Assembly: GCA_020437395.1 (NCBI GenBank)
Contig: JAGQWJ010000012.1
Location: forward strand, 1-64,000
Origin: Ignavibacteriota bacterium
GTDB lineage: Bacteria > Bacteroidota > Ignavibacteria > Kapaibacteriales > UBA2268
DNA: 64,000 nucleotides
Direction of reading: 5' to 3'
Below are positions 1 to 64,000 of this stretch, piece by piece. The position numbers were made by a program, and so were the translations under genes. Position 1 is the first letter of the stretch, and each line of letters begins with the position of its first letter. Below the pieces are notes generated by a model. The model was not told where the DNA came from and made no database searches. It saw nothing but the letters and a program-made list of their open reading frames with translations.

Positions 1-922
1 TTTCTTTCTCTCGACATTCCCCTCCCTTGGAGGGGTGTCCGAAGGACGGGGTGGTCGAATCCCACGGTGCCACATCCCGAAACTCCAGACCAAGTCCCTT
101 TGCTATCTCGCCGACTAGCTTGATATCGAAGTTCGGTTTCCTACCCAATTCCTCTCCTCTGGAGGGGTGTCCAAAGGACGGGCCTGTCCCGCGTTGGGCG
201 GGGGTGGTTAGCTCGCTGCTCTGGTCTAATGTGGCTTGCTCGCCTGCTTCTGGGTAAAGGTAGAGGGGGAAGATACTTTCAGCACCTTGCATACCTGGTC
301 TAGACCAAAATCTTCTATCAATCATCTTATTTGAAATAAAAGTAGGCATAGAATTATCTTCATCAAAACCTCTTTTTGCTATTAATCCTATATTCTGATT
401 TAGCATATGTCTCATTACATTGTATCTACCATTACAAACGAAACCGTTTTGCTTACCAGTATAATATGTTAACCTTAAATCAAATGGTCTGTAATTGATA
501 TTCCTTTGATACTTAACCTCTTTATAGAATGCAATCACATCATTTTTTGCTCTTCCAATTTTCCAGTCTCTAGAATCTTTAGTCTTATATTTTTTTGCTA
601 TTTCAATTTCACTTAATGTGTTAAAATCAAAAAGAACACTTTCTAGTTCTTCTTTTTTGAAATGAATTGTAATACTATCTCTAATTGTTTCAATACCAGC
701 TATATTAACTTTCATAAGATTCTCAATTTTAAATCCTTTGCTATAAGTCTTCTCGGCTTCAAAATCCTTTGGAACAAAGAAATAGTAAGGTTCTTTGTAT
801 TCCAGCTCATTCCATTCGATATTATTAACTGACTTCTCATCCAGAAATTTATATTTTTCATCACGCTTACCGTATAGGTCATAGTGATATATTTGGGCTA
901 GTTTTTTATTTTTTTGTTTCAT
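1..922 (-). CDS. R-M enzyme, C-terminal part (target-recognition side), partial
   Basis: This reading frame is open from an ATG at 922 through base 1 and runs off the left edge, giving at least 307 residues. It reads like the part of a type IIG/ISP-like restriction-modification enzyme that follows the methyltransferase core: KLAQIYHYDLYGKR near the start, NYRPFDLRLTYYTG, then IFPLYLYPE, a run typical of these enzymes before the target-recognition domain. It has no methyltransferase motifs I or IV; those lie in the gene at 2022-3917, which ends where this one should begin. A Shedu-like gene sits between them. Translation as a separate, HsdS-like subunit is possible, and so is a dead fragment. 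Two in-frame palindromic repeats (17-55, 149-210) encode PSFGHPS-containing stretches in the linker after LYPE. Bases 1-260 are clearly more G+C-rich than 260-920. The family is clear; function as a split enzyme is inference. Confidence 0.8.
   Translation of the reverse strand, partial: MKQKNKKLAQIYHYDLYGKRDEKYKFLDEKSVNNIEWNELEYKEPYYFFVPKDFEAEKTYSKGFKIENLMKVNIAGIETIRDSITIHFKKEELESVLFDFNTLSEIEIAKKYKTKDSRDWKIGRAKNDVIAFYKEVKYQRNINYRPFDLRLTYYTGKQNGFVCNGRYNVMRHMLNQNIGLIAKRGFDEDNSMPTFISNKMIDRRFWSRPGMQGAESIFPLYLYPEAGEQATLDQSSELTTPAQRGTGPSFGHPSRGEELGRKPNFDIKLVGEIAKGLGLEFRDVAPWDSTTPSFGHPSKGGECREKE
17..55 (-). repeat. G+C-rich palindromic repeat, copy 1, inside the R-M coding frame
   Basis: A 39-base unit with a short inverted core (cccctccc / ggaggggtgtcc) and a conserved tail ending in ggacggggtggt. 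It closely matches the element at 2547-2586 in the opposite orientation and the core of 149-210. It is read in frame on the minus strand as TTPSFGHPSKGGE within the R-M C-terminal part. No transposase or target duplication is visible. Confidence 0.8.
149..210 (-). repeat. G+C-rich palindromic repeat, copy 2, longer variant
   Basis: Same core as copy 1 (ggaggggtgtcc followed by a ggacggg tail), but about 20 extra bases containing a cccgc/gcggg hairpin interrupt the end before ggtggt. It stays open on the minus strand and encodes TTPAQRGTGPSFGHPSRGEE. It lies in the linker after the LYPE motif of the R-M protein. Confidence 0.75.
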
Positions 923-937
923 AGTTTTAATGTTAGA

Positions 938-2017
938 TTATTTTGTGTGCTCAACAATATATTTAGCTCTTTCAAATAGTTCATCAAAAGTTATAATTTC
1001 TGGATTATTAATGTTTTTTCTGAAAATTTCGAATGAACTATATTTTTCCTGATTAATCTTCTCATTCTTTAAGAACTCAGTAAGGGAGCCAATAATTATA
1101 AATGACTTTGGCTCATTCAAATATAGAAATTCATCTGTTGAATAACCTTCGGAATCTTTCATTTGTGTTTCAGATTTAAGGTTTTCAACTAACTTACGAG
1201 ATGTTTTTTGAATTTGGGCAATGGCATCAGAGAGTTGAGAAGATATTGACCATGAGTCAGGTCTTGGTTCTTTACCCATTAATTTTGTGTCTGGTGTTTT
1301 GAATTCACATAGACAAAGTGAACTTATAATTCCCTTTGTTTTAAGTAATCCATCAACACGTTTTCCTCTACTATTTACATCAAAACCAGAAACAACTTGT
1401 TCTAATTTTTTATTATCTAAAGAATCAGTTGTAATATAATCCAATCCATAACCTAAAATCCATTTATTATCTTCAAAAAAATCTTGCCAATTTTTTTCTA
1501 TAAGTGATGAACTATTGTCAAGCATACTCTTAAACTCAGACAACTTTTCTTTTCTATATTTTAAATTAACTAAGTCTTTTTCACTTAGAACACCTTCTTC
1601 AATAAACTCTTTTAAAAAAGTAATACCCTGTTCACTTTTTAATACAGAATTTAATGCTGTTTTTGATTTCTGATTTATTTCAAAACCATCTATAAGTGCT
1701 ATTTTAGAAGTTGTTAATTCTGATAATTTTAATGATTTAATTAACTCCAAAAACATTTCTAAATGCACTAAATCAAAATTGCTTAATAACAACTCACTAT
1801 CGAAAGAACCATTGTTTAGTTTAGTTATTTTTATTCCATTTAAATCATCTTTTTCGTTCAAATATGTTAATCTTATTGAAATTCTTTCGCTGATTGCAAT
1901 CTCTTTATAATTGTCAAAAGCGATAGATATAAACTTACCTTTATCTTCCTTAAAGTCACTTATATACAACTTATCAGGTGTATAGTTATTTATATAATTA
2001 ATATTACTCTTTCCCAT
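938..2017 (-). CDS. Shedu-like nuclease (DUF4263/SduA C-terminal domain)
   Basis: A 359-residue protein. The C-terminal half matches the Shedu (SduA) nuclease domain: NWQDFFEDNKWILGYG at 176-191, an acidic residue in KRVDGLL (D222), the PD-(D/E)XK half-site CEFKTP (E238, K240), a helix with a conserved Gln (AIAQIQ, 265-270), and a closing strand-helix around SFIIIGS and ITFDEL. Shedu proteins are antiphage defence nucleases whose N-terminal domain varies; residues 1-170 here are that variable part and I do not recognise a fold. The ATG lies 4 bases past the stop of the upstream R-M gene, so translational coupling is likely. The R-M C-terminal part follows 15 bases after its stop. Base composition is more A+T-rich than the upstream R-M part, consistent with separate acquisition. 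Family assignment is fairly sure; activity is not shown. Confidence 0.82.
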   Translation of the reverse strand: MGKSNINYINNYTPDKLYISDFKEDKGKFISIAFDNYKEIAISERISIRLTYLNEKDDLNGIKITKLNNGSFDSELLLSNFDLVHLEMFLELIKSLKLSELTTSKIALIDGFEINQKSKTALNSVLKSEQGITFLKEFIEEGVLSEKDLVNLKYRKEKLSEFKSMLDNSSSLIEKNWQDFFEDNKWILGYGLDYITTDSLDNKKLEQVVSGFDVNSRGKRVDGLLKTKGIISSLCLCEFKTPDTKLMGKEPRPDSWSISSQLSDAIAQIQKTSRKLVENLKSETQMKDSEGYSTDEFLYLNEPKSFIIIGSLTEFLKNEKINQEKYSSFEIFRKNINNPEIITFDELFERAKYIVEHTK

Positions 2018-2021
2018 TATC

Positions 2022-3917
2022 CTACCCCCTCTTCTTCACAAATATATTAATAGATACACCTTGCATTATATCGAATACATTTTCATCTTTGCCACCATCG
2101 GGGGTGGTTTCTTTTTTCTTTGAGTTCCCGTGCAGGTCAAGTATATAGATTTTATCGAATGTTTCTAATAGGTTCTTTCGCATTTGTCTATGAGTGATGC
2201 CGTCTATGAAGCTATTGTTCGAGATATAAGCTAATATTCCTTCGCCATTCTTTTCTATATAGTGTTGCCCATAGCGTATGAATTTTATGTAATCATCATC
2301 TAGATTTAATTTTTTCTCATTCAAATCTTTCTTGTAATCTTTTATCAAATTCTGAATCCATTCGCCTTTGTTGCTACTGCTCACACTATACGGCGGATTA
2401 CCTATTACGCACATGACTGGTACGTCTCGCTTTATTCTGTTCGCTTCGTTGGATTCGGCACTCAGCCATGACGAGAATATAGTCCCAGTGTCTTTGTGGT
2501 GTTCTTCCAGCGAGTTTGTTAGGTACACGTTCAGCCGTTGGTCGCTACCACCCCGTCCTGCGGACACCCCTCCTTTAGTAGGGGAATTTTTGTAGCCAGT
2601 TTCCGCCAGCAGCATAGATAGTTTTAGGTGAGCCATAGCATAAGACGCCATCAGAAGCTCAAATCCATTAAGCCGAGGTATTAGGTGCTCATCAACGTAG
2701 CTACTCCACATTCCTTGCATCTGCTTGAAGTTGGTGTTGTATATGTACTTCACCACTTCCGCAAGGAAAGTTCCCGTACCTGTGGCGGGATCTAGTATTT
2801 GTACTTTATGTACTTCTTGCTCTATTGTTTTTCCTTGTACATCTACTTTGATTTTGGTCTTCGTAGTGTCTGCTAGTCCTTGCGTTAACCCAAATTCCGT
2901 TTTTAGTATATCATCTACTGCACGTACTATGAAGCTAACCACTGGCTCGGGAGTGTACCAAACACCACGTGATTTGCGTAGCTTGGGGTCATATTCCGCA
3001 AGGAAGGTTTCGTAGAAGTGGATAATCGGGTCATTCGTCTGGGTGCTATTACCAAAGTTTTTGAGTAGCTCCTCTACGTTCGTGTGGCGGAACACTTCAG
3101 CCAGGTTCTCTACTGTCGGCTTTATACGCTCGTCTATATCAGGACCAGCCACATATCCGAATAGCTTACGCAAGAACGGATTAGATTTTGGAATTAGCTC
3201 TGCAGCTTCTTGTCTGCTGAAAGTGTCTATAGTATCATCATTCAAACGTGCAGCAAACATGCCGTATGCAAGGGTTTGAGCGTATATATCAGCGAATCCC
3301 TTTGGCTTTAGGTCATGTATTAGTATATCTTTGAATGTTTCGTACTGTGCTTTGAGCGATGTATTCGCTTGTGTTTGCTCATCGGACTCTACGGCTTGTT
3401 CTAATATGTCTTGTAGTAGCCGAGCTTTTGCCGCCATCATAACAGCTAACTTCTTCGATGATTTTATAGTCTGACTAACGAACGTACAGAAGTCCTGAAT
3501 CAGATTTACAAACTTATCAAAGTTCTCTGGCAAAGGTTTTACTTTACCATCTACTATTTCGCCGATTCGTATTTCGTGTACCATCTCTCCATTCTGGAAG
3601 AACTGGAACCACAAGTAATCTGTGATGATTAGATTATCGAGTGCGTTTCTGTATCTACCGAACTGCTCTTTGTATGATTTGGAGTTAAGATCTTTAGCAA
3701 TATCTTTCGCCTCTATGTACCCTATCGGTATTTTACCTTTGGTTATAACATAGTCTGGGTTACCGCAATCGGTTACGTTAGCTGGCTCGTTAGTAATCTC
3801 TACGGTAGTTACCATAGCACGTAGTAGAACTTCTAAATCAGAACGATATGTATGTTCACGAGAAATACCAGAAGCGAATCTCCTCGCAACAGAGTCGATG
3901 TATTGTTGTAAAGTCAT
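2022..3917 (-). CDS. R-M enzyme, N-terminal part: nuclease plus N6-adenine methyltransferase
   Basis: A 631-residue polypeptide. The N-terminal domain carries a PD-(D/E)XK nuclease signature: P54-D55, then 13 residues to E69-A70-K71 (GYIEAKD). A helical region follows, then RKSRGVWYTPEPVVSFIVRA, the standard entry to gamma-class N6-adenine methyltransferases, motif I DPATGTGTF near 375, and catalytic motif IV GNPPY near 507. No helicase domain is present, so this is closer to a single-chain type IIG enzyme than to full type ISP. It stops after NIFVKKRG, exactly where relatives continue into the target-recognition region. That continuation lies beyond the Shedu gene, at 1-922. A palindromic repeat adds about 14 residues (444-457) between motifs I and IV. 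Upstream, 3918-4153 separates it from a divergent gene and would hold its promoter. Confidence 0.88.
   Translation of the reverse strand: MTLQQYIDSVARRFASGISREHTYRSDLEVLLRAMVTTVEITNEPANVTDCGNPDYVITKGKIPIGYIEAKDIAKDLNSKSYKEQFGRYRNALDNLIITDYLWFQFFQNGEMVHEIRIGEIVDGKVKPLPENFDKFVNLIQDFCTFVSQTIKSSKKLAVMMAAKARLLQDILEQAVESDEQTQANTSLKAQYETFKDILIHDLKPKGFADIYAQTLAYGMFAARLNDDTIDTFSRQEAAELIPKSNPFLRKLFGYVAGPDIDERIKPTVENLAEVFRHTNVEELLKNFGNSTQTNDPIIHFYETFLAEYDPKLRKSRGVWYTPEPVVSFIVRAVDDILKTEFGLTQGLADTTKTKIKVDVQGKTIEQEVHKVQILDPATGTGTFLAEVVKYIYNTNFKQMQGMWSSYVDEHLIPRLNGFELLMASYAMAHLKLSMLLAETGYKNSPTKGGVSAGRGGSDQRLNVYLTNSLEEHHKDTGTIFSSWLSAESNEANRIKRDVPVMCVIGNPPYSVSSSNKGEWIQNLIKDYKKDLNEKKLNLDDDYIKFIRYGQHYIEKNGEGILAYISNNSFIDGITHRQMRKNLLETFDKIYILDLHGNSKKKETTPDGGKDENVFDIMQGVSINIFVKKRG
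2547..2586 (+). repeat. G+C-rich palindromic repeat, copy 3, inverted relative to copies 1-2
   Basis: A 40-base copy nearly identical to the reverse complement of 17-55 (ccaccccgtcctgcggacac, then cccctcctttagtagggg). In the minus-strand R-M frame it encodes SPTKGGVSAGRGG, inserted between AETGYKN and SDQRLNVYLTNSLEE. The element is therefore tolerated in frame in both orientations. Confidence 0.8.
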
Positions 3918-4117
3918 AGCAGATTGAATTTCATTTTATTAGTATCCTGTAACGCTAATATAATGCAATTCGCCGAACTATCCTATACTACAAAGTGGGT
4001 ATTTTTTAGGTGGTAGGGGTAAAGATTTTTTCAAGCGCATTTTAGTAACCTTCGGGTAAATTTAACAATTTAATCCGAACTAATTATTAAATTCAACCGT
4101 AATTGTATTATATTTCT

Positions 4118-4125
4118 TAAATTTG
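4118..4125 (+). promoter_or_regulatory. candidate -7 box for the DUF3098-era operon
   Basis: TAAATTTG matches the Bacteroidota -7 consensus TAnnTTTG and lies about 28 bases before the ATG at 4154. The only nearby TTG (4103-4105) is too close to serve as a good -33 box, so this is a weak call. The rest of the 3918-4153 gap is A+T-rich and shows nothing else. Confidence 0.3.
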
Positions 4126-4153
4126 TGTCAAAGAATAAAAAAAAGTGAGAATT

Positions 4154-4435
4154 ATGGCTAAGAAACGAGCAACAAAGAGACAAAATAAAGCAGTTTGGGA
4201 ATTCCCGTTCACTAAGAAAAATTACCTGATAGCAGGAATAGGAGTAGCTACTATAGTAGTTGGCTATTTACTAATGGCAACTGGATTGGGTGGGGACTAT
4301 GCGGCGGTAGATGGCACTTGGAACAATCCAATGGCTATCACTATTGCGCCACTATTGTTAGTCATCGGCTATTGTGCTATTATTCCTTTTGCTATCTTGA
4401 AATATTTCCCTCACAGCGATAAAAACAATGAGTGA
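4154..4435 (+). CDS. DUF3098 small membrane protein
   Basis: A 93-residue protein with a basic N-terminus (MAKKRATKRQ), FTKKNY, then two hydrophobic segments (about 27-46 and 62-83) joined by a loop containing FTK/GGDY-type polar residues. This matches DUF3098, a small family found mainly in Bacteroidota and of unknown function. I chose the ATG at 4154 over an in-frame GTG at 4145, which would add only three residues. The 3' end overlaps the start of era by 8 bases, so the two are co-transcribed. In related genomes DUF3098 genes sit near cell-division or housekeeping genes; a role here cannot be read from the sequence. Confidence 0.75.
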   Translation: MAKKRATKRQNKAVWEFPFTKKNYLIAGIGVATIVVGYLLMATGLGGDYAAVDGTWNNPMAITIAPLLLVIGYCAIIPFAILKYFPHSDKNNE

Positions 4436-5327
4436 TCAAACTCAGAAAGCGGGTTTCGTGGCTATCGTTGGGATGCCCAATTCGGGCAAATCTACGCTAA
4501 TGAACGCGTTGATGGGTGAGAAATTATCAATAGTAACAGCGAAGCCGCAAACTACTAGGAAAAATGTTTCTGCAATTCTCTCGAGCGAAAACTCGCAGAT
4601 TATCTTCCTTGATACTCCGGGCATATTGCGTCCTAGGTACGAAATGCAACGCTCTATGATGAGGTTTTTGAATGAATCGCTCGATGCTGCAGATGTAATC
4701 AGCGTAATTTGGAACTTAGAAAAAGACGGTGACAATACGGACTTACTGTCAACGAAGTTTGAGTTTTTAAAAAATTACAAAGCCCCAAAAGTGCTTATTC
4801 TGAATAAAATAGACACTTATAAGGATGCTAAAGGGGTGCTACCAGTAATAGCAAAGTTTCAGGAGTTGGAGATATTTGCTGATATAATCCCAATTTCGGC
4901 ACTCAAAGCAGCAAACACCGATGCACTGATTAGAATATTCGAAAGTCATCTACCAGAATCAGATTTCTACTACCCAACTGATATTATAAGTACACTCAAC
5001 GAGCGATTTTTCGTAAGTGAGCTAATTCGCGAGAAAATCTTCGAACAGCTAAAAGAAGAGCTGCCCTATTCCACAGAAGTGACTATTACTCAATTCAAAG
5101 AGAGAGAAGCCGGCAAATGGTTCATTTCAGCTGATATAATAGTTGAGAAAGACAGCCAAAAGGGTATAATGATAGGTAAAGGCGGTACTATGCTGAAACG
5201 CATAGGAGCTATGGCAAGAAAAGACATAGAAGCTCATCTACAGATGCCTGTATTCCTCGAGCTATTTGTGAAAGTCAGAGATAATTGGCGCGAAAAACCA
5301 AATATGCTCCGCTCATTGGGTTATTAG
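4428..5327 (+). CDS. era: GTPase Era
   Basis: A 299-residue GTPase that binds 16S rRNA and assists 30S ribosomal subunit assembly. Visible motifs are G1 GMPNSGKST (residues 15-23), G2 region QTTRKN, G3 DTPGI, G4 NKID, G5 SAL, and a C-terminal KH RNA-binding domain with GKGGTMLKRIG. Length and domain order are those of standard Era. The switch region has QTTRKN where many Era proteins have QTTRHR, a mild variation. It overlaps the DUF3098 gene by 8 bases. It converges on hrcA, with only 6 bases between the two stops and no clear terminator. Confidence 0.95.
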   Translation: MSDQTQKAGFVAIVGMPNSGKSTLMNALMGEKLSIVTAKPQTTRKNVSAILSSENSQIIFLDTPGILRPRYEMQRSMMRFLNESLDAADVISVIWNLEKDGDNTDLLSTKFEFLKNYKAPKVLILNKIDTYKDAKGVLPVIAKFQELEIFADIIPISALKAANTDALIRIFESHLPESDFYYPTDIISTLNERFFVSELIREKIFEQLKEELPYSTEVTITQFKEREAGKWFISADIIVEKDSQKGIMIGKGGTMLKRIGAMARKDIEAHLQMPVFLELFVKVRDNWREKPNMLRSLGY

Positions 5328-5333
5328 AAGGGA

Positions 5334-6392
5334 TTAGTTCTTTTTCCCAGAGAGAAGCTCAGAGACTATTTTTACTAACGGTAGCATCTTATTGTACTGC
5401 ATTCGCTTTGGGCCAATCAGACCTATTGCCCCGGAACCACTGTCAGCTAAGTTATAATTAGAGACTATCATACTGTAGTCACTAAGCTGCTTATCACCAA
5501 TTTCAGAACCAATATAAACTTGCATATCATTTTGCTCTGGCATATTGTCAAGCAAATGGATAATTATATCTTCATTTTCAACTAATTCTATAATGCTTTT
5601 AACACGTGCAATGTCTTCGAATTCGGGCAGTTCCAACAAATTTTGTGTCCCAGAAGTAAAGAGCTTATTGTTCACTGATTTTAAGTTAAAAATCTTATCT
5701 ACTGAATCTACGAAGAGGCGTATGAGCGGCTTTTCTGACAATTCTATATCTGTCATTATCTCTGGGAAGGAAGTCTTTAGGTCATTGATATTTCTGCCAA
5801 CTATTCGCTCATTAATGGCTCTTGCTATTTGCTCCAAATGCCCATCCTCTACCTCAAATCGAGCTTCCAAAGTAACCGTATTTACGATGTTTGACTCCAA
5901 AGCGAGAACTACCAATATGTGAGTTGAAGAAAGTTTGATAAGCTCTAACTTTCTTACTTTTATCTCTTTGACGGTAGGAATTCTAACTACTGCCAAATAT
6001 TTCGATAATATACCTAATAATTTTGATGTTTCTTTTAGAATAGAATCTGAATCTTTGCCATCGTCTGCAATAGAATTAATAACTTGTTGCTCTTGTTCCG
6101 AAATTTTTTCCATTTGCATAAGGTAATCAACATAGAACCTATAACCTTTGTCAGTGGGTATTCGCCCAGCGGACGTATGGGGGTGGGTTACTAGCTCCAT
6201 TTCCTCCAAATCGACCATAACGTTGCGAATAGTAGCAGGACTAATACTTAGATTGTGCTTTATAAACTTTGATAATTTACGTGAACCTACTGGAGAAGCA
6301 TTTGCTATGTATAGATTGACGATGGAGCGAAGAATTGCCCTCTCTCGTTCGTTCAATTTCAGATCTATATTATTGATTGAATTCTTAATCAT
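5334..6392 (-). CDS. hrcA: heat-inducible transcription repressor HrcA
   Basis: A 352-residue HrcA. It has the N-terminal winged helix (LNERERAILRSIVNLYI, ASPVGSRKLSK, SISPATIRNVMVDLEEMELV), the signature THPHTSAGRIPTDKGYR, and the long GAF-like C-terminal domain ending in GPKRMQY. HrcA represses chaperone genes by binding CIRCE operators. The gene stands alone here, without grpE, dnaK, dnaJ or groESL. I see no CIRCE element (TTAGCACTC-N9-GAGTGCTAA) in the 200-base gap to the divergent typA, so autoregulation is not evident. A TATATTTG box (minus strand, 6464-6471) could be its -7 element. Identification is firm; its regulon lies elsewhere. Confidence 0.95.
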   Translation of the reverse strand: MIKNSINNIDLKLNERERAILRSIVNLYIANASPVGSRKLSKFIKHNLSISPATIRNVMVDLEEMELVTHPHTSAGRIPTDKGYRFYVDYLMQMEKISEQEQQVINSIADDGKDSDSILKETSKLLGILSKYLAVVRIPTVKEIKVRKLELIKLSSTHILVVLALESNIVNTVTLEARFEVEDGHLEQIARAINERIVGRNINDLKTSFPEIMTDIELSEKPLIRLFVDSVDKIFNLKSVNNKLFTSGTQNLLELPEFEDIARVKSIIELVENEDIIIHLLDNMPEQNDMQVYIGSEIGDKQLSDYSMIVSNYNLADSGSGAIGLIGPKRMQYNKMLPLVKIVSELLSGKKN

Positions 6393-6593
6393 AGCTTAAT
6401 TTTATTGACAATTAGAATAGCAAATTATTGAATTTCAGCTGCAATGCCAACTTATCCACTTCACAAATATAGCATAAAGTAGAAAATAATAAATAGCCTG
6501 ACCCATAGAAATTTCAATTTTTTTTTATCAAATAAATACCTAGTCTTTATTTATTCCTTAACTTGCGTTCTTTTAAAATTACAAAATACGAAA

Positions 6594-8405
6594 ATGATTA
6601 AAGACAAATTCAGAAATATTGCTATAATAGCACACGTTGACCATGGTAAGACGACATTAGTAGATGCCATGCTCAAACAATCAGGTACATATAGAGACAA
6701 TGAGCACGTTGAAGAACGAGTGATGGATTCCATGGATCAGGAAAAAGAGCGAGGAATCACTATATCAGCAAAAAACACCGCGGTTTACTACGAAGGAAGA
6801 AAAATCAATATTATGGATACACCTGGCCACGCTGATTTTGGTGGCGAAGTAGAGCGAAGTTTGTCTATTGTAGATGGAGCTATTTTATTAGTGGATTCGT
6901 CGGAAGGACCATTACCACAAACAAGATTTGTAGTTAAGAAGGCATTGAATTTGGGTTTACCCATAATCCTAGTTATCAACAAGATAGATAGACCCGATGG
7001 TCGTATTGCAGAAGTAATCGAAGAAGTTTATGATTTATTCATAGACGTAGATGCTACAGATGAGCAGATTGATTTCCCGATACTATACACGATAGGAAAA
7101 GAAGGCATAGCCAAGTATAATTTGGAAGATGAATCGACAGATTTGAAACCACTCTTTGACACTATCATCGAGAAAATACCTGGTCCAACGGCTGATGATT
7201 CGCACGAGACACAGTTCTTAGCGGCTTCTTTGGACTATGACAATTACGTTGGACAAATAGCCATAGGCCGTGTTTGGAATGGTCTATTGGAAATGAATAA
7301 GCAATATGCACTTTCCGCTGAAGACGGAATAAAGAGAAATCAGAAATTGAATGCTCTTTACTCCTTTACGGGATTGAGTAAAACACAAGTCGATTCGGTG
7401 GAGTCTGGAGACATTGTTGCAATAGCTGGGATAGAAGATATCAAAATTGGCGATACGGTAACTGACAATGAGAACCCGAAACCTATGGATAGAATCAAAA
7501 TAGATGAACCAACAGTAAGTATGATTTTCTACGTTAACAATAGTCCATTTGCCGGAACTGAAGGTAAATTCGTAACTTCACGTCACTTGAAGGCAAGATT
7601 GGACAAGGAAGTGAAGCTCAATGTGTCTCTTAGAGTCAGCGAAACCGACAGAACAGATGCGTTCAAAGTGAGTGGTAGGGGAGAACTTCAGCTTGGTGTA
7701 CTAATAGAAACTATGAGACGTGAAGGTTTCGAGTTAATGGTATCAAAGCCAACAGTAATCACCAAAGAGATAGATGGCAAAACTTGTGAACCTTATGAAG
7801 AAGTGTTCATAGATGTACCAGATGAGTACGTTGGAGTAGTAACTGAAAAGCTTCAGAATAGAAAAGGTCAGCTAGTAAATATGATGTCTCACGGACACGG
7901 CAGAACTGACATCGAGTTTTTGGTACCATCTCGTGGACTCATAGGATATAGAAGCCAATTTATGACTGATACGAAAGGTTCTGGCATTATCAATAACCTA
8001 TTCCATTCCTACAAAGAGTGGGCTGGCGATATATCGCAACGCTCTACGGGAGTATTAGTCTCGGACAGAGCAGGTAAGACTACTGAATACGCTTGTATAG
8101 GAATGGAAGACCGAGGTATATTAATAGTTGGCATAGGTGTAAAAGTATATATGGGAATGGTTGTAGGGGAAAGAAACAAACCTGGCGATCTGAATATCAA
8201 TATTGTACGTGAGAAACAGTTAACTAATATGCGTGCTTCTGGCTCGGATAATACTGTCTCTATCAGACCTCACAAACAATTATCACTAGACGCATCGATT
8301 GAATTCCTTTCAGAAGATGAGCTATTGGAGATTACTCCAGAGTCTATACGAATTAGAAAAGCTGTATTAGACCCCAACCAAAGAAAGAAAACTCAAAAAG
8401 GGTAG
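6594..8405 (+). CDS. typA: translational GTPase TypA/BipA
   Basis: A 603-residue ribosome-associated GTPase of the EF-G superfamily. Motifs are G1 AHVDHGKTT at residues 14-22, the switch region RGITI, G3 DTPGHADF, and G4 NKID. Beta-barrel domain II, EF-G-like domains III and V, and the TypA-specific C-terminal domain (RGLIGYRSQFMTDTKG, VREKQLTNMRASG) follow. TypA acts in ribosome assembly and stress or cold growth. It is divergent from hrcA and has its own downstream terminator at 8434-8461, so it looks monocistronic. Nothing unusual was seen. Confidence 0.97.
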   Translation: MIKDKFRNIAIIAHVDHGKTTLVDAMLKQSGTYRDNEHVEERVMDSMDQEKERGITISAKNTAVYYEGRKINIMDTPGHADFGGEVERSLSIVDGAILLVDSSEGPLPQTRFVVKKALNLGLPIILVINKIDRPDGRIAEVIEEVYDLFIDVDATDEQIDFPILYTIGKEGIAKYNLEDESTDLKPLFDTIIEKIPGPTADDSHETQFLAASLDYDNYVGQIAIGRVWNGLLEMNKQYALSAEDGIKRNQKLNALYSFTGLSKTQVDSVESGDIVAIAGIEDIKIGDTVTDNENPKPMDRIKIDEPTVSMIFYVNNSPFAGTEGKFVTSRHLKARLDKEVKLNVSLRVSETDRTDAFKVSGRGELQLGVLIETMRREGFELMVSKPTVITKEIDGKTCEPYEEVFIDVPDEYVGVVTEKLQNRKGQLVNMMSHGHGRTDIEFLVPSRGLIGYRSQFMTDTKGSGIINNLFHSYKEWAGDISQRSTGVLVSDRAGKTTEYACIGMEDRGILIVGIGVKVYMGMVVGERNKPGDLNINIVREKQLTNMRASGSDNTVSIRPHKQLSLDASIEFLSEDELLEITPESIRIRKAVLDPNQRKKTQKG

Positions 8406-8433
8406 TCAATTATCCTAGTTAGAATCTATTTAC

Positions 8434-8461
8434 AATCCCTGCACTTTGTGCAGGGATTTTT
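8434..8461 (+). terminator. rho-independent terminator of typA
   Basis: A perfect 11-base stem (AATCCCTGCAC / GTGCAGGGATT) with a TTT loop runs straight into a T tract. It lies 29 bases after the typA stop. The opposite strand lacks a U-run, so it serves the plus strand. Confidence 0.9.
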
Positions 8462-8471
8462 ATTAGTGGTG

Positions 8472-10451
8472 CTAACCAATGATATTTTTGAAATCTGCGA
8501 AATTCAACTTATCTGCTAAGCCGATTGCAGCTTTCTTATAGCTTGCAGACATTTCCGGGTCATTTACTTCGACCACTTTTGATATATTAGTAATTGTTAG
8601 CAGTTTTAATTCTACGGGCAATTTCATCGACATTCGAGCTGCCAATCGCAATTTTTCTATAGCCTGAACTGTTCTTCCTTGTTCCGCATCGAGCAATGCA
8701 GTCGTATTCAAGATGAAACACTCTGCCTGGGCGTTCGGTTTCTCTTTCACTAATTGTGACGCCTCATTAATCATATTCTCCGCAGTCGTGTAATCATTTA
8801 GACTAATATAGCTTTTTGCAATCATAGATAGCAACTGTACTTTTTCAATCAACCTCAACCTATTAATATTGCTATGATATAGGTTTTCCGCCTTGCTGAT
8901 AGCATTCTCATATCTTGAAGCAAACATATCATCAAGAACCTCGTTTCTGGCTAGCACAAAATCAAATTCTTCGCTCAGATTTCCTACTACAATAGTTCCG
9001 CTAATATTTTCATCTTCGCTGTTACCGTTACCATTGTTTCCTCCTGACCCGTTTTTGTCGTTTTCTTCACCGTTAGTCCCTACTTCTGGGTTATATTGAT
9101 TAGCATATTCACTACTGATTCTTATCATTTGCTCAGACAATTCATCATTCTCGGCTTCCTTGCTGTGTGCAGCCAAATAAGGTGCTATTTGTTCCCTTTC
9201 GTCATCATCTGCGTTGTCATAAAGCTCTTTGAGCTCTTTGGAGACTATGCCGTGAAGAGCTATTTTCTCCTCATATTCAAGCCCACTATGAAAATATTCG
9301 TAGTAAAAAGCTTGTGTGAATTGATAAATGGTTGTCTTGACTCCATAGCGTAAATTAGCACCTATACTTCTAATAACCGTTGATTTCTGTGTTATCGTAC
9401 GTAGTCTTTGTATCACATCTACTACGTCAGTATTGAGCAGTTTACTCATCATATATGCAGAAAACTCACGACCCTCTGCACTACAAATAGCCAGTAAGTT
9501 CTTGTCGATATCACTAAGATCATTGATGTTTTCTGCCAAAGCGGCACTAGCGGTAACAGGCATGTGCACGTCATTAAGATTCAGAGTCAGCTCACCTGCT
9601 TCGTTGAACGGTGGATGTTTCTCAAAATAGTGCAAATATTCGTTGAGTATGCCAGGATTACCAAAGCTTTTTTCCATAACCCAACTAATAAATTCCTCGT
9701 TATCTTTGTAGTTGCTTAGGTTTGCTCGAAAGTAACTCTCAGTCTCTTTACTTTCCAGATTTTTCAATCTTATTCTTTTGATATCATGATTTTCGGTGAC
9801 TATCAATGGAAACAGTGGTATTGAAGGGTCAGAAAAATCCGATCTTCTATATGAAAAAACAAACAAAATTGCTTGGTTGCCATCTGCAAACCTTCGTATC
9901 ATCTCTACAGATGATGCATCAGCCCACTGCATATCGTCAACCATAAGCACCAGAGGTGATTTGTGAGCAAAGCTACAAAATGCGTTATAAAACTCATCTA
10001 TAGCACTCACTTTATCATCTGTCTTTTCTTGGCTCGATTCTTTTTTGTAGTCCTTCCAATCTTTGCTTATTTCCTTAACAGCGTAGAAAATTTCACCAGT
10101 TAATGGAAGCGATGCAAGTATAGAAATCCCTAATCTCTTTTTGAACCTCTCCTTCGCAGATTTATAATTACCCTCTAGCAAATTGTCCATAGCGGTAGAA
10201 AATGGCTTTAATTGCTGCAAATTTCCAACATTGAAATTACCAATTGGTGATTCGTTTTCTATCATCAACGAAATCACTCCATCGTCTTTCCTCGCAAGCT
10301 TCATCATCTCAGTCATTAAAAATGATTTACCTGAACCGCCCTCGCCTTCTATTGCGATTACACTACCACGACCATTTTTAAGATCTTTTAGTTTTTGTTG
10401 AAATAGCTCGATTTCGGAATCTATCCCAATTGGGAAATAGTTGTTTTCCAT
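8472..10451 (-). CDS. STAND-like AAA ATPase with C-terminal TPR region
   Basis: A 659-residue cytoplasmic protein. Walker A is GEGGSGKS at 36-43, and Walker B is LVLMVDDMQWADASS near 165-180; DDxQWAD is the hallmark of AAA_16/STAND signalling ATPases such as the MalT and adenylate-cyclase-linked families. A helical arm follows, then a Gly/Asn/Glu low-complexity linker near 450-475 (NGSGGNNGNGNSEDEN), then helix pairs that read as TPR-like repeats to the end. No effector domain (nuclease, TIR, protease, cyclase or DNA-binding) is visible, so the output is unknown. It is monocistronic, with a 157-base gap before the next gene. It could be a signalling scaffold or part of a defence response; only the ATPase architecture is supported. 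Confidence 0.8.
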   Translation of the reverse strand: MENNYFPIGIDSEIELFQQKLKDLKNGRGSVIAIEGEGGSGKSFLMTEMMKLARKDDGVISLMIENESPIGNFNVGNLQQLKPFSTAMDNLLEGNYKSAKERFKKRLGISILASLPLTGEIFYAVKEISKDWKDYKKESSQEKTDDKVSAIDEFYNAFCSFAHKSPLVLMVDDMQWADASSVEMIRRFADGNQAILFVFSYRRSDFSDPSIPLFPLIVTENHDIKRIRLKNLESKETESYFRANLSNYKDNEEFISWVMEKSFGNPGILNEYLHYFEKHPPFNEAGELTLNLNDVHMPVTASAALAENINDLSDIDKNLLAICSAEGREFSAYMMSKLLNTDVVDVIQRLRTITQKSTVIRSIGANLRYGVKTTIYQFTQAFYYEYFHSGLEYEEKIALHGIVSKELKELYDNADDDEREQIAPYLAAHSKEAENDELSEQMIRISSEYANQYNPEVGTNGEENDKNGSGGNNGNGNSEDENISGTIVVGNLSEEFDFVLARNEVLDDMFASRYENAISKAENLYHSNINRLRLIEKVQLLSMIAKSYISLNDYTTAENMINEASQLVKEKPNAQAECFILNTTALLDAEQGRTVQAIEKLRLAARMSMKLPVELKLLTITNISKVVEVNDPEMSASYKKAAIGLADKLNFADFKNIIG

Positions 10452-10608
10452 TACAATTTCTAATTATTTTTTATTCTTGTAACTAATATACAAAAACTGT
10501 TCCGAATATTGATTTCAGTAGTGATTATTTTATTCGTTTATTGATTTTGTTAGACTTTTGAGACGTATGCAATACGACTCTAATTTTTTTGTGCATCGGT
10601 ATTAACTA

Positions 10609-12123
10609 TTACTCGCCAACTACGAATTTCTTCGAATATTTCTTATCGCCAACATTAATATTCAGTAGATATGTTCCGAAAGGTCTTTTTCCGATGCTCA
10701 ATTCATATTTTTGCGAGTTATGTAGCCCTTTGTGTAGTGTCGTTAATGAATTTCCTGATAGGTCGAATAGTTCGATTGACAACTGCTCACCTATTGGTGA
10801 ATAAAGCTCTAAATTAATTTTGCCATCTTTAGTTGGGTTCGGATATACAGAGATTGGGCTTTCTTCTTCGGCTACTTCTACGCTAGTCAATCTATCTTTA
10901 AAAAAAGTTTCGTTTTCAATTAATTCAGCTTCTATTTTTTTTCTAGTATCCTCGTCCATATTTGGATAATCCTCATTCGGAGGCGTCATATTTATCTGAA
11001 TAACGAAACTAGCTGATTGATTAGCGGGTAATACAAATGGTATAGTAGGCATAAAGAATCTTTGATCTGTTTTTTGGGTTAGATTTTCGCTCCATGATAA
11101 AAAAGAACTCCAATATTCTATGTAATCATATTCATTTGGCAATTGTCTATACCCAAGAACTTGTAATTCTCGGCTGAATTCATAATTAAAGTCTATCAAG
11201 CCCCCTTGTGCAAGAGGCGTTTGTAGCCATTTGAAACTGATGTAACCAAACTCTTCGCCCTCTTCATATTCTTCCATCTCTGTTGCAAAAGAGACATACG
11301 AACTATCTTCTGGAAAGAGAATTATATCATTATCAATTCCAGTGAATGCATTTGTTATTTTTGTTATATCTATATCAAAGACAGGTGCAAAAGAAAGCTT
11401 TTTGAAATCATTTGCAGTATTATTGGTAATCACCCAATTGATAAAAACTACATTTTTTTGTACTACATTATCATAACTGTATACTCGTGTTTCCGCTTCA
11501 ATACCGACAGGTAATATTCGATTGTTATATATCTCAGAAATCGGATTCACATTCGTATCTGTGTCTTTGTAAATTGCAACTAAGTCCTCATCAGACTTGA
11601 ATAGTGGTTTACTTAGTGAGCGCGTTCTTTCAGATTCATATACTTTGTAATCGCCATAGTATGAACCGAGGTAATCACCGTCAGTCCATATAGGCCATCT
11701 AGGGGAATCTTTATTAGACAAATCCTGACCCGAATATTTGTCATAGCTATTAGAACTATATACTCTGTTTTTACTTGCATTGCTGGTATCTAATAATTTA
11801 CCATCAGAAACAGCACCAGGTACGAACCAACTATTTGCGTCCATAAAATTGTATGAATATTCGGGGAGATGAGATGTTTCCCCCGCCGCAAATTGCTCAC
11901 GAAGTAATATAAACCCACCGCCATATAAGTACTGTGCGTTTGAGCCGCGAGGCCAAATAAAACCCGATTTCTTAGTTACTGGGTTGTGGCCTACTATGCC
12001 GTTATTGGTTATAGTAAGCTCTATATTGCCTTTTGTGGATGTTACTGAGTGATTAACTGGAATCTGAGGAAAAACAGCCGAGAGCGCTGCTAAAAAGGCT
12101 AATAAGTATATCGTAGCTTTCAT
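10609..12123 (-). CDS. secreted protein with T9SS type A sorting domain
   Basis: A 504-residue protein starting MKATIYLLAFLAALSAVFPQ, a signal peptide. The chosen ATG overlaps the queE stop (TAATG); a start 27 bases upstream would put nine polar residues before the signal peptide. The body is beta-rich with aromatic and acidic residues, and I do not recognise a catalytic domain. The C-terminal ~80 residues are a T9SS type A sorting domain: SVYPNPTKDGKINLEL, ELFDLSGN, FGTYLLNINVGDKKYSKKFVV. It is therefore exported across the outer membrane by the Por system and probably surface-attached or released. Co-transcription with queE looks like read-through coupling and not a shared function. Confidence 0.85.
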   Translation of the reverse strand: MKATIYLLAFLAALSAVFPQIPVNHSVTSTKGNIELTITNNGIVGHNPVTKKSGFIWPRGSNAQYLYGGGFILLREQFAAGETSHLPEYSYNFMDANSWFVPGAVSDGKLLDTSNASKNRVYSSNSYDKYSGQDLSNKDSPRWPIWTDGDYLGSYYGDYKVYESERTRSLSKPLFKSDEDLVAIYKDTDTNVNPISEIYNNRILPVGIEAETRVYSYDNVVQKNVVFINWVITNNTANDFKKLSFAPVFDIDITKITNAFTGIDNDIILFPEDSSYVSFATEMEEYEEGEEFGYISFKWLQTPLAQGGLIDFNYEFSRELQVLGYRQLPNEYDYIEYWSSFLSWSENLTQKTDQRFFMPTIPFVLPANQSASFVIQINMTPPNEDYPNMDEDTRKKIEAELIENETFFKDRLTSVEVAEEESPISVYPNPTKDGKINLELYSPIGEQLSIELFDLSGNSLTTLHKGLHNSQKYELSIGKRPFGTYLLNINVGDKKYSKKFVVGE

Positions 12124-12791
12124 TACACTCCTCGAGTATTTGGTTCCCATATAAATTTGTGCATTTGCATTTGCATTCTAACTGGTAGCTTATCTTCTAA
12201 TATCCAGTTCGCTAATTCTACTGGCTCTATCTCTCCGAATACTGGCGAGAACAAAACTTCACTTACCCTGTTGAATAAATAATACTCACGGCATTTATCA
12301 ACTGCCCAATCGTAGTCAACTCTGTCTTTGATTACGAACTTAACTTCGTCTTTTTCATCTAGCTTAGCTATATTATTATAGTCATTCTTTTTGTGCATTC
12401 CCGAACCAGGACATTTTAAATCGAGAATCTTCACCGCTTCTTTAGGTACTTTTCCTATGTCTTGTTGTCCATTCGTCTCTATTACTACATCATATCCACG
12501 ATTAAGTGCCTCTTCTACTAATACTCCAATTTCTTTTTGTTCTAATGGCTCACCGCCAGTTAACATAAGGAATTTGCAATTATATTTCTCGACTTCTCCG
12601 AATATATCTTCTATACTCATTAGCTTTTCCGTTTGCTTTCTCTCTAATGCGTATGGAGTATCGCACCAAGTACATCGGAGCAAACAGCCTTGCATACGAA
12701 CAAAAACACATGGCTTACCACTACGGCTACCTTCACCTTGAATAGAGTAAAATATTTCGTTTACGTTGTATTTTATTTCGTCTTTGTTCAT
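12123..12791 (-). CDS. queE: 7-carboxy-7-deazaguanine synthase QueE
   Basis: A 222-residue radical SAM enzyme that converts 6-carboxy-tetrahydropterin to 7-carboxy-7-deazaguanine in queuosine (preQ0) synthesis. It shows FYSIQGEGSRSGKPCVFVR, the cluster-binding CLLRCTWC (CX3CX2C), the TGGEP motif for SAM binding, and LDLKCPGSGMH. Its length is typical. Its stop codon overlaps the start of the following T9SS gene. No queC, queD or queF is next to it, so the rest of the pathway lies elsewhere. Identification is firm. Confidence 0.95.
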   Translation of the reverse strand: MNKDEIKYNVNEIFYSIQGEGSRSGKPCVFVRMQGCLLRCTWCDTPYALERKQTEKLMSIEDIFGEVEKYNCKFLMLTGGEPLEQKEIGVLVEEALNRGYDVVIETNGQQDIGKVPKEAVKILDLKCPGSGMHKKNDYNNIAKLDEKDEVKFVIKDRVDYDWAVDKCREYYLFNRVSEVLFSPVFGEIEPVELANWILEDKLPVRMQMQMHKFIWEPNTRGV

Positions 12792-12821
12792 TTTAATAAC
12801 ACATTAACTATTATAAAGTTA

Positions 12822-14231
12822 CTAAATTTTCTCTAAAACTGCAATTGATTCGATGTGATATGTTTGTGGGAACATATCAACTGGTAATACGCTCACTACT
12901 TTATAATTTGCTCCTAACAATTGGCAATCTCTCGCCTGTGTTGATGGATTGCAGCTTACATATACTATTTTAGGAGCGCCAATTTTTAATATATGTTCCA
13001 CCAAATTAGTGTGCATACCAGCACGAGGGGGATCTATAAATATAACATCTGGCGAAGGCAATTTGTCAAGTAAATCCGGTGTATCTTTCGAGTGTAAATC
13101 TGCAACTTGGAAAGAGGCATTCTCGATTCCATTTAACTTTGCATTTACTTTTGCGTCTGATATTGATGATTCGACCAACTCAACCCCATGTATCTCCCTT
13201 ACTCGATTAGCAGCTGGTAGAGCAATAGAACCAGTGCCGCAGTACAAATCCCAAGCCACCATATTATTGTCCAATTCAACGGAATCTAATATTTTCTCAA
13301 TAAAATTATTGAGCTGAATTCTATTAGTTTGGAAAAATGAAAAAGGTGAAATTCTGAAGTCAACTCCGAGAATATTATCCATCAAATACTCATTACCTAA
13401 AACAAGTCTCGACGAATCAATTGCCACTGGTGAAGGACCTGCATTAATAGCGTGTATGAAATTAATTTCTCCTTCTATACTTTCGGAAAGTAAAAGTGCC
13501 AATTCGTTGATTTTGTTGTCATATTCTTCGTTAGTTGCATTCGTTGTCAACACTATCATAATACCATCGTTCGAACTACTATGGCGGATTATCAGCTCCC
13601 TCAAATAACCGATTTTTTCTTTTTTATCAAATGCAGAAATTCCATTTTCCAGTGCAAAATTTCTTACAATACTTAGTATTGCGTTACCATTTTCCGGATG
13701 AATGTGACATTTTTTAATATCAAGAACTTTCTCGAAGGCACCAGGGGTGTGGAGTCCTAGAGCGAACTCTTTGTTTTCGATTTCATCATAGGTCTCTATT
13801 TCTTTCCTAGTTACCCACCGTTTCGCACTGAAAGTAAAATCCATTTTATTTCGATAATTGAACTCTTCGGAACTTGGAACAACATCTAATATATTCGTTT
13901 TTATTTTTCCAATTCTTTGGAAAGCGTCTATAACGTGTTGCTTCTTCCATTTTAATTGGTTTCGATAATCCATATTTTGCCAACTACACCCTCCACAATC
14001 ATCGAAGTACTCGCAACGAGGTTCTATCCTCTCGTGGCCTTTCTCAAGAACTTTAACTAATCCTGCTTCGTTGTAACTTTTACGCTTCTTCTTCACATAA
14101 GCTTCCACAATATCGCCAGGTACAACTTTTTTTATAAAATGTACTTTGTCATTGTGTCGAGCAATTGCTTTACCTTCAAAGCCAATAGACTCTATAGTAA
14201 GCTCTATATTTCGCTTTTGTTTCTTTGTCAT
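12822..14231 (-). CDS. rlmD: 23S rRNA (uracil-5-)-methyltransferase RlmD/RumA family
   Basis: A 469-residue TrmA/RumA-family enzyme. It has an N-terminal TRAM domain (about 1-65), an iron-sulfur cluster signature CEYFDDCGGC followed later by KKCHIHPE (CX5CX2C...C), the SAM motif WDLYCGTGSIALPAA, the DPPRAGMH motif, and catalytic-cysteine region YVSCNPST. It methylates uracil C5 in 23S rRNA; relatives differ in whether they act on U1939, U747 or both, and sequence alone cannot choose. I started at MTKKQKRN (14231) and not at an ATG 24 bases upstream, because the shorter form matches the family and the extension overlaps a terminator region. Confidence 0.9.
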   Translation of the reverse strand: MTKKQKRNIELTIESIGFEGKAIARHNDKVHFIKKVVPGDIVEAYVKKKRKSYNEAGLVKVLEKGHERIEPRCEYFDDCGGCSWQNMDYRNQLKWKKQHVIDAFQRIGKIKTNILDVVPSSEEFNYRNKMDFTFSAKRWVTRKEIETYDEIENKEFALGLHTPGAFEKVLDIKKCHIHPENGNAILSIVRNFALENGISAFDKKEKIGYLRELIIRHSSSNDGIMIVLTTNATNEEYDNKINELALLLSESIEGEINFIHAINAGPSPVAIDSSRLVLGNEYLMDNILGVDFRISPFSFFQTNRIQLNNFIEKILDSVELDNNMVAWDLYCGTGSIALPAANRVREIHGVELVESSISDAKVNAKLNGIENASFQVADLHSKDTPDLLDKLPSPDVIFIDPPRAGMHTNLVEHILKIGAPKIVYVSCNPSTQARDCQLLGANYKVVSVLPVDMFPQTYHIESIAVLEKI

Positions 14232-14249
14232 TATCGTTTTAAATAAAAC

Positions 14250-14279
14250 AAGCACTAATCAAAATTTAGATTAATGCTT
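14250..14279 (-). terminator. terminator downstream of the YCII-like gene
   Basis: On the minus strand an 11-base stem (AAGCATTAATC / GATTAGTGCTT) with one G-U wobble and an 8-base loop is followed by TGTTTTATTT. The wobble pairs only in the minus-strand RNA, which supports that orientation. It separates the envelope cluster (14309-17748) from rlmD. Confidence 0.6.
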
Positions 14280-14308
14280 AGGGTTTACAAAATTTATATA
14301 TTTTTCTA

Positions 14309-14629
14309 TTAATTCAGCGATAGCTCAGGTAACTTATGCTTAGAGTTATTATAAAACATAAGCCCTACTGTATTAAAAGTCATAAACTTAAACATAGGGA
14401 ATTGCTCTGTTATAACCCTAACTTCTTCCTTAGACCCCGCAACTACTACAACCCATAAGCTAGTTCTATCATCAGAAAGTCCATAGCTCAAAATAATACC
14501 CTTGTCCATCAATTCCACTACAAAATCACGCTGTGCCGCAACTAATGTATAGAATTCTGTCGGAGGGTTGTCCGGCATTTTTATTTCAATCATAAAATGC
14601 TTCAATATATTAAAATTCTTCGCATCCAT
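14309..14629 (-). CDS. small YCII/muconolactone-isomerase-like protein
   Basis: A 106-residue protein with the length and pattern of a dimeric alpha/beta-barrel (ferredoxin-like) protein: HFMIEIKMPD, helix with VAAQRDFVVELMDKG, strand ILSYGLSDDRTSLWVVVVAGS, helix SKEEVRVITEQFP. This resembles the muconolactone isomerase-like or YCII-related families, which include many members of unknown function. No degradation pathway genes are nearby. It ends the glycosyltransferase-barrel cluster, 10 bases after the GT9 gene, and is followed by a terminator. The fold is a moderate-confidence inference; the activity is unknown. Confidence 0.5.
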   Translation of the reverse strand: MDAKNFNILKHFMIEIKMPDNPPTEFYTLVAAQRDFVVELMDKGIILSYGLSDDRTSLWVVVVAGSKEEVRVITEQFPMFKFMTFNTVGLMFYNNSKHKLPELSLN

Positions 14630-14639
14630 AAAATAATAC

Positions 14640-15716
14640 CTATGCTTTTAAATTTCTTTTTATTGCCTTAAAAATTGCTTCAGCAGTAACGTGTTCTATA
14701 CAGCTGTAATCTTCGTTAGTACATTTTGGGCTAAAATAACATTGGCACTTTTTCACTGGCTCAACTATTTGCCCCCTTCCATATAGTTCAAACTCATTTG
14801 AGTTGAATATATTGTTTATTAGTACAATTGGCTTTTTAAGCCCTATAGCAAGATGCGATGCCATAGTAACAACACTGACTACCAAATCGCATTTATTTAT
14901 CAATGAGATGAACTTTTCAAGCGAAAAATGACCAAGATAAGTTGCTTTTGTTACATCAGCCAAATACTCATTTTTGTGGTGTTCTTGTGACCCACCCAAA
15001 AGCAAAGGATAATAGCCCTTTTTTTGGATTGCTTTTATCAATTCAATCCAAGTGCTATCTGGTATTAACCTACTTGTCCATCTGTCTCCACATCCTGTGT
15101 TGAGACCTATGATCTTCTTTTTTCCATTGTCAATAGACCAATAATGGTCTTCTACATCTATTAAATATTCTTGTTTCTCGAATTTCCAACCGCAAATCTC
15201 AAAAATTTCCTGTGGGTATGACTTTGTATTTTTCTTATTAATATCGTCGAATAGACCAGTCATAAATTTGGGTTCAGCCCTTTGATCAATCGGTGCCGGT
15301 TTGCCTTTTTCAAGAGTGAAACCAACTTTATTTTTTGCGACAATTGATTTTGTCAACGCACATGCTTCGTAGTCTTTATCAAGATTAATGACTACGTCAA
15401 ATTCTGTGTTTTGGAGCTGCAGTATGGACTTATGGTCTAGTTTTAATATTTTGTCTATGGCCGAAGGTAAGATATTTGGATATTCTGTAACCCACCATAT
15501 TTCCTTATCTCTATGAACTTCCCATAGCTTATGTAGCAAAGGAGTTGTACGAATAACATCTCCAATTGCGCCCAATTTTATTATAAGTATTTTGCCTGTT
15601 TTTTTATCATAGAATTGACAATTATCACAATGTACTCCATATTTCTTATGTGGTTTGCAAGGTATATGCCCCAGAAAATGCTTGCAATCACTATGGTAAA
15701 TTTGTTTTTTTGTCAT
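14640..15716 (-). CDS. glycosyltransferase family 9 (heptosyltransferase-like)
   Basis: A 358-residue GT9 protein. The nucleotide-sugar fold begins at ILIIKLGAIGDVIRTTPLL, the classic GT9 N-terminal motif, and the C-terminal domain has GLNTGCGDRWTSR, LLLGGSQEHHKNE and a VVTMASHLAIGLKKPIV acceptor-side motif. Such enzymes add heptose or related sugars to lipopolysaccharide or other envelope glycans. Unusually, the protein is flanked by cysteine clusters: four Cys in the first ~35 residues (CKHFLGHIPC ... CDNC) and four near the end (CQCYFSPKC ... C), which look metal-binding. Its start codon directly abuts the stop of the upstream barrel gene, so the genes form an operon. Confidence 0.85.
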   Translation of the reverse strand: MTKKQIYHSDCKHFLGHIPCKPHKKYGVHCDNCQFYDKKTGKILIIKLGAIGDVIRTTPLLHKLWEVHRDKEIWWVTEYPNILPSAIDKILKLDHKSILQLQNTEFDVVINLDKDYEACALTKSIVAKNKVGFTLEKGKPAPIDQRAEPKFMTGLFDDINKKNTKSYPQEIFEICGWKFEKQEYLIDVEDHYWSIDNGKKKIIGLNTGCGDRWTSRLIPDSTWIELIKAIQKKGYYPLLLGGSQEHHKNEYLADVTKATYLGHFSLEKFISLINKCDLVVSVVTMASHLAIGLKKPIVLINNIFNSNEFELYGRGQIVEPVKKCQCYFSPKCTNEDYSCIEHVTAEAIFKAIKRNLKA

Positions 15717-16505
15717 TTAGTCAAATCGATATTGAATCATCAAAGAAAAATAGAAATTGTAGGTTAATTCTTCTTCCAATTCGTAACCAAATCCAGAAAT
15801 TAAAACTTCTTTAGAATAGGGAGTCAAAAGTTGACCTCGATTATTATCTCTTCCAACGGCATTGAGCACATCTAAACCCCAACTAACATTTATCATATAG
15901 TTTTCGTGAACTTCACCTTCTATTCCTAACTTTACTAATCCACCCATTCTACCAGCGCTTTCTTTGCTGATACTTCTTTGAGAAAGTAATTCGTCATTAG
16001 CCCTTGAGTTCTCATTCAAAATTAACTCAGAGCCATGAATATAGTTATATCGCATCTCTACGCCAGCATAGAATGATGACATAGCAGTAGGAAAACGAAA
16101 TAACGTATAATTTATACCTACTAACGGAGAAAGTACGTTCAAAGAGTGCGAAAATTTAAAAATACTTATATCGCCAGGGAATTTCTCTCTAGCACTATAG
16201 ATTGTATAGTTAACGCCACCAACTAATCTCCAATCACCAACTTCGTCTAATTTGTATTGACCAACAATCTCTATACCAGGCATTGCACCGTTGAAACTGC
16301 CACCAGGTATGGATGAATTAATTGGACGCAATGTATTGATAGCTGGGTTATCTCCTAATATTTTAGTAGTAGTAAATGCAACACCCAGACTATACTCATA
16401 GTCATATACATCGGCTTTTGTTTGCGAAGGCATTAGTAAAACTAACAACAATGCCGCAAACAACGATAAACTATTATAATTTTTCTCTGATTTGATATTC
16501 TTCAT
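15717..16505 (-). CDS. outer-membrane beta-barrel protein
   Basis: A 262-residue protein with a signal peptide (hydrophobic LFAALLLVLLMPSQTKA) followed by alternating amphipathic strands rich in Tyr and Gly and ending YNFYFSLMIQYRFD, a C-terminal aromatic residue pattern typical of outer-membrane barrels. It overlaps the 3' end of the GT2 gene by 32 bases and directly precedes the GT9 gene. It is probably a porin or a structural barrel tied to envelope assembly. I do not recognise a named family. Confidence 0.7.
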   Translation of the reverse strand: MKNIKSEKNYNSLSLFAALLLVLLMPSQTKADVYDYEYSLGVAFTTTKILGDNPAINTLRPINSSIPGGSFNGAMPGIEIVGQYKLDEVGDWRLVGGVNYTIYSAREKFPGDISIFKFSHSLNVLSPLVGINYTLFRFPTAMSSFYAGVEMRYNYIHGSELILNENSRANDELLSQRSISKESAGRMGGLVKLGIEGEVHENYMINVSWGLDVLNAVGRDNNRGQLLTPYSKEVLISGFGYELEEELTYNFYFSLMIQYRFD

Positions 16506-17748
16506 CTCTTTTAAAGTTTTTAACTATCATTTCGCCCAATAATCCAAGCGAAACTAACTGAACACCTACTATTATCAATGCAATTCCCAAAAGTGCAGCA
16601 GGACGATTACTCAAAAAAGTATCCCCCATAATCCACTCTACTGTAAGCCATGCATCTATACCAAAACCAACGAGTCCCATTATTGTACCTACAGTTCCGA
16701 AGAAATGCAATGGTCTTTTTAAATATCTTGATGTAAACAATAGAGTAATTAAATCAAGAAATCCTTTAACGTATCTCGAAGCTCCAAATTTTGTTTTACC
16801 ATGCTTTCTTGGATGATGGAGTACTGGAATCTCTGTTATTCTAAATCCATTCCAATGAGCTAAAACTGGCAAGTATCGGTGCATTTCACCATAGATGTCC
16901 AAAGACTTCGCCGCTTCCGATCTATATGCTTTCAATCCACAATTGAAATCATGCAATTTTAATCCGCTTGCTTTTGCAGTTACGTAATTGAAAAACTTAG
17001 ACGGTAAAGTTTTATTTATTGGGTCATTTCTTTTCTTCTTCCATCCGGAAACCAAATCATAGCCTTCTCTGATTTTTGACATTAGATTAGGTATTTCCAT
17101 AGGGTCGTCTTGCAAATCTGCATCCATTGTAATTATCACGGCACCTTTTGCTGCCTTAAAACCAACTGATAATGCTGCTGATTTACCATAATTTCGTCTG
17201 AATCTAATAGCTTTGAATTTCGGATTTTTCTTGTTTATCTCTTTCATAACCGAAAATGTGCTATCTGTTGAACCATCATCTATAAATAGAACTTCGTAAT
17301 TATTCTTTGATTCTCTTTCTAATACTCTTTCTAATTGCTTGCTCAGTTCTATGAGCGAATCTTCCTCATTGTAAGTAGGTATAACTACTGATATTAGTGG
17401 TCTATTTGACTGTTTTTTCTTTACTTTTCTGTTTTCCGGTTTAGAAGAATTTGCTTGCTCTTTGCTGCTATTCGTTTTGGGTTCAGACTTAGGGTTATTA
17501 TCTCTTCTTATCTTGTTTCTCTTCTTTCTCTCTTGAGCATATTCTCGCTTTACACTGTTTTTTTCGTCAGTTTTTCTATTATCATGGCTAACTTTGTTAT
17601 CAGTTGTCTTATCTACATTACTTGAATCTTTATTAACGACAGTTCTATTCGCACGGTTCCTTCTGGGACCATTATCCTTTATACTAAGTTCATCAACTAG
17701 TTTAGTTGATTCATTTAACTTTTCAGATGGGTTAGTGTCTTGATTCAT
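16474..17748 (-). CDS. DPM1/GtrB-like family 2 glycosyltransferase with long charged N-tail
   Basis: A 424-residue protein. Residues 1-115 are a disordered-looking N-terminal tail rich in Asn, Lys, Arg, Asp and Glu (NSSKEQANSSKPENRKVKKK). A GT2 catalytic domain follows with SVVIPTYNEEDSL, the acidic DDGSTDST and DADLQDDP (DxD-like), and a C-terminal pair of transmembrane helices (about 345-410) as in polyprenyl-phosphate sugar transferases. It probably transfers a sugar to undecaprenyl phosphate for export. The tail is absent from ordinary DPM1-like enzymes. It heads the cluster GT2, barrel, GT9, YCII-like, all on the minus strand with overlaps or tiny gaps. Confidence 0.85.
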   Translation of the reverse strand: MNQDTNPSEKLNESTKLVDELSIKDNGPRRNRANRTVVNKDSSNVDKTTDNKVSHDNRKTDEKNSVKREYAQERKKRNKIRRDNNPKSEPKTNSSKEQANSSKPENRKVKKKQSNRPLISVVIPTYNEEDSLIELSKQLERVLERESKNNYEVLFIDDGSTDSTFSVMKEINKKNPKFKAIRFRRNYGKSAALSVGFKAAKGAVIITMDADLQDDPMEIPNLMSKIREGYDLVSGWKKKRNDPINKTLPSKFFNYVTAKASGLKLHDFNCGLKAYRSEAAKSLDIYGEMHRYLPVLAHWNGFRITEIPVLHHPRKHGKTKFGASRYVKGFLDLITLLFTSRYLKRPLHFFGTVGTIMGLVGFGIDAWLTVEWIMGDTFLSNRPAALLGIALIIVGVQLVSLGLLGEMIVKNFKRDEEYQIREKL

Positions 17749-17834
17749 ATTCTTATTCGTTTCTATATCTTTTCCCTAAATATAATCTGACTATGTTCTA
17801 ATAACAATTAATTCTTAGATTAGTCACATCAATT

Positions 17835-18596
17835 TCACAATTTAACAATCTTTATCATTCTAATCACAAAATCAGATTCATAAATATAAGCAAAATATAC
17901 TCCATTTTGTATATCATTTATATTAATTGTATTTTCTATATACCTATTTTCTCTTATTTTGTTTCCTGCTAAGTTGTATAACTCAAATTTCTCATACTTT
18001 TTATCATCTAATTTGATTATTCCATTTGAGTAATAAATAGTATTTGGCTCTACATTTCTTACAATACTGGTTGGATTCTTTCTATAAACAGCACGAATAA
18101 AAAAGTCTTCTAAAAATCTGTTTTTGACATAAAGTCGATTCCCATCAACTATATTCGAATCAATTTGATTACCTTTCGATGCAATATCTACTACTCTTAT
18201 CTCTACAACTTCCTTCGACTTTGAGCCTTGCGGTACAACAAAATAAAAATCCTTTCCTTCTTCTCTATTGCCTAATATTTCTAATCTATATTCTACTGTG
18301 TCTATTTCGTTTTCTGGTACTTCACGGTAATCGCTATCAGAATATATCAACTCATCAGGTAAGTCATCATACTGCCTTATTATTCTAAATCCAGGGATTA
18401 TACCACCGGGAGGAGGAAATGAAGGTATGTCTTTCTCATAACCTTCGTCATAGTAAATTGTAGTTGAATCCGAATAACCGGCTTTCAGTATAAAAGAGTC
18501 GCCGTCATAGTTCACATTCAAAGTAAATTGAGTGAAGTCTAAAGTAAACGTAGTATAGGTTATACCTACAATTAAAAGTAGTACTAATTTTTTCAT
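17835..18596 (-). CDS. short secreted protein with T9SS-like C-terminal domain
   Basis: A 253-residue protein with a signal peptide (MKKLVLLLIVGITYT), a central region with no recognised domain, and an ending that fits a T9SS sorting domain: NTIYYSNGIIKLDDK, FELYNLAGNKI, NGVYFAYIYESDFVIRMIKIV. GAGAGG lies just upstream of the ATG as a ribosome-binding site. The canonical P-N-P residues seen in the neighbours are missing, so it is a divergent sorting domain. It follows the large T9SS block but is separated from it by a terminator at 18617-18651. Confidence 0.7.
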   Translation of the reverse strand: MKKLVLLLIVGITYTTFTLDFTQFTLNVNYDGDSFILKAGYSDSTTIYYDEGYEKDIPSFPPPGGIIPGFRIIRQYDDLPDELIYSDSDYREVPENEIDTVEYRLEILGNREEGKDFYFVVPQGSKSKEVVEIRVVDIASKGNQIDSNIVDGNRLYVKNRFLEDFFIRAVYRKNPTSIVRNVEPNTIYYSNGIIKLDDKKYEKFELYNLAGNKIRENRYIENTININDIQNGVYFAYIYESDFVIRMIKIVKL

Positions 18597-18616
18597 ATTT
18601 ACCTCTCTTTAATAAA

Positions 18617-18651
18617 AATAGGGATAGTACATAACTGTATCTATCCCTATT
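18617..18651 (-). terminator. terminator of the T9SS operon (18676-24942)
   Basis: On the minus strand a perfect 10-base stem (AATAGGGATA / TATCCCTATT) with a 15-base loop is followed by TTTTATT. It lies 25 bases beyond the stop of the 1067-residue gene and just before the start of the next gene. Confidence 0.8.
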
Positions 18652-18675
18652 ATATTCTAGTTCAATTAATTAAGG

Positions 18676-21600
18676 TTATTTAACTACTTGTAGTCTCATA
18701 ACTTTATTGAATGAATTACCTTCTATCTTAACAAAATAGTTTCCAGAAGCAACACCATTTGCTTGGAAATCAACTTGGCGTGAACCAGCGTTCATATTGC
18801 CATTGAAGATATTAGCAACTGTATTACCAACAGCGTCGATCAATGTTACATTAACATTACCAGATTCTGGTAAGTTGAAGTTAATAATAGCATCGCTTAA
18901 TACTGGGTTAGGGTAAACAGAATTTAATGTAGCTTCTTCAGCAACTTCAACTTTATTCAATCTGATAGAGTTAGAAGAAGCACTGATTTCTACTGAAGAG
19001 TAATCATCAGAACTAATAGTTCCGAAATATTCACCAGTAGCAGCATCTGTTAATTCAAATGTACCGTTCAATCCTTTTGCAGAGATTGATACAGGGTAAA
19101 CTACGTTTGTAAGTTGTATAATTGCTTCATTATTGTTAGTTAATTCAGTGTTACCTTCAAATCTAACATCGAAAGATGGAGGAAGTGGTGGTAATTCAAT
19201 AGAGTTAACTTTTGCACTGTTAGAAACGAACAATGACTTAGCACTTTGATTATTGTCAGAAACAACAATTTCAGTTGACATTGCTTTCAAGTTGTTTCTA
19301 TATGCTAAAGAAGAAGATACTTCGTTAGATAATTTCGGATTAGCTGTGTTGAAATAGTAATAACCATTTTCATCAACTTTAATCCAATAACCTAAACCAG
19401 GACGTAATTCATTTACTTCTTTGTAACCTTCTTTAGTCACATACTTCCAAACACCATGCTCAAGCATATAGTTTTTGTCTGGTCTGTTTCCGCTACCTAC
19501 AGCTCTGAAGTCTAATGCTTCAACATTGATAGGAACAGAAGGAGCACCAACAGCGTTCCAACCACCTCTATTTTCGTCAGCAGTATAAACTCTTACAGGG
19601 TTTACTTCAGGACTTACTTCAAAGATATTAGTACCTCTGAAAGTTCTTGTAATTTCTGCAGTGTCATTATATTTTAAGAAATAACCCACACCTGGTCTTA
19701 CAGTACCATCAGTTTCTTGTTGATACGAGTTCAAGAAGAAATAATAAGGGTCATTTAATGCACCTGGTTTCCACGGATTTAAATTACCCAATGGTTGTAC
19801 TGGTAAAGATAGTAAGTTCCACCCAACATTGATAATTGGGTTACCTTCATCATCAACATACTCAACAATCTTAGCAGGAGTATATTCTATTATGAATTCT
19901 CTGATTCTAGGGTCATCAATTTTCATTGAATAAGCAAATGGTTCACCAGGTACTGGAGTACCTTCTAACCACATATCAAGTGGTTCGAATGATTTACCAT
20001 TGTCAGTATCTCTAATGAATAATGAAGAGCCTTCAATAAAGTCTTTTCTATTCCAAGTAATAATTATTGGATATCTTTGATCTTTATTATCTTTACCAGG
20101 GTTAAATTTAACTTTAAATAGTAAAGATCTTGTAGTATCATCAGAGCTTCTAATATCTCTTGAGTTAGCTTTCACTTGCTCATCGTTCGTAGCAAAATCA
20201 CTCATTCCGAATGGAGCTAATCCAGGTATTTCTTTACCATTACCATCAATAGGGTAGAATCTAGCATCTAGCTCATCAGTTAGTAATGGAACATTATAAG
20301 CTGTTTCACCGAATAATGAATCAACACCGATAGTAGCTCTATCACCAGTACCGAAAATTAATGTATCAACTTCACCATCCCTGTTAGCAACAGTGAGAGT
20401 AATACCATTAAGCTTTCTACCTTGAGGATTTTGTCCTTCTAATGGTGGTCTGAAATAAATAAATGTTACTTTAATTCTTACAGGTGAGATATCAGCATAT
20501 TCAGATTTGAAAGTAATATAGCCAGTGTAAATACCAGTTTTCTCAATTTCAGGATTATCCGTTGCGTCGTCACCAGCTTGAATTTTAGAAGGATCACAAG
20601 AAATTTGTAATGAAATGCCACCCTCATCGTTTGGTATATCGTTTAAATCATCTCTTTCAGAAGCTTCACCTAATAGTCCATTGTCTATGTAAGGAATATA
20701 ACCTTCAGTAGATAATGAAGGTATTGGGTTTTGGAAACCTTGACCAGGTAAAGTTTTGAACTCTAACCAAGGTTGGTCTGATACTACTTCAATATCTTTT
20801 AATAATGTACCAGCTTCAACGTTTAACACTTCAACTGTTCTAGTTGCAGTATTTGGGAATGGATTAGGGTTTCTGTTTGGATTCAAATCAACAGTCATTG
20901 GATCAACTAATTCATATAAATCATTTCTACCATCAACTAATTTAATAGGAGGTTGTTGACCTATTTGTCTGTTAACTTGGAAACCAAGTAATGGTTGTTT
21001 TGTCATATATTGGAACCAAATACCACCAGGTAAAATTAAGTTTGGTGGCTCATTTTTAGTTCTGTTGTCCATACCAGCAAGACCAGTGAATACAGCACCT
21101 AAGTTAGAGTTGTAGTTAGGTCTTTGTGGATTTGGGAAATCTTGTGCTACTTGTGGATCATAGTCTCTATATTCTACAAAAGGAGCAGTTTGCAATATGT
21201 TCATATCGTTGTAAACAATAGAATCACGTCCAATGTGGAAGTATGTAGAGTTTAAGTTTGAAGCAGGTTCACTTTGATTTAAAACTGCTCTAAATCTTAC
21301 ATAAAGTAACACGTCAAAATCTTGGAACTGCAAACTAGTGTTTGGTAAAGATTTATTAGTACTTGCTGTAATAACTACCGCATGACCTCTATTAGAAGTA
21401 GTTGGTGAGTTATTAATATGCGTATAGTATGTTTTATCTACTACATCACTCCAATTTATTTGGAATCCTTTAGCTAAAGGTTCTTTAAGTTTTGCAGAGT
21501 TAGGTGCAAACTTTGGATGTGTTGTTTCGATACCTACTGGAGTTACAGACGCAGAATCGTAGAAAAGCTTAAATTGGAAGCTTTTTATAGGATTTATTGG

Positions 21601-21879
21601 TAAATCAACAGTATATTTTCCTTGATTTACAGCCCATCTGTTGTCAATAAATACAGGTACTACAAACTCACGTTCGTATTCTGTATTTCTTGGCATTAAG
21701 ATTCTTCCATTCGGAAACCATAAATCGTTATATCCATTGTCTTGTCCAGTCAAAGATAAAACTGGTACTTTTGGATATTGTGCAAACGTACTACCGAATC
21801 CGACAATAAACAGCAGGGCTGCTATTGCTAGACTAGTTAGTTTGTTTACGCCCTTCACTTTTGTATTATTTCTATACAT
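18676..21879 (-). CDS. large secreted T9SS protein, 1067 residues
   Basis: A signal-peptide-bearing protein (LTSLAIAALLFIVGFGSTFAQ). The first part is beta-rich and reads like a cohesin-type fold (SFQFKLFYDSASVTPVGIE). Two repeated modules near 690 and 790 contain GWNLLSLPVQP and GGWNAVGAPSVP, a paired motif frequent in T9SS surface proteins. The end is a clear type A sorting domain (SVYPNPVLSDAIINFNLPES, LIDAVGNTV, ASGNYFVKIEG, MRLQVV). It is probably a major surface or extracellular component. It uses a narrower set of codons than the 385-residue gene before it, which suggests high expression. Upstream is AAGGTG as a ribosome-binding site. It is the last gene of a three-gene operon. Confidence 0.88.
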   Translation of the reverse strand: MYRNNTKVKGVNKLTSLAIAALLFIVGFGSTFAQYPKVPVLSLTGQDNGYNDLWFPNGRILMPRNTEYEREFVVPVFIDNRWAVNQGKYTVDLPINPIKSFQFKLFYDSASVTPVGIETTHPKFAPNSAKLKEPLAKGFQINWSDVVDKTYYTHINNSPTTSNRGHAVVITASTNKSLPNTSLQFQDFDVLLYVRFRAVLNQSEPASNLNSTYFHIGRDSIVYNDMNILQTAPFVEYRDYDPQVAQDFPNPQRPNYNSNLGAVFTGLAGMDNRTKNEPPNLILPGGIWFQYMTKQPLLGFQVNRQIGQQPPIKLVDGRNDLYELVDPMTVDLNPNRNPNPFPNTATRTVEVLNVEAGTLLKDIEVVSDQPWLEFKTLPGQGFQNPIPSLSTEGYIPYIDNGLLGEASERDDLNDIPNDEGGISLQISCDPSKIQAGDDATDNPEIEKTGIYTGYITFKSEYADISPVRIKVTFIYFRPPLEGQNPQGRKLNGITLTVANRDGEVDTLIFGTGDRATIGVDSLFGETAYNVPLLTDELDARFYPIDGNGKEIPGLAPFGMSDFATNDEQVKANSRDIRSSDDTTRSLLFKVKFNPGKDNKDQRYPIIITWNRKDFIEGSSLFIRDTDNGKSFEPLDMWLEGTPVPGEPFAYSMKIDDPRIREFIIEYTPAKIVEYVDDEGNPIINVGWNLLSLPVQPLGNLNPWKPGALNDPYYFFLNSYQQETDGTVRPGVGYFLKYNDTAEITRTFRGTNIFEVSPEVNPVRVYTADENRGGWNAVGAPSVPINVEALDFRAVGSGNRPDKNYMLEHGVWKYVTKEGYKEVNELRPGLGYWIKVDENGYYYFNTANPKLSNEVSSSLAYRNNLKAMSTEIVVSDNNQSAKSLFVSNSAKVNSIELPPLPPSFDVRFEGNTELTNNNEAIIQLTNVVYPVSISAKGLNGTFELTDAATGEYFGTISSDDYSSVEISASSNSIRLNKVEVAEEATLNSVYPNPVLSDAIINFNLPESGNVNVTLIDAVGNTVANIFNGNMNAGSRQVDFQANGVASGNYFVKIEGNSFNKVMRLQVVK

Positions 21880-21907
21880 AAGGACACCTTAAATTATTTA
21901 TAAAAAA

Positions 21908-23065
21908 TTAATTATTTATTTTCTTTATTATTTCGGTATTGCTACCATCAGTAACTTTAATGAAATATATACCTTTATCTAATAGATTTGTGTCATATAC
22001 TTTATTAAAATTACATATTTCAGATTCAATCATTGCACCAGTATAATTATAAACTTCTATAATCAACGTTTTGTCTATACTTCGGATTACACCATTGCTA
22101 TAAACTAAATCTTTTACACTTCTTACTGAAGAAACAACCGAATCTTTAGTTTCTTTATTTTCAATTACAAAAGAACTCTCTGGAAAATTAGTAGCACATA
22201 TACACTCTGTACTTTCTACCGTTTCCAAGTTTATATTAACATTTGAAGCTTGTTTTTTAATTGAATTTATTATTAATTCTAAATTCAAATCTTCTTTATC
22301 AAGAACTTCCAGATCTACTAAATAACTGTTTTGATCCTCTTTTGTCACATTCTTAACTACAATTGAATTGTTACCGTTTACTTCTAACAAACTCAAACTA
22401 TCGTTTTCTATTGTTATTCTAGTTCTCCAGTAGTTAAGTGTGTTCATTATCCCTAAATCTAACCCAATATTCACTACTATAGAACTATCAGCTTTTATTG
22501 AAAGATTATCTTTTGTTGGTATAAACGCAAGTTTTCTTTCTGGTTTATCAGCAATAACACCTTTGATACTTATATCTTTTATTGTATCTATGCTTCCTTT
22601 GAACCCATCAATTGGGTAAAAATACTTTATTTTAAAGTCAGCATCTTGTTCACAATCACCAATAAAAGTACCGCCGAACGCTACTAAAGGATAGTTACCA
22701 CTCACAGGATTTGGATAAGCATCTAAACTTACAAATCCTTCCATAATAATTTCGCCACGCTCTTTGTCAAAAGTTGTATTCTTAAATTGAAAGAACTGTG
22801 ACATAGTACTAGTATAAAATTGTTGATTCATCTGCACTATGTCTGGATTGTACTCTATTACTATTTCGAACCCAATTAATGAATCAGATTTTGCAATATT
22901 ACCCAAAGATGGGGCAATAATCACATCTTTCTGAAACACCTTACCACATAAATCTATTGTGTTCATATCCAATAGTTCTAAGTTGTAAGATTTTGATTCA
23001 GCTAAGGAGTTACTAAAGATTAGTAACCCCAAAGCGAAAATCAAATATTTAAAAGAACGAATCAT
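21908..23065 (-). CDS. secreted T9SS protein with cohesin-like domain
   Basis: A 385-residue protein with a signal peptide (YLIFALGLLIFSNSLAES), a first domain with the strand pattern of cohesin or fibronectin-like secreted proteins (GFEIVIEYNPDIVQM), and a weak sorting domain at the end (YSNGVIRS, VEVYNYTGAM-like segment, KGIYFIKVTDGSNTEIIKKI). The start lies 2 bases after the preceding gene's stop and the next gene begins 28 bases on, so all three are one operon. It is more A+T-rich than its two neighbours, consistent with lower expression or a different history. Function is unknown. Confidence 0.78.
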   Translation of the reverse strand: MIRSFKYLIFALGLLIFSNSLAESKSYNLELLDMNTIDLCGKVFQKDVIIAPSLGNIAKSDSLIGFEIVIEYNPDIVQMNQQFYTSTMSQFFQFKNTTFDKERGEIIMEGFVSLDAYPNPVSGNYPLVAFGGTFIGDCEQDADFKIKYFYPIDGFKGSIDTIKDISIKGVIADKPERKLAFIPTKDNLSIKADSSIVVNIGLDLGIMNTLNYWRTRITIENDSLSLLEVNGNNSIVVKNVTKEDQNSYLVDLEVLDKEDLNLELIINSIKKQASNVNINLETVESTECICATNFPESSFVIENKETKDSVVSSVRSVKDLVYSNGVIRSIDKTLIIEVYNYTGAMIESEICNFNKVYDTNLLDKGIYFIKVTDGSNTEIIKKINN

Positions 23066-23067
23066 TA

Positions 23068-24942
23068 TTATCTATTGATGATAACTTTTTGAACTTTATT
23101 TACATTGTTTCCTTCTAATTTCAAGAAGTAAACACCTGAACTTAGTTCATTGCCATTGAAATCATTCGCTACCCAAGGTCTTTGAATTGATTCACCAGCT
23201 TTTAAGTTTTCATTGAATAAATTAGCTACTTTATTACCAACAGCATCATATACTGATAGTGCATAAGTACCCGCATTTTCTACTGCAATGCTATATGTAG
23301 TGTTGCCACTTACATAAGGGTTTGTTGAAATAGAAAGTGATGCGTTAACAACGTCAGTTTGTTCAACAATAGAACCAACATTTTTGTCATTAACTCTAAT
23401 ATTATTCAATTCTAAGTTACCTGATAAGTTAGTAACATCTACATACAACACTGGTTCATTAGAATTAAATTCACCAGTACTTGCAAAGTAAACGCTATTA
23501 GCTGAATTATTAGCTAACTTAATTTCATTATCTATGTTCAATGCTACATTCTCAACTGTACCGTTGATAGTGAAAGAGAAAGATAATGGACCTTGGTGAT
23601 CATTGTTGATATAAACTGGGATACTAGTAACACCATTATTTATAACTTTTTCACCAAGAACGATATTATCTGCTAACATTTCTACTCTCTTACCTTTTGT
23701 AACATTAATGTCGTGTACCCATGGTAAATAAGGAACTTGAGCTGCTAAATAGCTCATTATCCAAGCTGCATCGTGTTCGTTAACTTGATAGAACACTTTT
23801 TTCAAAGAAGTAACTTCAGATGGTAAATCATCAAAATAGTTTTCGCTACGAGTAGTAACTTCTACTTTTTGAAGAACACCTGGAGATACAGTTCTATAGT
23901 AATATCTACCGTTGTGGTTCACATCACCGTGATATGCAGCTCTTCTTCTAACACTGTCCAAAGGAACTTGAGTAGCCATTGATCTAAGAATTAATCTTAC
24001 ATCGTTGAAAGTTACATATCTATTTTGTGGTAAACCAAAGTGTCTTTCTGAAGGAGTTTTTGAGAAATCTACGTCTCCGTCACCCCAGAATTCTTCGATA
24101 TTCAAAGTTTTTTGAGCAGTGAAAAGAATTCTATAGTTAGAAGCACCAGATGGTTGCCAAGCATTAGATAAGTTAGTGCTATCAGTAGCTTGAGGAACAA
24201 CACAGTAAGTGCTATCTTGAGGATCATCAGTACATGGCCATAGACCATTTAAGAAATCATCAAATTCACCCTTAATACCAACAGAAGCACCTTTTGTTAT
24301 TACTTCAGTTTCAGTAGTTAAAGTGTTTCCACCAATTTGACCATAAGCAAATTCAATATCTCCTTGAGGAGTTGCTGGGTCATCTGATTTGTAAAGAATT
24401 ACTTGGAAATCAGCAATACTTGATGGTTTAGTTTTGTCCATAATGTTCAAATCTCTCCACTCGATAGTAAGCTTATCAGACTCTCTCTTATAGATGATTC
24501 TTGTACGTGTGTAAAGTTGTAACGCTTCGATATCAGTTCTGTAAACGTGATCACCCCAAAATGGAGCCAAAACATTTTTTTGATATGTTGAAGGTAAGTC
24601 TTTAAACAAACCAGTCGGGTTTGCTTGTTTCAAAAAGTTTGGACTGTCAAATGTAACAAAACCATTTACACAAATCCATAATTCTGTATATACCTCACCG
24701 TTATATTCAAAAGGGAATCCGATGCTAATTTTAGCATATCCATCATCCGCATCTTGAATAGCAGGTGGCTTAATAAAATCATCAGCTTCTAGTAAAGTAC
24801 CGCCAACAATTGGCTCAAAATTCTTTTGTACTAAATGCAGAGATTTGAATTCACCTGGTACATCAGACTTTAGCGTTAGACTGCTTGATAGTGCTATTAC
24901 AGCAACTGTCATCGCAGCTATTATGCTTTTTGTAAGTCTCAT
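23068..24942 (-). CDS. secreted T9SS protein, 624 residues
   Basis: Signal peptide MRLTKSIIAAMTVAVIALSSS with GAGG as the upstream ribosome-binding site. The N-terminal ~250 residues resemble a nidogen-like or similar extracellular domain (YAKISIGFPFEYNGEVY, WICVNGFVTF, LAPFWGDH), as seen in secreted adhesins. A middle region carries FNDVRLILRSMATQ and GDVNHNGRYYY, a dockerin-like spacing of Asp/Asn residues. The end is a clear type A sorting domain (SISTNPYVSGNTTYSIAVE, YDAVGNKVA, SSGVYFLKLEG). It is the first gene of a three-gene operon, preceded by the terminator of the giant gene. Domain names other than the sorting domain are tentative. Confidence 0.85.
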   Translation of the reverse strand: MRLTKSIIAAMTVAVIALSSSLTLKSDVPGEFKSLHLVQKNFEPIVGGTLLEADDFIKPPAIQDADDGYAKISIGFPFEYNGEVYTELWICVNGFVTFDSPNFLKQANPTGLFKDLPSTYQKNVLAPFWGDHVYRTDIEALQLYTRTRIIYKRESDKLTIEWRDLNIMDKTKPSSIADFQVILYKSDDPATPQGDIEFAYGQIGGNTLTTETEVITKGASVGIKGEFDDFLNGLWPCTDDPQDSTYCVVPQATDSTNLSNAWQPSGASNYRILFTAQKTLNIEEFWGDGDVDFSKTPSERHFGLPQNRYVTFNDVRLILRSMATQVPLDSVRRRAAYHGDVNHNGRYYYRTVSPGVLQKVEVTTRSENYFDDLPSEVTSLKKVFYQVNEHDAAWIMSYLAAQVPYLPWVHDINVTKGKRVEMLADNIVLGEKVINNGVTSIPVYINNDHQGPLSFSFTINGTVENVALNIDNEIKLANNSANSVYFASTGEFNSNEPVLYVDVTNLSGNLELNNIRVNDKNVGSIVEQTDVVNASLSISTNPYVSGNTTYSIAVENAGTYALSVYDAVGNKVANLFNENLKAGESIQRPWVANDFNGNELSSGVYFLKLEGNNVNKVQKVIINR

Positions 24943-24988
24943 TATAAAACCTCTATTATATTATAAATTATTTTCGTTTAATAAATGT

Positions 24989-25010
24989 GGTACCCTTTTG
25001 CAAGGGTACC
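24989..25010 (-). terminator. terminator after the giant T9SS gene
   Basis: A 9-base perfect stem (GGTACCCTT / AAGGGTACC) with a 4-base loop lies 12 bases beyond the stop of the 25023-33008 gene, followed on the minus strand by ACATTTATT. The T tract is short but the stem is strong. Confidence 0.7.
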
Positions 25011-25022
25011 GCAAGTTTTGTC

Positions 25023-28000
25023 TTATTTAACAATCATCACTTTGATGAAGTCAGTATTACCATCAGCGTTCATTCTTATGCTATAAGCACCACTTGAAAG
25101 TTCAGAACCAAATCCAGTTCTAGAATTCCAATTCAATGTATGCTCACCAGCAGTAAAGAAGTCACTTCCTAAGATTCCAACAACTTTTCCAACTTCGTCT
25201 ATCAATTCGAACTCAACATTAGCAGCTTTGTTCAAGTTAAATGTGATAACACTTTCGCCATTTACTGGGTTTGGTGATACATTTGTTATAGAGTTAGTTG
25301 TAATTGCTTGAGTATCTTCTACATCACTCATAACATCGTTATAGATAACGAATGCTTTGATAGTCGCATCAGTAATTGTCAAAGTAGCAATGTTACCTTG
25401 AATATTGAACGTAGCGTAAGTAGGAGATATTGATCTCACTGATGGATCACTCATCTTAATGTGGAAGTAAGAACCATCAGATACTGGATCTCTCAAGTAC
25501 CAAGTTGAACCTTGAGGATTTCTAGCTTTATCAGTTGCATCTGGAACTGTAGTAATATCCCAAGAGATTGTAACAGGGTAGTTGATTGCAGTTTGACCGC
25601 TCTCACCACCAGCTTGTATCTGAGCAACATAGATTAAGTCACTATCGTCACCGCTTACTGGGTAAATACTTCTTAATATACCATTAATTGTAGGTAATGT
25701 CCATCTCGCATCAAATACGTCTTGTTGTGGATATGGTGGTAATTCGTACTCACAATAGTTGTGGTCTAATTTACCAACATCTTCACCATCTCTACCATCA
25801 CCAGTACTTACTCTAGATTCTGCGATACCGAACTCAAGTACTTGGAATGCACCAATTGAGTTTGTAACTGTTACAGGAGCAGTGAAGTAAGTTGGATCTG
25901 ATAGTTTTAGTCTAAATCTCATAATTGTTGTTTCGCCTTCAGCGTCAGTTGCTTTGATTTGTACAGTAATTCTACCATCTGCATCAACTGGAACATTTGC
26001 TATGTCAGCTGTGAAGATTAAGTTAACTTTTACAGAATCATTGTCAATTGTAGCACCATCTAAGATGTATTGATCTAATTCAACACCTGATGCTGGTTGC
26101 TCTACTACTAAAGTAACTTTCTCTTGTGGAGTAACACTTGGATCTCTTTCGAAATCTTTATCTACTACATAGATGAAGTTATCAGTATTCAAAGAACTGT
26201 TTGGATCGATACAATCAACATCTGGAGCAAGTGCTAATACAGGACCTCTGTTCGATGCTTCTACTCTCAAATCAAAGATTTTCAAGTCAGGTAAACCATC
26301 TTCATCAGTTACTAATACAATCACTTTCTCATCTTTTAGTGCGTCTCCTACTTCTGGAGTACCATAAAGTATTCCACTTTCAGGATTTATCTTCAACCAT
26401 GCAGGTGTATAACCATCAGCACCATAGAAAGTTTCTGCCCAAAAACCTGCTTCTGCGTAACAAGGGTCTTTAGCTATATCACCTCTGCCACTATAGATCA
26501 ACTCGTAAGTGTGTTCTTGATGGAAGTTAGGGTCTTTAACTTTAATACCTCTTGCTGTATCTAACAACTGGTAATTGTAATCGAAACCTTCAACTGCGTT
26601 GTCTAATGATTGAGTTGTGATAGTTGGTGCAAAGTTCACAAAAACTTCAAGTTTTTGCTCTATTCTTCCACCGTGACCATCGTTCACAACAAATACGAAA
26701 GCTGTATCTGTGTTATACTCTTCATTTTGTCTATTCAATGGCTCTAATAAAGTCTCAACTTCTGCTCTATCGATTCTGAAGTTCAACTTACCAAATGTAG
26801 TGAAGTCAGCAGCTAAATTATCTTTAGTAGTTTCATCATCATATCTGTATAAATACTTATCAGCCATCCAGATTGGTCTTTCTTGGTCGATGAAAGTATC
26901 TGTTCCACCATCTTCGTTAGAAATAGTTACAATGTCTATTACTACAGTGTCACCAGCAGATATAATCTTATTCATGAATCCGTAAGCTGTTCTACCGTAT
27001 CTGAAGTCCCATCCGTGTTCAGAAGCAGCATAAGCATCTTCTATTTCATCATCAGTATTGATGTCGATTTGGAATCTTAATTTATCAGTTACGTTAGCTC
27101 TTAATCTAGGATTATCTTCGTTTGTTTTACCACAAGTCAATACTGTTGGCTCGTAAACTGCAATTGTATCTTTTACAGTTACATTATCAGACTCATATCT
27201 AAATAATGTTTTCGCAGTATAGTTTTCATCTAAGTAAACTGGCGGTTGATCTACAACAAATAGTTCGAATTCATATTCAGTTTTCCAACCATTAGCACCA
27301 GCTACGTCTATTGTATCTTGTTGTAAATATCTAGCTCTATCAACATCGTAAGAACCAGCATTGAAATATGGTCCGTAAGTTTCGATAAACTTATCGATTT
27401 GTTCTTGAGTAAATAACCCAGAAGCAACCATAGAATCTAATGTTCTGTAGTGAGGAGGATAGTTAGCAGCAGAAACTGCAACTTTTTCACCACCAGGAAC
27501 CACGTAAGGGTTTACTGGATGTCCTTTCAACACAACATAACCATTTGCTTCATCTTTCATGTTATTAGGATTGCTAGAGTAAATAGTATCAGCTTGTAAC
27601 CAGTTAGCTAAACCAGAGTTGCTTGGAACATCCCAAGTATAAGTTAAATAAGTATAGTTGTCACCATCAGCAAGCGCACGTGGATCGTAGAAGTTATTTG
27701 AATCTACAGCTGTAATAGCTAAGATACTGTCTCTACCATCAGCATAGTTACCTGGGTAAGTTCTATCTTCAGTTACAAAGATTCTATTTGTAAAGTCATC
27801 GATATAAATAGTATCCATTTGGTTATTAGCTCTCTTAATAGGATCTAATGATGGAACTAATTTCATAATAGTGTCATTTTGTAAATCAACGATGTTACCA
27901 GTAAATTCAGGAGGTAAAGTAGCTCTAACTATTTTGAACTCTAAACCATCGTCATAAGCTGCGATTACACCTTCTTTCCAAAGTACTTGTCTTGATACAA

Positions 28001-31000
28001 CTCTGATTACGTCACCAGTATCAACTGGAAGAGCTTCATATCTCTCACCTGCGAAGTAAGTAACGATATCTTCAGTTATATTGTTCGGATCGTTGATTGG
28101 AGGTCTATTGCTATATAAATCTGATACTTTACCTAATTGTCTAAAGTCAGCTTCATATTTTCTACCTGGTACAGCAGCACCTACTTCATTGTAAGCATTG
28201 TCTTCCAATTTAGCTAATAAGCTAAATCCAGCACCAAAGTTGAATAAACCTTCAGAAGTTCTTCTATAAAGTGTATTCGGATTTCTATTAGTTGAGTCAG
28301 GAACAAACTCTACTCTAGATCTGAATACTTCTCTGTAAGGAGCAGTCTCAGAAACTTGTTGTAAGTTAGTTCTGATGAAATCACCAGTAGTTTCGTTAAT
28401 TATAAAGAATACTGTTTCATTAGTAGTTTCAGGTATATGGTTGCTTCTTTCAGCAAAACCATCATAATCTGCATGAGACTCTAAGTATAGAGGATACCCA
28501 ATTGGGTGGTAGAAATTACCATCATTATCAGGCATAAACTCTGATTGTAAAGCAGTGATATAAGGGAATTTCAAATTACCATTATCATCAAGCAATCCAA
28601 CACAGTAAGGGTCTCTTGTTGTTCTTCTTACATATTTACCATCAGAAGGTTTAGCAGGAGCTACAAATCTTCTTGTTGTGTAAGGAATACCAACTGCAAA
28701 ATCCTCGATTGGAGACATAATTCTCTTAGAGTAATCAGCAGTTTTAATGTCAGTACCTTTATCATATAAATCATATACTTTACCAGACATTAACATTTTT
28801 TCGTTAATACTAGTAGCTGACGGTGTATTCTCATCGCCAGAAGCATTTTCCAATAATATTGGAGTGTAAGTATATTCATCAAATATTGATTCAAATGGAC
28901 CTTGCTCAAGTAAGTTAGCTGAGTTTCTAACAAACGGTAATGGAGAAGTGCTATCACCTGCAATAAAGAATGTTTCATTCAATGCCAATGGATAACCTAA
29001 ATCATTATTTACATCAACTGTAACGTTTGCTTGAGTTCTACCCCAGAAGTTACCATTAAGTGGGTTAGTACCACCTAGACCAAGACCAATATTACCAGCT
29101 AAAACACCTTTAGTGTTCGGAGCATCTGGTAAACGCACGATAAATCTTGCATTGTTTCCATAAACAGAGTTACCTGCAACTGGACCAGTACCTACTGGCA
29201 ATGGACCTTGCATCTCACCATAGATAACCGCACTTGCTAAATCAGAAGATGCTTCGTTTGAAGTAATTCCACCATTACCATCCATAACTATTGGACCAGT
29301 AATTGTGTTTTGTTCAACTCCAACATCAGATAAAGCAGTGTTTGCAGAAATTAAAGATTTTCCAAAAATTAATTTCAAATCAAAGTTATCAGAATAAATA
29401 GCAGCACCTGTATAAGCAGTGTTGTTCAAAATTCTTACACGGTTGAAAGATACTGAATCAGTTCTGTTAATTTGGTTAACGTCTGCGTTGTCTAAAATAT
29501 AAAGTGCACCACCAAGACCAACACCATTTTCTGGTAAGTTTGTACCTGGGTGCATTCTAGCTACGTCATAGTGACCAGCATTAGTAGGGTTAACTTCATT
29601 CCATGTTGCACCACCATCTTCCGTTTTCAATAATGTACCGTAGTCTCCTACTGCATATCCTACAGAGTTTGATGCAAAGTGAATGCCGTGTAAACCGAAT
29701 CTAGTTACATCTTCCATCAAATTCCAAGTAGCACCACCGTCAGTTGTAGTGATGATATCACCGTAAACTGTAGTAATGAATCCATTGTTTGAAGAAGTAA
29801 ATTCGATTTCAGTTAAGTTAGCAGCTGTTCCAGATGCAACAGTGTGCCATGAGTCACCACCATCAGTAGTAGATAATAATGTACCTTTCTCACCAATGAT
29901 GAAACCTTTACTTACGCTAGTAAAGAATATTTTCGTTAAATCATAGTTAGGTATTGGAGGAACAACTTCTTCCCATGTTGTACCACCATCTGTAGTACGT
30001 AGGATTAATTTGTCATCTCCTACTACGAATCCAGAATTCAAGCTACCATAATAAACCCCATTAAGGTTCTGTTGTTGTGGTTGCATTGTAGTCCATGTTG
30101 CACCAGCATCATGAGATTCGTAAATTAAACCATTGTTAGTAACAGCATATAAATCATTTTGACCAATTGAATAGAAATCATTGAATTGATTCAAAGTGTT
30201 TGTGTTGATATCAAACCAAGTGCTACCAGCATCAGTTGTTTTCTTCATGATACCTTGAGCACCAACGATATAACCAGTGTTAGAGTTTACAAACTCAACG
30301 TCTGTTAATCTGTGGTTAGTGTTTGAAGTTGGGTATTCCCATACTTCGCCACCATTTTTAAATTTAACAATAGTACCAAATAAACCTACTGCATAACCAG
30401 TTAGGTTAGAAGTAAATTTAGTAGATAACAATTGATTTCTTGTTCTAAATACACCTTCAGCAAATTGTGTAGCACCGCTACCCATTTCACCAGAAGCTCT
30501 ATTTTCATAGATTGCTTGGTTTCCTTTGAACTGAGTCAACATTCTTGAATCAGGAGGGAAAGTTAACGCATCACTATAAGTGAATACGTCGTCTCTTGAA
30601 CTCATGCCAACAGCAACATCTCTCGAATCATAAGAAATGTAATCAGCGTCTGACACAAAATATCTTCTGTTCAAGTTAAATGGCTCAACCATTGAAACCG
30701 CACCACCGTTACCATTGTATACAGTGTTGTCAACAAAATGAACACCTTTAACTAAGTTAAGATCACCACCATTAGAGTAAACAGCTCCACCACCTCTTAA
30801 TTGACCAAGGTTTTTGTCTGCTATATTCATACCAACAGTGTTGTTAGCAAATAATGCTCTTGACAATTGTACCGCTCTTTGGTAGTATGGAGGATTGCTA
30901 CTAATTGGAATTTGGAAGTGAACAGCACCACCAGCATAGCCAGCAGAGTTACCTTCAAATCTTATTGGGAATTTTCCACCATAACCAATTAATTCGTTAG

Positions 31001-33008
31001 CGTTGATACCACCAGCACCAGTTATTGAACCTTGTCTCTTAGAGTAGATCGCACCACCCCAAGAAATTGCTGAGTTTTCGTTAAACTGAATATCAAAACC
31101 ATAATCTCTTGTTTCTAATAAAGCATCAGAACCACCAATAATAGTAGTTAAAACTGGGTTTGAATTACCATCAACGTAAATCGCTCCACCAGCTCCTGAT
31201 GAGTTACCTGCAAATCTAGTTGGGTTGCCATCGCTTTCTCTTGCTGGACCACCTTTTACGAATAGTCTGTTCAAAGAGTTCTCAACGAATATTGCACCAC
31301 CCATAGAGTAAAGACCAGCAACTGAACCTACTGTTTCATCAGTTAAATACTTAGCAGCTGTCTTATTACCTTCGAAATGTCCAGCAACTTGTAGTGAAGT
31401 ATATCTACCAGCGTAGATAGCACCACCACGTGCACCGAATGAACTTCCATTTGCTTGATAGTTGTTTGCTTCGTTACCATTAGCAGTAAATGTATCTGGG
31501 TTATGGAAATCAACTTCCGTTCCACCAATCATTATACTATTGTTTATACCGAAACCTACGTCAATTTTTCTGTATTCTTGTCCTTCAGCACCAGACATAT
31601 AAACAGCACCACCAAATGCAGTGTTACCGTAAACTTGTGGATACATTGCTGGCTCATTCAATAAGTCAGAAACGATTTTTACTGGAGGATTACCAACAGT
31701 AGTTTGTCCGTAGTTTGCTAATTGAACTTTGTTGTTTCTGAAAGTCAAGTTTCTCATTCTACCTAAGTAAAGAGCTAAACGACCGTCATCATGTGCCATT
31801 CTTGCATAATCATTCAATGGCTCAGCTCCAGCTTCATCTATCAAGTCAATAGCTGGAATTGGATTGTCTTCTATAATTAAAGATGTTGAACCATCTCTAT
31901 CAGTAATATTCGGATTCTTGTTAGCAGCATAAGTACCAACTACAGAATTGATTTGTGTTCTATCGATTGTAGCAGGAATTTCAGCAGGTGCTTGTAGTAA
32001 TTGTAATGCACCACCTCTGAATCTTGCAGTATTACCAGTAAACTCTACATCTAATAACCATGTTCTAGAAGAGAAAGTAGTAATAGCACCACCGCTACCG
32101 TTTGTCAATAAGTTTAATTTCTTATTAACTGCAACCCATGGTGAGTTTGGTCCACTTTCAAAATAGATAGGGTCGCCATCTACTGTAGTGTCTTTTTTGA
32201 AATTCTCGAAAGAAGCGTTTCTGAAGAATGCAGATCTTGCACCTGGAAGTACAATAATGTGTCCCCATTCAACAGATACATTATTTATTGGTTGACCAAC
32301 AAATCTAATTTTTTCTTTAACAACATTTACTGAATGACCACCTAGTCTTGACCAAGGTTTTACATTCAAGTTTACATCATTATTAGGATCTTGGTTTAAT
32401 CTACCAGCAACAAACATAATAGCTTCTTCGAAAGTGATAATCTCTAAATTCGGATTAGCAATTATTGCAGCAGCATTAAGTGGATTTAACTCCGTAATCT
32501 GACGAGTTGTTCTGTTTAAAACAACATTAAACAAGTAATTATACTTGTTAGGGTGAACCGATCTATCTCTTACAGTATTAACGTCGATTGTACGATCTAC
32601 TGTAGTGTCCGGTGGATTGTTACCATCAAACAAGAAATAGTCAATATCCGCATAGCCTGTCCAGCTATATGGATTTTGAGGAGTTCCAGCAATACCTAAT
32701 GGGTCGATACCATGAGGATTGCCTGTATAAGTTGCTTCTGCAAAACCATCAGCGATGATTCTACCGCCGGTTGAGTCTATCAATCTCCCGTTAGGGTGAA
32801 AATAGACTACTGTACCAGGTTCAATTATCAATGTACCGCCAACCACATACTCTCTTTCGATAGTATAAATGGAATCCTTTACAAAGATTCTTACATCACC
32901 TGGAGCTATCCTTCCGGATATTTTAACGGTCTTCTGCGCATATCCTGAACTAGAAGACAGGATAAATGCGAAGGCCATGAGTACGCAAAGACGAATTAAT
33001 CGTTGCAT
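25023..33008 (-). CDS. giant T9SS adhesin, ~2661 residues, beta-helix plus YCF48-like propeller
   Basis: I chose the start at 33008 (MQRLIRLCVLMAFAF signal peptide) because GGAGG lies five bases before it. Residues ~250-830 contain many GGAIY/GGAVY units with NNS/GN patterns, as in right-handed beta-helix or POMP-type surface proteins. Residues ~866-1143 hold at least five YCF48/BNR-like repeats (GYAVGDYGTLLKTEDGGATW and relatives), likely a propeller. A second short beta-helix stretch follows, then long beta-rich domains, a He_PIG-like module near 2120 (PAWLKINPESGILYGTP), and a T9SS type A sorting domain (NVSPNPVNGESVITFNL, SSGAYSIRMNADGN). It is probably a surface adhesin or structural protein. 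Codon use is strongly biased, suggesting high expression. The gene stands alone between terminators. Confidence 0.9.
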   Translation of the reverse strand: MQRLIRLCVLMAFAFILSSSSGYAQKTVKISGRIAPGDVRIFVKDSIYTIEREYVVGGTLIIEPGTVVYFHPNGRLIDSTGGRIIADGFAEATYTGNPHGIDPLGIAGTPQNPYSWTGYADIDYFLFDGNNPPDTTVDRTIDVNTVRDRSVHPNKYNYLFNVVLNRTTRQITELNPLNAAAIIANPNLEIITFEEAIMFVAGRLNQDPNNDVNLNVKPWSRLGGHSVNVVKEKIRFVGQPINNVSVEWGHIIVLPGARSAFFRNASFENFKKDTTVDGDPIYFESGPNSPWVAVNKKLNLLTNGSGGAITTFSSRTWLLDVEFTGNTARFRGGALQLLQAPAEIPATIDRTQINSVVGTYAANKNPNITDRDGSTSLIIEDNPIPAIDLIDEAGAEPLNDYARMAHDDGRLALYLGRMRNLTFRNNKVQLANYGQTTVGNPPVKIVSDLLNEPAMYPQVYGNTAFGGAVYMSGAEGQEYRKIDVGFGINNSIMIGGTEVDFHNPDTFTANGNEANNYQANGSSFGARGGAIYAGRYTSLQVAGHFEGNKTAAKYLTDETVGSVAGLYSMGGAIFVENSLNRLFVKGGPARESDGNPTRFAGNSSGAGGAIYVDGNSNPVLTTIIGGSDALLETRDYGFDIQFNENSAISWGGAIYSKRQGSITGAGGINANELIGYGGKFPIRFEGNSAGYAGGAVHFQIPISSNPPYYQRAVQLSRALFANNTVGMNIADKNLGQLRGGGAVYSNGGDLNLVKGVHFVDNTVYNGNGGAVSMVEPFNLNRRYFVSDADYISYDSRDVAVGMSSRDDVFTYSDALTFPPDSRMLTQFKGNQAIYENRASGEMGSGATQFAEGVFRTRNQLLSTKFTSNLTGYAVGLFGTIVKFKNGGEVWEYPTSNTNHRLTDVEFVNSNTGYIVGAQGIMKKTTDAGSTWFDINTNTLNQFNDFYSIGQNDLYAVTNNGLIYESHDAGATWTTMQPQQQNLNGVYYGSLNSGFVVGDDKLILRTTDGGTTWEEVVPPIPNYDLTKIFFTSVSKGFIIGEKGTLLSTTDGGDSWHTVASGTAANLTEIEFTSSNNGFITTVYGDIITTTDGGATWNLMEDVTRFGLHGIHFASNSVGYAVGDYGTLLKTEDGGATWNEVNPTNAGHYDVARMHPGTNLPENGVGLGGALYILDNADVNQINRTDSVSFNRVRILNNTAYTGAAIYSDNFDLKLIFGKSLISANTALSDVGVEQNTITGPIVMDGNGGITSNEASSDLASAVIYGEMQGPLPVGTGPVAGNSVYGNNARFIVRLPDAPNTKGVLAGNIGLGLGGTNPLNGNFWGRTQANVTVDVNNDLGYPLALNETFFIAGDSTSPLPFVRNSANLLEQGPFESIFDEYTYTPILLENASGDENTPSATSINEKMLMSGKVYDLYDKGTDIKTADYSKRIMSPIEDFAVGIPYTTRRFVAPAKPSDGKYVRRTTRDPYCVGLLDDNGNLKFPYITALQSEFMPDNDGNFYHPIGYPLYLESHADYDGFAERSNHIPETTNETVFFIINETTGDFIRTNLQQVSETAPYREVFRSRVEFVPDSTNRNPNTLYRRTSEGLFNFGAGFSLLAKLEDNAYNEVGAAVPGRKYEADFRQLGKVSDLYSNRPPINDPNNITEDIVTYFAGERYEALPVDTGDVIRVVSRQVLWKEGVIAAYDDGLEFKIVRATLPPEFTGNIVDLQNDTIMKLVPSLDPIKRANNQMDTIYIDDFTNRIFVTEDRTYPGNYADGRDSILAITAVDSNNFYDPRALADGDNYTYLTYTWDVPSNSGLANWLQADTIYSSNPNNMKDEANGYVVLKGHPVNPYVVPGGEKVAVSAANYPPHYRTLDSMVASGLFTQEQIDKFIETYGPYFNAGSYDVDRARYLQQDTIDVAGANGWKTEYEFELFVVDQPPVYLDENYTAKTLFRYESDNVTVKDTIAVYEPTVLTCGKTNEDNPRLRANVTDKLRFQIDINTDDEIEDAYAASEHGWDFRYGRTAYGFMNKIISAGDTVVIDIVTISNEDGGTDTFIDQERPIWMADKYLYRYDDETTKDNLAADFTTFGKLNFRIDRAEVETLLEPLNRQNEEYNTDTAFVFVVNDGHGGRIEQKLEVFVNFAPTITTQSLDNAVEGFDYNYQLLDTARGIKVKDPNFHQEHTYELIYSGRGDIAKDPCYAEAGFWAETFYGADGYTPAWLKINPESGILYGTPEVGDALKDEKVIVLVTDEDGLPDLKIFDLRVEASNRGPVLALAPDVDCIDPNSSLNTDNFIYVVDKDFERDPSVTPQEKVTLVVEQPASGVELDQYILDGATIDNDSVKVNLIFTADIANVPVDADGRITVQIKATDAEGETTIMRFRLKLSDPTYFTAPVTVTNSIGAFQVLEFGIAESRVSTGDGRDGEDVGKLDHNYCEYELPPYPQQDVFDARWTLPTINGILRSIYPVSGDDSDLIYVAQIQAGGESGQTAINYPVTISWDITTVPDATDKARNPQGSTWYLRDPVSDGSYFHIKMSDPSVRSISPTYATFNIQGNIATLTITDATIKAFVIYNDVMSDVEDTQAITTNSITNVSPNPVNGESVITFNLNKAANVEFELIDEVGKVVGILGSDFFTAGEHTLNWNSRTGFGSELSSGAYSIRMNADGNTDFIKVMIVK

Positions 33009-33101
33009 AATACCTCCAATAAACAAATTATTATTAAAAAATTAACTTTTAGTTTCATTATTTTGTGTTTTTTTAATCAAATACTATTACGCATCTGAAT
33101 G

Positions 33102-33812
33102 TTAATCAATTTTTGTGCCAAGCATTGATAATCTGACTTTTGATTTGTTGCCAAATTCCGAATTCTCACTTAACTCTATTATTGATTGATATATATTTTT
33201 TGCATTATCTTTTTTACCTGCTTGCTCATAATTCAAAGCCGCGAAATACAAATATTTTGACTTCAATAAATCTTCCGTCAACTTTTCTGCAGCTTTTTTA
33301 TAGTTATCAGCAGCACTTTCTAAATTTCCTTCCTCTTCTGCTACGAATGCCAATCCTGCATAAGCACCTGATTCTACTATACTTGACTCACTATCAGTCG
33401 CCTTGTCAAAATATGTTTTGGCCTCTGAGTATTGGTTTGAATTCAAGTAAGCGTTCGCAGCATATAACGCAGCCAAATGACCTTCGTTTGTACCACTATA
33501 CTTATTCGCTATGTCAACTAAGCCAATGGCATCAATGCCAAGTGAAGTAGTTCCACCATCTAACGCTACTGCATAGTTGCCAGACTCATATTCTGGTAAA
33601 ATCTTTGACAATGCCATTGCCGCTTCTTGTGTTGCTTTCTCAGCTTGACTAGTTGAATAATAGTAGTAACCGATTGCAGCTAATACAATTACAATCACGA
33701 TACCGAATATAGTACCGTTCTTTTTTAATTTTTCTGCTGATTCATCATCTACTAATTTGTCAGTAAGCTTTGTACCAATTTTTAACTCTTCTTGTTCTTC
33801 CGAATGGGACAT
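33102..33812 (-). CDS. membrane-anchored TPR protein (YfgM/TPR_21-like)
   Basis: A 236-residue protein. A charged cytoplasmic N-terminus (about 1-32) precedes one transmembrane helix (IFGIVIVIVLAAIGYYYY, 34-51), then an exported TPR region with repeated helix pairs (LAALYAANAYLNSNQYSEAK, GAYAGLAFVAEEEGNLESAA, LYFAALNYEQAGKKDNAK). This layout matches YfgM-type ancillary proteins of the Sec/periplasmic chaperone network. It lies just upstream of the giant secreted protein, which would fit a role in export, but that is inference. The 33813-34054 gap holds a terminator for the E1 gene. Confidence 0.72.
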   Translation of the reverse strand: MSHSEEQEELKIGTKLTDKLVDDESAEKLKKNGTIFGIVIVIVLAAIGYYYYSTSQAEKATQEAAMALSKILPEYESGNYAVALDGGTTSLGIDAIGLVDIANKYSGTNEGHLAALYAANAYLNSNQYSEAKTYFDKATDSESSIVESGAYAGLAFVAEEEGNLESAADNYKKAAEKLTEDLLKSKYLYFAALNYEQAGKKDNAKNIYQSIIELSENSEFGNKSKVRLSMLGTKID

Positions 33813-33924
33813 TTTATAACCCTGTTATATTCAATTACTTAATTAAAATAAAAATACAATCCGCACAATAAAATAATTATGCACACTTTCTATTGTACCT
33901 AGCATACAAATATATAACAACAAA

Positions 33925-33953
33925 CCCGAATATCCAATTATTGAATATTCGGG
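33925..33953 (-). terminator. terminator after the E1 dehydrogenase gene
   Basis: A 9-base stem CCCGAATAT / ATATTCGGG with an 11-base loop lies about 100 bases past the E1 stop. On the minus strand it is followed by TTTGTTGTT; on the plus strand a T tract follows a few bases later. Confidence 0.55.
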
Positions 33954-34054
33954 CTCTCTATTTTTTACATTTTATTTTACCTGTGTGTAATTTTGCTGTT
34001 ACAGTGTCAGATTAATTCCACACAAATACTATGTTTTGTTTTGCACAATTAATT

Positions 34055-36328
34055 TTAAAAGTTTAAGCACTCTTCTATTTTTGATTTGACTTTATCAATA
34101 TTAATTAGTACTTCATCTTCATAAGCCTTAGCAAAACCTACTGGGCAATCCTCAGATCCTAATCTCATCACGGGTGCATCTAGATAACTAAACGCTTCTT
34201 GGCTTATAGTAGATGCAATCTCACCGCCAAAACCTCCTGTCAGCGTATCTTCGTGTACTACAACTAATCTATTAGTCTTTTTAACTGACTCAATAATTAT
34301 TTCCTTATCCCAAGGGATTAAAGATCTCAAATCTATAACTTCTACCGATACTCCTTGCTCTGCTAATTTTTCAGCCGCGAATAGGCTCATGTGAACTCCA
34401 GTTCCATAAGATGCTACAGTTATATCTGTACCTTCTCTACGTATTTTACCTTTACCGAATGGCACTACCCAATCTTCATCACTTACTGGTCCTGCAGCTG
34501 GTTTGAAATTGTACAAAAACTTTGGCTCTAAGAACATTGTTGGTCCTTTCGAACGAATACAATTTCTCAATAAACCTTGTGCATCATCTGCAAAAGCTGG
34601 TTGGACTACTCTTATACCTGGAATAGAGGTAAACACTGCTTCTAAGTTTTGTGAGTGATAAAGACCACCTTGAATATAGCCACCACTTGCCAATCTTAAT
34701 GTAACATTCGGTGAAAATTGACCTCTTGTTCTCCAATACTCGTGCGATAATTCAATTAATTGTTCCATTGCCGGCCAGAAATAATCCGCAAATTCTGCTC
34801 CTTCAATAACTAATCTTATATCTTCTCTGTATCTTGAAAAACCATTCGCAGATCCTACAATATTGTTTTCAGCAATTGGAGCATTGAATACTCTTTCTCG
34901 GCCGAACTCTTCAGGCATTCCTTTTACCACGTTGAAAACACCGCCTTTTCCAATATCTTGTCCCCACATAAAAGTATTAGGGTTAGCTCTAAATTCTTCT
35001 TTCAGAACTCTATTTATACCTTCAATGTAATTTACTTCTTCGCTATTTTTATCTAAAGGATATTCCGTTTCTGCGTCAGGTCCAGCGAATGCTTCAGGGA
35101 ATATGAAGTTTGGCCAGCTTTTTCCATCAGCATTTGGTGCTGCCTCGGCTTCATCCGCTGCATCAAATATTTTTTGTTTTATACCATCTTCTATTTCTTC
35201 TAATTCTTCTTGAGTCAGATATTTTTCTTCCAGAAGTCTATATCTAAACTGCATTAGTGGGTCACGGTCGATTACGTCCTGTATTTCTTTACTTGGACGG
35301 TAATTATCTTGCTTATCCGAATTAGAATGAGAACCAATTCTATCACAATCTGCATGGACTATTGCAGGCCCTTTGCCACTTTTTACGTACTTAACTGCTT
35401 CTTGTAAAGCTCTATGTGAGTCGAAAGCATCTCTACCATCACATTCGATGATTTTTGTATTTGGAAACCCTTTGAAATTATCAGAAACTACTAAATTTGA
35501 CGAAACGTCTTGCAATGGTACAGAAATCCCAAATTTATTGTTTTGAATTACGAATACAACTGGTGCTTTGTCAAAATCTGCACTAGCAATTGCTTCATAG
35601 AAGTAACCTTCTGCACAAGCAGATTCACCACCAGAATAGAATACAACTTCATCACCATTGTATTTTCTAATTGCTCTACCCAAACCAGCTGCGTGCTGAG
35701 AATGGTTACCAGTACAAGACGAAACATTTTGGATATTTATCTCAGGTTTAGCAAAGTGATTAGACATGTGTCTTCCACCGCCGGCAACGTCCGTATCCTT
35801 TGATAACCCATTTAGAATAATTTCCACTGGGGTCATTCCAGCTGACAAAGAAGTCATAAAGTCACGGTAATAAGGGAACATATAGTCCTTACTTGCTCTG
35901 AAAGTCTGACCCAGCGCAAGTTGAATACCATCATGACCTGCAAATGGTGCGTGGTAAGACCAACCTTTTGCCATTTTCAAATAAAGTGCCGCTTTTTCAT
36001 CCAATTTTCTGCCGAGCAATTGAAGTTTATACCAGTCAATTACTTGTTGTTTGTCATAGCCCGTGAAATCAAATTTTGAATATTGAACTACATTTACATT
36101 TTTTCCACCGAACTTCATTTTGAACTTCTTAGGAGCTGTGGATTTACTAGAAACAGCTTTTTTAGTCGTGTTTTTTGCTGTTGATTTTTTTGCAGTTGAA
36201 ACTGCTTTTTTTGCAACAGTTTTCTTAGCCGAAGTACTATTCGACTTACCATTAGTCTTTGCTACACTTGTAGTCTTCTTGACTTTACTTGTTGATTTTG
36301 CTTTGCTTTTAGCTGCTGTTTTAGCCAT
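34055..36328 (-). CDS. 2-oxoacid dehydrogenase E1, fused alpha and beta subunits, with Lys/Ala/Ser-rich tail
   Basis: A 757-residue fusion. An alpha part carries the thiamine-diphosphate region (YSGGESACAEGYFYEAI, then VIQNNKFGIS). A beta part carries GINRVLKEEFRANPNTFMWG, NAPIAENNIVGSANGFS, GLRV/GIRVVQPAFADD and a transketolase C-terminal domain (DLRSLIPWD, VVHEDTLTGGFGGE). It decarboxylates pyruvate or branched-chain 2-oxoacids for a lipoyl E2; which one is not certain. The ATG at 36328 has GGAG seven bases before it. Residues ~1-70 form a histone-H1-like tail of Lys, Ala, Ser and Thr (KKTVAKKAVSTAKKSTAKN), absent from usual E1 proteins. No E2 or E3 gene is adjacent. Gap 36341-36376 separates it from gatB on the same strand. 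Confidence 0.9.
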   Translation of the reverse strand: MAKTAAKSKAKSTSKVKKTTSVAKTNGKSNSTSAKKTVAKKAVSTAKKSTAKNTTKKAVSSKSTAPKKFKMKFGGKNVNVVQYSKFDFTGYDKQQVIDWYKLQLLGRKLDEKAALYLKMAKGWSYHAPFAGHDGIQLALGQTFRASKDYMFPYYRDFMTSLSAGMTPVEIILNGLSKDTDVAGGGRHMSNHFAKPEINIQNVSSCTGNHSQHAAGLGRAIRKYNGDEVVFYSGGESACAEGYFYEAIASADFDKAPVVFVIQNNKFGISVPLQDVSSNLVVSDNFKGFPNTKIIECDGRDAFDSHRALQEAVKYVKSGKGPAIVHADCDRIGSHSNSDKQDNYRPSKEIQDVIDRDPLMQFRYRLLEEKYLTQEELEEIEDGIKQKIFDAADEAEAAPNADGKSWPNFIFPEAFAGPDAETEYPLDKNSEEVNYIEGINRVLKEEFRANPNTFMWGQDIGKGGVFNVVKGMPEEFGRERVFNAPIAENNIVGSANGFSRYREDIRLVIEGAEFADYFWPAMEQLIELSHEYWRTRGQFSPNVTLRLASGGYIQGGLYHSQNLEAVFTSIPGIRVVQPAFADDAQGLLRNCIRSKGPTMFLEPKFLYNFKPAAGPVSDEDWVVPFGKGKIRREGTDITVASYGTGVHMSLFAAEKLAEQGVSVEVIDLRSLIPWDKEIIIESVKKTNRLVVVHEDTLTGGFGGEIASTISQEAFSYLDAPVMRLGSEDCPVGFAKAYEDEVLINIDKVKSKIEECLNF

Positions 36329-36376
36329 AACTAACTCCAAATTTCAAATTATATGTTTATTATTTTCAGTTTAATC

Positions 36377-37834
36377 TTAGTTCAAATATTTATCTACTAT
36401 GTCTGACACTAATTGCGGATTGGCTTTACCTTTCGATTTTTTCATTATCTGGCCAACGAAAAACCCTTTAACTTTAGCGTTACCAGATTTGAATTTCTCA
36501 ACAGAATCCGGATTAGCACTAATAACTTCTTTAACCAAATCATCTATAAGTGATGTGTCTGAAACTTGTTCCAAACCTCTCTCTTCTACTATACTCTTAG
36601 GCGATTTCCCTAGTTCAACTTCACTAAATATATCTTTTGCTATCTTATTAGAGATAGCTCCAGAAGATATAAGATCTACTATCTCAGCAATATGCTCTGG
36701 TGATACTTTCAGGTCAGTTACGGTAGTGTCTCTGTCCTGTATCAATCTCATCACTTCCGTCATAACCCAATTGCTCACTAGCTTATTATTAGCGGTGCTC
36801 TTATCTTCCAATTTTTTTATTGTTTCTTCATAAAAATCAGCTATTTCCTTGTCAGCTATTAGCACTCCTGCATCGTAGCTAGGTATTTCATACTGATCTA
36901 CAAAACGATTCTTTCTTGTTAGTGGCAACTCAGGCATAGCCGATTTTACTTTTTCTACCCAATCCACTCCTACAAGCAATGGCGGTAAATCTGGCTCTGG
37001 GAAATATCTATAATCGTGCGACATTTCTTTTGTTCGCATTTCTTTAGTCTTGTTTGCATTCCCATCCCATTGCATTGTTACTTGCCTAACTTCACCACCG
37101 TTTTCTATTAATTCGATTTGACGCTTAACTTCATAATCAATTGCTTTTTCAACATTTCTAAAGCTATTTAGGTTTTTGATTTCAGTTCTTGTACCAAATT
37201 TTTCTCTGCCAATAGGTCTAACTGAAACATTCGCATCCACTCGAAGTGCACCTTCTTCCATATTGCCAGTGTTGATCCCCAGATAAACTAATATTTGTTT
37301 TAGCTGTGTCAAATATAAATAAGCTTCGTTAGAGCTGCGTATATCTGGTTCACTCACTATCTCGATAAGAGCAACTCCAGCACGGTTAAAATCGACCAAA
37401 GTATCAATATCCAAATCGTGTATGGACTTACCTGAGTCTTCTTCCATGTGAATTCGAGTTATCCCAATACGCTTTGTGTTCGTCTCGTCCAATTCTATTT
37501 CTAAATAACCTTCGTAGCAAATGGGCGTTTTGTCTTGAGATATTTGGTAACCTTTTGGCAAATCTTGGTAGAAGTAATTTTTACGAGCAAATAGATTTTT
37601 TTCTCTAATCTTACAATTAGTAGCTAATCCCATCATTATAGCATAGTCAACTACTTTCCTATTAAGTACAGGTAAGGTGCCAGGATGAGCTAATGTGATT
37701 GGATCAGTGTTTGTGTTAGGAGATGCACCAAACTTCGTAGAGCTTGAGCTAAATGCTTTTGATTCAGTCAATAGCTGTGCGTGTATCTCTAAACCTATCA
37801 CTGGTTCATATTTTTCGTATATCTCTTCGTTCAT
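36377..37834 (-). CDS. gatB: Asp/Glu-tRNA amidotransferase subunit B
   Basis: A 485-residue GatB. It shows YEPVIGLEIHAQLLTESKAFS near the start, HPGTLPVLN, ARKNYFYQDLPKGYQISQ, the EEGALRVDANVSVRP motif, MSHDYRYFPEPDLPPL, and the C-terminal YqeY-like tail ending VGQIMKKSKGKANPQLVSDIV. It converts mischarged Glu-tRNA(Gln) or Asp-tRNA(Asn) to the amide form, with GatA and GatC, which are not in this window. The reading frame extends 25 codons upstream, but MNEEIYEKYEPV (37834) is the normal start. It is divergent from the phosphatase gene at 38015; promoters of both lie in the 37835-38014 gap. Confidence 0.95.
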   Translation of the reverse strand: MNEEIYEKYEPVIGLEIHAQLLTESKAFSSSSTKFGASPNTNTDPITLAHPGTLPVLNRKVVDYAIMMGLATNCKIREKNLFARKNYFYQDLPKGYQISQDKTPICYEGYLEIELDETNTKRIGITRIHMEEDSGKSIHDLDIDTLVDFNRAGVALIEIVSEPDIRSSNEAYLYLTQLKQILVYLGINTGNMEEGALRVDANVSVRPIGREKFGTRTEIKNLNSFRNVEKAIDYEVKRQIELIENGGEVRQVTMQWDGNANKTKEMRTKEMSHDYRYFPEPDLPPLLVGVDWVEKVKSAMPELPLTRKNRFVDQYEIPSYDAGVLIADKEIADFYEETIKKLEDKSTANNKLVSNWVMTEVMRLIQDRDTTVTDLKVSPEHIAEIVDLISSGAISNKIAKDIFSEVELGKSPKSIVEERGLEQVSDTSLIDDLVKEVISANPDSVEKFKSGNAKVKGFFVGQIMKKSKGKANPQLVSDIVDKYLN

Positions 37835-38014
37835 TTGCCAAATTTCTGATTTATATAATTCTACAAATTTAAGAAATATAAAGTAGAAACAAATATTTTT
37901 AAACTGCATTTATCATAGAATTTTAACTATTTAACAAAGAAGTTGATAGAATTAATAAGAAAAAGTATTAAATTCAGTTAATTGAGTTAAGAATAAATCT
38001 AAAAAAATAAATTC

Positions 38015-38686
38015 ATGTCAAGGAAGTTTATCATTGGCGATATACACGGGTGCTACAAAACACTTGTCGCACTTGTTGAAGAAGAAATAAAACTCTGTGA
38101 AACAGACACGCTTTACTTTCTCGGAGACTACATTGGCAAGGGACCCGATTCTAAGAATGTAGTTAAATATATCTTATCCAAAAAAAAATCTGGATATCAG
38201 ATTCGCTGTCTTATGGGTAATCATGAGAAAATGCTAATTGACTCAATGAAATCTGATAAACTCCACTACAAGTGGCTTTGGAATGGTGGTTCCGAATGTT
38301 TGCGCAGTTTTGATGTCTATAGAGCAAAGGAAATAAAGAAAAAATACTTAAAATTCTTTGCTGAATTGGAATACTTCATTGAACTCGATGATTTTATATT
38401 AGTGCATGGAGGGCTTAATTTTAACATTGAGAACCCTTTACTCGACAAAAACTCTATGCTTTGGAGCCGTAATATCAACATTGACAAAAGAAAAATTGGC
38501 GGCAAAAGATTAATAGTAGGACACACGCCCGTAAAATTTAAGAAAATAAAACGTTCATTAGATGAAGACATTATAAAGCTTGACGGAGGTTGTGTATATT
38601 CGAAAATTAAAGAAAAACAAGGCAATTTGGTTGCGTTGGAAATAGAAGAGATGAAACTATATCGTAAATATAATATTGATATGTGA
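38015..38686 (+). CDS. metallophosphoesterase (serine/threonine phosphatase family)
   Basis: A 223-residue PPP-type metallophosphatase. It carries the metal-binding motifs GDIHG (8-12), GDYIGKGPDS, GNHE and HGGLNF, plus VGHTPVK. This is the order of bacterial diadenosine-tetraphosphatase or PrpE/ApaH-like phosphatases, and substrate cannot be read from the sequence. Its stop (TGA) shares a base with the ATG of the following YjbR gene, so the two are coupled. Residue order and length are typical. Confidence 0.88.
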   Translation: MSRKFIIGDIHGCYKTLVALVEEEIKLCETDTLYFLGDYIGKGPDSKNVVKYILSKKKSGYQIRCLMGNHEKMLIDSMKSDKLHYKWLWNGGSECLRSFDVYRAKEIKKKYLKFFAELEYFIELDDFILVHGGLNFNIENPLLDKNSMLWSRNINIDKRKIGGKRLIVGHTPVKFKKIKRSLDEDIIKLDGGCVYSKIKEKQGNLVALEIEEMKLYRKYNIDM

Positions 38687-39045
38687 TGAATATTGAAGAA
38701 TTAAGAGATTTTTGTTTATCAATGCCGTACACAACAGAAGACACTCCATTTGACGAGACGACTCTAGCGTTCAGAATTGGCAATAAGATTTATGGTTTAA
38801 CTAATATAGATTCTATTCCGACAAGAATTAATTTGAAATGTAATCCGGAACGAGCGATAGAACTTCGTGAAAAATATCCTGATGCTATTGTACCGGGATA
38901 TCACATGAGTAAAAAACATTGGAATACACTTTATACGGAAAACCTTGATTCAGGATTAATCGAAGAATTAATTCGGCATTCCTACGATTTGGTTTTCAAT
39001 TCACTTACAAAATCTAAGAGAGTAGAGTTAGGTCAAATTAATTAG
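38686..39045 (+). CDS. MmcQ/YjbR-like protein
   Basis: A 119-residue YjbR family protein: MNIEELRDFCLSMPYTTEDTPF, TLAFRIGNKIYGLTNID, INLKCNPERAIELREKYP, VPGYHMSKKHWNTLY. The fold is an alpha/beta MmcQ-like domain, often annotated DNA-binding, but its role is unclear. I used the ATG at 38686, which overlaps the upstream stop (TGATG); an in-frame GTG one codon before is less likely. Its stop overlaps the restored TetR stop on the other strand by three bases. Confidence 0.88.
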   Translation: MNIEELRDFCLSMPYTTEDTPFDETTLAFRIGNKIYGLTNIDSIPTRINLKCNPERAIELREKYPDAIVPGYHMSKKHWNTLYTENLDSGLIEELIRHSYDLVFNSLTKSKRVELGQIN

Positions 39046-39613
39046 TTTCTCCTTAATATTCCAAAATAGAACATTTTGGTTAATTGATTTACTAATTCAT
39101 CAGTTGATTCATATATTTGTTGCAGTCTTTGATTCAAAGATAATTCGTTAATATGTTCTAAAAAAAATGAAATAAATTCTATTTTACATCATCTCTGAAG
39201 TTTCCTTTTTTCTGCTCAATCGCCACATATTTAAGAATCAAATCTCTATAATATTGATTTTTACCATCCAAATACTCTTTCATCTGTGGATTATCTTGTT
39301 TGACTATATCTCTTATTAAATCTGGACTGATTTCTTTGACGGATTCCGTATTGTAATATATGATTTCCATTATTTTTTCTATGAAAGGTATGTTCTTATT
39401 AAATATTTCATCGTAGATTTTCCCAACCTTTTCATAATTCTCGTCTAGGATTTCTTTGATGATATCAAAATTATTTTCGTAAGCTCGGTAAAATGTCATT
39501 TTACTAAGCCCAGCTTCTTCACAAATTTGATCTACAGAAGTATTGTTTATCCCATTTTTCCAAATAATTTTTCTCGTTGCGTCAAGCAACTTTTTGTGCG
39601 TCGATTCTTTCAT
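39042..39613 (-). pseudogene. TetR-family regulator with a single-base frameshift
   Basis: The intact 5' part gives 144 residues with a TetR helix-turn-helix (NTSVDQICEEAGLSKMTFYRAYENN). It stops after GNFRDDVK, about 45 residues short of a normal TetR. In another frame the next bases continue as EFISFFLEHINELSLNQRL and on to QLTKMFYFGILRR, a normal TetR C-terminal tail ending at 39042. Restoring one A in the AAAA run at 39182-39185 (minus strand) gives about 190 residues, the family's usual length. Either the gene is inactivated, or it is a homopolymer sequencing error. The repressor would bind its own promoter in the 39614-40003 gap, near the MerC-like gene. Confidence 0.85.
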
Positions 39614-40003
39614 TTTACACCCTTATAGACAGTTATAAGAAAAGAAAGAACTTCTTAAACAGAGCGTTTTAGAAATTCGTTGTATCCAAATTATCTTAAT
39701 ACATTCAAAAGCGTAGCAAATGAAACTCGTAGGCACTCCTTTTATAAATTTTCCGTTTCTATTTTGTAAATATAAATCGAAATTTTCAGATTTCAAAATA
39801 AAAAATACTCTGAAAATGTTACGTTTGAGGTAGTTATTTAACTAAATGGTAAATTGATAAACTCCACCTTGACAACAATAACAAAGATTTCAAATTAAAG
39901 TTACAATTTAATCTAATTTTTTTGGGGGTTCCTATCACATTTTTTATTCTATTGCGTCTTGCTTAGATTGTAAGAAGTAAATTTAAACTAATAAAAGAGA
40001 ATT
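39614..40003. other. 390-base gap between TetR and MerC-like genes
   Basis: A+T-rich divergent spacer with no convincing reading frame, RNA gene or terminator. It should hold the promoters of the TetR gene and the MerC-PolX operon, but I could not identify a good -33/-7 pair. Confidence 0.4.
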
Positions 40004-40381
40004 TTGGAAAAAACTACAAGCGATAAAATTGGTATAACTGCTTCCGTACTTTGCTTAATTCATTGTTTGGCTATACCAATACTGTTTACAGTTTCTGCTG
40101 ACACGCTACATCTTGTTAATCATCAGATGCCAATAATAGATTATATTTTTGCCGTAGTGGCACTAATAGCAGCTTATTTCTCGGGCAGAAAGACAACAGA
40201 TACAAAAATAAAAATAGCATTTGGTATTGGTTGGGCATTGTTTATAATTGGTGTCTTGCTGCACGACAACCCATATCTCCTTTATTTACTTCATATTGGC
40301 TCAGTTATACTTATTGTAACTCACTTGAAGAACATAAGAAATTGTAGAGTCAAATTACCAAAACCGAAAGAATCAAAATGA
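40004..40381 (+). CDS. MerC-like inner-membrane protein (TTG start)
   Basis: A 125-residue protein with four hydrophobic segments. The first includes ASVLCLIHCLAIPIL, the CxxxC metal-binding motif of MerC mercury transporters and MerC-like proteins of Bacteroidota. The frame has no ATG at its start; TTG at 40004 with AAAGAGA upstream is the only plausible initiation codon, since a stop lies four codons before it. It overlaps PolX by four bases (ATGA), so the two are co-transcribed. No merR, merA or merT is nearby, so a role in mercury resistance is not supported; metal-ion or redox transport is more neutral. Confidence 0.7.
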   Translation: MEKTTSDKIGITASVLCLIHCLAIPILFTVSADTLHLVNHQMPIIDYIFAVVALIAAYFSGRKTTDTKIKIAFGIGWALFIIGVLLHDNPYLLYLLHIGSVILIVTHLKNIRNCRVKLPKPKESK

Positions 40382-42069
40382 GAAACGAAATTACACTTAT
40401 ACTAAAAGAAATTGCTCAACTATTAGAGTTAAAAGGTGAGAATCAATTTAAAACTCGTGCCTATTCTAATGCTGCAGCTTTAATTTCAGATGGAAATATA
40501 GACATAGAAAGACACGTAAAAGATGGAACGTTACGAGAGATTAGCGGCATCGGTCCTGTATTGCAAGAGAAACTGACGCAGTTTGTTGAAACGGGTAGAA
40601 TGGATTATTACGAAAAGCTCAAAGCGGAGATACCACAGGAGCTGATAGATATAAGCAAAATAAAAGGCGTCGGTGCAAAAAAAGCAAAAGTATTAGTAGA
40701 GAAGTATGGAGTCAGTTCAGTAGATGAGCTCGAAGAGATGGCGAAATCGGGAAAATTAGAAGAAATCAAAGGGTTCGGTGCTAAATCTGCTCTACAAGTT
40801 ATTGAATCAATAGAAGAAAACAAACAATACGAAGACAAATTCAGATTGGACAAAGCTTACGAAGCTGGTAAAAAGCTTCTTGAGTATATGAAGGAATCGG
40901 GTTCGATAAAAAAAGCGAGCTCTGCTGGACAGCTTCGTAGATGGTTAGAAGTAATTGATACTATTGACTTTGTCGTAATTCCTGATGATTTGGAGAAATT
41001 AAAATTAACCTTAAGCAATCAGTTCGTAGTAACAGAAAATAACGCCAAACTCAACTTTATTTTTAATAAAATACCAGTTACAATTCATATTGCAGACGAG
41101 CACAATTTTGGATTAATTTCGCACAATCTAAGTGCTTCTGAAAATTACTTAGACGCATTCCACGAGATAACTAAAAACAGCTTCCAAAAGAAAGAAGACT
41201 ATCTATATGACGGAGAGAAAAAATTAAAAGTAGATTCTGAACAAATGTTGTATAAGTTAATGACAATGCAATATGTGGAGCCAGAAAACAGAGAAGAAGG
41301 TCAGGCAGTGCAGTATGCAACAATCAGTGGTTTACCGGAACTTATCCATGAGAAAGACATGAAAGGAATGCTCCATTGCCACAGCACATGGAGCGATGGG
41401 CTAAACAGCATTGAAGAAATGGCCTTAGAATCGAAAAGATTGGGATATTCTTATTTTGCAATATGTGACCATAGCAAGACAGCAGTCTATGCTAACGGGC
41501 TTTCAGTGGAAAGAGTTCTTGCTCAGCACAAAGAAATAGATGAGTTGAATAGTCGTGATTTGGGTATAAAAATATTAAAAGGTATAGAGTCGGACATATT
41601 GAACGATGGTAGCTTAGATTATGATGAAGAAATATTGGAGAAGTTTGATTTAGTTGTTGCATCAGTTCACTCCAATTTTACTATGAGTAAATCTGAGATG
41701 ACAGACAGAGTAATCAGAGCGGTTATGAGTCCCTACACTACAATATTAGGACATCCAACAGGTAGATTACTACTCAAAAGAAAAGGGTATGAGATAGATC
41801 AGCACGCAGTTATTGATGCTGCGGCGGAATACAAAACTATAATAGAGATTAATGCTAATCCACATAGATTAGACTTAGATTGGAGATTGTTGGGCTATGC
41901 AAAACAAAAAGGAGTAAAAATAGCAATAAACCCCGATGCACATAACTTACGTGGGCTACAACACGTAATGTATGGTGTTCGAATGGCACGAAAAGGATGG
42001 CTCACTCATAGCGATGTTGTGAACACATACAGTTATACAAAATTCAAAATGACATGTTTAAGCAAATGA
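40378..42069 (+). CDS. polX: PolX-family protein: degenerate polymerase domain, intact PHP phosphoesterase domain
   Basis: A 563-residue protein with the PolX order: N-terminal helix-hairpin-helix region (ISGIGPVLQEKL, IKGVGAKKAK), beta-polymerase domain (~150-310), and PHP domain (330-560). The PHP metal ligands are all visible: HCHSTWSDG, ICDHSKTA, GIESDIL, VASVHSNF, ILGHPTGR, EINANP, NPDAHN. In the polymerase palm the usual GS...GDID motif reads AGQLRRWLEVIDTIDFVV. T195 stands where the first catalytic Asp should be, only D197 is kept, and the third Asp position is T235. The protein is probably a PHP exonuclease or phosphoesterase that has lost polymerase activity. It overlaps the gene before and the gene after. 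Confidence 0.85.
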   Translation: MRNEITLILKEIAQLLELKGENQFKTRAYSNAAALISDGNIDIERHVKDGTLREISGIGPVLQEKLTQFVETGRMDYYEKLKAEIPQELIDISKIKGVGAKKAKVLVEKYGVSSVDELEEMAKSGKLEEIKGFGAKSALQVIESIEENKQYEDKFRLDKAYEAGKKLLEYMKESGSIKKASSAGQLRRWLEVIDTIDFVVIPDDLEKLKLTLSNQFVVTENNAKLNFIFNKIPVTIHIADEHNFGLISHNLSASENYLDAFHEITKNSFQKKEDYLYDGEKKLKVDSEQMLYKLMTMQYVEPENREEGQAVQYATISGLPELIHEKDMKGMLHCHSTWSDGLNSIEEMALESKRLGYSYFAICDHSKTAVYANGLSVERVLAQHKEIDELNSRDLGIKILKGIESDILNDGSLDYDEEILEKFDLVVASVHSNFTMSKSEMTDRVIRAVMSPYTTILGHPTGRLLLKRKGYEIDQHAVIDAAAEYKTIIEINANPHRLDLDWRLLGYAKQKGVKIAINPDAHNLRGLQHVMYGVRMARKGWLTHSDVVNTYSYTKFKMTCLSK

Positions 42070-43016
42070 AAAAACTGATTTTTATTTTTATTCTAATGGC
42101 AATTTCATTACAAGCTAATACTCAAAAGATATTAGTAACTAATGTGGCACAAGGTTCGGGGGCTGACTCCATTAGCACCCACAAAATTTATACTGCCACA
42201 AAATTAGCAATAGAGATGACCAGTAAATATATTTCCGTTGCCGATTCTACTAGAAATGCGATTGCTGCTCTCGCTGGTGAAGATGAAAAGAATAGAAAAG
42301 TGGAAGAGTTAGGAATCGATTATTTCTTATTTACATCTATTGATGTTTTCCATGGGATGCTAAGAGCAAATATTACTATAGTTAATAGCAAGACAGAAGA
42401 AGAAAATACTGGCTACGGCTACGCTCCTTTGCACTATATTAAAGATGGTAATAAGATATACGATGTTGCAATGTTGACAGCACTCCAAAGAGCAATGATG
42501 AACGTTCTAAAAGACAGTACTCTATACAATCATCAACCCAAAGAATACCAATCGAAACCTGCAAAATCATTAGTTGTTGGTGGCTTTATGTTCGATGATA
42601 ATGATGCTAAATTAATATGGAAAATATTCAATAATAAATCCGTTATGTCATACTTTGCTTCAGAATCAATCTACCAAGCTGCAAAAAAATCTGACAATTA
42701 CGCTGTTTATGATCTAAACACACGCGACTCAATGTATGCTACTTTCAATTTATTTCTGATGGAAAATTCCACTCCACCGAGCAAAACTGAGTTGAAAATT
42801 CTCAATACATTCGCCGTTGATAATTTTATTTTTGGTTCTATAAAGAGAGTGAAAAGCCACGCAGAAGTCAAAATAGTATTAACAGAATTAAAAGACGGCA
42901 ACTTAATTGTTGTAAGAAGCGAAGTTGCCAGATTAGAAGATGATTATAAAGACGATTTCGAGAAACTAATAAAGAGCTTAACTAACAAGGTTTTACTCAT
43001 TGACGATAACAAATGA
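42066..43016 (+). CDS. secreted protein of unknown function
   Basis: A 316-residue protein with a signal peptide (MKKLIFIFILMAISLQANTQ). I chose the ATG at 42066 because it overlaps the PolX stop (ATGA); the frame also opens 12 bases upstream. The mature part has an alpha/beta pattern (TATKLAIEMTSKYISVADST, LGIDYFLFTSIDVFHG, LRANITIVNSKT) that recalls TolB/FlgO-like periplasmic domains. Two such halves may be present, but I do not claim the family. It is co-transcribed with MerC-like and polX. The last 24 bases overlap the 3' end of the convergent subtilase gene. Confidence 0.6.
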   Translation: MKKLIFIFILMAISLQANTQKILVTNVAQGSGADSISTHKIYTATKLAIEMTSKYISVADSTRNAIAALAGEDEKNRKVEELGIDYFLFTSIDVFHGMLRANITIVNSKTEEENTGYGYAPLHYIKDGNKIYDVAMLTALQRAMMNVLKDSTLYNHQPKEYQSKPAKSLVVGGFMFDDNDAKLIWKIFNNKSVMSYFASESIYQAAKKSDNYAVYDLNTRDSMYATFNLFLMENSTPPSKTELKILNTFAVDNFIFGSIKRVKSHAEVKIVLTELKDGNLIVVRSEVARLEDDYKDDFEKLIKSLTNKVLLIDDNK

Positions 43017-45809
43017 ATAAGGGAAGATTTTATCCTCTTTGACCACTCCCAAATAGTAGGAACCTTGCGACAAACTTTCTGTTGAGAAAATAATATGGTT
43101 GTATCCTTCTATTAATCTTTTAGCTCCTAAATCAATTATTACTCTCCCTCTATAATCGAATATTTTTAACGTAACATCTGCGAAAGTATCTGATTGTATA
43201 AATGCCTCCACTTGTTTGCTGTTAGTAACAGGGTTAGGAAATAATTTTACTATTTTTATTTGTTTATCATCATCTACTTTGGATTGCAAATCAATAGATT
43301 TAAGTTTTTCATCTAGCAACTCAATCCTAGCTCCTATCTCTTCCTTGCTGTAAGCTGCGTTAATACTGAATAAAATCTCTATTTTTTCTTGTGAAGGAAT
43401 GAATAATGGCCCTGCTGAAATCACCATAGATCCGTCCTTATTTGGGCGACTGCTTACTCGAGCAATTCCAGAGCTCAAAGTCATTTGTTTCTCCTCCTCT
43501 GTGTAACCATCATAAATGCCCATTTCTTCTTTAAATGCAGCGTTATCTATGGCATAGCAATTAAATGGCAATTTGGAATGGAGATGAACCCCCACAATAG
43601 GTGTATTGTCTCCATCAACTTCTTCGGCGAATCCAGTAAATCCTGTTGTATCAAATGATACTATGTCGTTACTACCACCCTCGCTTATGTCCCAATCATA
43701 AAACAATCCTGCATAAATTGAATCCATATTAAAAGTATTATTATTACGTAGTATATATCTCAACAATATACTATTGTCCATACCTTCCGAATCAAACAAA
43801 TAGGCCTCATGTTTAACTTCAATCCCAAGAGCCAGCGAATCATAATTGCCAAATCCCCCCTCTACTTTATCAGTAAAACTTGCGCTAATAAAAGTAAAAG
43901 CATCTTTTTTATCAATTTCAATTTTCTTCAATGAGAAAAGGTCATTATCCCGTATTCCTGAGCGATTCCTCACACCATCTGCAACATAGGGCTTGCCTTT
44001 TTGCGTCATCATAAATCCACCTTCGAACATCAGATTTTTCGGACTTTCATAACGGAAACCATCACCCTGAATATTTTCTGAAAAATCGTTGAACCCATGG
44101 TTACCATCGCTAGTAACAGTCATTATTATTTTTTCATTCTCAATGTTCAAATATGAAGGATTCGCTATGAAGTTTACATAGAAATCCTGTATCCTATTTC
44201 CCTTGCTGAAAGCAGAGATTTTTAAATTAAAATTATAGTTTTCTGGTGTTTCTTTTGGAATTTCTAAATTTATTTCGTCCTCGATAGAGAATACTTCACC
44301 CATAGCCAAATCTTGGAAGCTAAAAACGGTATTATCTATTTCCAATTCAATGAATTTATCATTCCCAATTATAATATCAAGATTGTCAATATTATCTAAC
44401 ACATTCTCAAAAACAAGATCAAGCTTAATTTTTGAACCAGATTTTATAACACCTGACTTATCTTCAGATTTAATAATATCATCTTTAAGGTTAACAGCTA
44501 TCGAATTTTCCCTCTTAATAGCTTTGAACAAATTTAATCTTCCGCTGCCAATTAGCCCTTCATATTTGGGATTCAAATTGTCTATATTATCACTATTCAC
44601 TATCAGAAGTGATTTAATTTGCTGAGGTGATAGAAGTGGAAATTGCGACCTCAGCACTGCGGCAGCCCCAGCTGCAACTGGCGATGCCATAGATGTCCCA
44701 CTCTTAAAATCATATTTATTATCTGGAACTGTAGAATAGATAAACGTCCCGGGGGCAGAAATATCAACTCTTGTGTTAAAATTAGAAAAACCAGAACGCA
44801 AATCATCCTCAGCAGAAGAAGCAACGGAGAGAACACCATCATACGAAGCGGGATAGAACGCCTGGTTCCTATTATTGTTGCCGGCGGCAGCTACTATCAA
44901 TGCACCTAATTCAATCGCTGTTTCTACTATTGCTGCATTGGTTTGCGAATAACCTGTCCCACCCCAAGAGCAGTTGATTACATCAGCTCCCATAATTGCA
45001 GCATAAAGCAGTCCTTCGTATTCATTATAGACCGAATTATCTAATCCAAAATCTGGACCAATTTTGACAGATAATATTTTCGCTCTTGGCGATACACCTG
45101 CCACACCTTTCTTATTATTCACTTGAGCTGCGGCAATACCCGAAACATGTACACCGTGGTCACCGCCATAGCTCGGGTCATTGTCATAGCCGCTCTCCGA
45201 ACCAAAATCCCAACCTCGCCAATCATCAATATATCCATTGCCATCATCATCAATACCATTAGTTGACTTATCTATTCCAAACTCATCTAACCCATTCTCA
45301 CCGGGATTGTACCAAATTTGGTTTACCAAATCCTCATGTTCAAAATCAATTCCTGTATCGACAATACCAATTAGTACAGTGTCGCCATTCATCATATTCC
45401 ACGCCTCAAACGCTTCTGTAAGATACAAATGGTAGAGTTGATTCAAATCTGGGTCATTTGTTTCACCAGCGAAAATATTGCTCTTAGGTATTGGTTCGGC
45501 ATATTCAACTTCTGGCATATTATTCAAGAGCTGAGACATTTTTACTGGGTCAATAGCCTTATTATAAGTTAATTTCCAAACGTTGCTCAATTCAGACAAA
45601 AGAGAATCTGCTTTTTTTGAGAAATGTCTATTTGCATTGATTCCTAATCTAAAAGCTGGTTCAATCTTGTAATGTGAAGAGCTTGATTGAGTATTAGCAG
45701 CCTTAATATTCCTATACTTCACATATATAGAGTTGCTGTTATAGACATTTTGACCATAGACTAAAACAGTCGAAACAAATAATACTAAAATATAAATAAA
45801 TTTTTTCAT
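42993..45809 (-). CDS. secreted subtilisin-like protease with T9SS domain
   Basis: A 938-residue S8 serine protease. After a signal peptide (FIYILVLFVSTVLVYG), an inhibitor-like propeptide, and FAGETNDPDLNQLYHL, the catalytic triad is visible: Asp in GIVDTGIDFEHED (~151), His in GGDHGVHVSGIAA (~219), Ser in GTSMASPVAAG (~372). A long C-terminal beta-rich region ends in a T9SS type A sorting domain (VKLFPNPVTNSKQVEAF, IFDYRGRVI, LSQGSYYLGVV). It is exported to the cell surface or outside for protein degradation or processing. It overlaps the convergent gene by 24 bases and is divergent from the bat operon. Confidence 0.93.
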   Translation of the reverse strand: MKKFIYILVLFVSTVLVYGQNVYNSNSIYVKYRNIKAANTQSSSSHYKIEPAFRLGINANRHFSKKADSLLSELSNVWKLTYNKAIDPVKMSQLLNNMPEVEYAEPIPKSNIFAGETNDPDLNQLYHLYLTEAFEAWNMMNGDTVLIGIVDTGIDFEHEDLVNQIWYNPGENGLDEFGIDKSTNGIDDDGNGYIDDWRGWDFGSESGYDNDPSYGGDHGVHVSGIAAAQVNNKKGVAGVSPRAKILSVKIGPDFGLDNSVYNEYEGLLYAAIMGADVINCSWGGTGYSQTNAAIVETAIELGALIVAAAGNNNRNQAFYPASYDGVLSVASSAEDDLRSGFSNFNTRVDISAPGTFIYSTVPDNKYDFKSGTSMASPVAAGAAAVLRSQFPLLSPQQIKSLLIVNSDNIDNLNPKYEGLIGSGRLNLFKAIKRENSIAVNLKDDIIKSEDKSGVIKSGSKIKLDLVFENVLDNIDNLDIIIGNDKFIELEIDNTVFSFQDLAMGEVFSIEDEINLEIPKETPENYNFNLKISAFSKGNRIQDFYVNFIANPSYLNIENEKIIMTVTSDGNHGFNDFSENIQGDGFRYESPKNLMFEGGFMMTQKGKPYVADGVRNRSGIRDNDLFSLKKIEIDKKDAFTFISASFTDKVEGGFGNYDSLALGIEVKHEAYLFDSEGMDNSILLRYILRNNNTFNMDSIYAGLFYDWDISEGGSNDIVSFDTTGFTGFAEEVDGDNTPIVGVHLHSKLPFNCYAIDNAAFKEEMGIYDGYTEEEKQMTLSSGIARVSSRPNKDGSMVISAGPLFIPSQEKIEILFSINAAYSKEEIGARIELLDEKLKSIDLQSKVDDDKQIKIVKLFPNPVTNSKQVEAFIQSDTFADVTLKIFDYRGRVIIDLGAKRLIEGYNHIIFSTESLSQGSYYLGVVKEDKIFPYSFVIVNE

Positions 45810-45860
45810 ACTTTGTTATAACAAATCAGCAGTGTTTTTCGTTACATAATGTTGCAAATA

Positions 45861-45891
45861 TTGACTAAAATAACTTTAATTAATAATTTTG
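45861..45891 (+). promoter_or_regulatory. promoter of the bat operon
   Basis: TTG (45861-45863), 20 bases, then TAATTTTG (45884-45891), matching the Bacteroidota TTG-N19-21-TAnnTTTG pattern. It places transcription start about 20 bases before the TTG start codon of batB. Confidence 0.55.
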
Positions 45892-45918
45892 TAAACAATT
45901 TAATCAATAGTTAAGACA

Positions 45919-46962
45919 TTGTTAAAACTAGAACACGAAATATATCTATATATTTTATTTGCTGTACCACTTTTGGTGCTTTTTTATTTGCTTTATAGAG
46001 CGAGGCGAAAAAAATTACTCACTCAATTCGCTAGTAGAAAGGCAATTGAAAGGCTCGCTCCAAATGTATCAACGACAAAAAATAGTTTCAAATTTATACT
46101 TTTGCTAATAGCATTTTCGGTAATGGTAGTTGGTTTAGCTAACCCGCAGATAGGTACCAAAATGAAAGAAGTAAAAAGAGAAGGTGTAGAAGTTGTGATT
46201 GCGGTTGATGTTTCTAATAGTATGTTGGCCGAAGACATTCGACCAAACCGCTTAGAGCGAGCAAAGTCTGCTATTAAAAGATTGATAGACGATTTGAAAC
46301 AAGACAAAATAAGCATAGTGCTATTCGCCGGTGATTCATTTCTTCAATTACCGTTGACAACAGACTATTCAGCAGCAAAACTAATGGTCTCTACAATGAG
46401 TACTAATTTAATAGATAAGCAAGGAACAGCAATAGGTAGTGCTATAGAATTAGGATTGAAATCATTTTCTGAAGACGAGAAAGTCAATAAAGTAATGATA
46501 ATAATAACTGATGGCGAAAACCACGAAGACGATGCTTTGAGTGCTGCAAAAGAAGCTAAGGAAAAAGGTGTTATAATCCACACTATTGGAATGGGATCCG
46601 TTAATGGTGGACCAATTCCTAATATAGTAAATGGCACTGTTAGAGGCTATATAAAAGACAATAGTGGTACGACCGTTATTTCTAAATTAAACGCTAATAT
46701 GCTTAAAGAATTAGCTACAATTGGCGGAGGAAATTTTGTACGTGCTTCTGGTGGCGATTTTAACTTAGGAGATTTGATAGAAGATATTTCCAATATGGAT
46801 AAAACAGAATTTGAAGCAAAAATATTTACGGATTTTGAAGATAGGTTCCAATACGTGTTTATGTTTGCAGTTCTAATATTAATTTTGGAACTCTTGATTA
46901 GTGAGAGAAAAAATAAAACTTTTACTTTGAAGAAAATAGTCGGAGAAGAAAAAAATGAATAA
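45919..46962 (+). CDS. batB: BatB-like von Willebrand factor A membrane protein (TTG start)
   Basis: A 347-residue membrane protein. Two N-terminal transmembrane helices (about 8-25, 56-75) flank a basic loop, followed by a VWA domain with a complete MIDAS site (AVDVSNSMLAEDI, LPLTTDY, ITDGENHEDD) and a C-terminal helix. LEHEIYLYILFAVPLL opens like other BatA/B proteins. The frame starts at TTG (45919), with no ATG in the region that fits. The VWA domain is closest in arrangement to BatB; no second VWA (BatA) gene precedes it, and MoxR and DUF58 genes are absent. The bat operon was linked to aerotolerance in Bacteroides. It overlaps batC by eight bases. Confidence 0.85.
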   Translation: MLKLEHEIYLYILFAVPLLVLFYLLYRARRKKLLTQFASRKAIERLAPNVSTTKNSFKFILLLIAFSVMVVGLANPQIGTKMKEVKREGVEVVIAVDVSNSMLAEDIRPNRLERAKSAIKRLIDDLKQDKISIVLFAGDSFLQLPLTTDYSAAKLMVSTMSTNLIDKQGTAIGSAIELGLKSFSEDEKVNKVMIIITDGENHEDDALSAAKEAKEKGVIIHTIGMGSVNGGPIPNIVNGTVRGYIKDNSGTTVISKLNANMLKELATIGGGNFVRASGGDFNLGDLIEDISNMDKTEFEAKIFTDFEDRFQYVFMFAVLILILELLISERKNKTFTLKKIVGEEKNE

Positions 46963-47788
46963 AATAAGCTTAATCATAACACTATTTTTAATTATAGCTT
47001 TAGATAGCCATGCACAGGAAGATGCTAGTAAATTTATTTATCAAGGAAACAACAGCTATAAAAGCAACAATTACAAAGATGCAGAAATAGATTATCGCAA
47101 ATCATTGGAAAAAAATCCCAATTCGAGTATAGCAAAGTACAATTTGGCAAATTCACTCTACAAACAAGGTAATTACCAAGAAGCTATGGAGAAATACAAA
47201 GAACTATCTTCGGAGAATTTCTCCAAAAGAGAGCTATCGAAAGTCTTCCACAACTTAGGTAATTCGCTTATGGAAGATAAAAAATATCAAGAGAGTGTAG
47301 ATGCATATATAAATGCTTTGAAGAACAATCCGAAAGATGAAGACACTAAATATAATCTTGCTTATGCCAGAGAAATGCTGAGAAAGCAACAACAACAAGA
47401 CAAAAATAAAGACAAAGACAAGAACGATAAAAACGATAAAAACAAAGATAAACAAGACCAGAATAAGGACAACAAGGACAACAAAGACAATAAGGGCGAT
47501 AAAGATAATAAGAATAAAGATCAGCAAAACCAAGATCAACAAGACAAGGATAATCAGAAAGGCGACAAAGATAAAGATAAGCAAAACGACAAAAAAGATA
47601 GTAAAGATGGTCAACAAGATGAGAACAGAACTGACGACAAAGACAAAGCAGAAAACGGTCAGAAACCTAAAATCTCAAAACAAGATGCTGAAAGAATATT
47701 ACAAGCTATGATGAATGATGAAAAAGAGCTTCAGAAGAAATTAAGAAAATTGAAATCTAAGTCTAACAAGACAGAGAAGAACTGGTAA
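46955..47788 (+). CDS. batC: BatC-like TPR protein with Lys/Asp-rich tail
   Basis: A 277-residue protein with a signal peptide (ISLIITLFLIIALDSHAQ), two to three TPR repeats (~30-135, with NYKDAEIDYRKSLEKNP, YQEAMEKYKELS, YQESVDAYINALKNNP), then about 95 residues almost entirely of Lys, Asp, Asn and Gln (145-240), and a helical end (DAERILQAMMNDEKELQKKL). TPR plus charged tail is the BatC layout. The tail's DNA is a low-complexity stretch of GAC/AAG/AAT codons that can mimic reading frames on the other strand. Start and stop overlap batB (8 bases) and batD (TAATG). Confidence 0.85.
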   Translation: MNKISLIITLFLIIALDSHAQEDASKFIYQGNNSYKSNNYKDAEIDYRKSLEKNPNSSIAKYNLANSLYKQGNYQEAMEKYKELSSENFSKRELSKVFHNLGNSLMEDKKYQESVDAYINALKNNPKDEDTKYNLAYAREMLRKQQQQDKNKDKDKNDKNDKNKDKQDQNKDNKDNKDNKGDKDNKNKDQQNQDQQDKDNQKGDKDKDKQNDKKDSKDGQQDENRTDDKDKAENGQKPKISKQDAERILQAMMNDEKELQKKLRKLKSKSNKTEKNW

Positions 47789-49623
47789 TGAAACAAAGAA
47801 TATTGTTATATTTATATTTGAGCATTTTTATAAGCTCTATTGCTCTGGGCCAAGAACCTCAGTTCACGGCAGCTGTGAGCAGCAATCCAGTGGTACAAGG
47901 TGAGCCATTTAGAGTGCAGTTTAGTGTAAATACTGATGCGTCTAATTTCAGACCGCCAAGCTTCGATGGATTCGAAGTATTAAATGGACCATCACAATCG
48001 AGCAGTATGCAAATTATAAATGGACAATATAGCCGTTCGCTTTCTTTCACCTATGTGCTAAAAGCTAACAAAGTTGGGACTACTACTATACAATCCGCTT
48101 CTATTCAAGTAGATGGCAAAAGATTACGTTCTAATACTATAGATTTAAGAATTGTTGAACCATCTGAAGCAGAGAAAGAACGAAGAAAACAGGCAGCTGA
48201 ACAGGAAAAATCACTGCGTGGTCAAGCGATTGATATAATCAAAAACAATCTATACCTAAAAACAAATGTATCAAAAGCAAGTGCTTATGTTGGCGAGCAG
48301 ATAACTGCTAGCTTCAAGCTCTATGTTAATGGTGAGCTGAATGTTGTGGGTTTGGAGATGGAAAGTTCGCCTATATTGAATGGCTTTTGGAGTCAGGAAA
48401 TAGATTTGGGAGAAGTGCAATGGCAAAGAGAGCAAGTTAATGGTGTATGGTTCAGAGTCGCAACCCTTAAACAAGTTGTATTGTTCCCGCAACAAAGTGG
48501 CAAATTAACGATTGATCCTTATGAGTTCAAAACTGTTACTAGACTTCAAACAAATAGTCAATCAAACAGAAGACGCAGTATATTCGATGACTTTTTCAAT
48601 CGCGGATCTTACAAGGATTTTGAGTATAACTTAAGTTCCAACCCAATAACAGTTAACGTAAAACCATTGCCCGAGAACGCTCCAGATGGGTACAATGGTG
48701 CAGTTGGTAATTATGAGATGAACGCTTGGGTGGACAATACGAAAACTGTTGCAAATGAGCCAATAACACTGAAAGTAAAAGTATCTGGAAAGGGTAATTT
48801 GAAATTATTCGATGCTCCTACTATCAAGCTACCACCCGACATGGAGTCTTTCGATCCAAAAACTGCGGATAACACAAAAGTCTCTTTAGCAGGAATGTCA
48901 GGCGATAAAATATTCGAATTCCTGATAATTCCTCGTAGAGAAGGGAAGTACAAAATTGAACCCATCACATTTTCTTATTTTGACTTAACTACAAATAGTT
49001 ATAAAACAATTACAAGCGATGAGTTCGTAATAGATGTTGGCAAAGGGAATGGCGAAGGTGGCTCTAATATTTCTGGAGTTAGCAGAGCCGAATTGCAACT
49101 ATTAGGTAAAGATATTCGGTATATCAAAACTGAAACCGAATTAGTTACTAAATCAAAAAATGGATTTTTTGGCTCGCAAATGTTCTTCATTTTGCTGACA
49201 ATACCATTTTTCTTATTTCTGATTCTATTCTTGCTATTGAGCAAAAGAAGAAAAGAAGAAGAGGACACAGAATTACTCAAGAACAAACGAGCCAGCAAAC
49301 TGGCCAAGAAAAGATTATCTGCGGCTGGTGCAGCACTCAAAGCCAACGATAGCAATAAATTTTACGAAGAAATAACCAAAGCTCTGTGGGGCTATATATC
49401 TGATAAGTTAAATATACCCGTTTCGGATTTGAATAAAGACGTAGTAAAAACAAAGTTGACACAATTAAATATTGATGAAACACAAATAGATAGTTTCCTA
49501 AGAACATTGGAAGAAAGTGAGTTTGCCAGATATTCTAATTCGGCAAACGCGACAAGCAAAATGAATGAAATATATGAAAAGTCAGGTATGGTAATAACTA
49601 ACATTGAGAGGGGAATAAGATGA
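47788..49623 (+). CDS. batD: BatD-family protein
   Basis: A 611-residue protein. The signal peptide is LYLSIFISSIALGQ. The body holds several beta domains of the BatD family: FTAAVSSNPVVQGEPFRVQF, SFDGFEVLNGPSQSSSMQIING and YTFVLKANKVGT-like segments in the first domain, and NEPITLKVKVSGKGNLKLF in the last. One transmembrane helix (FFILLTIPFFLFLILFLL, ~465-485) precedes a basic cytoplasmic tail with a helical domain ending EIYEKSGMVITNIERGIR. It sits between batC and batE with overlapping start and stop codons, the standard order. No catalytic residues are known in this family. Confidence 0.88.
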   Translation: MKQRILLYLYLSIFISSIALGQEPQFTAAVSSNPVVQGEPFRVQFSVNTDASNFRPPSFDGFEVLNGPSQSSSMQIINGQYSRSLSFTYVLKANKVGTTTIQSASIQVDGKRLRSNTIDLRIVEPSEAEKERRKQAAEQEKSLRGQAIDIIKNNLYLKTNVSKASAYVGEQITASFKLYVNGELNVVGLEMESSPILNGFWSQEIDLGEVQWQREQVNGVWFRVATLKQVVLFPQQSGKLTIDPYEFKTVTRLQTNSQSNRRRSIFDDFFNRGSYKDFEYNLSSNPITVNVKPLPENAPDGYNGAVGNYEMNAWVDNTKTVANEPITLKVKVSGKGNLKLFDAPTIKLPPDMESFDPKTADNTKVSLAGMSGDKIFEFLIIPRREGKYKIEPITFSYFDLTTNSYKTITSDEFVIDVGKGNGEGGSNISGVSRAELQLLGKDIRYIKTETELVTKSKNGFFGSQMFFILLTIPFFLFLILFLLLSKRRKEEEDTELLKNKRASKLAKKRLSAAGAALKANDSNKFYEEITKALWGYISDKLNIPVSDLNKDVVKTKLTQLNIDETQIDSFLRTLEESEFARYSNSANATSKMNEIYEKSGMVITNIERGIR

Positions 49624-50369
49624 GAAAAATAATAGTATTCTTAATTTTAGCGGTACCTTTTACAATGCTCGGAAACTCCGTTGAACAACTATTCAATTCG
49701 GCAAACGAAGCATATTCTAATAAGAAATATGCAGATGCAATCAATATTTATGAGCAAGTAATTGACTCTGGCTATGTATCAGCAGAGCTCTATTATAATC
49801 TTGGTAATGCTTATTACAAGACGGATAATATCTCATTTGCAATACTCAATTATGAAAGGGCAGATAAGCTAAGCGACGACAGTGACATAGATCACAATTT
49901 GTCGATAGCAAGACTAAAAACTATCGACAAAATCACGCCAGTGGAGCAAATATTCATAGTCGATTGGATTGATGCAATAAGAAGCAACCACAATTCTATT
50001 GGTTGGTCATATTGGTCTATACTATTTGTATGGTTAACCTTTACTTTTTTTGCACTATTAATATTCAACCGCCGAACAAGTATAAAGAAAATCTCGTTCT
50101 TAGGAATAGTCGCTTCTCTATTCTTATTCTCAATTTCATTCTACTTTGCTTACAGTACAAATGAGAGAGAGTACGTAAAAGAATTTGCAATACTGACGAC
50201 ACCAAGTGCTTACGTAAAAAGCTCGCCTGATTCTCAAAGCCAAGACTTATTCATACTACACGAAGGAGTAAAAATGGAAGTGCTCGACAGAGTTGGCGAT
50301 TGGAACAAAATCCGATTAGACAACGGCGAAGTTGGATGGATAGACAAGAGTAGCTTCAGACCGATATAA
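49620..50369 (+). CDS. batE: BatE-like TPR/SH3 protein
   Basis: A 249-residue protein with an N-terminal signal segment, a pair of TPR repeats (NEAYSNKKYADAINIYEQV, AELYYNLGNAYYKTDNISFA), two transmembrane helices (~130-145 and 158-178), and a C-terminal SH3b-like domain (TTPSAYVKSSPDSQ, ILHEGVKMEVLDRVGDWNKI, DNGEVGWIDKS). This is the BatE layout. It overlaps batD by four bases (ATGA) and closes the operon; no hairpin terminator is apparent after it. Confidence 0.85.
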   Translation: MRKIIVFLILAVPFTMLGNSVEQLFNSANEAYSNKKYADAINIYEQVIDSGYVSAELYYNLGNAYYKTDNISFAILNYERADKLSDDSDIDHNLSIARLKTIDKITPVEQIFIVDWIDAIRSNHNSIGWSYWSILFVWLTFTFFALLIFNRRTSIKKISFLGIVASLFLFSISFYFAYSTNEREYVKEFAILTTPSAYVKSSPDSQSQDLFILHEGVKMEVLDRVGDWNKIRLDNGEVGWIDKSSFRPI

Positions 50370-50734
50370 GATATTTAGCGATTATCAAGACTAATACTAT
50401 TTTCATTTAGTCCCCCTAAAATCTATATATAACACGCATAAGAATGTTGTGGGATTAGAGACATAGACAATACGTCTCTGCTCCTTTTCTTCTCATAATT
50501 TAACAAGGGAACTTGTCCCCTTGACTTTTCATTCTCTCTTGTTCTGCAAGTGAGCAAGCTCCCTTGTTGCATATATTTACTTCTTGTAGTTTAACAAAAA
50601 TACAGCCCATGCCTAATATGTGGTTGGTACGTTTTTGTTTTCCTTACTGTGACAAAACTATCCTCCTCAATTCACACCTTTTGCCTGACCAGCTCCTCCA
50701 AAGGAGCATAGTTGGCAATTTTACGAGAAGTCTC
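50370..50734. other. 365-base gap after batE with degenerate inverted repeats
   Basis: No reading frame is convincing. It contains several short, imperfect inverted repeats: GAGAC...GTCTC around 50458-50482, CAAGGG...CCCTTG around 50503-50524, and CTCCT...AGGAG around 50692-50705. With the gene remnant next to it, this looks like decaying DNA and not a functional element. Confidence 0.45.
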
Positions 50735-50944
50735 TTATAAATAAGTTTCCAATACCCAGCTTCGGAGCTTCGCAGCAAGTCGTATGTTTTTCAGATTTGT
50801 AGAGTACTTAGTCTCTGCGAAGTCCCCTTGCGAATCACCCAAACAAGGGAAGTCGAATCGCAATAGAGCTATACCTTGAGATAATAGTTGTTTTGAGATA
50901 TGCTTAAGGACTCTGATGTTTTTAGTACAAGTGAAACAAGGCAC
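50735..50944 (-). pseudogene. remnant of an alpha/beta-hydrolase (N-terminal fragment)
   Basis: A 69-residue frame starting GTG on the minus strand reads PCFTCTKNIRVLKHISKQLL, then IALLRFDFPCLGDSQGDFAE, then TKYSTNLKNIRLAAKL. This matches the start of alpha/beta-hydrolases of the kind fused to OsmC (usually HCFTC.KNI..., VLRFDFTGLG.S.GDF...). The sequence then stops after a few unrelated residues, and the expected catalytic Ser motif (GHSLGG) and OsmC half are absent from this strand. It is a truncated, probably dead copy. An intact OsmC gene lies 3 kb away in the arsenic operon, but whether they are connected is unknown. Confidence 0.7.
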
Positions 50945-51008
50945 AAATATACACTCATGTTCTTGTATAGTTTAATCTTTTTATTTTCGTTTCTGTATTT
51001 ATTTTTTA

Positions 51009-51057
51009 TTTGCAAGTTAAAATATATTTCTTATTTTCGTGTCGTATGTTTACGACA
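51009..51057 (+). promoter_or_regulatory. arsenic-operon promoter with overlapping ArsR-type operator
   Basis: TTTG (51009-51012), 19 bases, then TATTTTCG (51032-51039) fits the Bacteroidota -33/-7 consensus with one mismatch. Immediately after, TGTCGTA-TGTT-TACGACA (51040-51057) is a perfect 7-4-7 inverted repeat covering the expected transcription start. An ArsR repressor bound there would block transcription of its own operon, whose ATG is at 51087. Confidence 0.65.
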
Positions 51058-51086
51058 TATAGATAAAAACAAATATTTGAGTTATC

Positions 51087-51416
51087 ATGATATCCAATAA
51101 ATCGGAAATATTTCCAGCCGAGCAGCAGCTTGCTGCCGCCTACGCTAAGGCACTTTCGCACCCAGCGCGCATTGCTATACTTCGGTACTTGGCCGAAACC
51201 AAAGTATGCATAACGGGTGATATCACTGACGCTATACCACTAGGACGTACCACTGTTCTTCAGCATTTGCAAGTGCTAAAAGACAGCGAGCTTATTCGAG
51301 GTGATATTGACGGTAAAAGAGTATGCTATTGCATAAACTCCGAACGATACAATGAGATGAAACAACTTTTTGACGAACTTTTTGAAAATATAAACCCAAT
51401 TAATAATTGCTGCTAA
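51087..51416 (+). CDS. arsR: ArsR-family arsenic-responsive repressor
   Basis: A 109-residue winged-helix regulator: YAKALSHPARIAILRYLAE, CITGDITDAIPLGRTTVLQH (recognition helix), LQVLKDSELIRGDIDGKRVCYCI. Cysteines that could bind As(III) are present in KVCITGD, in VCYCI and at the C-terminus, which ends NNCC; their exact pattern differs from the classic ELCVCDL site. It is the first gene of the operon and lies directly behind the overlapping promoter and operator. The next gene starts after 11 bases. Derepression by arsenite or methylarsenite is inferred. Confidence 0.88.
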   Translation: MISNKSEIFPAEQQLAAAYAKALSHPARIAILRYLAETKVCITGDITDAIPLGRTTVLQHLQVLKDSELIRGDIDGKRVCYCINSERYNEMKQLFDELFENINPINNCC

Positions 51417-51427
51417 GAGGTAGTATT

Positions 51428-51868
51428 ATGAAAATGCACGTTAGCTTGTATGTAGCCGACATCGCTCGTACAAAAGAATTTTATGAGCTTTTTTTCAATC
51501 AAAAAGCCACGAAAGTAAAAGACGATTATGTAAAATTTGAGCTTGAGAACCCTGCTTTGGTTATCAGCTTTGTACAGAACAAAGACAGAGTTCAATCCAA
51601 TTTCGGGCACTTAGGTTTTGTTGCTGACTCGCTTGACGTAGTCATAAATCGATTAGAACAAGCGAAGAGCAAAAACTTAGATGTACTAGAAGAAATGGGT
51701 ACTAACTGCTGCTATGCTAATCAGGACAAGTTTTGGGTAACTGACCCAGATGGGCACCAATGGGAGATTTATACTTTCAACAGCGACGTAGAGTTCAACG
51801 ACCCTAAGTATGCATCGCAAGATGCAACCGCTTGTTGTACTCCACAAGTGCAGATTAATCTAAGCTAG
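51428..51868 (+). CDS. arsI: ArsI/CadI-like C-As lyase (VOC family)
   Basis: A 146-residue vicinal-oxygen-chelate protein starting KMHVSLYVADIARTKEFYE, with an iron ligand His near residue 4 (MKMHVSLYV) and the family signature TNCCYANQDKFWVTDPDG, HQWEIYT. The adjacent Cys pair in TNCC matches the methylarsenite-binding pair of ArsI, and the Glu in QWEIY the last iron ligand. ArsI breaks the carbon-arsenic bond of methylarsenite or related organoarsenicals in a dioxygen-dependent reaction. A second Cys pair (TACCTPQ) lies near the C-terminus. AGAGG precedes the chosen ATG at 51428; the frame opens 21 bases earlier inside arsR. Related CadI annotations exist, but the operon favours ArsI. Confidence 0.85.
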   Translation: MKMHVSLYVADIARTKEFYELFFNQKATKVKDDYVKFELENPALVISFVQNKDRVQSNFGHLGFVADSLDVVINRLEQAKSKNLDVLEEMGTNCCYANQDKFWVTDPDGHQWEIYTFNSDVEFNDPKYASQDATACCTPQVQINLS

Positions 51869-52918
51869 ATGATGACAAAAAAACGCTTAAGCTTTTTAGA
51901 CAACTACCTAACGCTATGGATATTTATTGCTATGGCGTTGGGTGTTGCTCTTGGTTACTTCATACCCTCTATGCCCGTTTTAATCGATTCGATGAGTGAA
52001 GGAACTACTAATATTCCTATAGCTATTGGCTTGATTATAATGATGTATCCACCTCTTGCTAAAGTTAATTATCGACTATTGCCGAAGATATTCAAGAATA
52101 CGAAAGTACTTTCGATATCATTAGTCCTTAACTGGATAATAGGTCCAGTGCTAATGTTTATATTAGCTATTACTTTCCTACACGATTACCCAGAGTATAT
52201 GGTAGGACTTATACTCATAGGATTGGCTCGCTGTATTGCTATGGTACTAGTCTGGAATGATTTGGCAGAGGGAAATAGTGAGTATGGCGCTGGATTAGTT
52301 GCTCTGAACAGTATATTTCAAGTATTCACCTACAGTTTCTACGCATGGTTTTTTATTACAATATTGCCTCCTTATTTCGGATTCGAAAGTGCAATAATAG
52401 ATATTCCTATCTCGCTAATAGCAGAAAGTGTAGCAATCTATCTGGGCATACCCTTTTTACTGGGTATATTGAGCCGTTCAGTACTTGTAAAGCTAAAAGG
52501 AACACATTGGTATGAAAACAAGTTTATACCAACTATATCGCCTCTTACGTTAATTGCATTGCTATTTACTATAGTGGTTATGTTCTCACTCAAAGGAGAG
52601 CTGATAGTAGAAATACCGACAGATGTATTAATAATTGCAGTTCCTTTACTGATATACTTTGCTCTGATGTTCCTAATAGGATTTTTCTTGAGTAAGTATA
52701 TGGGGACTGAGTATGACAAAAATGCTGCTATATCATTCACAGCAGCAGGCAATAATTTTGAGTTAGCAATCGCAGTGGCAATAGCTGTATTCGGATTGAA
52801 TTCGGGTCAAGCATTTGCTGGTGTAGTTGGTCCATTAGTTGAAGTTCCAGCTTTGATTTTGCTAGTAAGAGTATCATTTTGGTTAAAAGATAAATATTAT
52901 AAAGTGGAGAAAAAATGA
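51869..52918 (+). CDS. acr3: arsenite efflux transporter Acr3
   Basis: A 349-residue inner-membrane protein with about ten hydrophobic segments. Family signs are [46 protein letters not shown], and the conserved cysteine in [18 protein letters not shown], which is essential in Acr3. It exports arsenite, driven by the membrane potential. The start immediately follows the ArsI stop, and the stop overlaps the first arsC by four bases (ATGA). Confidence 0.95.
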
Positions 52919-53325
52919 ATCTATTAATATTATGCACAGGGAATTCATGCCGTAGCCAAATAGCCGAAGGATTATTCCGTAAGCATTTAGGTGAAGGTCA
53001 TAACGTATATTCAGCAGGTATAGAGGCACACGGAGTTAATCCGAACGCAATCAAAACTATGGCAGCTATTGGAATTGATATTACTAATCACACATCAGAT
53101 ATAATTGATAATCTACCTCCAATAGAATACGATTATGTATTAACCGTATGTGACAATGCGAAAGAACGATGTCCTATATTGCCTGGCAATCATAAGAAAC
53201 TTCACCATAGTTTCCCAGACCCTGCATCTGCTAAAGGAACTGAGGAAGAAGTCGCTGCGATATTTGCATCTGTCCGAGATGAGATAGAGGCTTATGTAAA
53301 TAAATTTGTAGAAGGTTTGGGGTAA
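52915..53325 (+). CDS. arsC: arsenate reductase ArsC (LMW phosphatase type), copy 1
   Basis: A 136-residue low-molecular-weight-phosphatase-fold enzyme. The P-loop is C7-TGNSC-R13-S, the canonical CX5R; the resolving cysteines lie in [11 protein letters not shown] (CX6C), and FPDPASAKG holds the general-acid Asp. This is the thioredoxin-coupled ArsC type that reduces arsenate to arsenite for Acr3. It is 60% or so identical by eye to the next gene. A small thioredoxin gene follows in the same operon and may be its reductant. Confidence 0.93.
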
Positions 53326-53357
53326 GATTCTAATCATTCAGATAACAAAAACGAATT

Positions 53358-53765
53358 ATGAATATTATAATACTATGCAGAGCAAACGCCTGCCGTAGCC
53401 AATTGGCAGAGGGGTTGTTCAGAAAGCACCTTGGAGATAAACACAATGTATTTTCTGCTGGATTGGAACCAGAAGAAGTTAACCCCAATGCAATCAAAAC
53501 TATGGCTGAAATAGGAATAGATATTAGCAGCCACACTTCGAAAACTGTCGATGAACTTCCGAATGTAGAGTTCGATTATGTTATCACTGTTTGCAATAGT
53601 GCCAAAGAGAGATGCCCAGTTATTCCAGGCAATCACAAATCAATCCACAATTGGTTTGCAGATCCATCGAAGGTAAAAGGAACTGATGAGGAGATTGCAG
53701 ATGCTTTCGCTTCAGTAAGAGATGAGATAGATGAGTATGCGAGAGAGTTCATTTCTAGCTTGTAA
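53358..53765 (+). CDS. second ArsC paralogue with altered P-loop
   Basis: A 135-residue protein closely similar to the preceding ArsC over its whole length ([48 protein letters not shown]). The catalytic C7 and R13 and the CX6C pair are kept, but the P-loop reads CRANACRS in place of CTGNSCRS: Thr to Arg, Gly to Ala, Ser to Ala. The Ser is the one that lowers the pKa of the catalytic Cys in related enzymes. The general-acid region FADPSKVKG keeps its Asp. A tandem duplication is clear; whether the copy reduces arsenate, another oxyanion, or acts as a tyrosine phosphatase is unknown. Confidence 0.85.
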   Translation: MNIIILCRANACRSQLAEGLFRKHLGDKHNVFSAGLEPEEVNPNAIKTMAEIGIDISSHTSKTVDELPNVEFDYVITVCNSAKERCPVIPGNHKSIHNWFADPSKVKGTDEEIADAFASVRDEIDEYAREFISSL

Positions 53766-53820
53766 TAACACAATCATATTTAAGATATAAGTATATAATA
53801 AACTAAATTAGGTGAATTAA

Positions 53821-54057
53821 ATGTCAAAAGTGATAAAAATATTGGGGACAGGATGTCCCAAATGTATAACAATGACAAGCATTGTAAAGGATGTAGTTGC
53901 TGAAAACGATATCGATGCAACAGTCGAAAAAGTAGAAGATATTACAGAAATTATAAAGTACAATGTAATGACTACTCCAGCATTAGTCATAGACAATGTG
54001 ATTACTATAAAGGGTAGAGTACCCTCGAAATCAGAAGTATTGGAACTAATAAAATGA
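53821..54057 (+). CDS. small thioredoxin-like protein (Thioredoxin_3)
   Basis: A 78-residue protein with a thioredoxin fold: MSKVIKILGTGCPKC (active-site CPKC), KVEDITEIIKYNVMTTPALV (cis-Pro), IDNVITIKGRVPSKSEV. It belongs to the MTH895/small redox disulfide family frequent in arsenic operons, where it often lies next to an ArsP-type permease. It probably reduces ArsC or serves the permease. It overlaps osmC by four bases (ATGA). Confidence 0.88.
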   Translation: MSKVIKILGTGCPKCITMTSIVKDVVAENDIDATVEKVEDITEIIKYNVMTTPALVIDNVITIKGRVPSKSEVLELIK

Positions 54058-54479
54058 AAGAAAAAGAGCTATTGAAATACCAAATCGCTGCTTCATCTAT
54101 TTCTAATAATGATGCTACGATTCATATAAAACAATCAGAAATAGACTTTGGTACAACTCCAGAAACTACTGATACTTTGCCTAGTCCAGCTGATTTATAC
54201 TTGGGTGCTTTCTCTGCTTGTATGCTTAAAAATGTAGAACGCTTTTCAGGTATGATGCATTTCACATATACAAAAGCTTCCGTAGATGTTAAAGCAACTC
54301 GTCTAGAAAACCCACCAAGAATGGATCAAATAGATTATAAGTTGACTATCTATAGTAATGATCCGAAGCTAAACAAAGACCTGCTAAAAAGGAACATTGA
54401 GAAGTTCGGTACTATATACAATACTGTAAAATTGTCTTGCTCTATTACGGGTACTATAGAGACAGTTGACAATGTTTGA
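54054..54479 (+). CDS. OsmC-family peroxide-reducing protein
   Basis: A 141-residue OsmC protein: SEIDFGTTPETTDTLPSPAD, YLGAFSACMLKNVERF, HFTYTKASVDVKATRLENPP, YNTVKLSCSITGTIE. Both catalytic cysteines of the family are present (SACM and LSCSI). OsmC/Ohr proteins reduce organic hydroperoxides with thiols. Here it lies between the thioredoxin and the permease, with overlapping start codons. A role in oxidative stress accompanying arsenic exposure, or in thiol metabolism for the operon, is inference. Confidence 0.85.
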   Translation: MKEKELLKYQIAASSISNNDATIHIKQSEIDFGTTPETTDTLPSPADLYLGAFSACMLKNVERFSGMMHFTYTKASVDVKATRLENPPRMDQIDYKLTIYSNDPKLNKDLLKRNIEKFGTIYNTVKLSCSITGTIETVDNV

Positions 54480-55449
54480 TTGGATACAAAATATAGCGGA
54501 TTGGCTAGTCTATGATATTTTTGATTTGAGTCGTGGTCAGCATTTGGCTGAGGCGCTCAATTTCTTTATCTATGACTCAGCAAAGATTCTATTACTACTA
54601 TTTGTGGTCATATTCTTTATGGGAATAGTCAACAGTTATTTCCCAATTGACAAGGTCAAAAACTATCTTTCTAGACATAAACTATATGGTTTGGAATACC
54701 TAATGGCAAGTCTATTTGGAGTAGTAACTCCGTTCTGTTCTTGCTCTTCTGTACCACTGTTCATAGGGTTTGTTCGCGGAGGAATTCCTTTAGGAGTTAC
54801 CTTCTCATTTCTGATAACATCGCCATTAGTTAATGAAGTAGCCATAGGGCTTTTCATCGGTTTATTTGGACTAAAAACGACCGTTATCTATGTCATAAGT
54901 GGTGTGATATTAGGTACTATCTCAGGAGCAATTCTTCAGAAATTGAATCTAGAAAATCACCTAACACCATGGGTCAAGGAAGTGTTGGCAAACGCACAAA
55001 GAGAACAAGATGCTTTCGTTGCAGATAAACAAACACTAACACAAAGATTGCCCGTAATATGGAAAGAAGTACTTACCATAATCAAAGGTATAGTTCCTTA
55101 TGTTATCGTTGGTATCGCCATAGGCGGACTAATGCACGGTTATATACCCGAAGGATTCTTCGAACAATATATGGATAAAGACAATCTTTTTGCTGTACCA
55201 ATCGCTACTATATTAGCAGTACCTATGTACTCAAACGCATCGGGAATACTACCCATAATTCAAGTTTTAGTTGCGAAAGGAATACCACTAGGAACTGCAA
55301 TCGCTTTCATGATGGGCGTTGTGGGGCTATCATTACCAGAAGCAATGCTACTAAAAAAAGTTATGACAGTGAAACTAATTGTCATATTCTTTAGTGTCGT
55401 TACTCTATGTATCATCATATCTGGTTATTTGTTTAATGTGATGTTGTGA
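54472..55449 (+). CDS. ArsP-like permease (DUF318 family)
   Basis: A 325-residue membrane protein with about eight hydrophobic segments. The family signature is VTPFCSCSSVPLFIGFVRGG, followed by SFLITSPLVNEVAIGLFIGL and MYSNASGILPIIQVLVAKG-type motifs. This is the ArsP/YraQ permease family. ArsP exports trivalent organoarsenicals such as methylarsenite, while relatives export other metals, so the substrate is inferred from the operon. I chose the ATG at 54472, which overlaps the OsmC stop; an in-frame TTG lies six bases upstream. It converges on the next gene, two bases apart. Confidence 0.82.
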   Translation: MFDWIQNIADWLVYDIFDLSRGQHLAEALNFFIYDSAKILLLLFVVIFFMGIVNSYFPIDKVKNYLSRHKLYGLEYLMASLFGVVTPFCSCSSVPLFIGFVRGGIPLGVTFSFLITSPLVNEVAIGLFIGLFGLKTTVIYVISGVILGTISGAILQKLNLENHLTPWVKEVLANAQREQDAFVADKQTLTQRLPVIWKEVLTIIKGIVPYVIVGIAIGGLMHGYIPEGFFEQYMDKDNLFAVPIATILAVPMYSNASGILPIIQVLVAKGIPLGTAIAFMMGVVGLSLPEAMLLKKVMTVKLIVIFFSVVTLCIIISGYLFNVML

Positions 55450-55451
55450 GC

Positions 55452-56033
55452 TTAAAAGCTTTTCGCAATTCCAAGACCAAAAGCGATATTATTTAGTTTA
55501 AAATCATATGTATATCCTGAAAAGCTATCATCACCAGTGAGGGATCTGTATCCTATTTGTGGACGCAAATACCAAGTCTTGCCTAGATCGTATTGAACTC
55601 CTGCAGCTATTTCCCAGCCTAATTCTGGACCGAATACTCTTGCTCCACTAGTTTCAGGCTCAATACTAACTTTGTTGTAGATTCCTCCCACTTTTAATAA
55701 ATAAGATAGTTCTTCAGATGAGCCAAAAGGACGTACAAATTGTAATCCAAATGTATAACCCATTTCATCAAATACGAATCCAGTATTAACTCTTGAGGCT
55801 TCATGAACATACTGATCCCAACCCCATCCTACATAAACCCCTAGTTGTTCCATAAAGTTATAACTTAAGGCAAATTCGACACCATATCCGGTCTCTACGT
55901 CTATCCCTGCAATATCTTCAGTTGTAAAATTAATTTTCGAATTCAACTCCAAAGCAACTTTATCATAAGTTAGTGCTGTACTGCTAACTATCATTAATAA
56001 AGTAGCAATTAGTATGGTTTTTAAATATGTCAT
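55452..56033 (-). CDS. outer-membrane beta-barrel protein (small)
   Basis: A 193-residue protein with a signal peptide (TILIATLLMIVSSTALT) and an eight-strand-like pattern with alternating hydrophobic residues ending NNIAFGLGIAKSF, the C-terminal Phe typical of outer-membrane barrels. Segments such as VYVGWGWDQYV, LSYLLKVGGIYNKV and WYLRPQIGYRSLTG fit an OmpA/OmpW-like barrel. It converges on the arsP-like gene and has no evident operon partner. The 56034-56271 gap upstream holds nothing distinct beyond the expected promoters. Confidence 0.72.
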   Translation of the reverse strand: MTYLKTILIATLLMIVSSTALTYDKVALELNSKINFTTEDIAGIDVETGYGVEFALSYNFMEQLGVYVGWGWDQYVHEASRVNTGFVFDEMGYTFGLQFVRPFGSSEELSYLLKVGGIYNKVSIEPETSGARVFGPELGWEIAAGVQYDLGKTWYLRPQIGYRSLTGDDSFSGYTYDFKLNNIAFGLGIAKSF

Positions 56034-56271
56034 AAGCTTATTATTTTCTCAATGATTTTAAGTAATCATAAATTTACAAATATTTAATGTAAAAACAAAT
56101 GAACAAAGCGGCTTATAGTAAGGAAATCCGGACAGTGTCTCCCAAAATAAAATATAAGGCTAACTAAGTTTTAGTTGTAGAATATCCCAAATAAGTCTAT
56201 TTTTCATTTAAATAAATAACAGATTTTTGTGATTTATTAAAAAAAGACTTAATCAACCCCGAGCAACCCGA

Positions 56272-56985
56272 ATGAATTGTAATAACTGCAACACAGAAGT
56301 AACAGAGAACTATTGCCCCAATTGTGGTGAAGCGAAAGAACTAGAAAGAATAGACGGGCATTACATAATGCACGAAATACAGCACGTATTACATCTTGAA
56401 AAAGGTTTTCTGTTTACAATTCGTGAATTGATTACTAGACCTGGTGAAAGTGTAAAGAACTATTTAACAACTAATAGAAGCCGATTAATCAAACCGATTC
56501 TTTTCATTATTCTTACCTCGCTATTTTATTCCATAGTCAATAACTTTTTTCACTTTGAAGATAGTTATATAAAGTTCAGTGGCGCTGAAATGACTTCCAC
56601 TGCCTATATCTTCCAGTGGATACAAGCTCACTATGGATACGCGAATATTATGATGGGGATATTCATTGCACTATGGTGTAAACTCTTCTTCAAAAAGTAC
56701 AAATACAACTTCTTTGAGATTCTGATACTCCTCTGTTTTGCTATGGGAATAGGTATGTTGATTTTTGCAATTTTCGCTATTCTTCAAGGTTTATTTCATA
56801 TTGAACTTATGCAAATAGCAGGCATTGTAGGGTTTATTTATACTAGTTGGGCAATCGGCCAATTCTTCGAAAAAGGAAAATTTGTCAGTTATGTAAAAGC
56901 ATTTTTTGCATATATGTTAGGAATGATAACATTTACACTATTGGCAGTCCTGACTGGTGTCGTAACTGATATGATAATAAAGTAG
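56272..56985 (+). CDS. DUF3667 membrane protein
   Basis: A 237-residue protein starting with a zinc-ribbon-like pair (CNNCNTEVTENYCPNCGE) and then IRELITRPGESVKNYLTTNR, the DUF3667 signature, followed by four to five transmembrane segments. The family is widespread in Bacteroidota and of unknown function. It is probably monocistronic. Confidence 0.85.
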   Translation: MNCNNCNTEVTENYCPNCGEAKELERIDGHYIMHEIQHVLHLEKGFLFTIRELITRPGESVKNYLTTNRSRLIKPILFIILTSLFYSIVNNFFHFEDSYIKFSGAEMTSTAYIFQWIQAHYGYANIMMGIFIALWCKLFFKKYKYNFFEILILLCFAMGIGMLIFAIFAILQGLFHIELMQIAGIVGFIYTSWAIGQFFEKGKFVSYVKAFFAYMLGMITFTLLAVLTGVVTDMIIK

Positions 56986-57056
56986 ATTATAGTGTGACTA
57001 CTAAATATACGAACAACCGCATACCTACGTCTTGAATAGAAATTAGAAAATCGAAT

Positions 57057-58067
57057 ATGAAAAATAGAATCAACTTTTTAATTATGCTAATATCATTGCT
57101 TAGCATTACTATCTATCAGGCACAAACAAAAGTGAATAATATGAATAAAGATACTGCAACAAACAACCCACTTATTTGCGACATCGAAACTGGTGTCTGC
57201 GAACCCGGTGACTCAACGAATGCATCAACCGCAAGCATTAGCCAATCATCAGATAAGAAAATAAAGCTAGTGTACTTTACTGATCCGATTTGTTCATCTT
57301 GCTGGGGGATAGAACCGCAGCTGAGAAAGCTAAAGCTCGAATACGGAAATAGTATAGAAATAGAATACCGAATGGGTGGTTTGCTGCCCGATTGGAGTTA
57401 TAATAGTGGCGGTATAAGCAAACCATCGGATGTAGCTCATCATTGGGATGAAGTAAGCGAACATTACGATATGCCCATAGACGGTGATGTGTGGTTAGAA
57501 GACCCATTAGACTCGTCATACCCACCTTCTATAGCGTATAAGGCAGCGCAACTGCAAGATGCAAAGAAGGCCGATTTATTTATGCGAGAGATTCGAGAAA
57601 TGGTTTTCTTGAAGAAAAAGAACATAGCTAAATGGGAGAATTTGGCAATAGCTGCAAGCAATGTGAGGCTCAACGTAGAGCAATTGAAAACTGACTTTGA
57701 TGGAAAGGCAAAAGCACTTTTCGAAGAAGATTTGAACGTAGCAAGAGAATACGGCGTTAGGGGTTTCCCTACTATATTCGTAGTTGATGGTAATGGAAAT
57801 AAAGAAATAGTCTATGGCTCGAAGCCCTATGTTTTCTATGAAATGGCGATTCTGAAAGTTAATCCAGATATTACAAAAAGTGAGTATAGAAAGAATTGGG
57901 AAACACTATTCTCGAAATATAATACGCTAACGGCGAAAGAGTTTTCTATACTTTCTGGCACTCCAAGAAACGAAAGCGAGACTATATTAGATGAGCTTAC
58001 TGCTGCTGGTTCATTGGATAAAATGACTACGAAAAATGGTAGTATTTGGAAGATGAAAGCCAAATAG
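57057..58067 (+). CDS. DsbA-fold thiol oxidoreductase-like protein (SpxH/FrnE-like)
   Basis: A 336-residue protein. A hydrophobic N-terminus (FLIMLISLLSITIYQAQ) and a short segment PLICDIETGVCEPGDS with two Cys precede a DsbA-type domain beginning KLVYFTDPICSSCWGIEPQL, with a CSSC active site (C79, C82). It continues through a long helical insert and VRGFPTIFVVDG (cis-Pro) to a C-terminal winged-helix-like tail (LTAKEFSILSGT ... TKNGSIWKM). This is the layout of the SpxH/YjbH and FrnE-like family. Whether the first helix is a signal peptide or a membrane anchor is unclear. The role is probably thiol handling; the start could also be an internal ATG near residue 29. Confidence 0.72.
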   Translation: MKNRINFLIMLISLLSITIYQAQTKVNNMNKDTATNNPLICDIETGVCEPGDSTNASTASISQSSDKKIKLVYFTDPICSSCWGIEPQLRKLKLEYGNSIEIEYRMGGLLPDWSYNSGGISKPSDVAHHWDEVSEHYDMPIDGDVWLEDPLDSSYPPSIAYKAAQLQDAKKADLFMREIREMVFLKKKNIAKWENLAIAASNVRLNVEQLKTDFDGKAKALFEEDLNVAREYGVRGFPTIFVVDGNGNKEIVYGSKPYVFYEMAILKVNPDITKSEYRKNWETLFSKYNTLTAKEFSILSGTPRNESETILDELTAAGSLDKMTTKNGSIWKMKAK

Positions 58068-58110
58068 ATCTTAATTAATTTTATCAATTCTAATATAATG
58101 CATCAATAAA

Positions 58111-58545
58111 ATGAAATTAAGTGAAAACCAAAATGGGCCTACACCTTTCGCCCAAACATACTTCCACGGATCAAAAGCAGATTTGAAAGTTGGAGATTTG
58201 ATTGAAGTTGGATTTAATTCCAATTATGGTCAGAATAAAAATGCGAAATACATATTTCTTACCGGAACACTGGATGCTGCCGTCTGGGGAGCGGAATTAG
58301 CATTAGGTGATGCAAAGGAACGAGTATACTTGGTAGAGCCCTTAGGCGCAATTGAAAATGACCCAGATTTAACTGATAAAAAGTTCACTGGTAATCCAAG
58401 TCAATCCTTTCGCTCTATACATCCATTTAGAGTAGTTGGGGAAGTAACAATCTGGCAGGGTCACAATTTGGAACAAGTTAAAGCAATGAAAGAAGCTTTA
58501 GAAAGACTAAAAGAGCAAGGAATAAATTCGCTTAATGACGAATAA
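58111..58545 (+). CDS. arr: rifampin ADP-ribosyltransferase Arr
   Basis: A 144-residue protein matching Arr: FAQTYFHGSKADLKVGDLIE, NAKYIFLTGTLDAAVWGAEL, RVYLVEPLGAIENDPDLTDK, RSIHPFRVVGEVTIWQGHN. The catalytic positions H19 and D84 are present, and a Tyr lies at 47 near the expected third residue. Arr inactivates rifamycins by ADP-ribosylating the C23 hydroxyl with NAD. The start has no strong ribosome-binding site. No integron or mobile element is adjacent, so it looks like a chromosomal gene. Confidence 0.93.
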   Translation: MKLSENQNGPTPFAQTYFHGSKADLKVGDLIEVGFNSNYGQNKNAKYIFLTGTLDAAVWGAELALGDAKERVYLVEPLGAIENDPDLTDKKFTGNPSQSFRSIHPFRVVGEVTIWQGHNLEQVKAMKEALERLKEQGINSLNDE

Positions 58546-58625
58546 AAAGAAGTTCCCTAAAGTTGCAATATATATAATAATAGCGTAATTTTTGGCTAAA
58601 CTAAAACCAAAATACACAACCTATT

Positions 58626-59891
58626 ATGAATGAAATTATATGCCCGCATTGCAATAAAGCCTTCAAAATCGATGAATCTGGCTACGCCGATATACTTAAG
58701 CAAGTCCGTGATGACCAGTTCAATAGCGAATTGCACGATAGACTAGCTATAGCCGAAAAAGAACAGGAAAACGCTGTTAAGCTAGCAGAAGCCAACCTAA
58801 AAAACTCATTGCAAGAACACCTAGCCAAAAAGGACAGAGAAATAGCCGAACTAAAGTCATCGAATGAACTGGCTATTGCAAACCAGCTATCCAAAAAAGA
58901 GACAGAAATTGCCGAGCTAAAATCAAAAATAGAGAATGCTGAAACGCAGAAAAAGCTCTCCGTAACCGAGGCAGTGAACCTAGTCGAAAAGGAACTGAAC
59001 GAATATAAAAACAAACTTCAGAACAAAGAAACGGAATCGCAATTACTCGAAAAGTCTCTGAAGGAAAAGTATTCTATAGAGTTAAGAGCCAAAGACGAAA
59101 TGATAGAACGCTACAAAGATATGAAGCTCAAGTTAAGCACAAAAATGGTGGGGGAATCGCTCGAGCAGCACTGCGAAATCGAATTCAACAAACTTCGCCC
59201 TACGGCATTCCAGAAAGCGTATTTTGAGAAGGATAATGATGCTAAATCTGGTAGTAAGGGTGATTATATATACCGAGAGAATGATGACGCTGGCAATGAG
59301 ATTATTTCCATTATGTTCGAGATGAAAAACGAAGGCGACGAAACTGCAACAAAGAAGAAGAATGAAGACTTCTTCAAAGAGCTAGACAAAGACCGTAATG
59401 AAAAGAAATGTGAATACGCTGTACTAGTTTCACTACTAGAAGCTGATAGTGAGCTATATAACTCGGGTATAGTTGATGTGTCACACCGGTACAACAAAAT
59501 GTACGTAGTCCGACCTCAGTTCTTCATTCCTATTATCACGCTACTCCGCAATGCTGCTATGAATTCTATGCAGTATAAAGCTGAACTAAATATGATGAGA
59601 AATCAGAATGTTGACATAACTAATTTTGAAGAAAAGATAGAAACGTTCAAAGAAGGCTTTGCAAAAAATTATGAGCTAGCTAGTCGTAAATTCAACACCG
59701 CAATTGATGAAATTGACAAGACGATATCGCACCTTGAGAAAACAAAAGCGGCCTTACTTTCATCTGAGAATCAGCTACGATTGGCTAATAATAAAGCTGA
59801 AGATTTGACTATAAAGAAATTGACCCTAGGAAACCCAACTATGAAAGCGAAGTTCGATGAACTTGATAATCAGAATAAATCAGACAAATAG
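58626..59891 (+). CDS. DUF2130 (RmuC-like) coiled-coil protein
   Basis: A 421-residue protein. It begins with a Zn-ribbon-like [19 protein letters not shown], then a long coiled coil (about 25-175, rich in Glu and Lys), then a core domain with [40 protein letters not shown] and [20 protein letters not shown], the DUF2130 pattern. The core has an endonuclease-like fold related to RmuC; a PD-(D/E)XK site may be present around GDYIYRE...MFEMKNE, but I have not verified all residues. Another coiled coil closes the protein. Its function is not established. Confidence 0.85.
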
Positions 59892-59971
59892 CATAACCAA
59901 CAACGATATATTTTTTCCATAATCAAAGAAAGATTCTCTATATTCGATAATCACAAAATTGATAAAACATT

Positions 59972-60442
59972 ATGAAAATAGGATTTTTAACTTTAATATT
60001 CATCGGCTTATTATTCACTAGCTGCAAGAAAAGTGATAATAACCTATAACCCAATAAAATGGATTACCTAATCTTCGGGCATTTTCATGGAGAATGTGAG
60101 GGCGAGGGTTGTATAGAAACTTTCAAGTTGACTGATAAGAAATTATACGAAGATACACTAGACCAATACAATGCCGAAAACTTTGAATTTATTGAGCTAA
60201 GCAGTGAGAAGTTCGTGCAAGTGAAAGACATAATAGACTATTTCCCAAACAAATTACTAAATGAAAAAGATACTAGGTTTGGTTGCCCCGATTGTAGAGA
60301 TCAAGGTGGTGTTTTTATTCAATATTCTGAAAATGGAATCGTAAAAAGTTGGAGAATCGATAAAGATAAAGATGTGATTCCAGAATATCTACACAGCTTC
60401 ATCGATAAAGTAAATGAAAAAATTAGACTGATAAATAAGTGA
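59972..60442 (+). pseudogene. lipoprotein gene interrupted by an in-frame stop
   Basis: An ATG at 59972 starts a 25-residue lipoprotein signal peptide (IGFLTLIFIGLLFTSC lipobox, then KKSDNNL) that ends at TAA (60047-60049). Reading on in the same frame past this stop gives a 127-residue domain from an ATG at 60059 (DYLIFGHFHGECEGEGCIET, GCPDCRDQGGVFIQYSENGI). The signal and the domain are 29 codons apart in one frame, so the whole was very likely one 157-residue lipoprotein. One base change (such as CAA or AAA to TAA) broke it. The second part might still be made in the cytoplasm from 60059, without export. A sequencing error cannot be excluded. Confidence 0.75.
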
Positions 60443-60465
60443 AATTGTTCTTGAAACTAGGCAAT

Positions 60466-60508
60466 CAAATTATCAAAACTTGCAAAATTTACAAGTTTTG
60501 ATAATTTG
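60466..60508. repeat. 17-base perfect inverted repeat
   Basis: CAAATTATCAAAACTTG pairs with CAAGTTTTGATAATTTG around a 9-base loop. There is no T tract right after it on the plus strand (CAGATAATAA), so it is only a weak terminator candidate. It could also be a small repeat element. Confidence 0.7.
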
Positions 60509-60538
60509 CAGATAATAATTCAATAGTCTTTCGATAAA

Positions 60539-61567
60539 ATGAATAAGATAAAAACAAAGCTAATAATCAAAATAGCATTGTTTGTCGGTACTGCTGTGTC
60601 ATTATTTTTTGTACCTTGGATACTGGTTTGGGCATGGGTATTACCGCTGCCGAAGACTGTACAAGAACAAGTAGATGAAGCGATTGGTCATGGTTTCGAT
60701 GGGATGATAGTTTATGTAGATGAGGCAGGCAAAGACCCAGCGTTCTATGCAGGTGGGTGGAAGAATCGCGAAGAGAAAATTCCGGCTAACCCACATTCAT
60801 TGTTCAAGATTGGTAGTATCAGGAAGCTTTATGTAGCTGTGGCTATTACCAAATTGGTAAGTGCTAATCGATTATCGTTGGATAAAACTCTAGCTGATTA
60901 TTTCCCTGAGCTAGTTGGGCGAATAGAAAATGCAGACAGAATTACTCTCAGGTTAATGGTGCAACATAGGAGCGGTATTCCTAATTATACTGATTATCCT
61001 GACTTTTGGAATGACCCCGAAAATTCTAGAAAAGATAAGCTCCAATTTGTGCTAGATTTACCCGCTAACTTCGAACCAGATGAGGACTACGAGTATTCTA
61101 ACACTAACTATTTGCTGCTCTCCAGACTAATAAACAAGACTGTTGGCTATAGCTATCACCAGTATATCAAAGAGGAAATATTGAATCGGTTGGAGCTAAA
61201 TAATACTTACAGCTCACTTAGTGAAGTGAATATCGATGATCTTATGAGCGGTTACTATGTTGGTTATGATGAAGATATAAAGACAAACGATTATGGTATG
61301 ATGATAGCAACAGCAGAGGATGTAGGTAAATTTTTACGAGCACTAGTCGATGAATCGGCGTTCGATGAAGGTGAACAAGAAATCTATTCTTCGATCTACA
61401 AATATGAACACGGTGGGCTAATACCAGGTTATCAGTGCCTTGCAAAATATCACGAAGATATAGACGCAGTAGTAGTTCAATTCATAAACACTACTAACTT
61501 TGATGGTTATGAATGGAATTTATCCGAAATTGTACTCAACCGAATTGTAGAAATATTGAGAAAATGA
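60539..61567 (+). CDS. membrane-anchored serine hydrolase (beta-lactamase family)
   Basis: A 342-residue protein with an N-terminal transmembrane or signal helix (IALFVGTAVSLFFVPWILV). It is a class C beta-lactamase-like hydrolase: Ser nucleophile in GSIRKLY (SxxK at 93-96), YSNTNYLLLSRL (YxN), and HGGLIPGYQC (the third motif). Such proteins act as D,D-peptidases, esterases or beta-lactamases; substrate cannot be told. It is followed at 16 bases by the helicase gene. Confidence 0.88.
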   Translation: MNKIKTKLIIKIALFVGTAVSLFFVPWILVWAWVLPLPKTVQEQVDEAIGHGFDGMIVYVDEAGKDPAFYAGGWKNREEKIPANPHSLFKIGSIRKLYVAVAITKLVSANRLSLDKTLADYFPELVGRIENADRITLRLMVQHRSGIPNYTDYPDFWNDPENSRKDKLQFVLDLPANFEPDEDYEYSNTNYLLLSRLINKTVGYSYHQYIKEEILNRLELNNTYSSLSEVNIDDLMSGYYVGYDEDIKTNDYGMMIATAEDVGKFLRALVDESAFDEGEQEIYSSIYKYEHGGLIPGYQCLAKYHEDIDAVVVQFINTTNFDGYEWNLSEIVLNRIVEILRK

Positions 61568-61583
61568 ACAACACAAACACAAA

Positions 61584-62930
61584 ATGTCAAACAAAGAAAA
61601 CAACGAAATAACGGACAATCCGCTAACGAAATCAATACTCGAAAAATTTGAGATAGAAGAGCTGAATCCAATGCAGTTGGAGGCAGGCAGGAACATAAGG
61701 CGTAAGTCAGATGTAGTTTTACTCTCGCCTACTGGTACGGGTAAAACTCTGGCATTTCTATTACCGCTCATAGAGACTCTAGACCCGAATATAGATGAAA
61801 TTCAGATTCTGATTATAGTACCTTCGCGCGAGTTGGCTCAACAGCTTTTGCAAGTTGCGCGTGATTTGGGCTCGGGATTCAAGGTAAATGCTGTGTATGG
61901 TGGACGTGCAGGTTCGCAAGATAAGCTCGATTTGAAGCACTTACCAGCTATACTAATAGGTACTCCTGGGAGAATAGCAGATAGATTTTTCAAGGATACT
62001 TACTCGTTCGATTTTATCAAAACTCTAGTACTCGATGAGTTCGATAAATCGCTAGAAATGGGCTACGAAGATGATATGTTAGATATCATCGAATCGCTGC
62101 CGAATGTAAAGCAGAGGGTTCTAACCTCGGCTACTAGGGATAATAAAATACCGAAGTTCGTTGGTTTACAAAAGCCAGTATTCATCAACTATGCCGATGA
62201 GGGTGTTCCTCAACTAACAATCAAAACCGTACTTGTCCCTGACAAAGATAAGTTGAAATCGCTTGTCAAAACACTTGCTCACATAGGTCCGAAACCTGGA
62301 ATTATATTCTGTAGTTTCAAAGATGAGCTAATCGGAGTGAGTGAATATTTGGACGATAATGACATTTATCACGAGTGCTTCCACGGGGATATGGAACAGC
62401 TAGATAGAGAGCAGGCATTAATCAAATTTAGAAATGGAACGACTCAGCTTTTACTAGCAACCGATTTGGCGGCTCGTGGGTTGGACATTCCCGAACTAGC
62501 ATTTATACTCCACTATCGATTGCCACTGCGCTACAACGAATTCCTACACAGGAACGGACGTACAGCACGTATGAATAGCTACGGAGTAGCTTACATACTA
62601 CATTGGAAAGACGAAGAACTGCCGGAATACATACAAGACATAGCACCAGAAGAAGTAATAGTGGGAGACCTTCAACCGTCTCATGAGCCAGCTCCAATAA
62701 GGTGGGTGACTCTATATATAACTGGTGGCAGACGCGAGAAAATATCCAAAGGTGACATCGCCGGTCTATTTATGAAACAAGGTAAGATTGAAAATGACCA
62801 ACTAGGAGTGATAGAACTTCAAGAGAATTGCTCTTACGTGAGCGTACACGCTAGCATAGCAAAAAAAGCAATAGATAAAACCAATAACACCAAGCTCAAG
62901 AAAAAGAAAGTTAGGATAAGTGTGGTGTAG
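61584..62930 (+). CDS. DEAD-box RNA helicase
   Basis: A 448-residue helicase. Motifs: Q region ELNPMQLEA, I SPTGTGKT, Ia PSRELAQQ, Ib GTPGR, II LDEFDK (DEFD in place of DEAD), III SATRD, V ATDLAARGLDIPE, VI HRNGRTARM. A C-terminal domain (RWVTLYITGGRREKISKGDI, then YVSVHASIAKKAI) is like the RNA-binding domain of DbpA/CsdA, so it probably works on ribosomal RNA. The motif II change is a conserved-looking variant, not necessarily a loss, since the two acidic residues remain. Confidence 0.92.
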   Translation: MSNKENNEITDNPLTKSILEKFEIEELNPMQLEAGRNIRRKSDVVLLSPTGTGKTLAFLLPLIETLDPNIDEIQILIIVPSRELAQQLLQVARDLGSGFKVNAVYGGRAGSQDKLDLKHLPAILIGTPGRIADRFFKDTYSFDFIKTLVLDEFDKSLEMGYEDDMLDIIESLPNVKQRVLTSATRDNKIPKFVGLQKPVFINYADEGVPQLTIKTVLVPDKDKLKSLVKTLAHIGPKPGIIFCSFKDELIGVSEYLDDNDIYHECFHGDMEQLDREQALIKFRNGTTQLLLATDLAARGLDIPELAFILHYRLPLRYNEFLHRNGRTARMNSYGVAYILHWKDEELPEYIQDIAPEEVIVGDLQPSHEPAPIRWVTLYITGGRREKISKGDIAGLFMKQGKIENDQLGVIELQENCSYVSVHASIAKKAIDKTNNTKLKKKKVRISVV

Positions 62931-63000
62931 ATTTAACCCCTTGCTTAATTCCCACTAAATCGTATTTTTGGTAAACATAACTAGTACAATTTTACTAATA

Positions 63001-64000
63001 ATGACTTCTATGCAAATAGTAATATTTATCTTAACAGTCTTGACTGTAATAGCTACGTTGCTACCTCTAATTAATTTAAAACACTGGTTTTTCAGAGGTA
63101 TGGACTTCCCACGCTTACAGATTATGTTCATTGCTTTTACGTTGTTATTAGCTACTTATGCTTTCCTTGATTTAGAAAGACCTATAACTTTGGTTCTTGC
63201 TACTGCAAACTTATTTTGTGTGTGCTGGCAACTGTGGTGGATACTTCCCTACACAACACTTTGGAGCAAAGAAGTAAAATTTGTTAAGAATTTTAATTCT
63301 AATAGTCAGCTAAGTATAATGACTTCTAATGTCTTGGCCACTAACAGAAATTCTGAAGCACTTATTAAATTGGTAAATGATTTTAGACCCGACATTTTGG
63401 TTACTTTAGAATCTGATAAGTGGTGGGAAAACCAACTAAGTGTATTAGAATCCGATATGCCTTATTCAGTCAAATGCCCTTTGGAAAATCTTTATGGAAT
63501 GCATGTTTATTCCAAATTACCACTGTTTGATTCCGAAATTTCGTTTTTAGTAGAAGAAAATGTACCATCCATACATACTTGTATTGAGTTGAAATCTGGT
63601 GTAAGAGTGCGTGCTCATTTTCTGCATCCAGCTCCACCAAGCCCAACTGAGAATGAGGAGTCCACCGAACGCGATGCAGAGCTGATAATAGTAGCTAAGA
63701 GCGTTAAGAATAGCAGTCAACCCATTATAGTTACAGGTGACCTCAATGATGTAGCTTGGTCATCAACTACACGACTTTTCCGTAAAATCAGTAGGCTGTT
63801 AGACCCTCGAATTGGACGAGGTATGTACAATACTTTTAATGCTAAAAATCCATTATTGCGTTGGCCGTTGGACCATATATTTCATAGCAGTCATTTTACT
63901 TTAAATACTATTAAGCGATTACCAAGTATTGACTCTGACCACTTTCCTCTTTTCACTTCATTAGTGTTTTCGCCTGCTGAAGCTATTAACCAAACTGGAT
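63001..64000 (+). CDS. EEP-family (endonuclease/exonuclease/phosphatase) membrane protein, partial
   Basis: The frame opens at 63001 and runs off the right edge with no stop, giving at least 333 residues. Three hydrophobic segments (MQIVIFILTVLTVIATLLPL; IMFIAFTLLLATYAFL; LVLATANLFCVCWQLWWIL) precede an EEP domain: LSIMTSNVLATNRNSEALIK, PDILVTLESDKWW, VTGDLNDVAWS, PLLRWPLDHIFHS, DSDHFPLFTS. Metal-binding Asn and Glu and the catalytic Asp-Asn and Asp-His residues are all present. Such proteins are usually periplasmic or membrane-linked phosphodiesterases. The 62931-63000 gap has no terminator. Confidence 0.88.
   Translation, partial: MTSMQIVIFILTVLTVIATLLPLINLKHWFFRGMDFPRLQIMFIAFTLLLATYAFLDLERPITLVLATANLFCVCWQLWWILPYTTLWSKEVKFVKNFNSNSQLSIMTSNVLATNRNSEALIKLVNDFRPDILVTLESDKWWENQLSVLESDMPYSVKCPLENLYGMHVYSKLPLFDSEISFLVEENVPSIHTCIELKSGVRVRAHFLHPAPPSPTENEESTERDAELIIVAKSVKNSSQPIIVTGDLNDVAWSSTTRLFRKISRLLDPRIGRGMYNTFNAKNPLLRWPLDHIFHSSHFTLNTIKRLPSIDSDHFPLFTSLVFSPAEAINQTG

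Follow-up and report, generated by a model that had tools for sequence, protein, structure and literature searches.

Organization of the three-gene locus

The window (the whole 64,000-nt stretch analysed, from contig JAGQWJ010000012.1 of the Ignavibacteriota bacterium assembly GCA_020437395.1) begins with a restriction-modification (R-M) gene that is divided by another gene. Three complete or open ORFs adjoin on the minus strand, encoding a nuclease-methyltransferase (RM) half, the Shedu protein SduA, and a recognition (S) half (Table 1). The ORF calls agree with the first-pass annotation on the length and NIFVKKRG terminus of the RM half and on the intervening gaps of 4 and 15 bases.

Table 1. 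Features of the split type IIG locus, in window coordinates unless a second contig (C77) is named.
Feature	Position	Strand	Basis
RM half (PD-(D/E)xK nuclease + N6-adenine methyltransferase), 631 aa, ends NIFVKKRG	2022-3917	-	ORF and profile searches
Junction, RM stop to Shedu start, 4 bases	2018-2021	-	Linker position matches 13 other cargo-bearing loci
Cargo gene SduA (Shedu, DUF4263), 359 aa, catalytic D222/E238/K240 intact	938-2017	-	Profile searches and motifs
Junction, Shedu stop to S-part start, 15 bases	923-937	-	ORF positions
S half (Type_ISP_C), cut by contig end	1-922	-	Profile search
S half, conserved head	757-922	-	Comparison with L008
S half, variable TRD	about 258-757	-	Comparison with L008
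S half, hinge with in-frame palindromic repeats	1-257	-	
S conserved end domain	C77:10954-11522		Continuation of S half on second contig
Palindromic repeat units in S-part hinge, in frame (FGHPSRGE / FGHPSKGG)	27-185		
Inverted copy of hinge palindromic repeat, in frame within RM half (SPTKGGVSAGRGG)	2547-2573		

The RM half matches the N6_Mtase/Eco57I profile and the PADLOC family REase_MTase_IIG (2.9e-242), and the solved structures that it matches best are LlaBIII, DrdV, and LlaGI. Its motifs are intact, namely the PDY...IEAK nuclease motif (residues 53-72), DPATGTGTFL (376), and NPPY (507). Nuclease and N6-adenine methyltransferase motifs thus share one chain as in type IIG/ISP enzymes, but the target recognition domain (TRD; Type_ISP_C, 2.5e-24) is not fused to the methyltransferase and is separated from it by a stop codon and an ATG of its own, likewise in all cargo-bearing loci described below. 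We therefore file the locus as a split type IIG/ISP variant. The middle gene matches Pfam SduA_C (2.3e-31) and PADLOC SduA (7.7e-95), its product matches solved Shedu proteins, and the D...ExK catalytic residues of its DUF4263/SduA_C domain are invariant across seven homologues, bearing out its earlier assignment as a whole Shedu-like gene; an AlphaFold model of SduA was too poor for use (pLDDT 52).

Both enzyme halves contain in-frame insertions of palindromic repeats, at window positions 27-60, 155-185, and 2547-2573 (SPPLEGCPKDG / FGHPSRGE). Other in-frame repeats lie at the hinge between TRD and end domain in the S parts of four relatives (L075, L048, L151, and L168; e.g. KDEMLRYAQHDKKDAQHD in L075), which suggests that this hinge tolerates repeat insertions generally.

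Position 1 of the window is the first base of its contig (C33), and the recognition part is truncated there by the assembly. The remainder of the S gene lies on C77, whose sequence overlaps the first 33 bp of C33 exactly; across this overlap, the reading frame stays open for 496 aa. A tyrosine-integrase element on C77 (11523-18957; L088), encoding an integrase, a BT4734-like/DUF3987 protein, an HNH protein, and an AAA_15 ATPase, adjoins the TRD/end-domain hinge of S at the 33-bp sequence common to C33:1-33. The S gene of this genome may thus be disrupted by the integrative element, whether in every cell or only in some, and the element may carry defence genes of its own. Directly after the S gene on C77 lies a DUF559 gene (10412-10957), and a similar sequence is fused in frame within the RM half of another split locus, L171.

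Recurrence of the split and its cargo

Most of the approximately 110 close relatives of the RM half are single chains of about 1,060 residues, in which the recognition part follows in frame. Among the 80 close relatives obtained by scanning genome contigs, 11 have an RM half that stops at the same place (NIFVKK..), and in 10 of these a gap of 480-1,275 bases precedes the recognition part, while the eleventh (L073) leaves its contig inside the cargo gene. Two further split loci, L151 and L171, were added by searching genomes of the window's own family. Including the window, 14 cargo-bearing loci are split at the same methyltransferase/TRD linker, each with one gene on the same strand in the gap, and in 11 of them the cargo gene starts at most 4 nt from the RM stop or overlaps it. 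These loci span Ignavibacteriota, Bacteroidota, Delongbacteria, and UBP11; several of them, L171 among them, are from metagenome bins.

The cargo consists of a YhcG/DUF1016 nuclease in nine loci (truncated in L171), an IS200/RAYT transposase in two (L048 and L050), and a DinD-like Bro-N protein, a membrane protein, and Shedu in one each. PADLOC defence or defence-candidate families account for 11 of the 14 tenants (YhcG, PDC-S02; Bro-N, PDC-S13; SduA). The eight YhcG tenants that were compared fall into four groups that are only about 30-45% identical to one another, indicating that YhcG was acquired more than once. Apart from two weak matches to IS200-type (Y1) transposases several kb away, the flanks of the other 69 of the 80 loci contain none of these cargo families. 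The slot of L008 (9862-10815) holds a 317-residue membrane protein with two hydrophobic segments, which has no Pfam family above the cut-off and no PADLOC or NCBIfam family; it is a candidate new defence gene.

Since varied and mostly defence-type genes occupy the same gap in at least 13 other genomes, the linker resembles a reusable plug-in site rather than the scar of a broken gene. The first-pass annotation had proposed looking for the same gene order elsewhere, and the junction recurs with other cargo in 13 further loci, but the commonest tenant is YhcG, and Shedu was found at the junction in no other genome among 395 of the phylum or 54 of the family. It had also reckoned that intact single-chain relatives free of Shedu, together with the absence of the junction from other genomes and of methylation from this one, would point to a broken gene; such relatives do exist, but the junction is not confined to this genome.

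A plug-in site could also result from hitch-hiking alone, if a split in the linker were simply tolerated, so that any gene landing there survives and profits from a self-maintaining R-M unit with no joint function. The transposase tenants, which need not help the host, are in keeping with this, as is the more distant L168, which is split at the same linker with no cargo and whose gap consists solely of an 86-nt spacer containing a palindromic repeat. However, genes landing neutrally would not be biased towards the defence and defence-candidate families that make up most of the tenants, and we regard this explanation as unlikely.

We also considered whether the split form resides on phages or plasmids and rejected this: phages yielded distant matches only, both viral contigs found (L160 and L161) carry single-chain genes, and the plasmid match H2 is annotated as a pair of overlapping genes whose break lies elsewhere.

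Origin of the split and exchange of modules

A single origin of the split was rejected on both trees that we examined. On the maximum-likelihood tree of 110 RM halves, the split label requires nine changes, at least seven of which are forced by well-supported branches, and on the tree of the conserved S end domain it requires six, with at least four forced. This scatter implies that the split arose or spread repeatedly at one place. A near empty-site comparison is provided by the unsplit L080 and the YhcG-bearing L069, which share 91.5% identity as far as the final codons ahead of the junction and align once more in the S head.

The closest split relative of the window is L008, whose RM half is 94% identical at the amino acid level. 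Homology between the two extends to the last RM codons, is interrupted by unrelated cargo, and resumes four codons into S. Within S, the TRD is only 38% identical (aa), compared with 92% for the head of about 50 residues and 93% for the end domain. A conserved head between differing cargo and differing TRD indicates that these are two separate variable modules. The earlier idea of a swapped-in recognition module plus Shedu thus holds insofar as both differ from L008, but the two did not form one module. The same applies to base composition: the low GC content noted for Shedu (26.6%) and the TRD (29.6%) was confirmed, against 41.6% in the RM half, but it does not indicate a joint swap, as the unrelated cargo (25.9%) and TRD (29.6%) of L008 are equally A+T-rich. 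Upstream of the unit, window positions 3,964-6,000 have no homology in L008, so the unit occupies a different genomic site there.

Exact sequence copies flank a spare cargo gene in L171: downstream of the unit is a complete YhcG gene with a 52-bp copy of the RM end on one side and a 106-bp copy of the S end on the other. These copies are likely a recombination scar, a reading to be taken with caution because the contig comes from a fragmented genome. The RM half of L171 also contains an in-frame DUF559-like nuclease domain which, like a duplicated segment of the S end domain, is flanked by palindromic repeats (1807-2775 and 4695-5477).

Cargo and TRD would accordingly be exchanged separately, by homologous recombination through the conserved flanks formed by the RM end, the S head, and the S end. 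On balance, we lean towards the broader reading that the linker joining methyltransferase and TRD in type IIG enzymes acts generally as a slot driven by recombination, with repeated independent splits, interchangeable defence genes, and independent swapping of cargo and TRD; the same reading would give type IIG enzymes both the subunit freedom and the gene-embedding of type I loci.

Selection on the halves and a possible mode of action

Both enzyme halves are under strong purifying selection: between the window and L008, two split loci with unrelated cargo, omega is 0.033 for the RM half, 0.10 for the S head, and 0.059 for the S end, at dS values of about 0.4-0.7. A dead enzyme is hard to reconcile with this, provided that the common ancestor of the two loci was already split, as both are. 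If insertion of Shedu had destroyed the R-M gene and left its halves to decay, an S gene cut at a contig end beside an integrase element and the existence of intact single-chain relatives lacking Shedu would be expected observations, but motifs and frames are intact, both halves show low omega (0.03-0.10), and the S gene of a close split relative is full-length. Such decay is therefore very improbable. The first-pass annotation had weighed two working chains with a gene translated between them against an enzyme broken by Shedu; its preference for the former is strengthened by the 14-locus junction, the varied cargo, the purifying selection, and the intact L008.

Reassembly of the RM and S halves is plausible. 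The split point maps to about residue 1148 of LlaBIII, upstream of its TRD core, which begins at residue 1205 (PMC4872093). Structure prediction gives the L008 S part a stand-alone fold (pLDDT 79, pTM 0.79) matching the TRD end of DrdV, LlaGI, and LlaBIII, and natural RM + S enzymes exist among type IIB (PMC11997821).

We consider it likely, on the strength of these sequence comparisons, that the locus encodes a type IIG enzyme working as two chains (RM + S), and that its linker serves as a swappable cargo slot through homologous recombination. An ISP-type enzyme would have become two-chain by a split between its methyltransferase and TRD domains, and the linker would then have become a recurrent slot for a single accessory gene on the same strand, in most cases encoding a PD-(D/E)xK nuclease (YhcG or, in this locus, Shedu). 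We infer translational coupling, enzyme activity, and an antiphage function: the three genes probably form one transcription and translation unit, and the RM + S complex would methylate and cut at a site set by the TRD. Shedu is a DNA-end-sensing nuclease (PMC12904381), and in the simplest model SduA would provide an independent second layer of defence, directed against the ends of linear phage DNA not stopped by restriction. The single occurrence of Shedu in the slot and the S gene cut at a contig end beside an integrase element count against the two-chain, cargo-slot explanation, as do the transposase tenants and the origin of several loci from metagenome bins.

A PrrC-like guard unit is also possible, in which the RM + S complex silences the embedded nuclease until phage inhibition or evasion of restriction releases it. 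PrrC, which is always hsd-linked, is kept silent by its type Ic R-M partner until an anti-restriction peptide of the phage activates it (PMC3874168). A guard would explain why a nuclease is co-produced between two enzyme halves, and the strict co-orientation and close spacing would fix the stoichiometry. In contrast, the tenants have unrelated folds (nuclease, Bro-N, membrane protein, transposase) with no obvious common part for binding the R-M enzyme, Shedu elsewhere acts as a single-gene system (PMC12904381), and a conserved enzyme whose cargo is swapped speaks against a specific partnership. We thus judge a guard improbable and retain independent second-layer defence as the working model for SduA.

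Comparison with known systems

In the literature consulted, embedding of defence genes is described for multi-gene loci. DarTG2 is embedded in type I R-M loci between hsdS and hsdR (PMC12255303), TgvAB is embedded in the type I R-M locus of Vibrio cholerae (PMC11411939), and the PADLOC PDC families derive from gene-embedding ("guilt-by-embedding") (PMC12988326). With these and PrrC, the present locus shares a same-strand defence gene among R-M genes and an overlapping cargo repertoire (YhcG, Bro-N, SduA, RAYT), and with a gene between the parts of another defence system in 14 loci from several genomes, 11 of them holding a PADLOC defence or candidate family, it qualifies as an embedded defence locus. 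Type I loci are multi-gene from the start, however, whereas here a gene that normally encodes a single chain is itself split, at one linker and in several phyla. Our literature search returned no earlier report of a split type IIG enzyme with cargo, although an account in a preprint on embedded defences (bioRxiv 2024.01.29.577857) is possible.

Single-chain type IIG/ISP enzymes (PADLOC PDLC03610, DrdV, LlaGI, and LlaBIII) resemble the locus in domain order, in close identity, and in the match of S to their TRD end, but consist of one chain, and LlaGI and LlaBIII additionally contain an ATPase domain that is absent here. Type IIB enzymes such as BcgI and BsaXI likewise combine an RM fusion subunit with a separate S subunit, but BsaXI-type S subunits have two TRDs with conserved regions, whereas the S half has a single Type_ISP_C region, with a predicted fold (from the L008 homologue) that matches the TRD end of DrdV and LlaGI, and a cargo gene intervenes. 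The recurrent split shows how RM + S enzymes can evolve from single-chain ones. It also marks a natural point at which type IIG enzymes could be divided to make their recognition subunits exchangeable, and the slot is a new place to seek undiscovered defence genes, the L008 membrane protein, which matches no family, being a candidate.

Shedu, to which the cargo gene belongs by its SduA_C domain, intact catalytic residues, and PADLOC family, is known as a separate single-gene system. Here it lies inside an R-M gene and has an N-terminal region in common with relatives from type I surroundings, which occur in the arrangements hsdM-hsdS-SduA-RAYT-hsdR (L157) and SduA-GmrSD-hsdR (L156). With SduA kin in or beside type I R-M loci, the type IIG slot thus draws on the set of genes that also occupies type I loci. 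RAYT-like transposase genes likewise occur in both settings, beside SduA in the type I locus (L157, 4461-5096) and in the type IIG slot (L048, 9640-10299).
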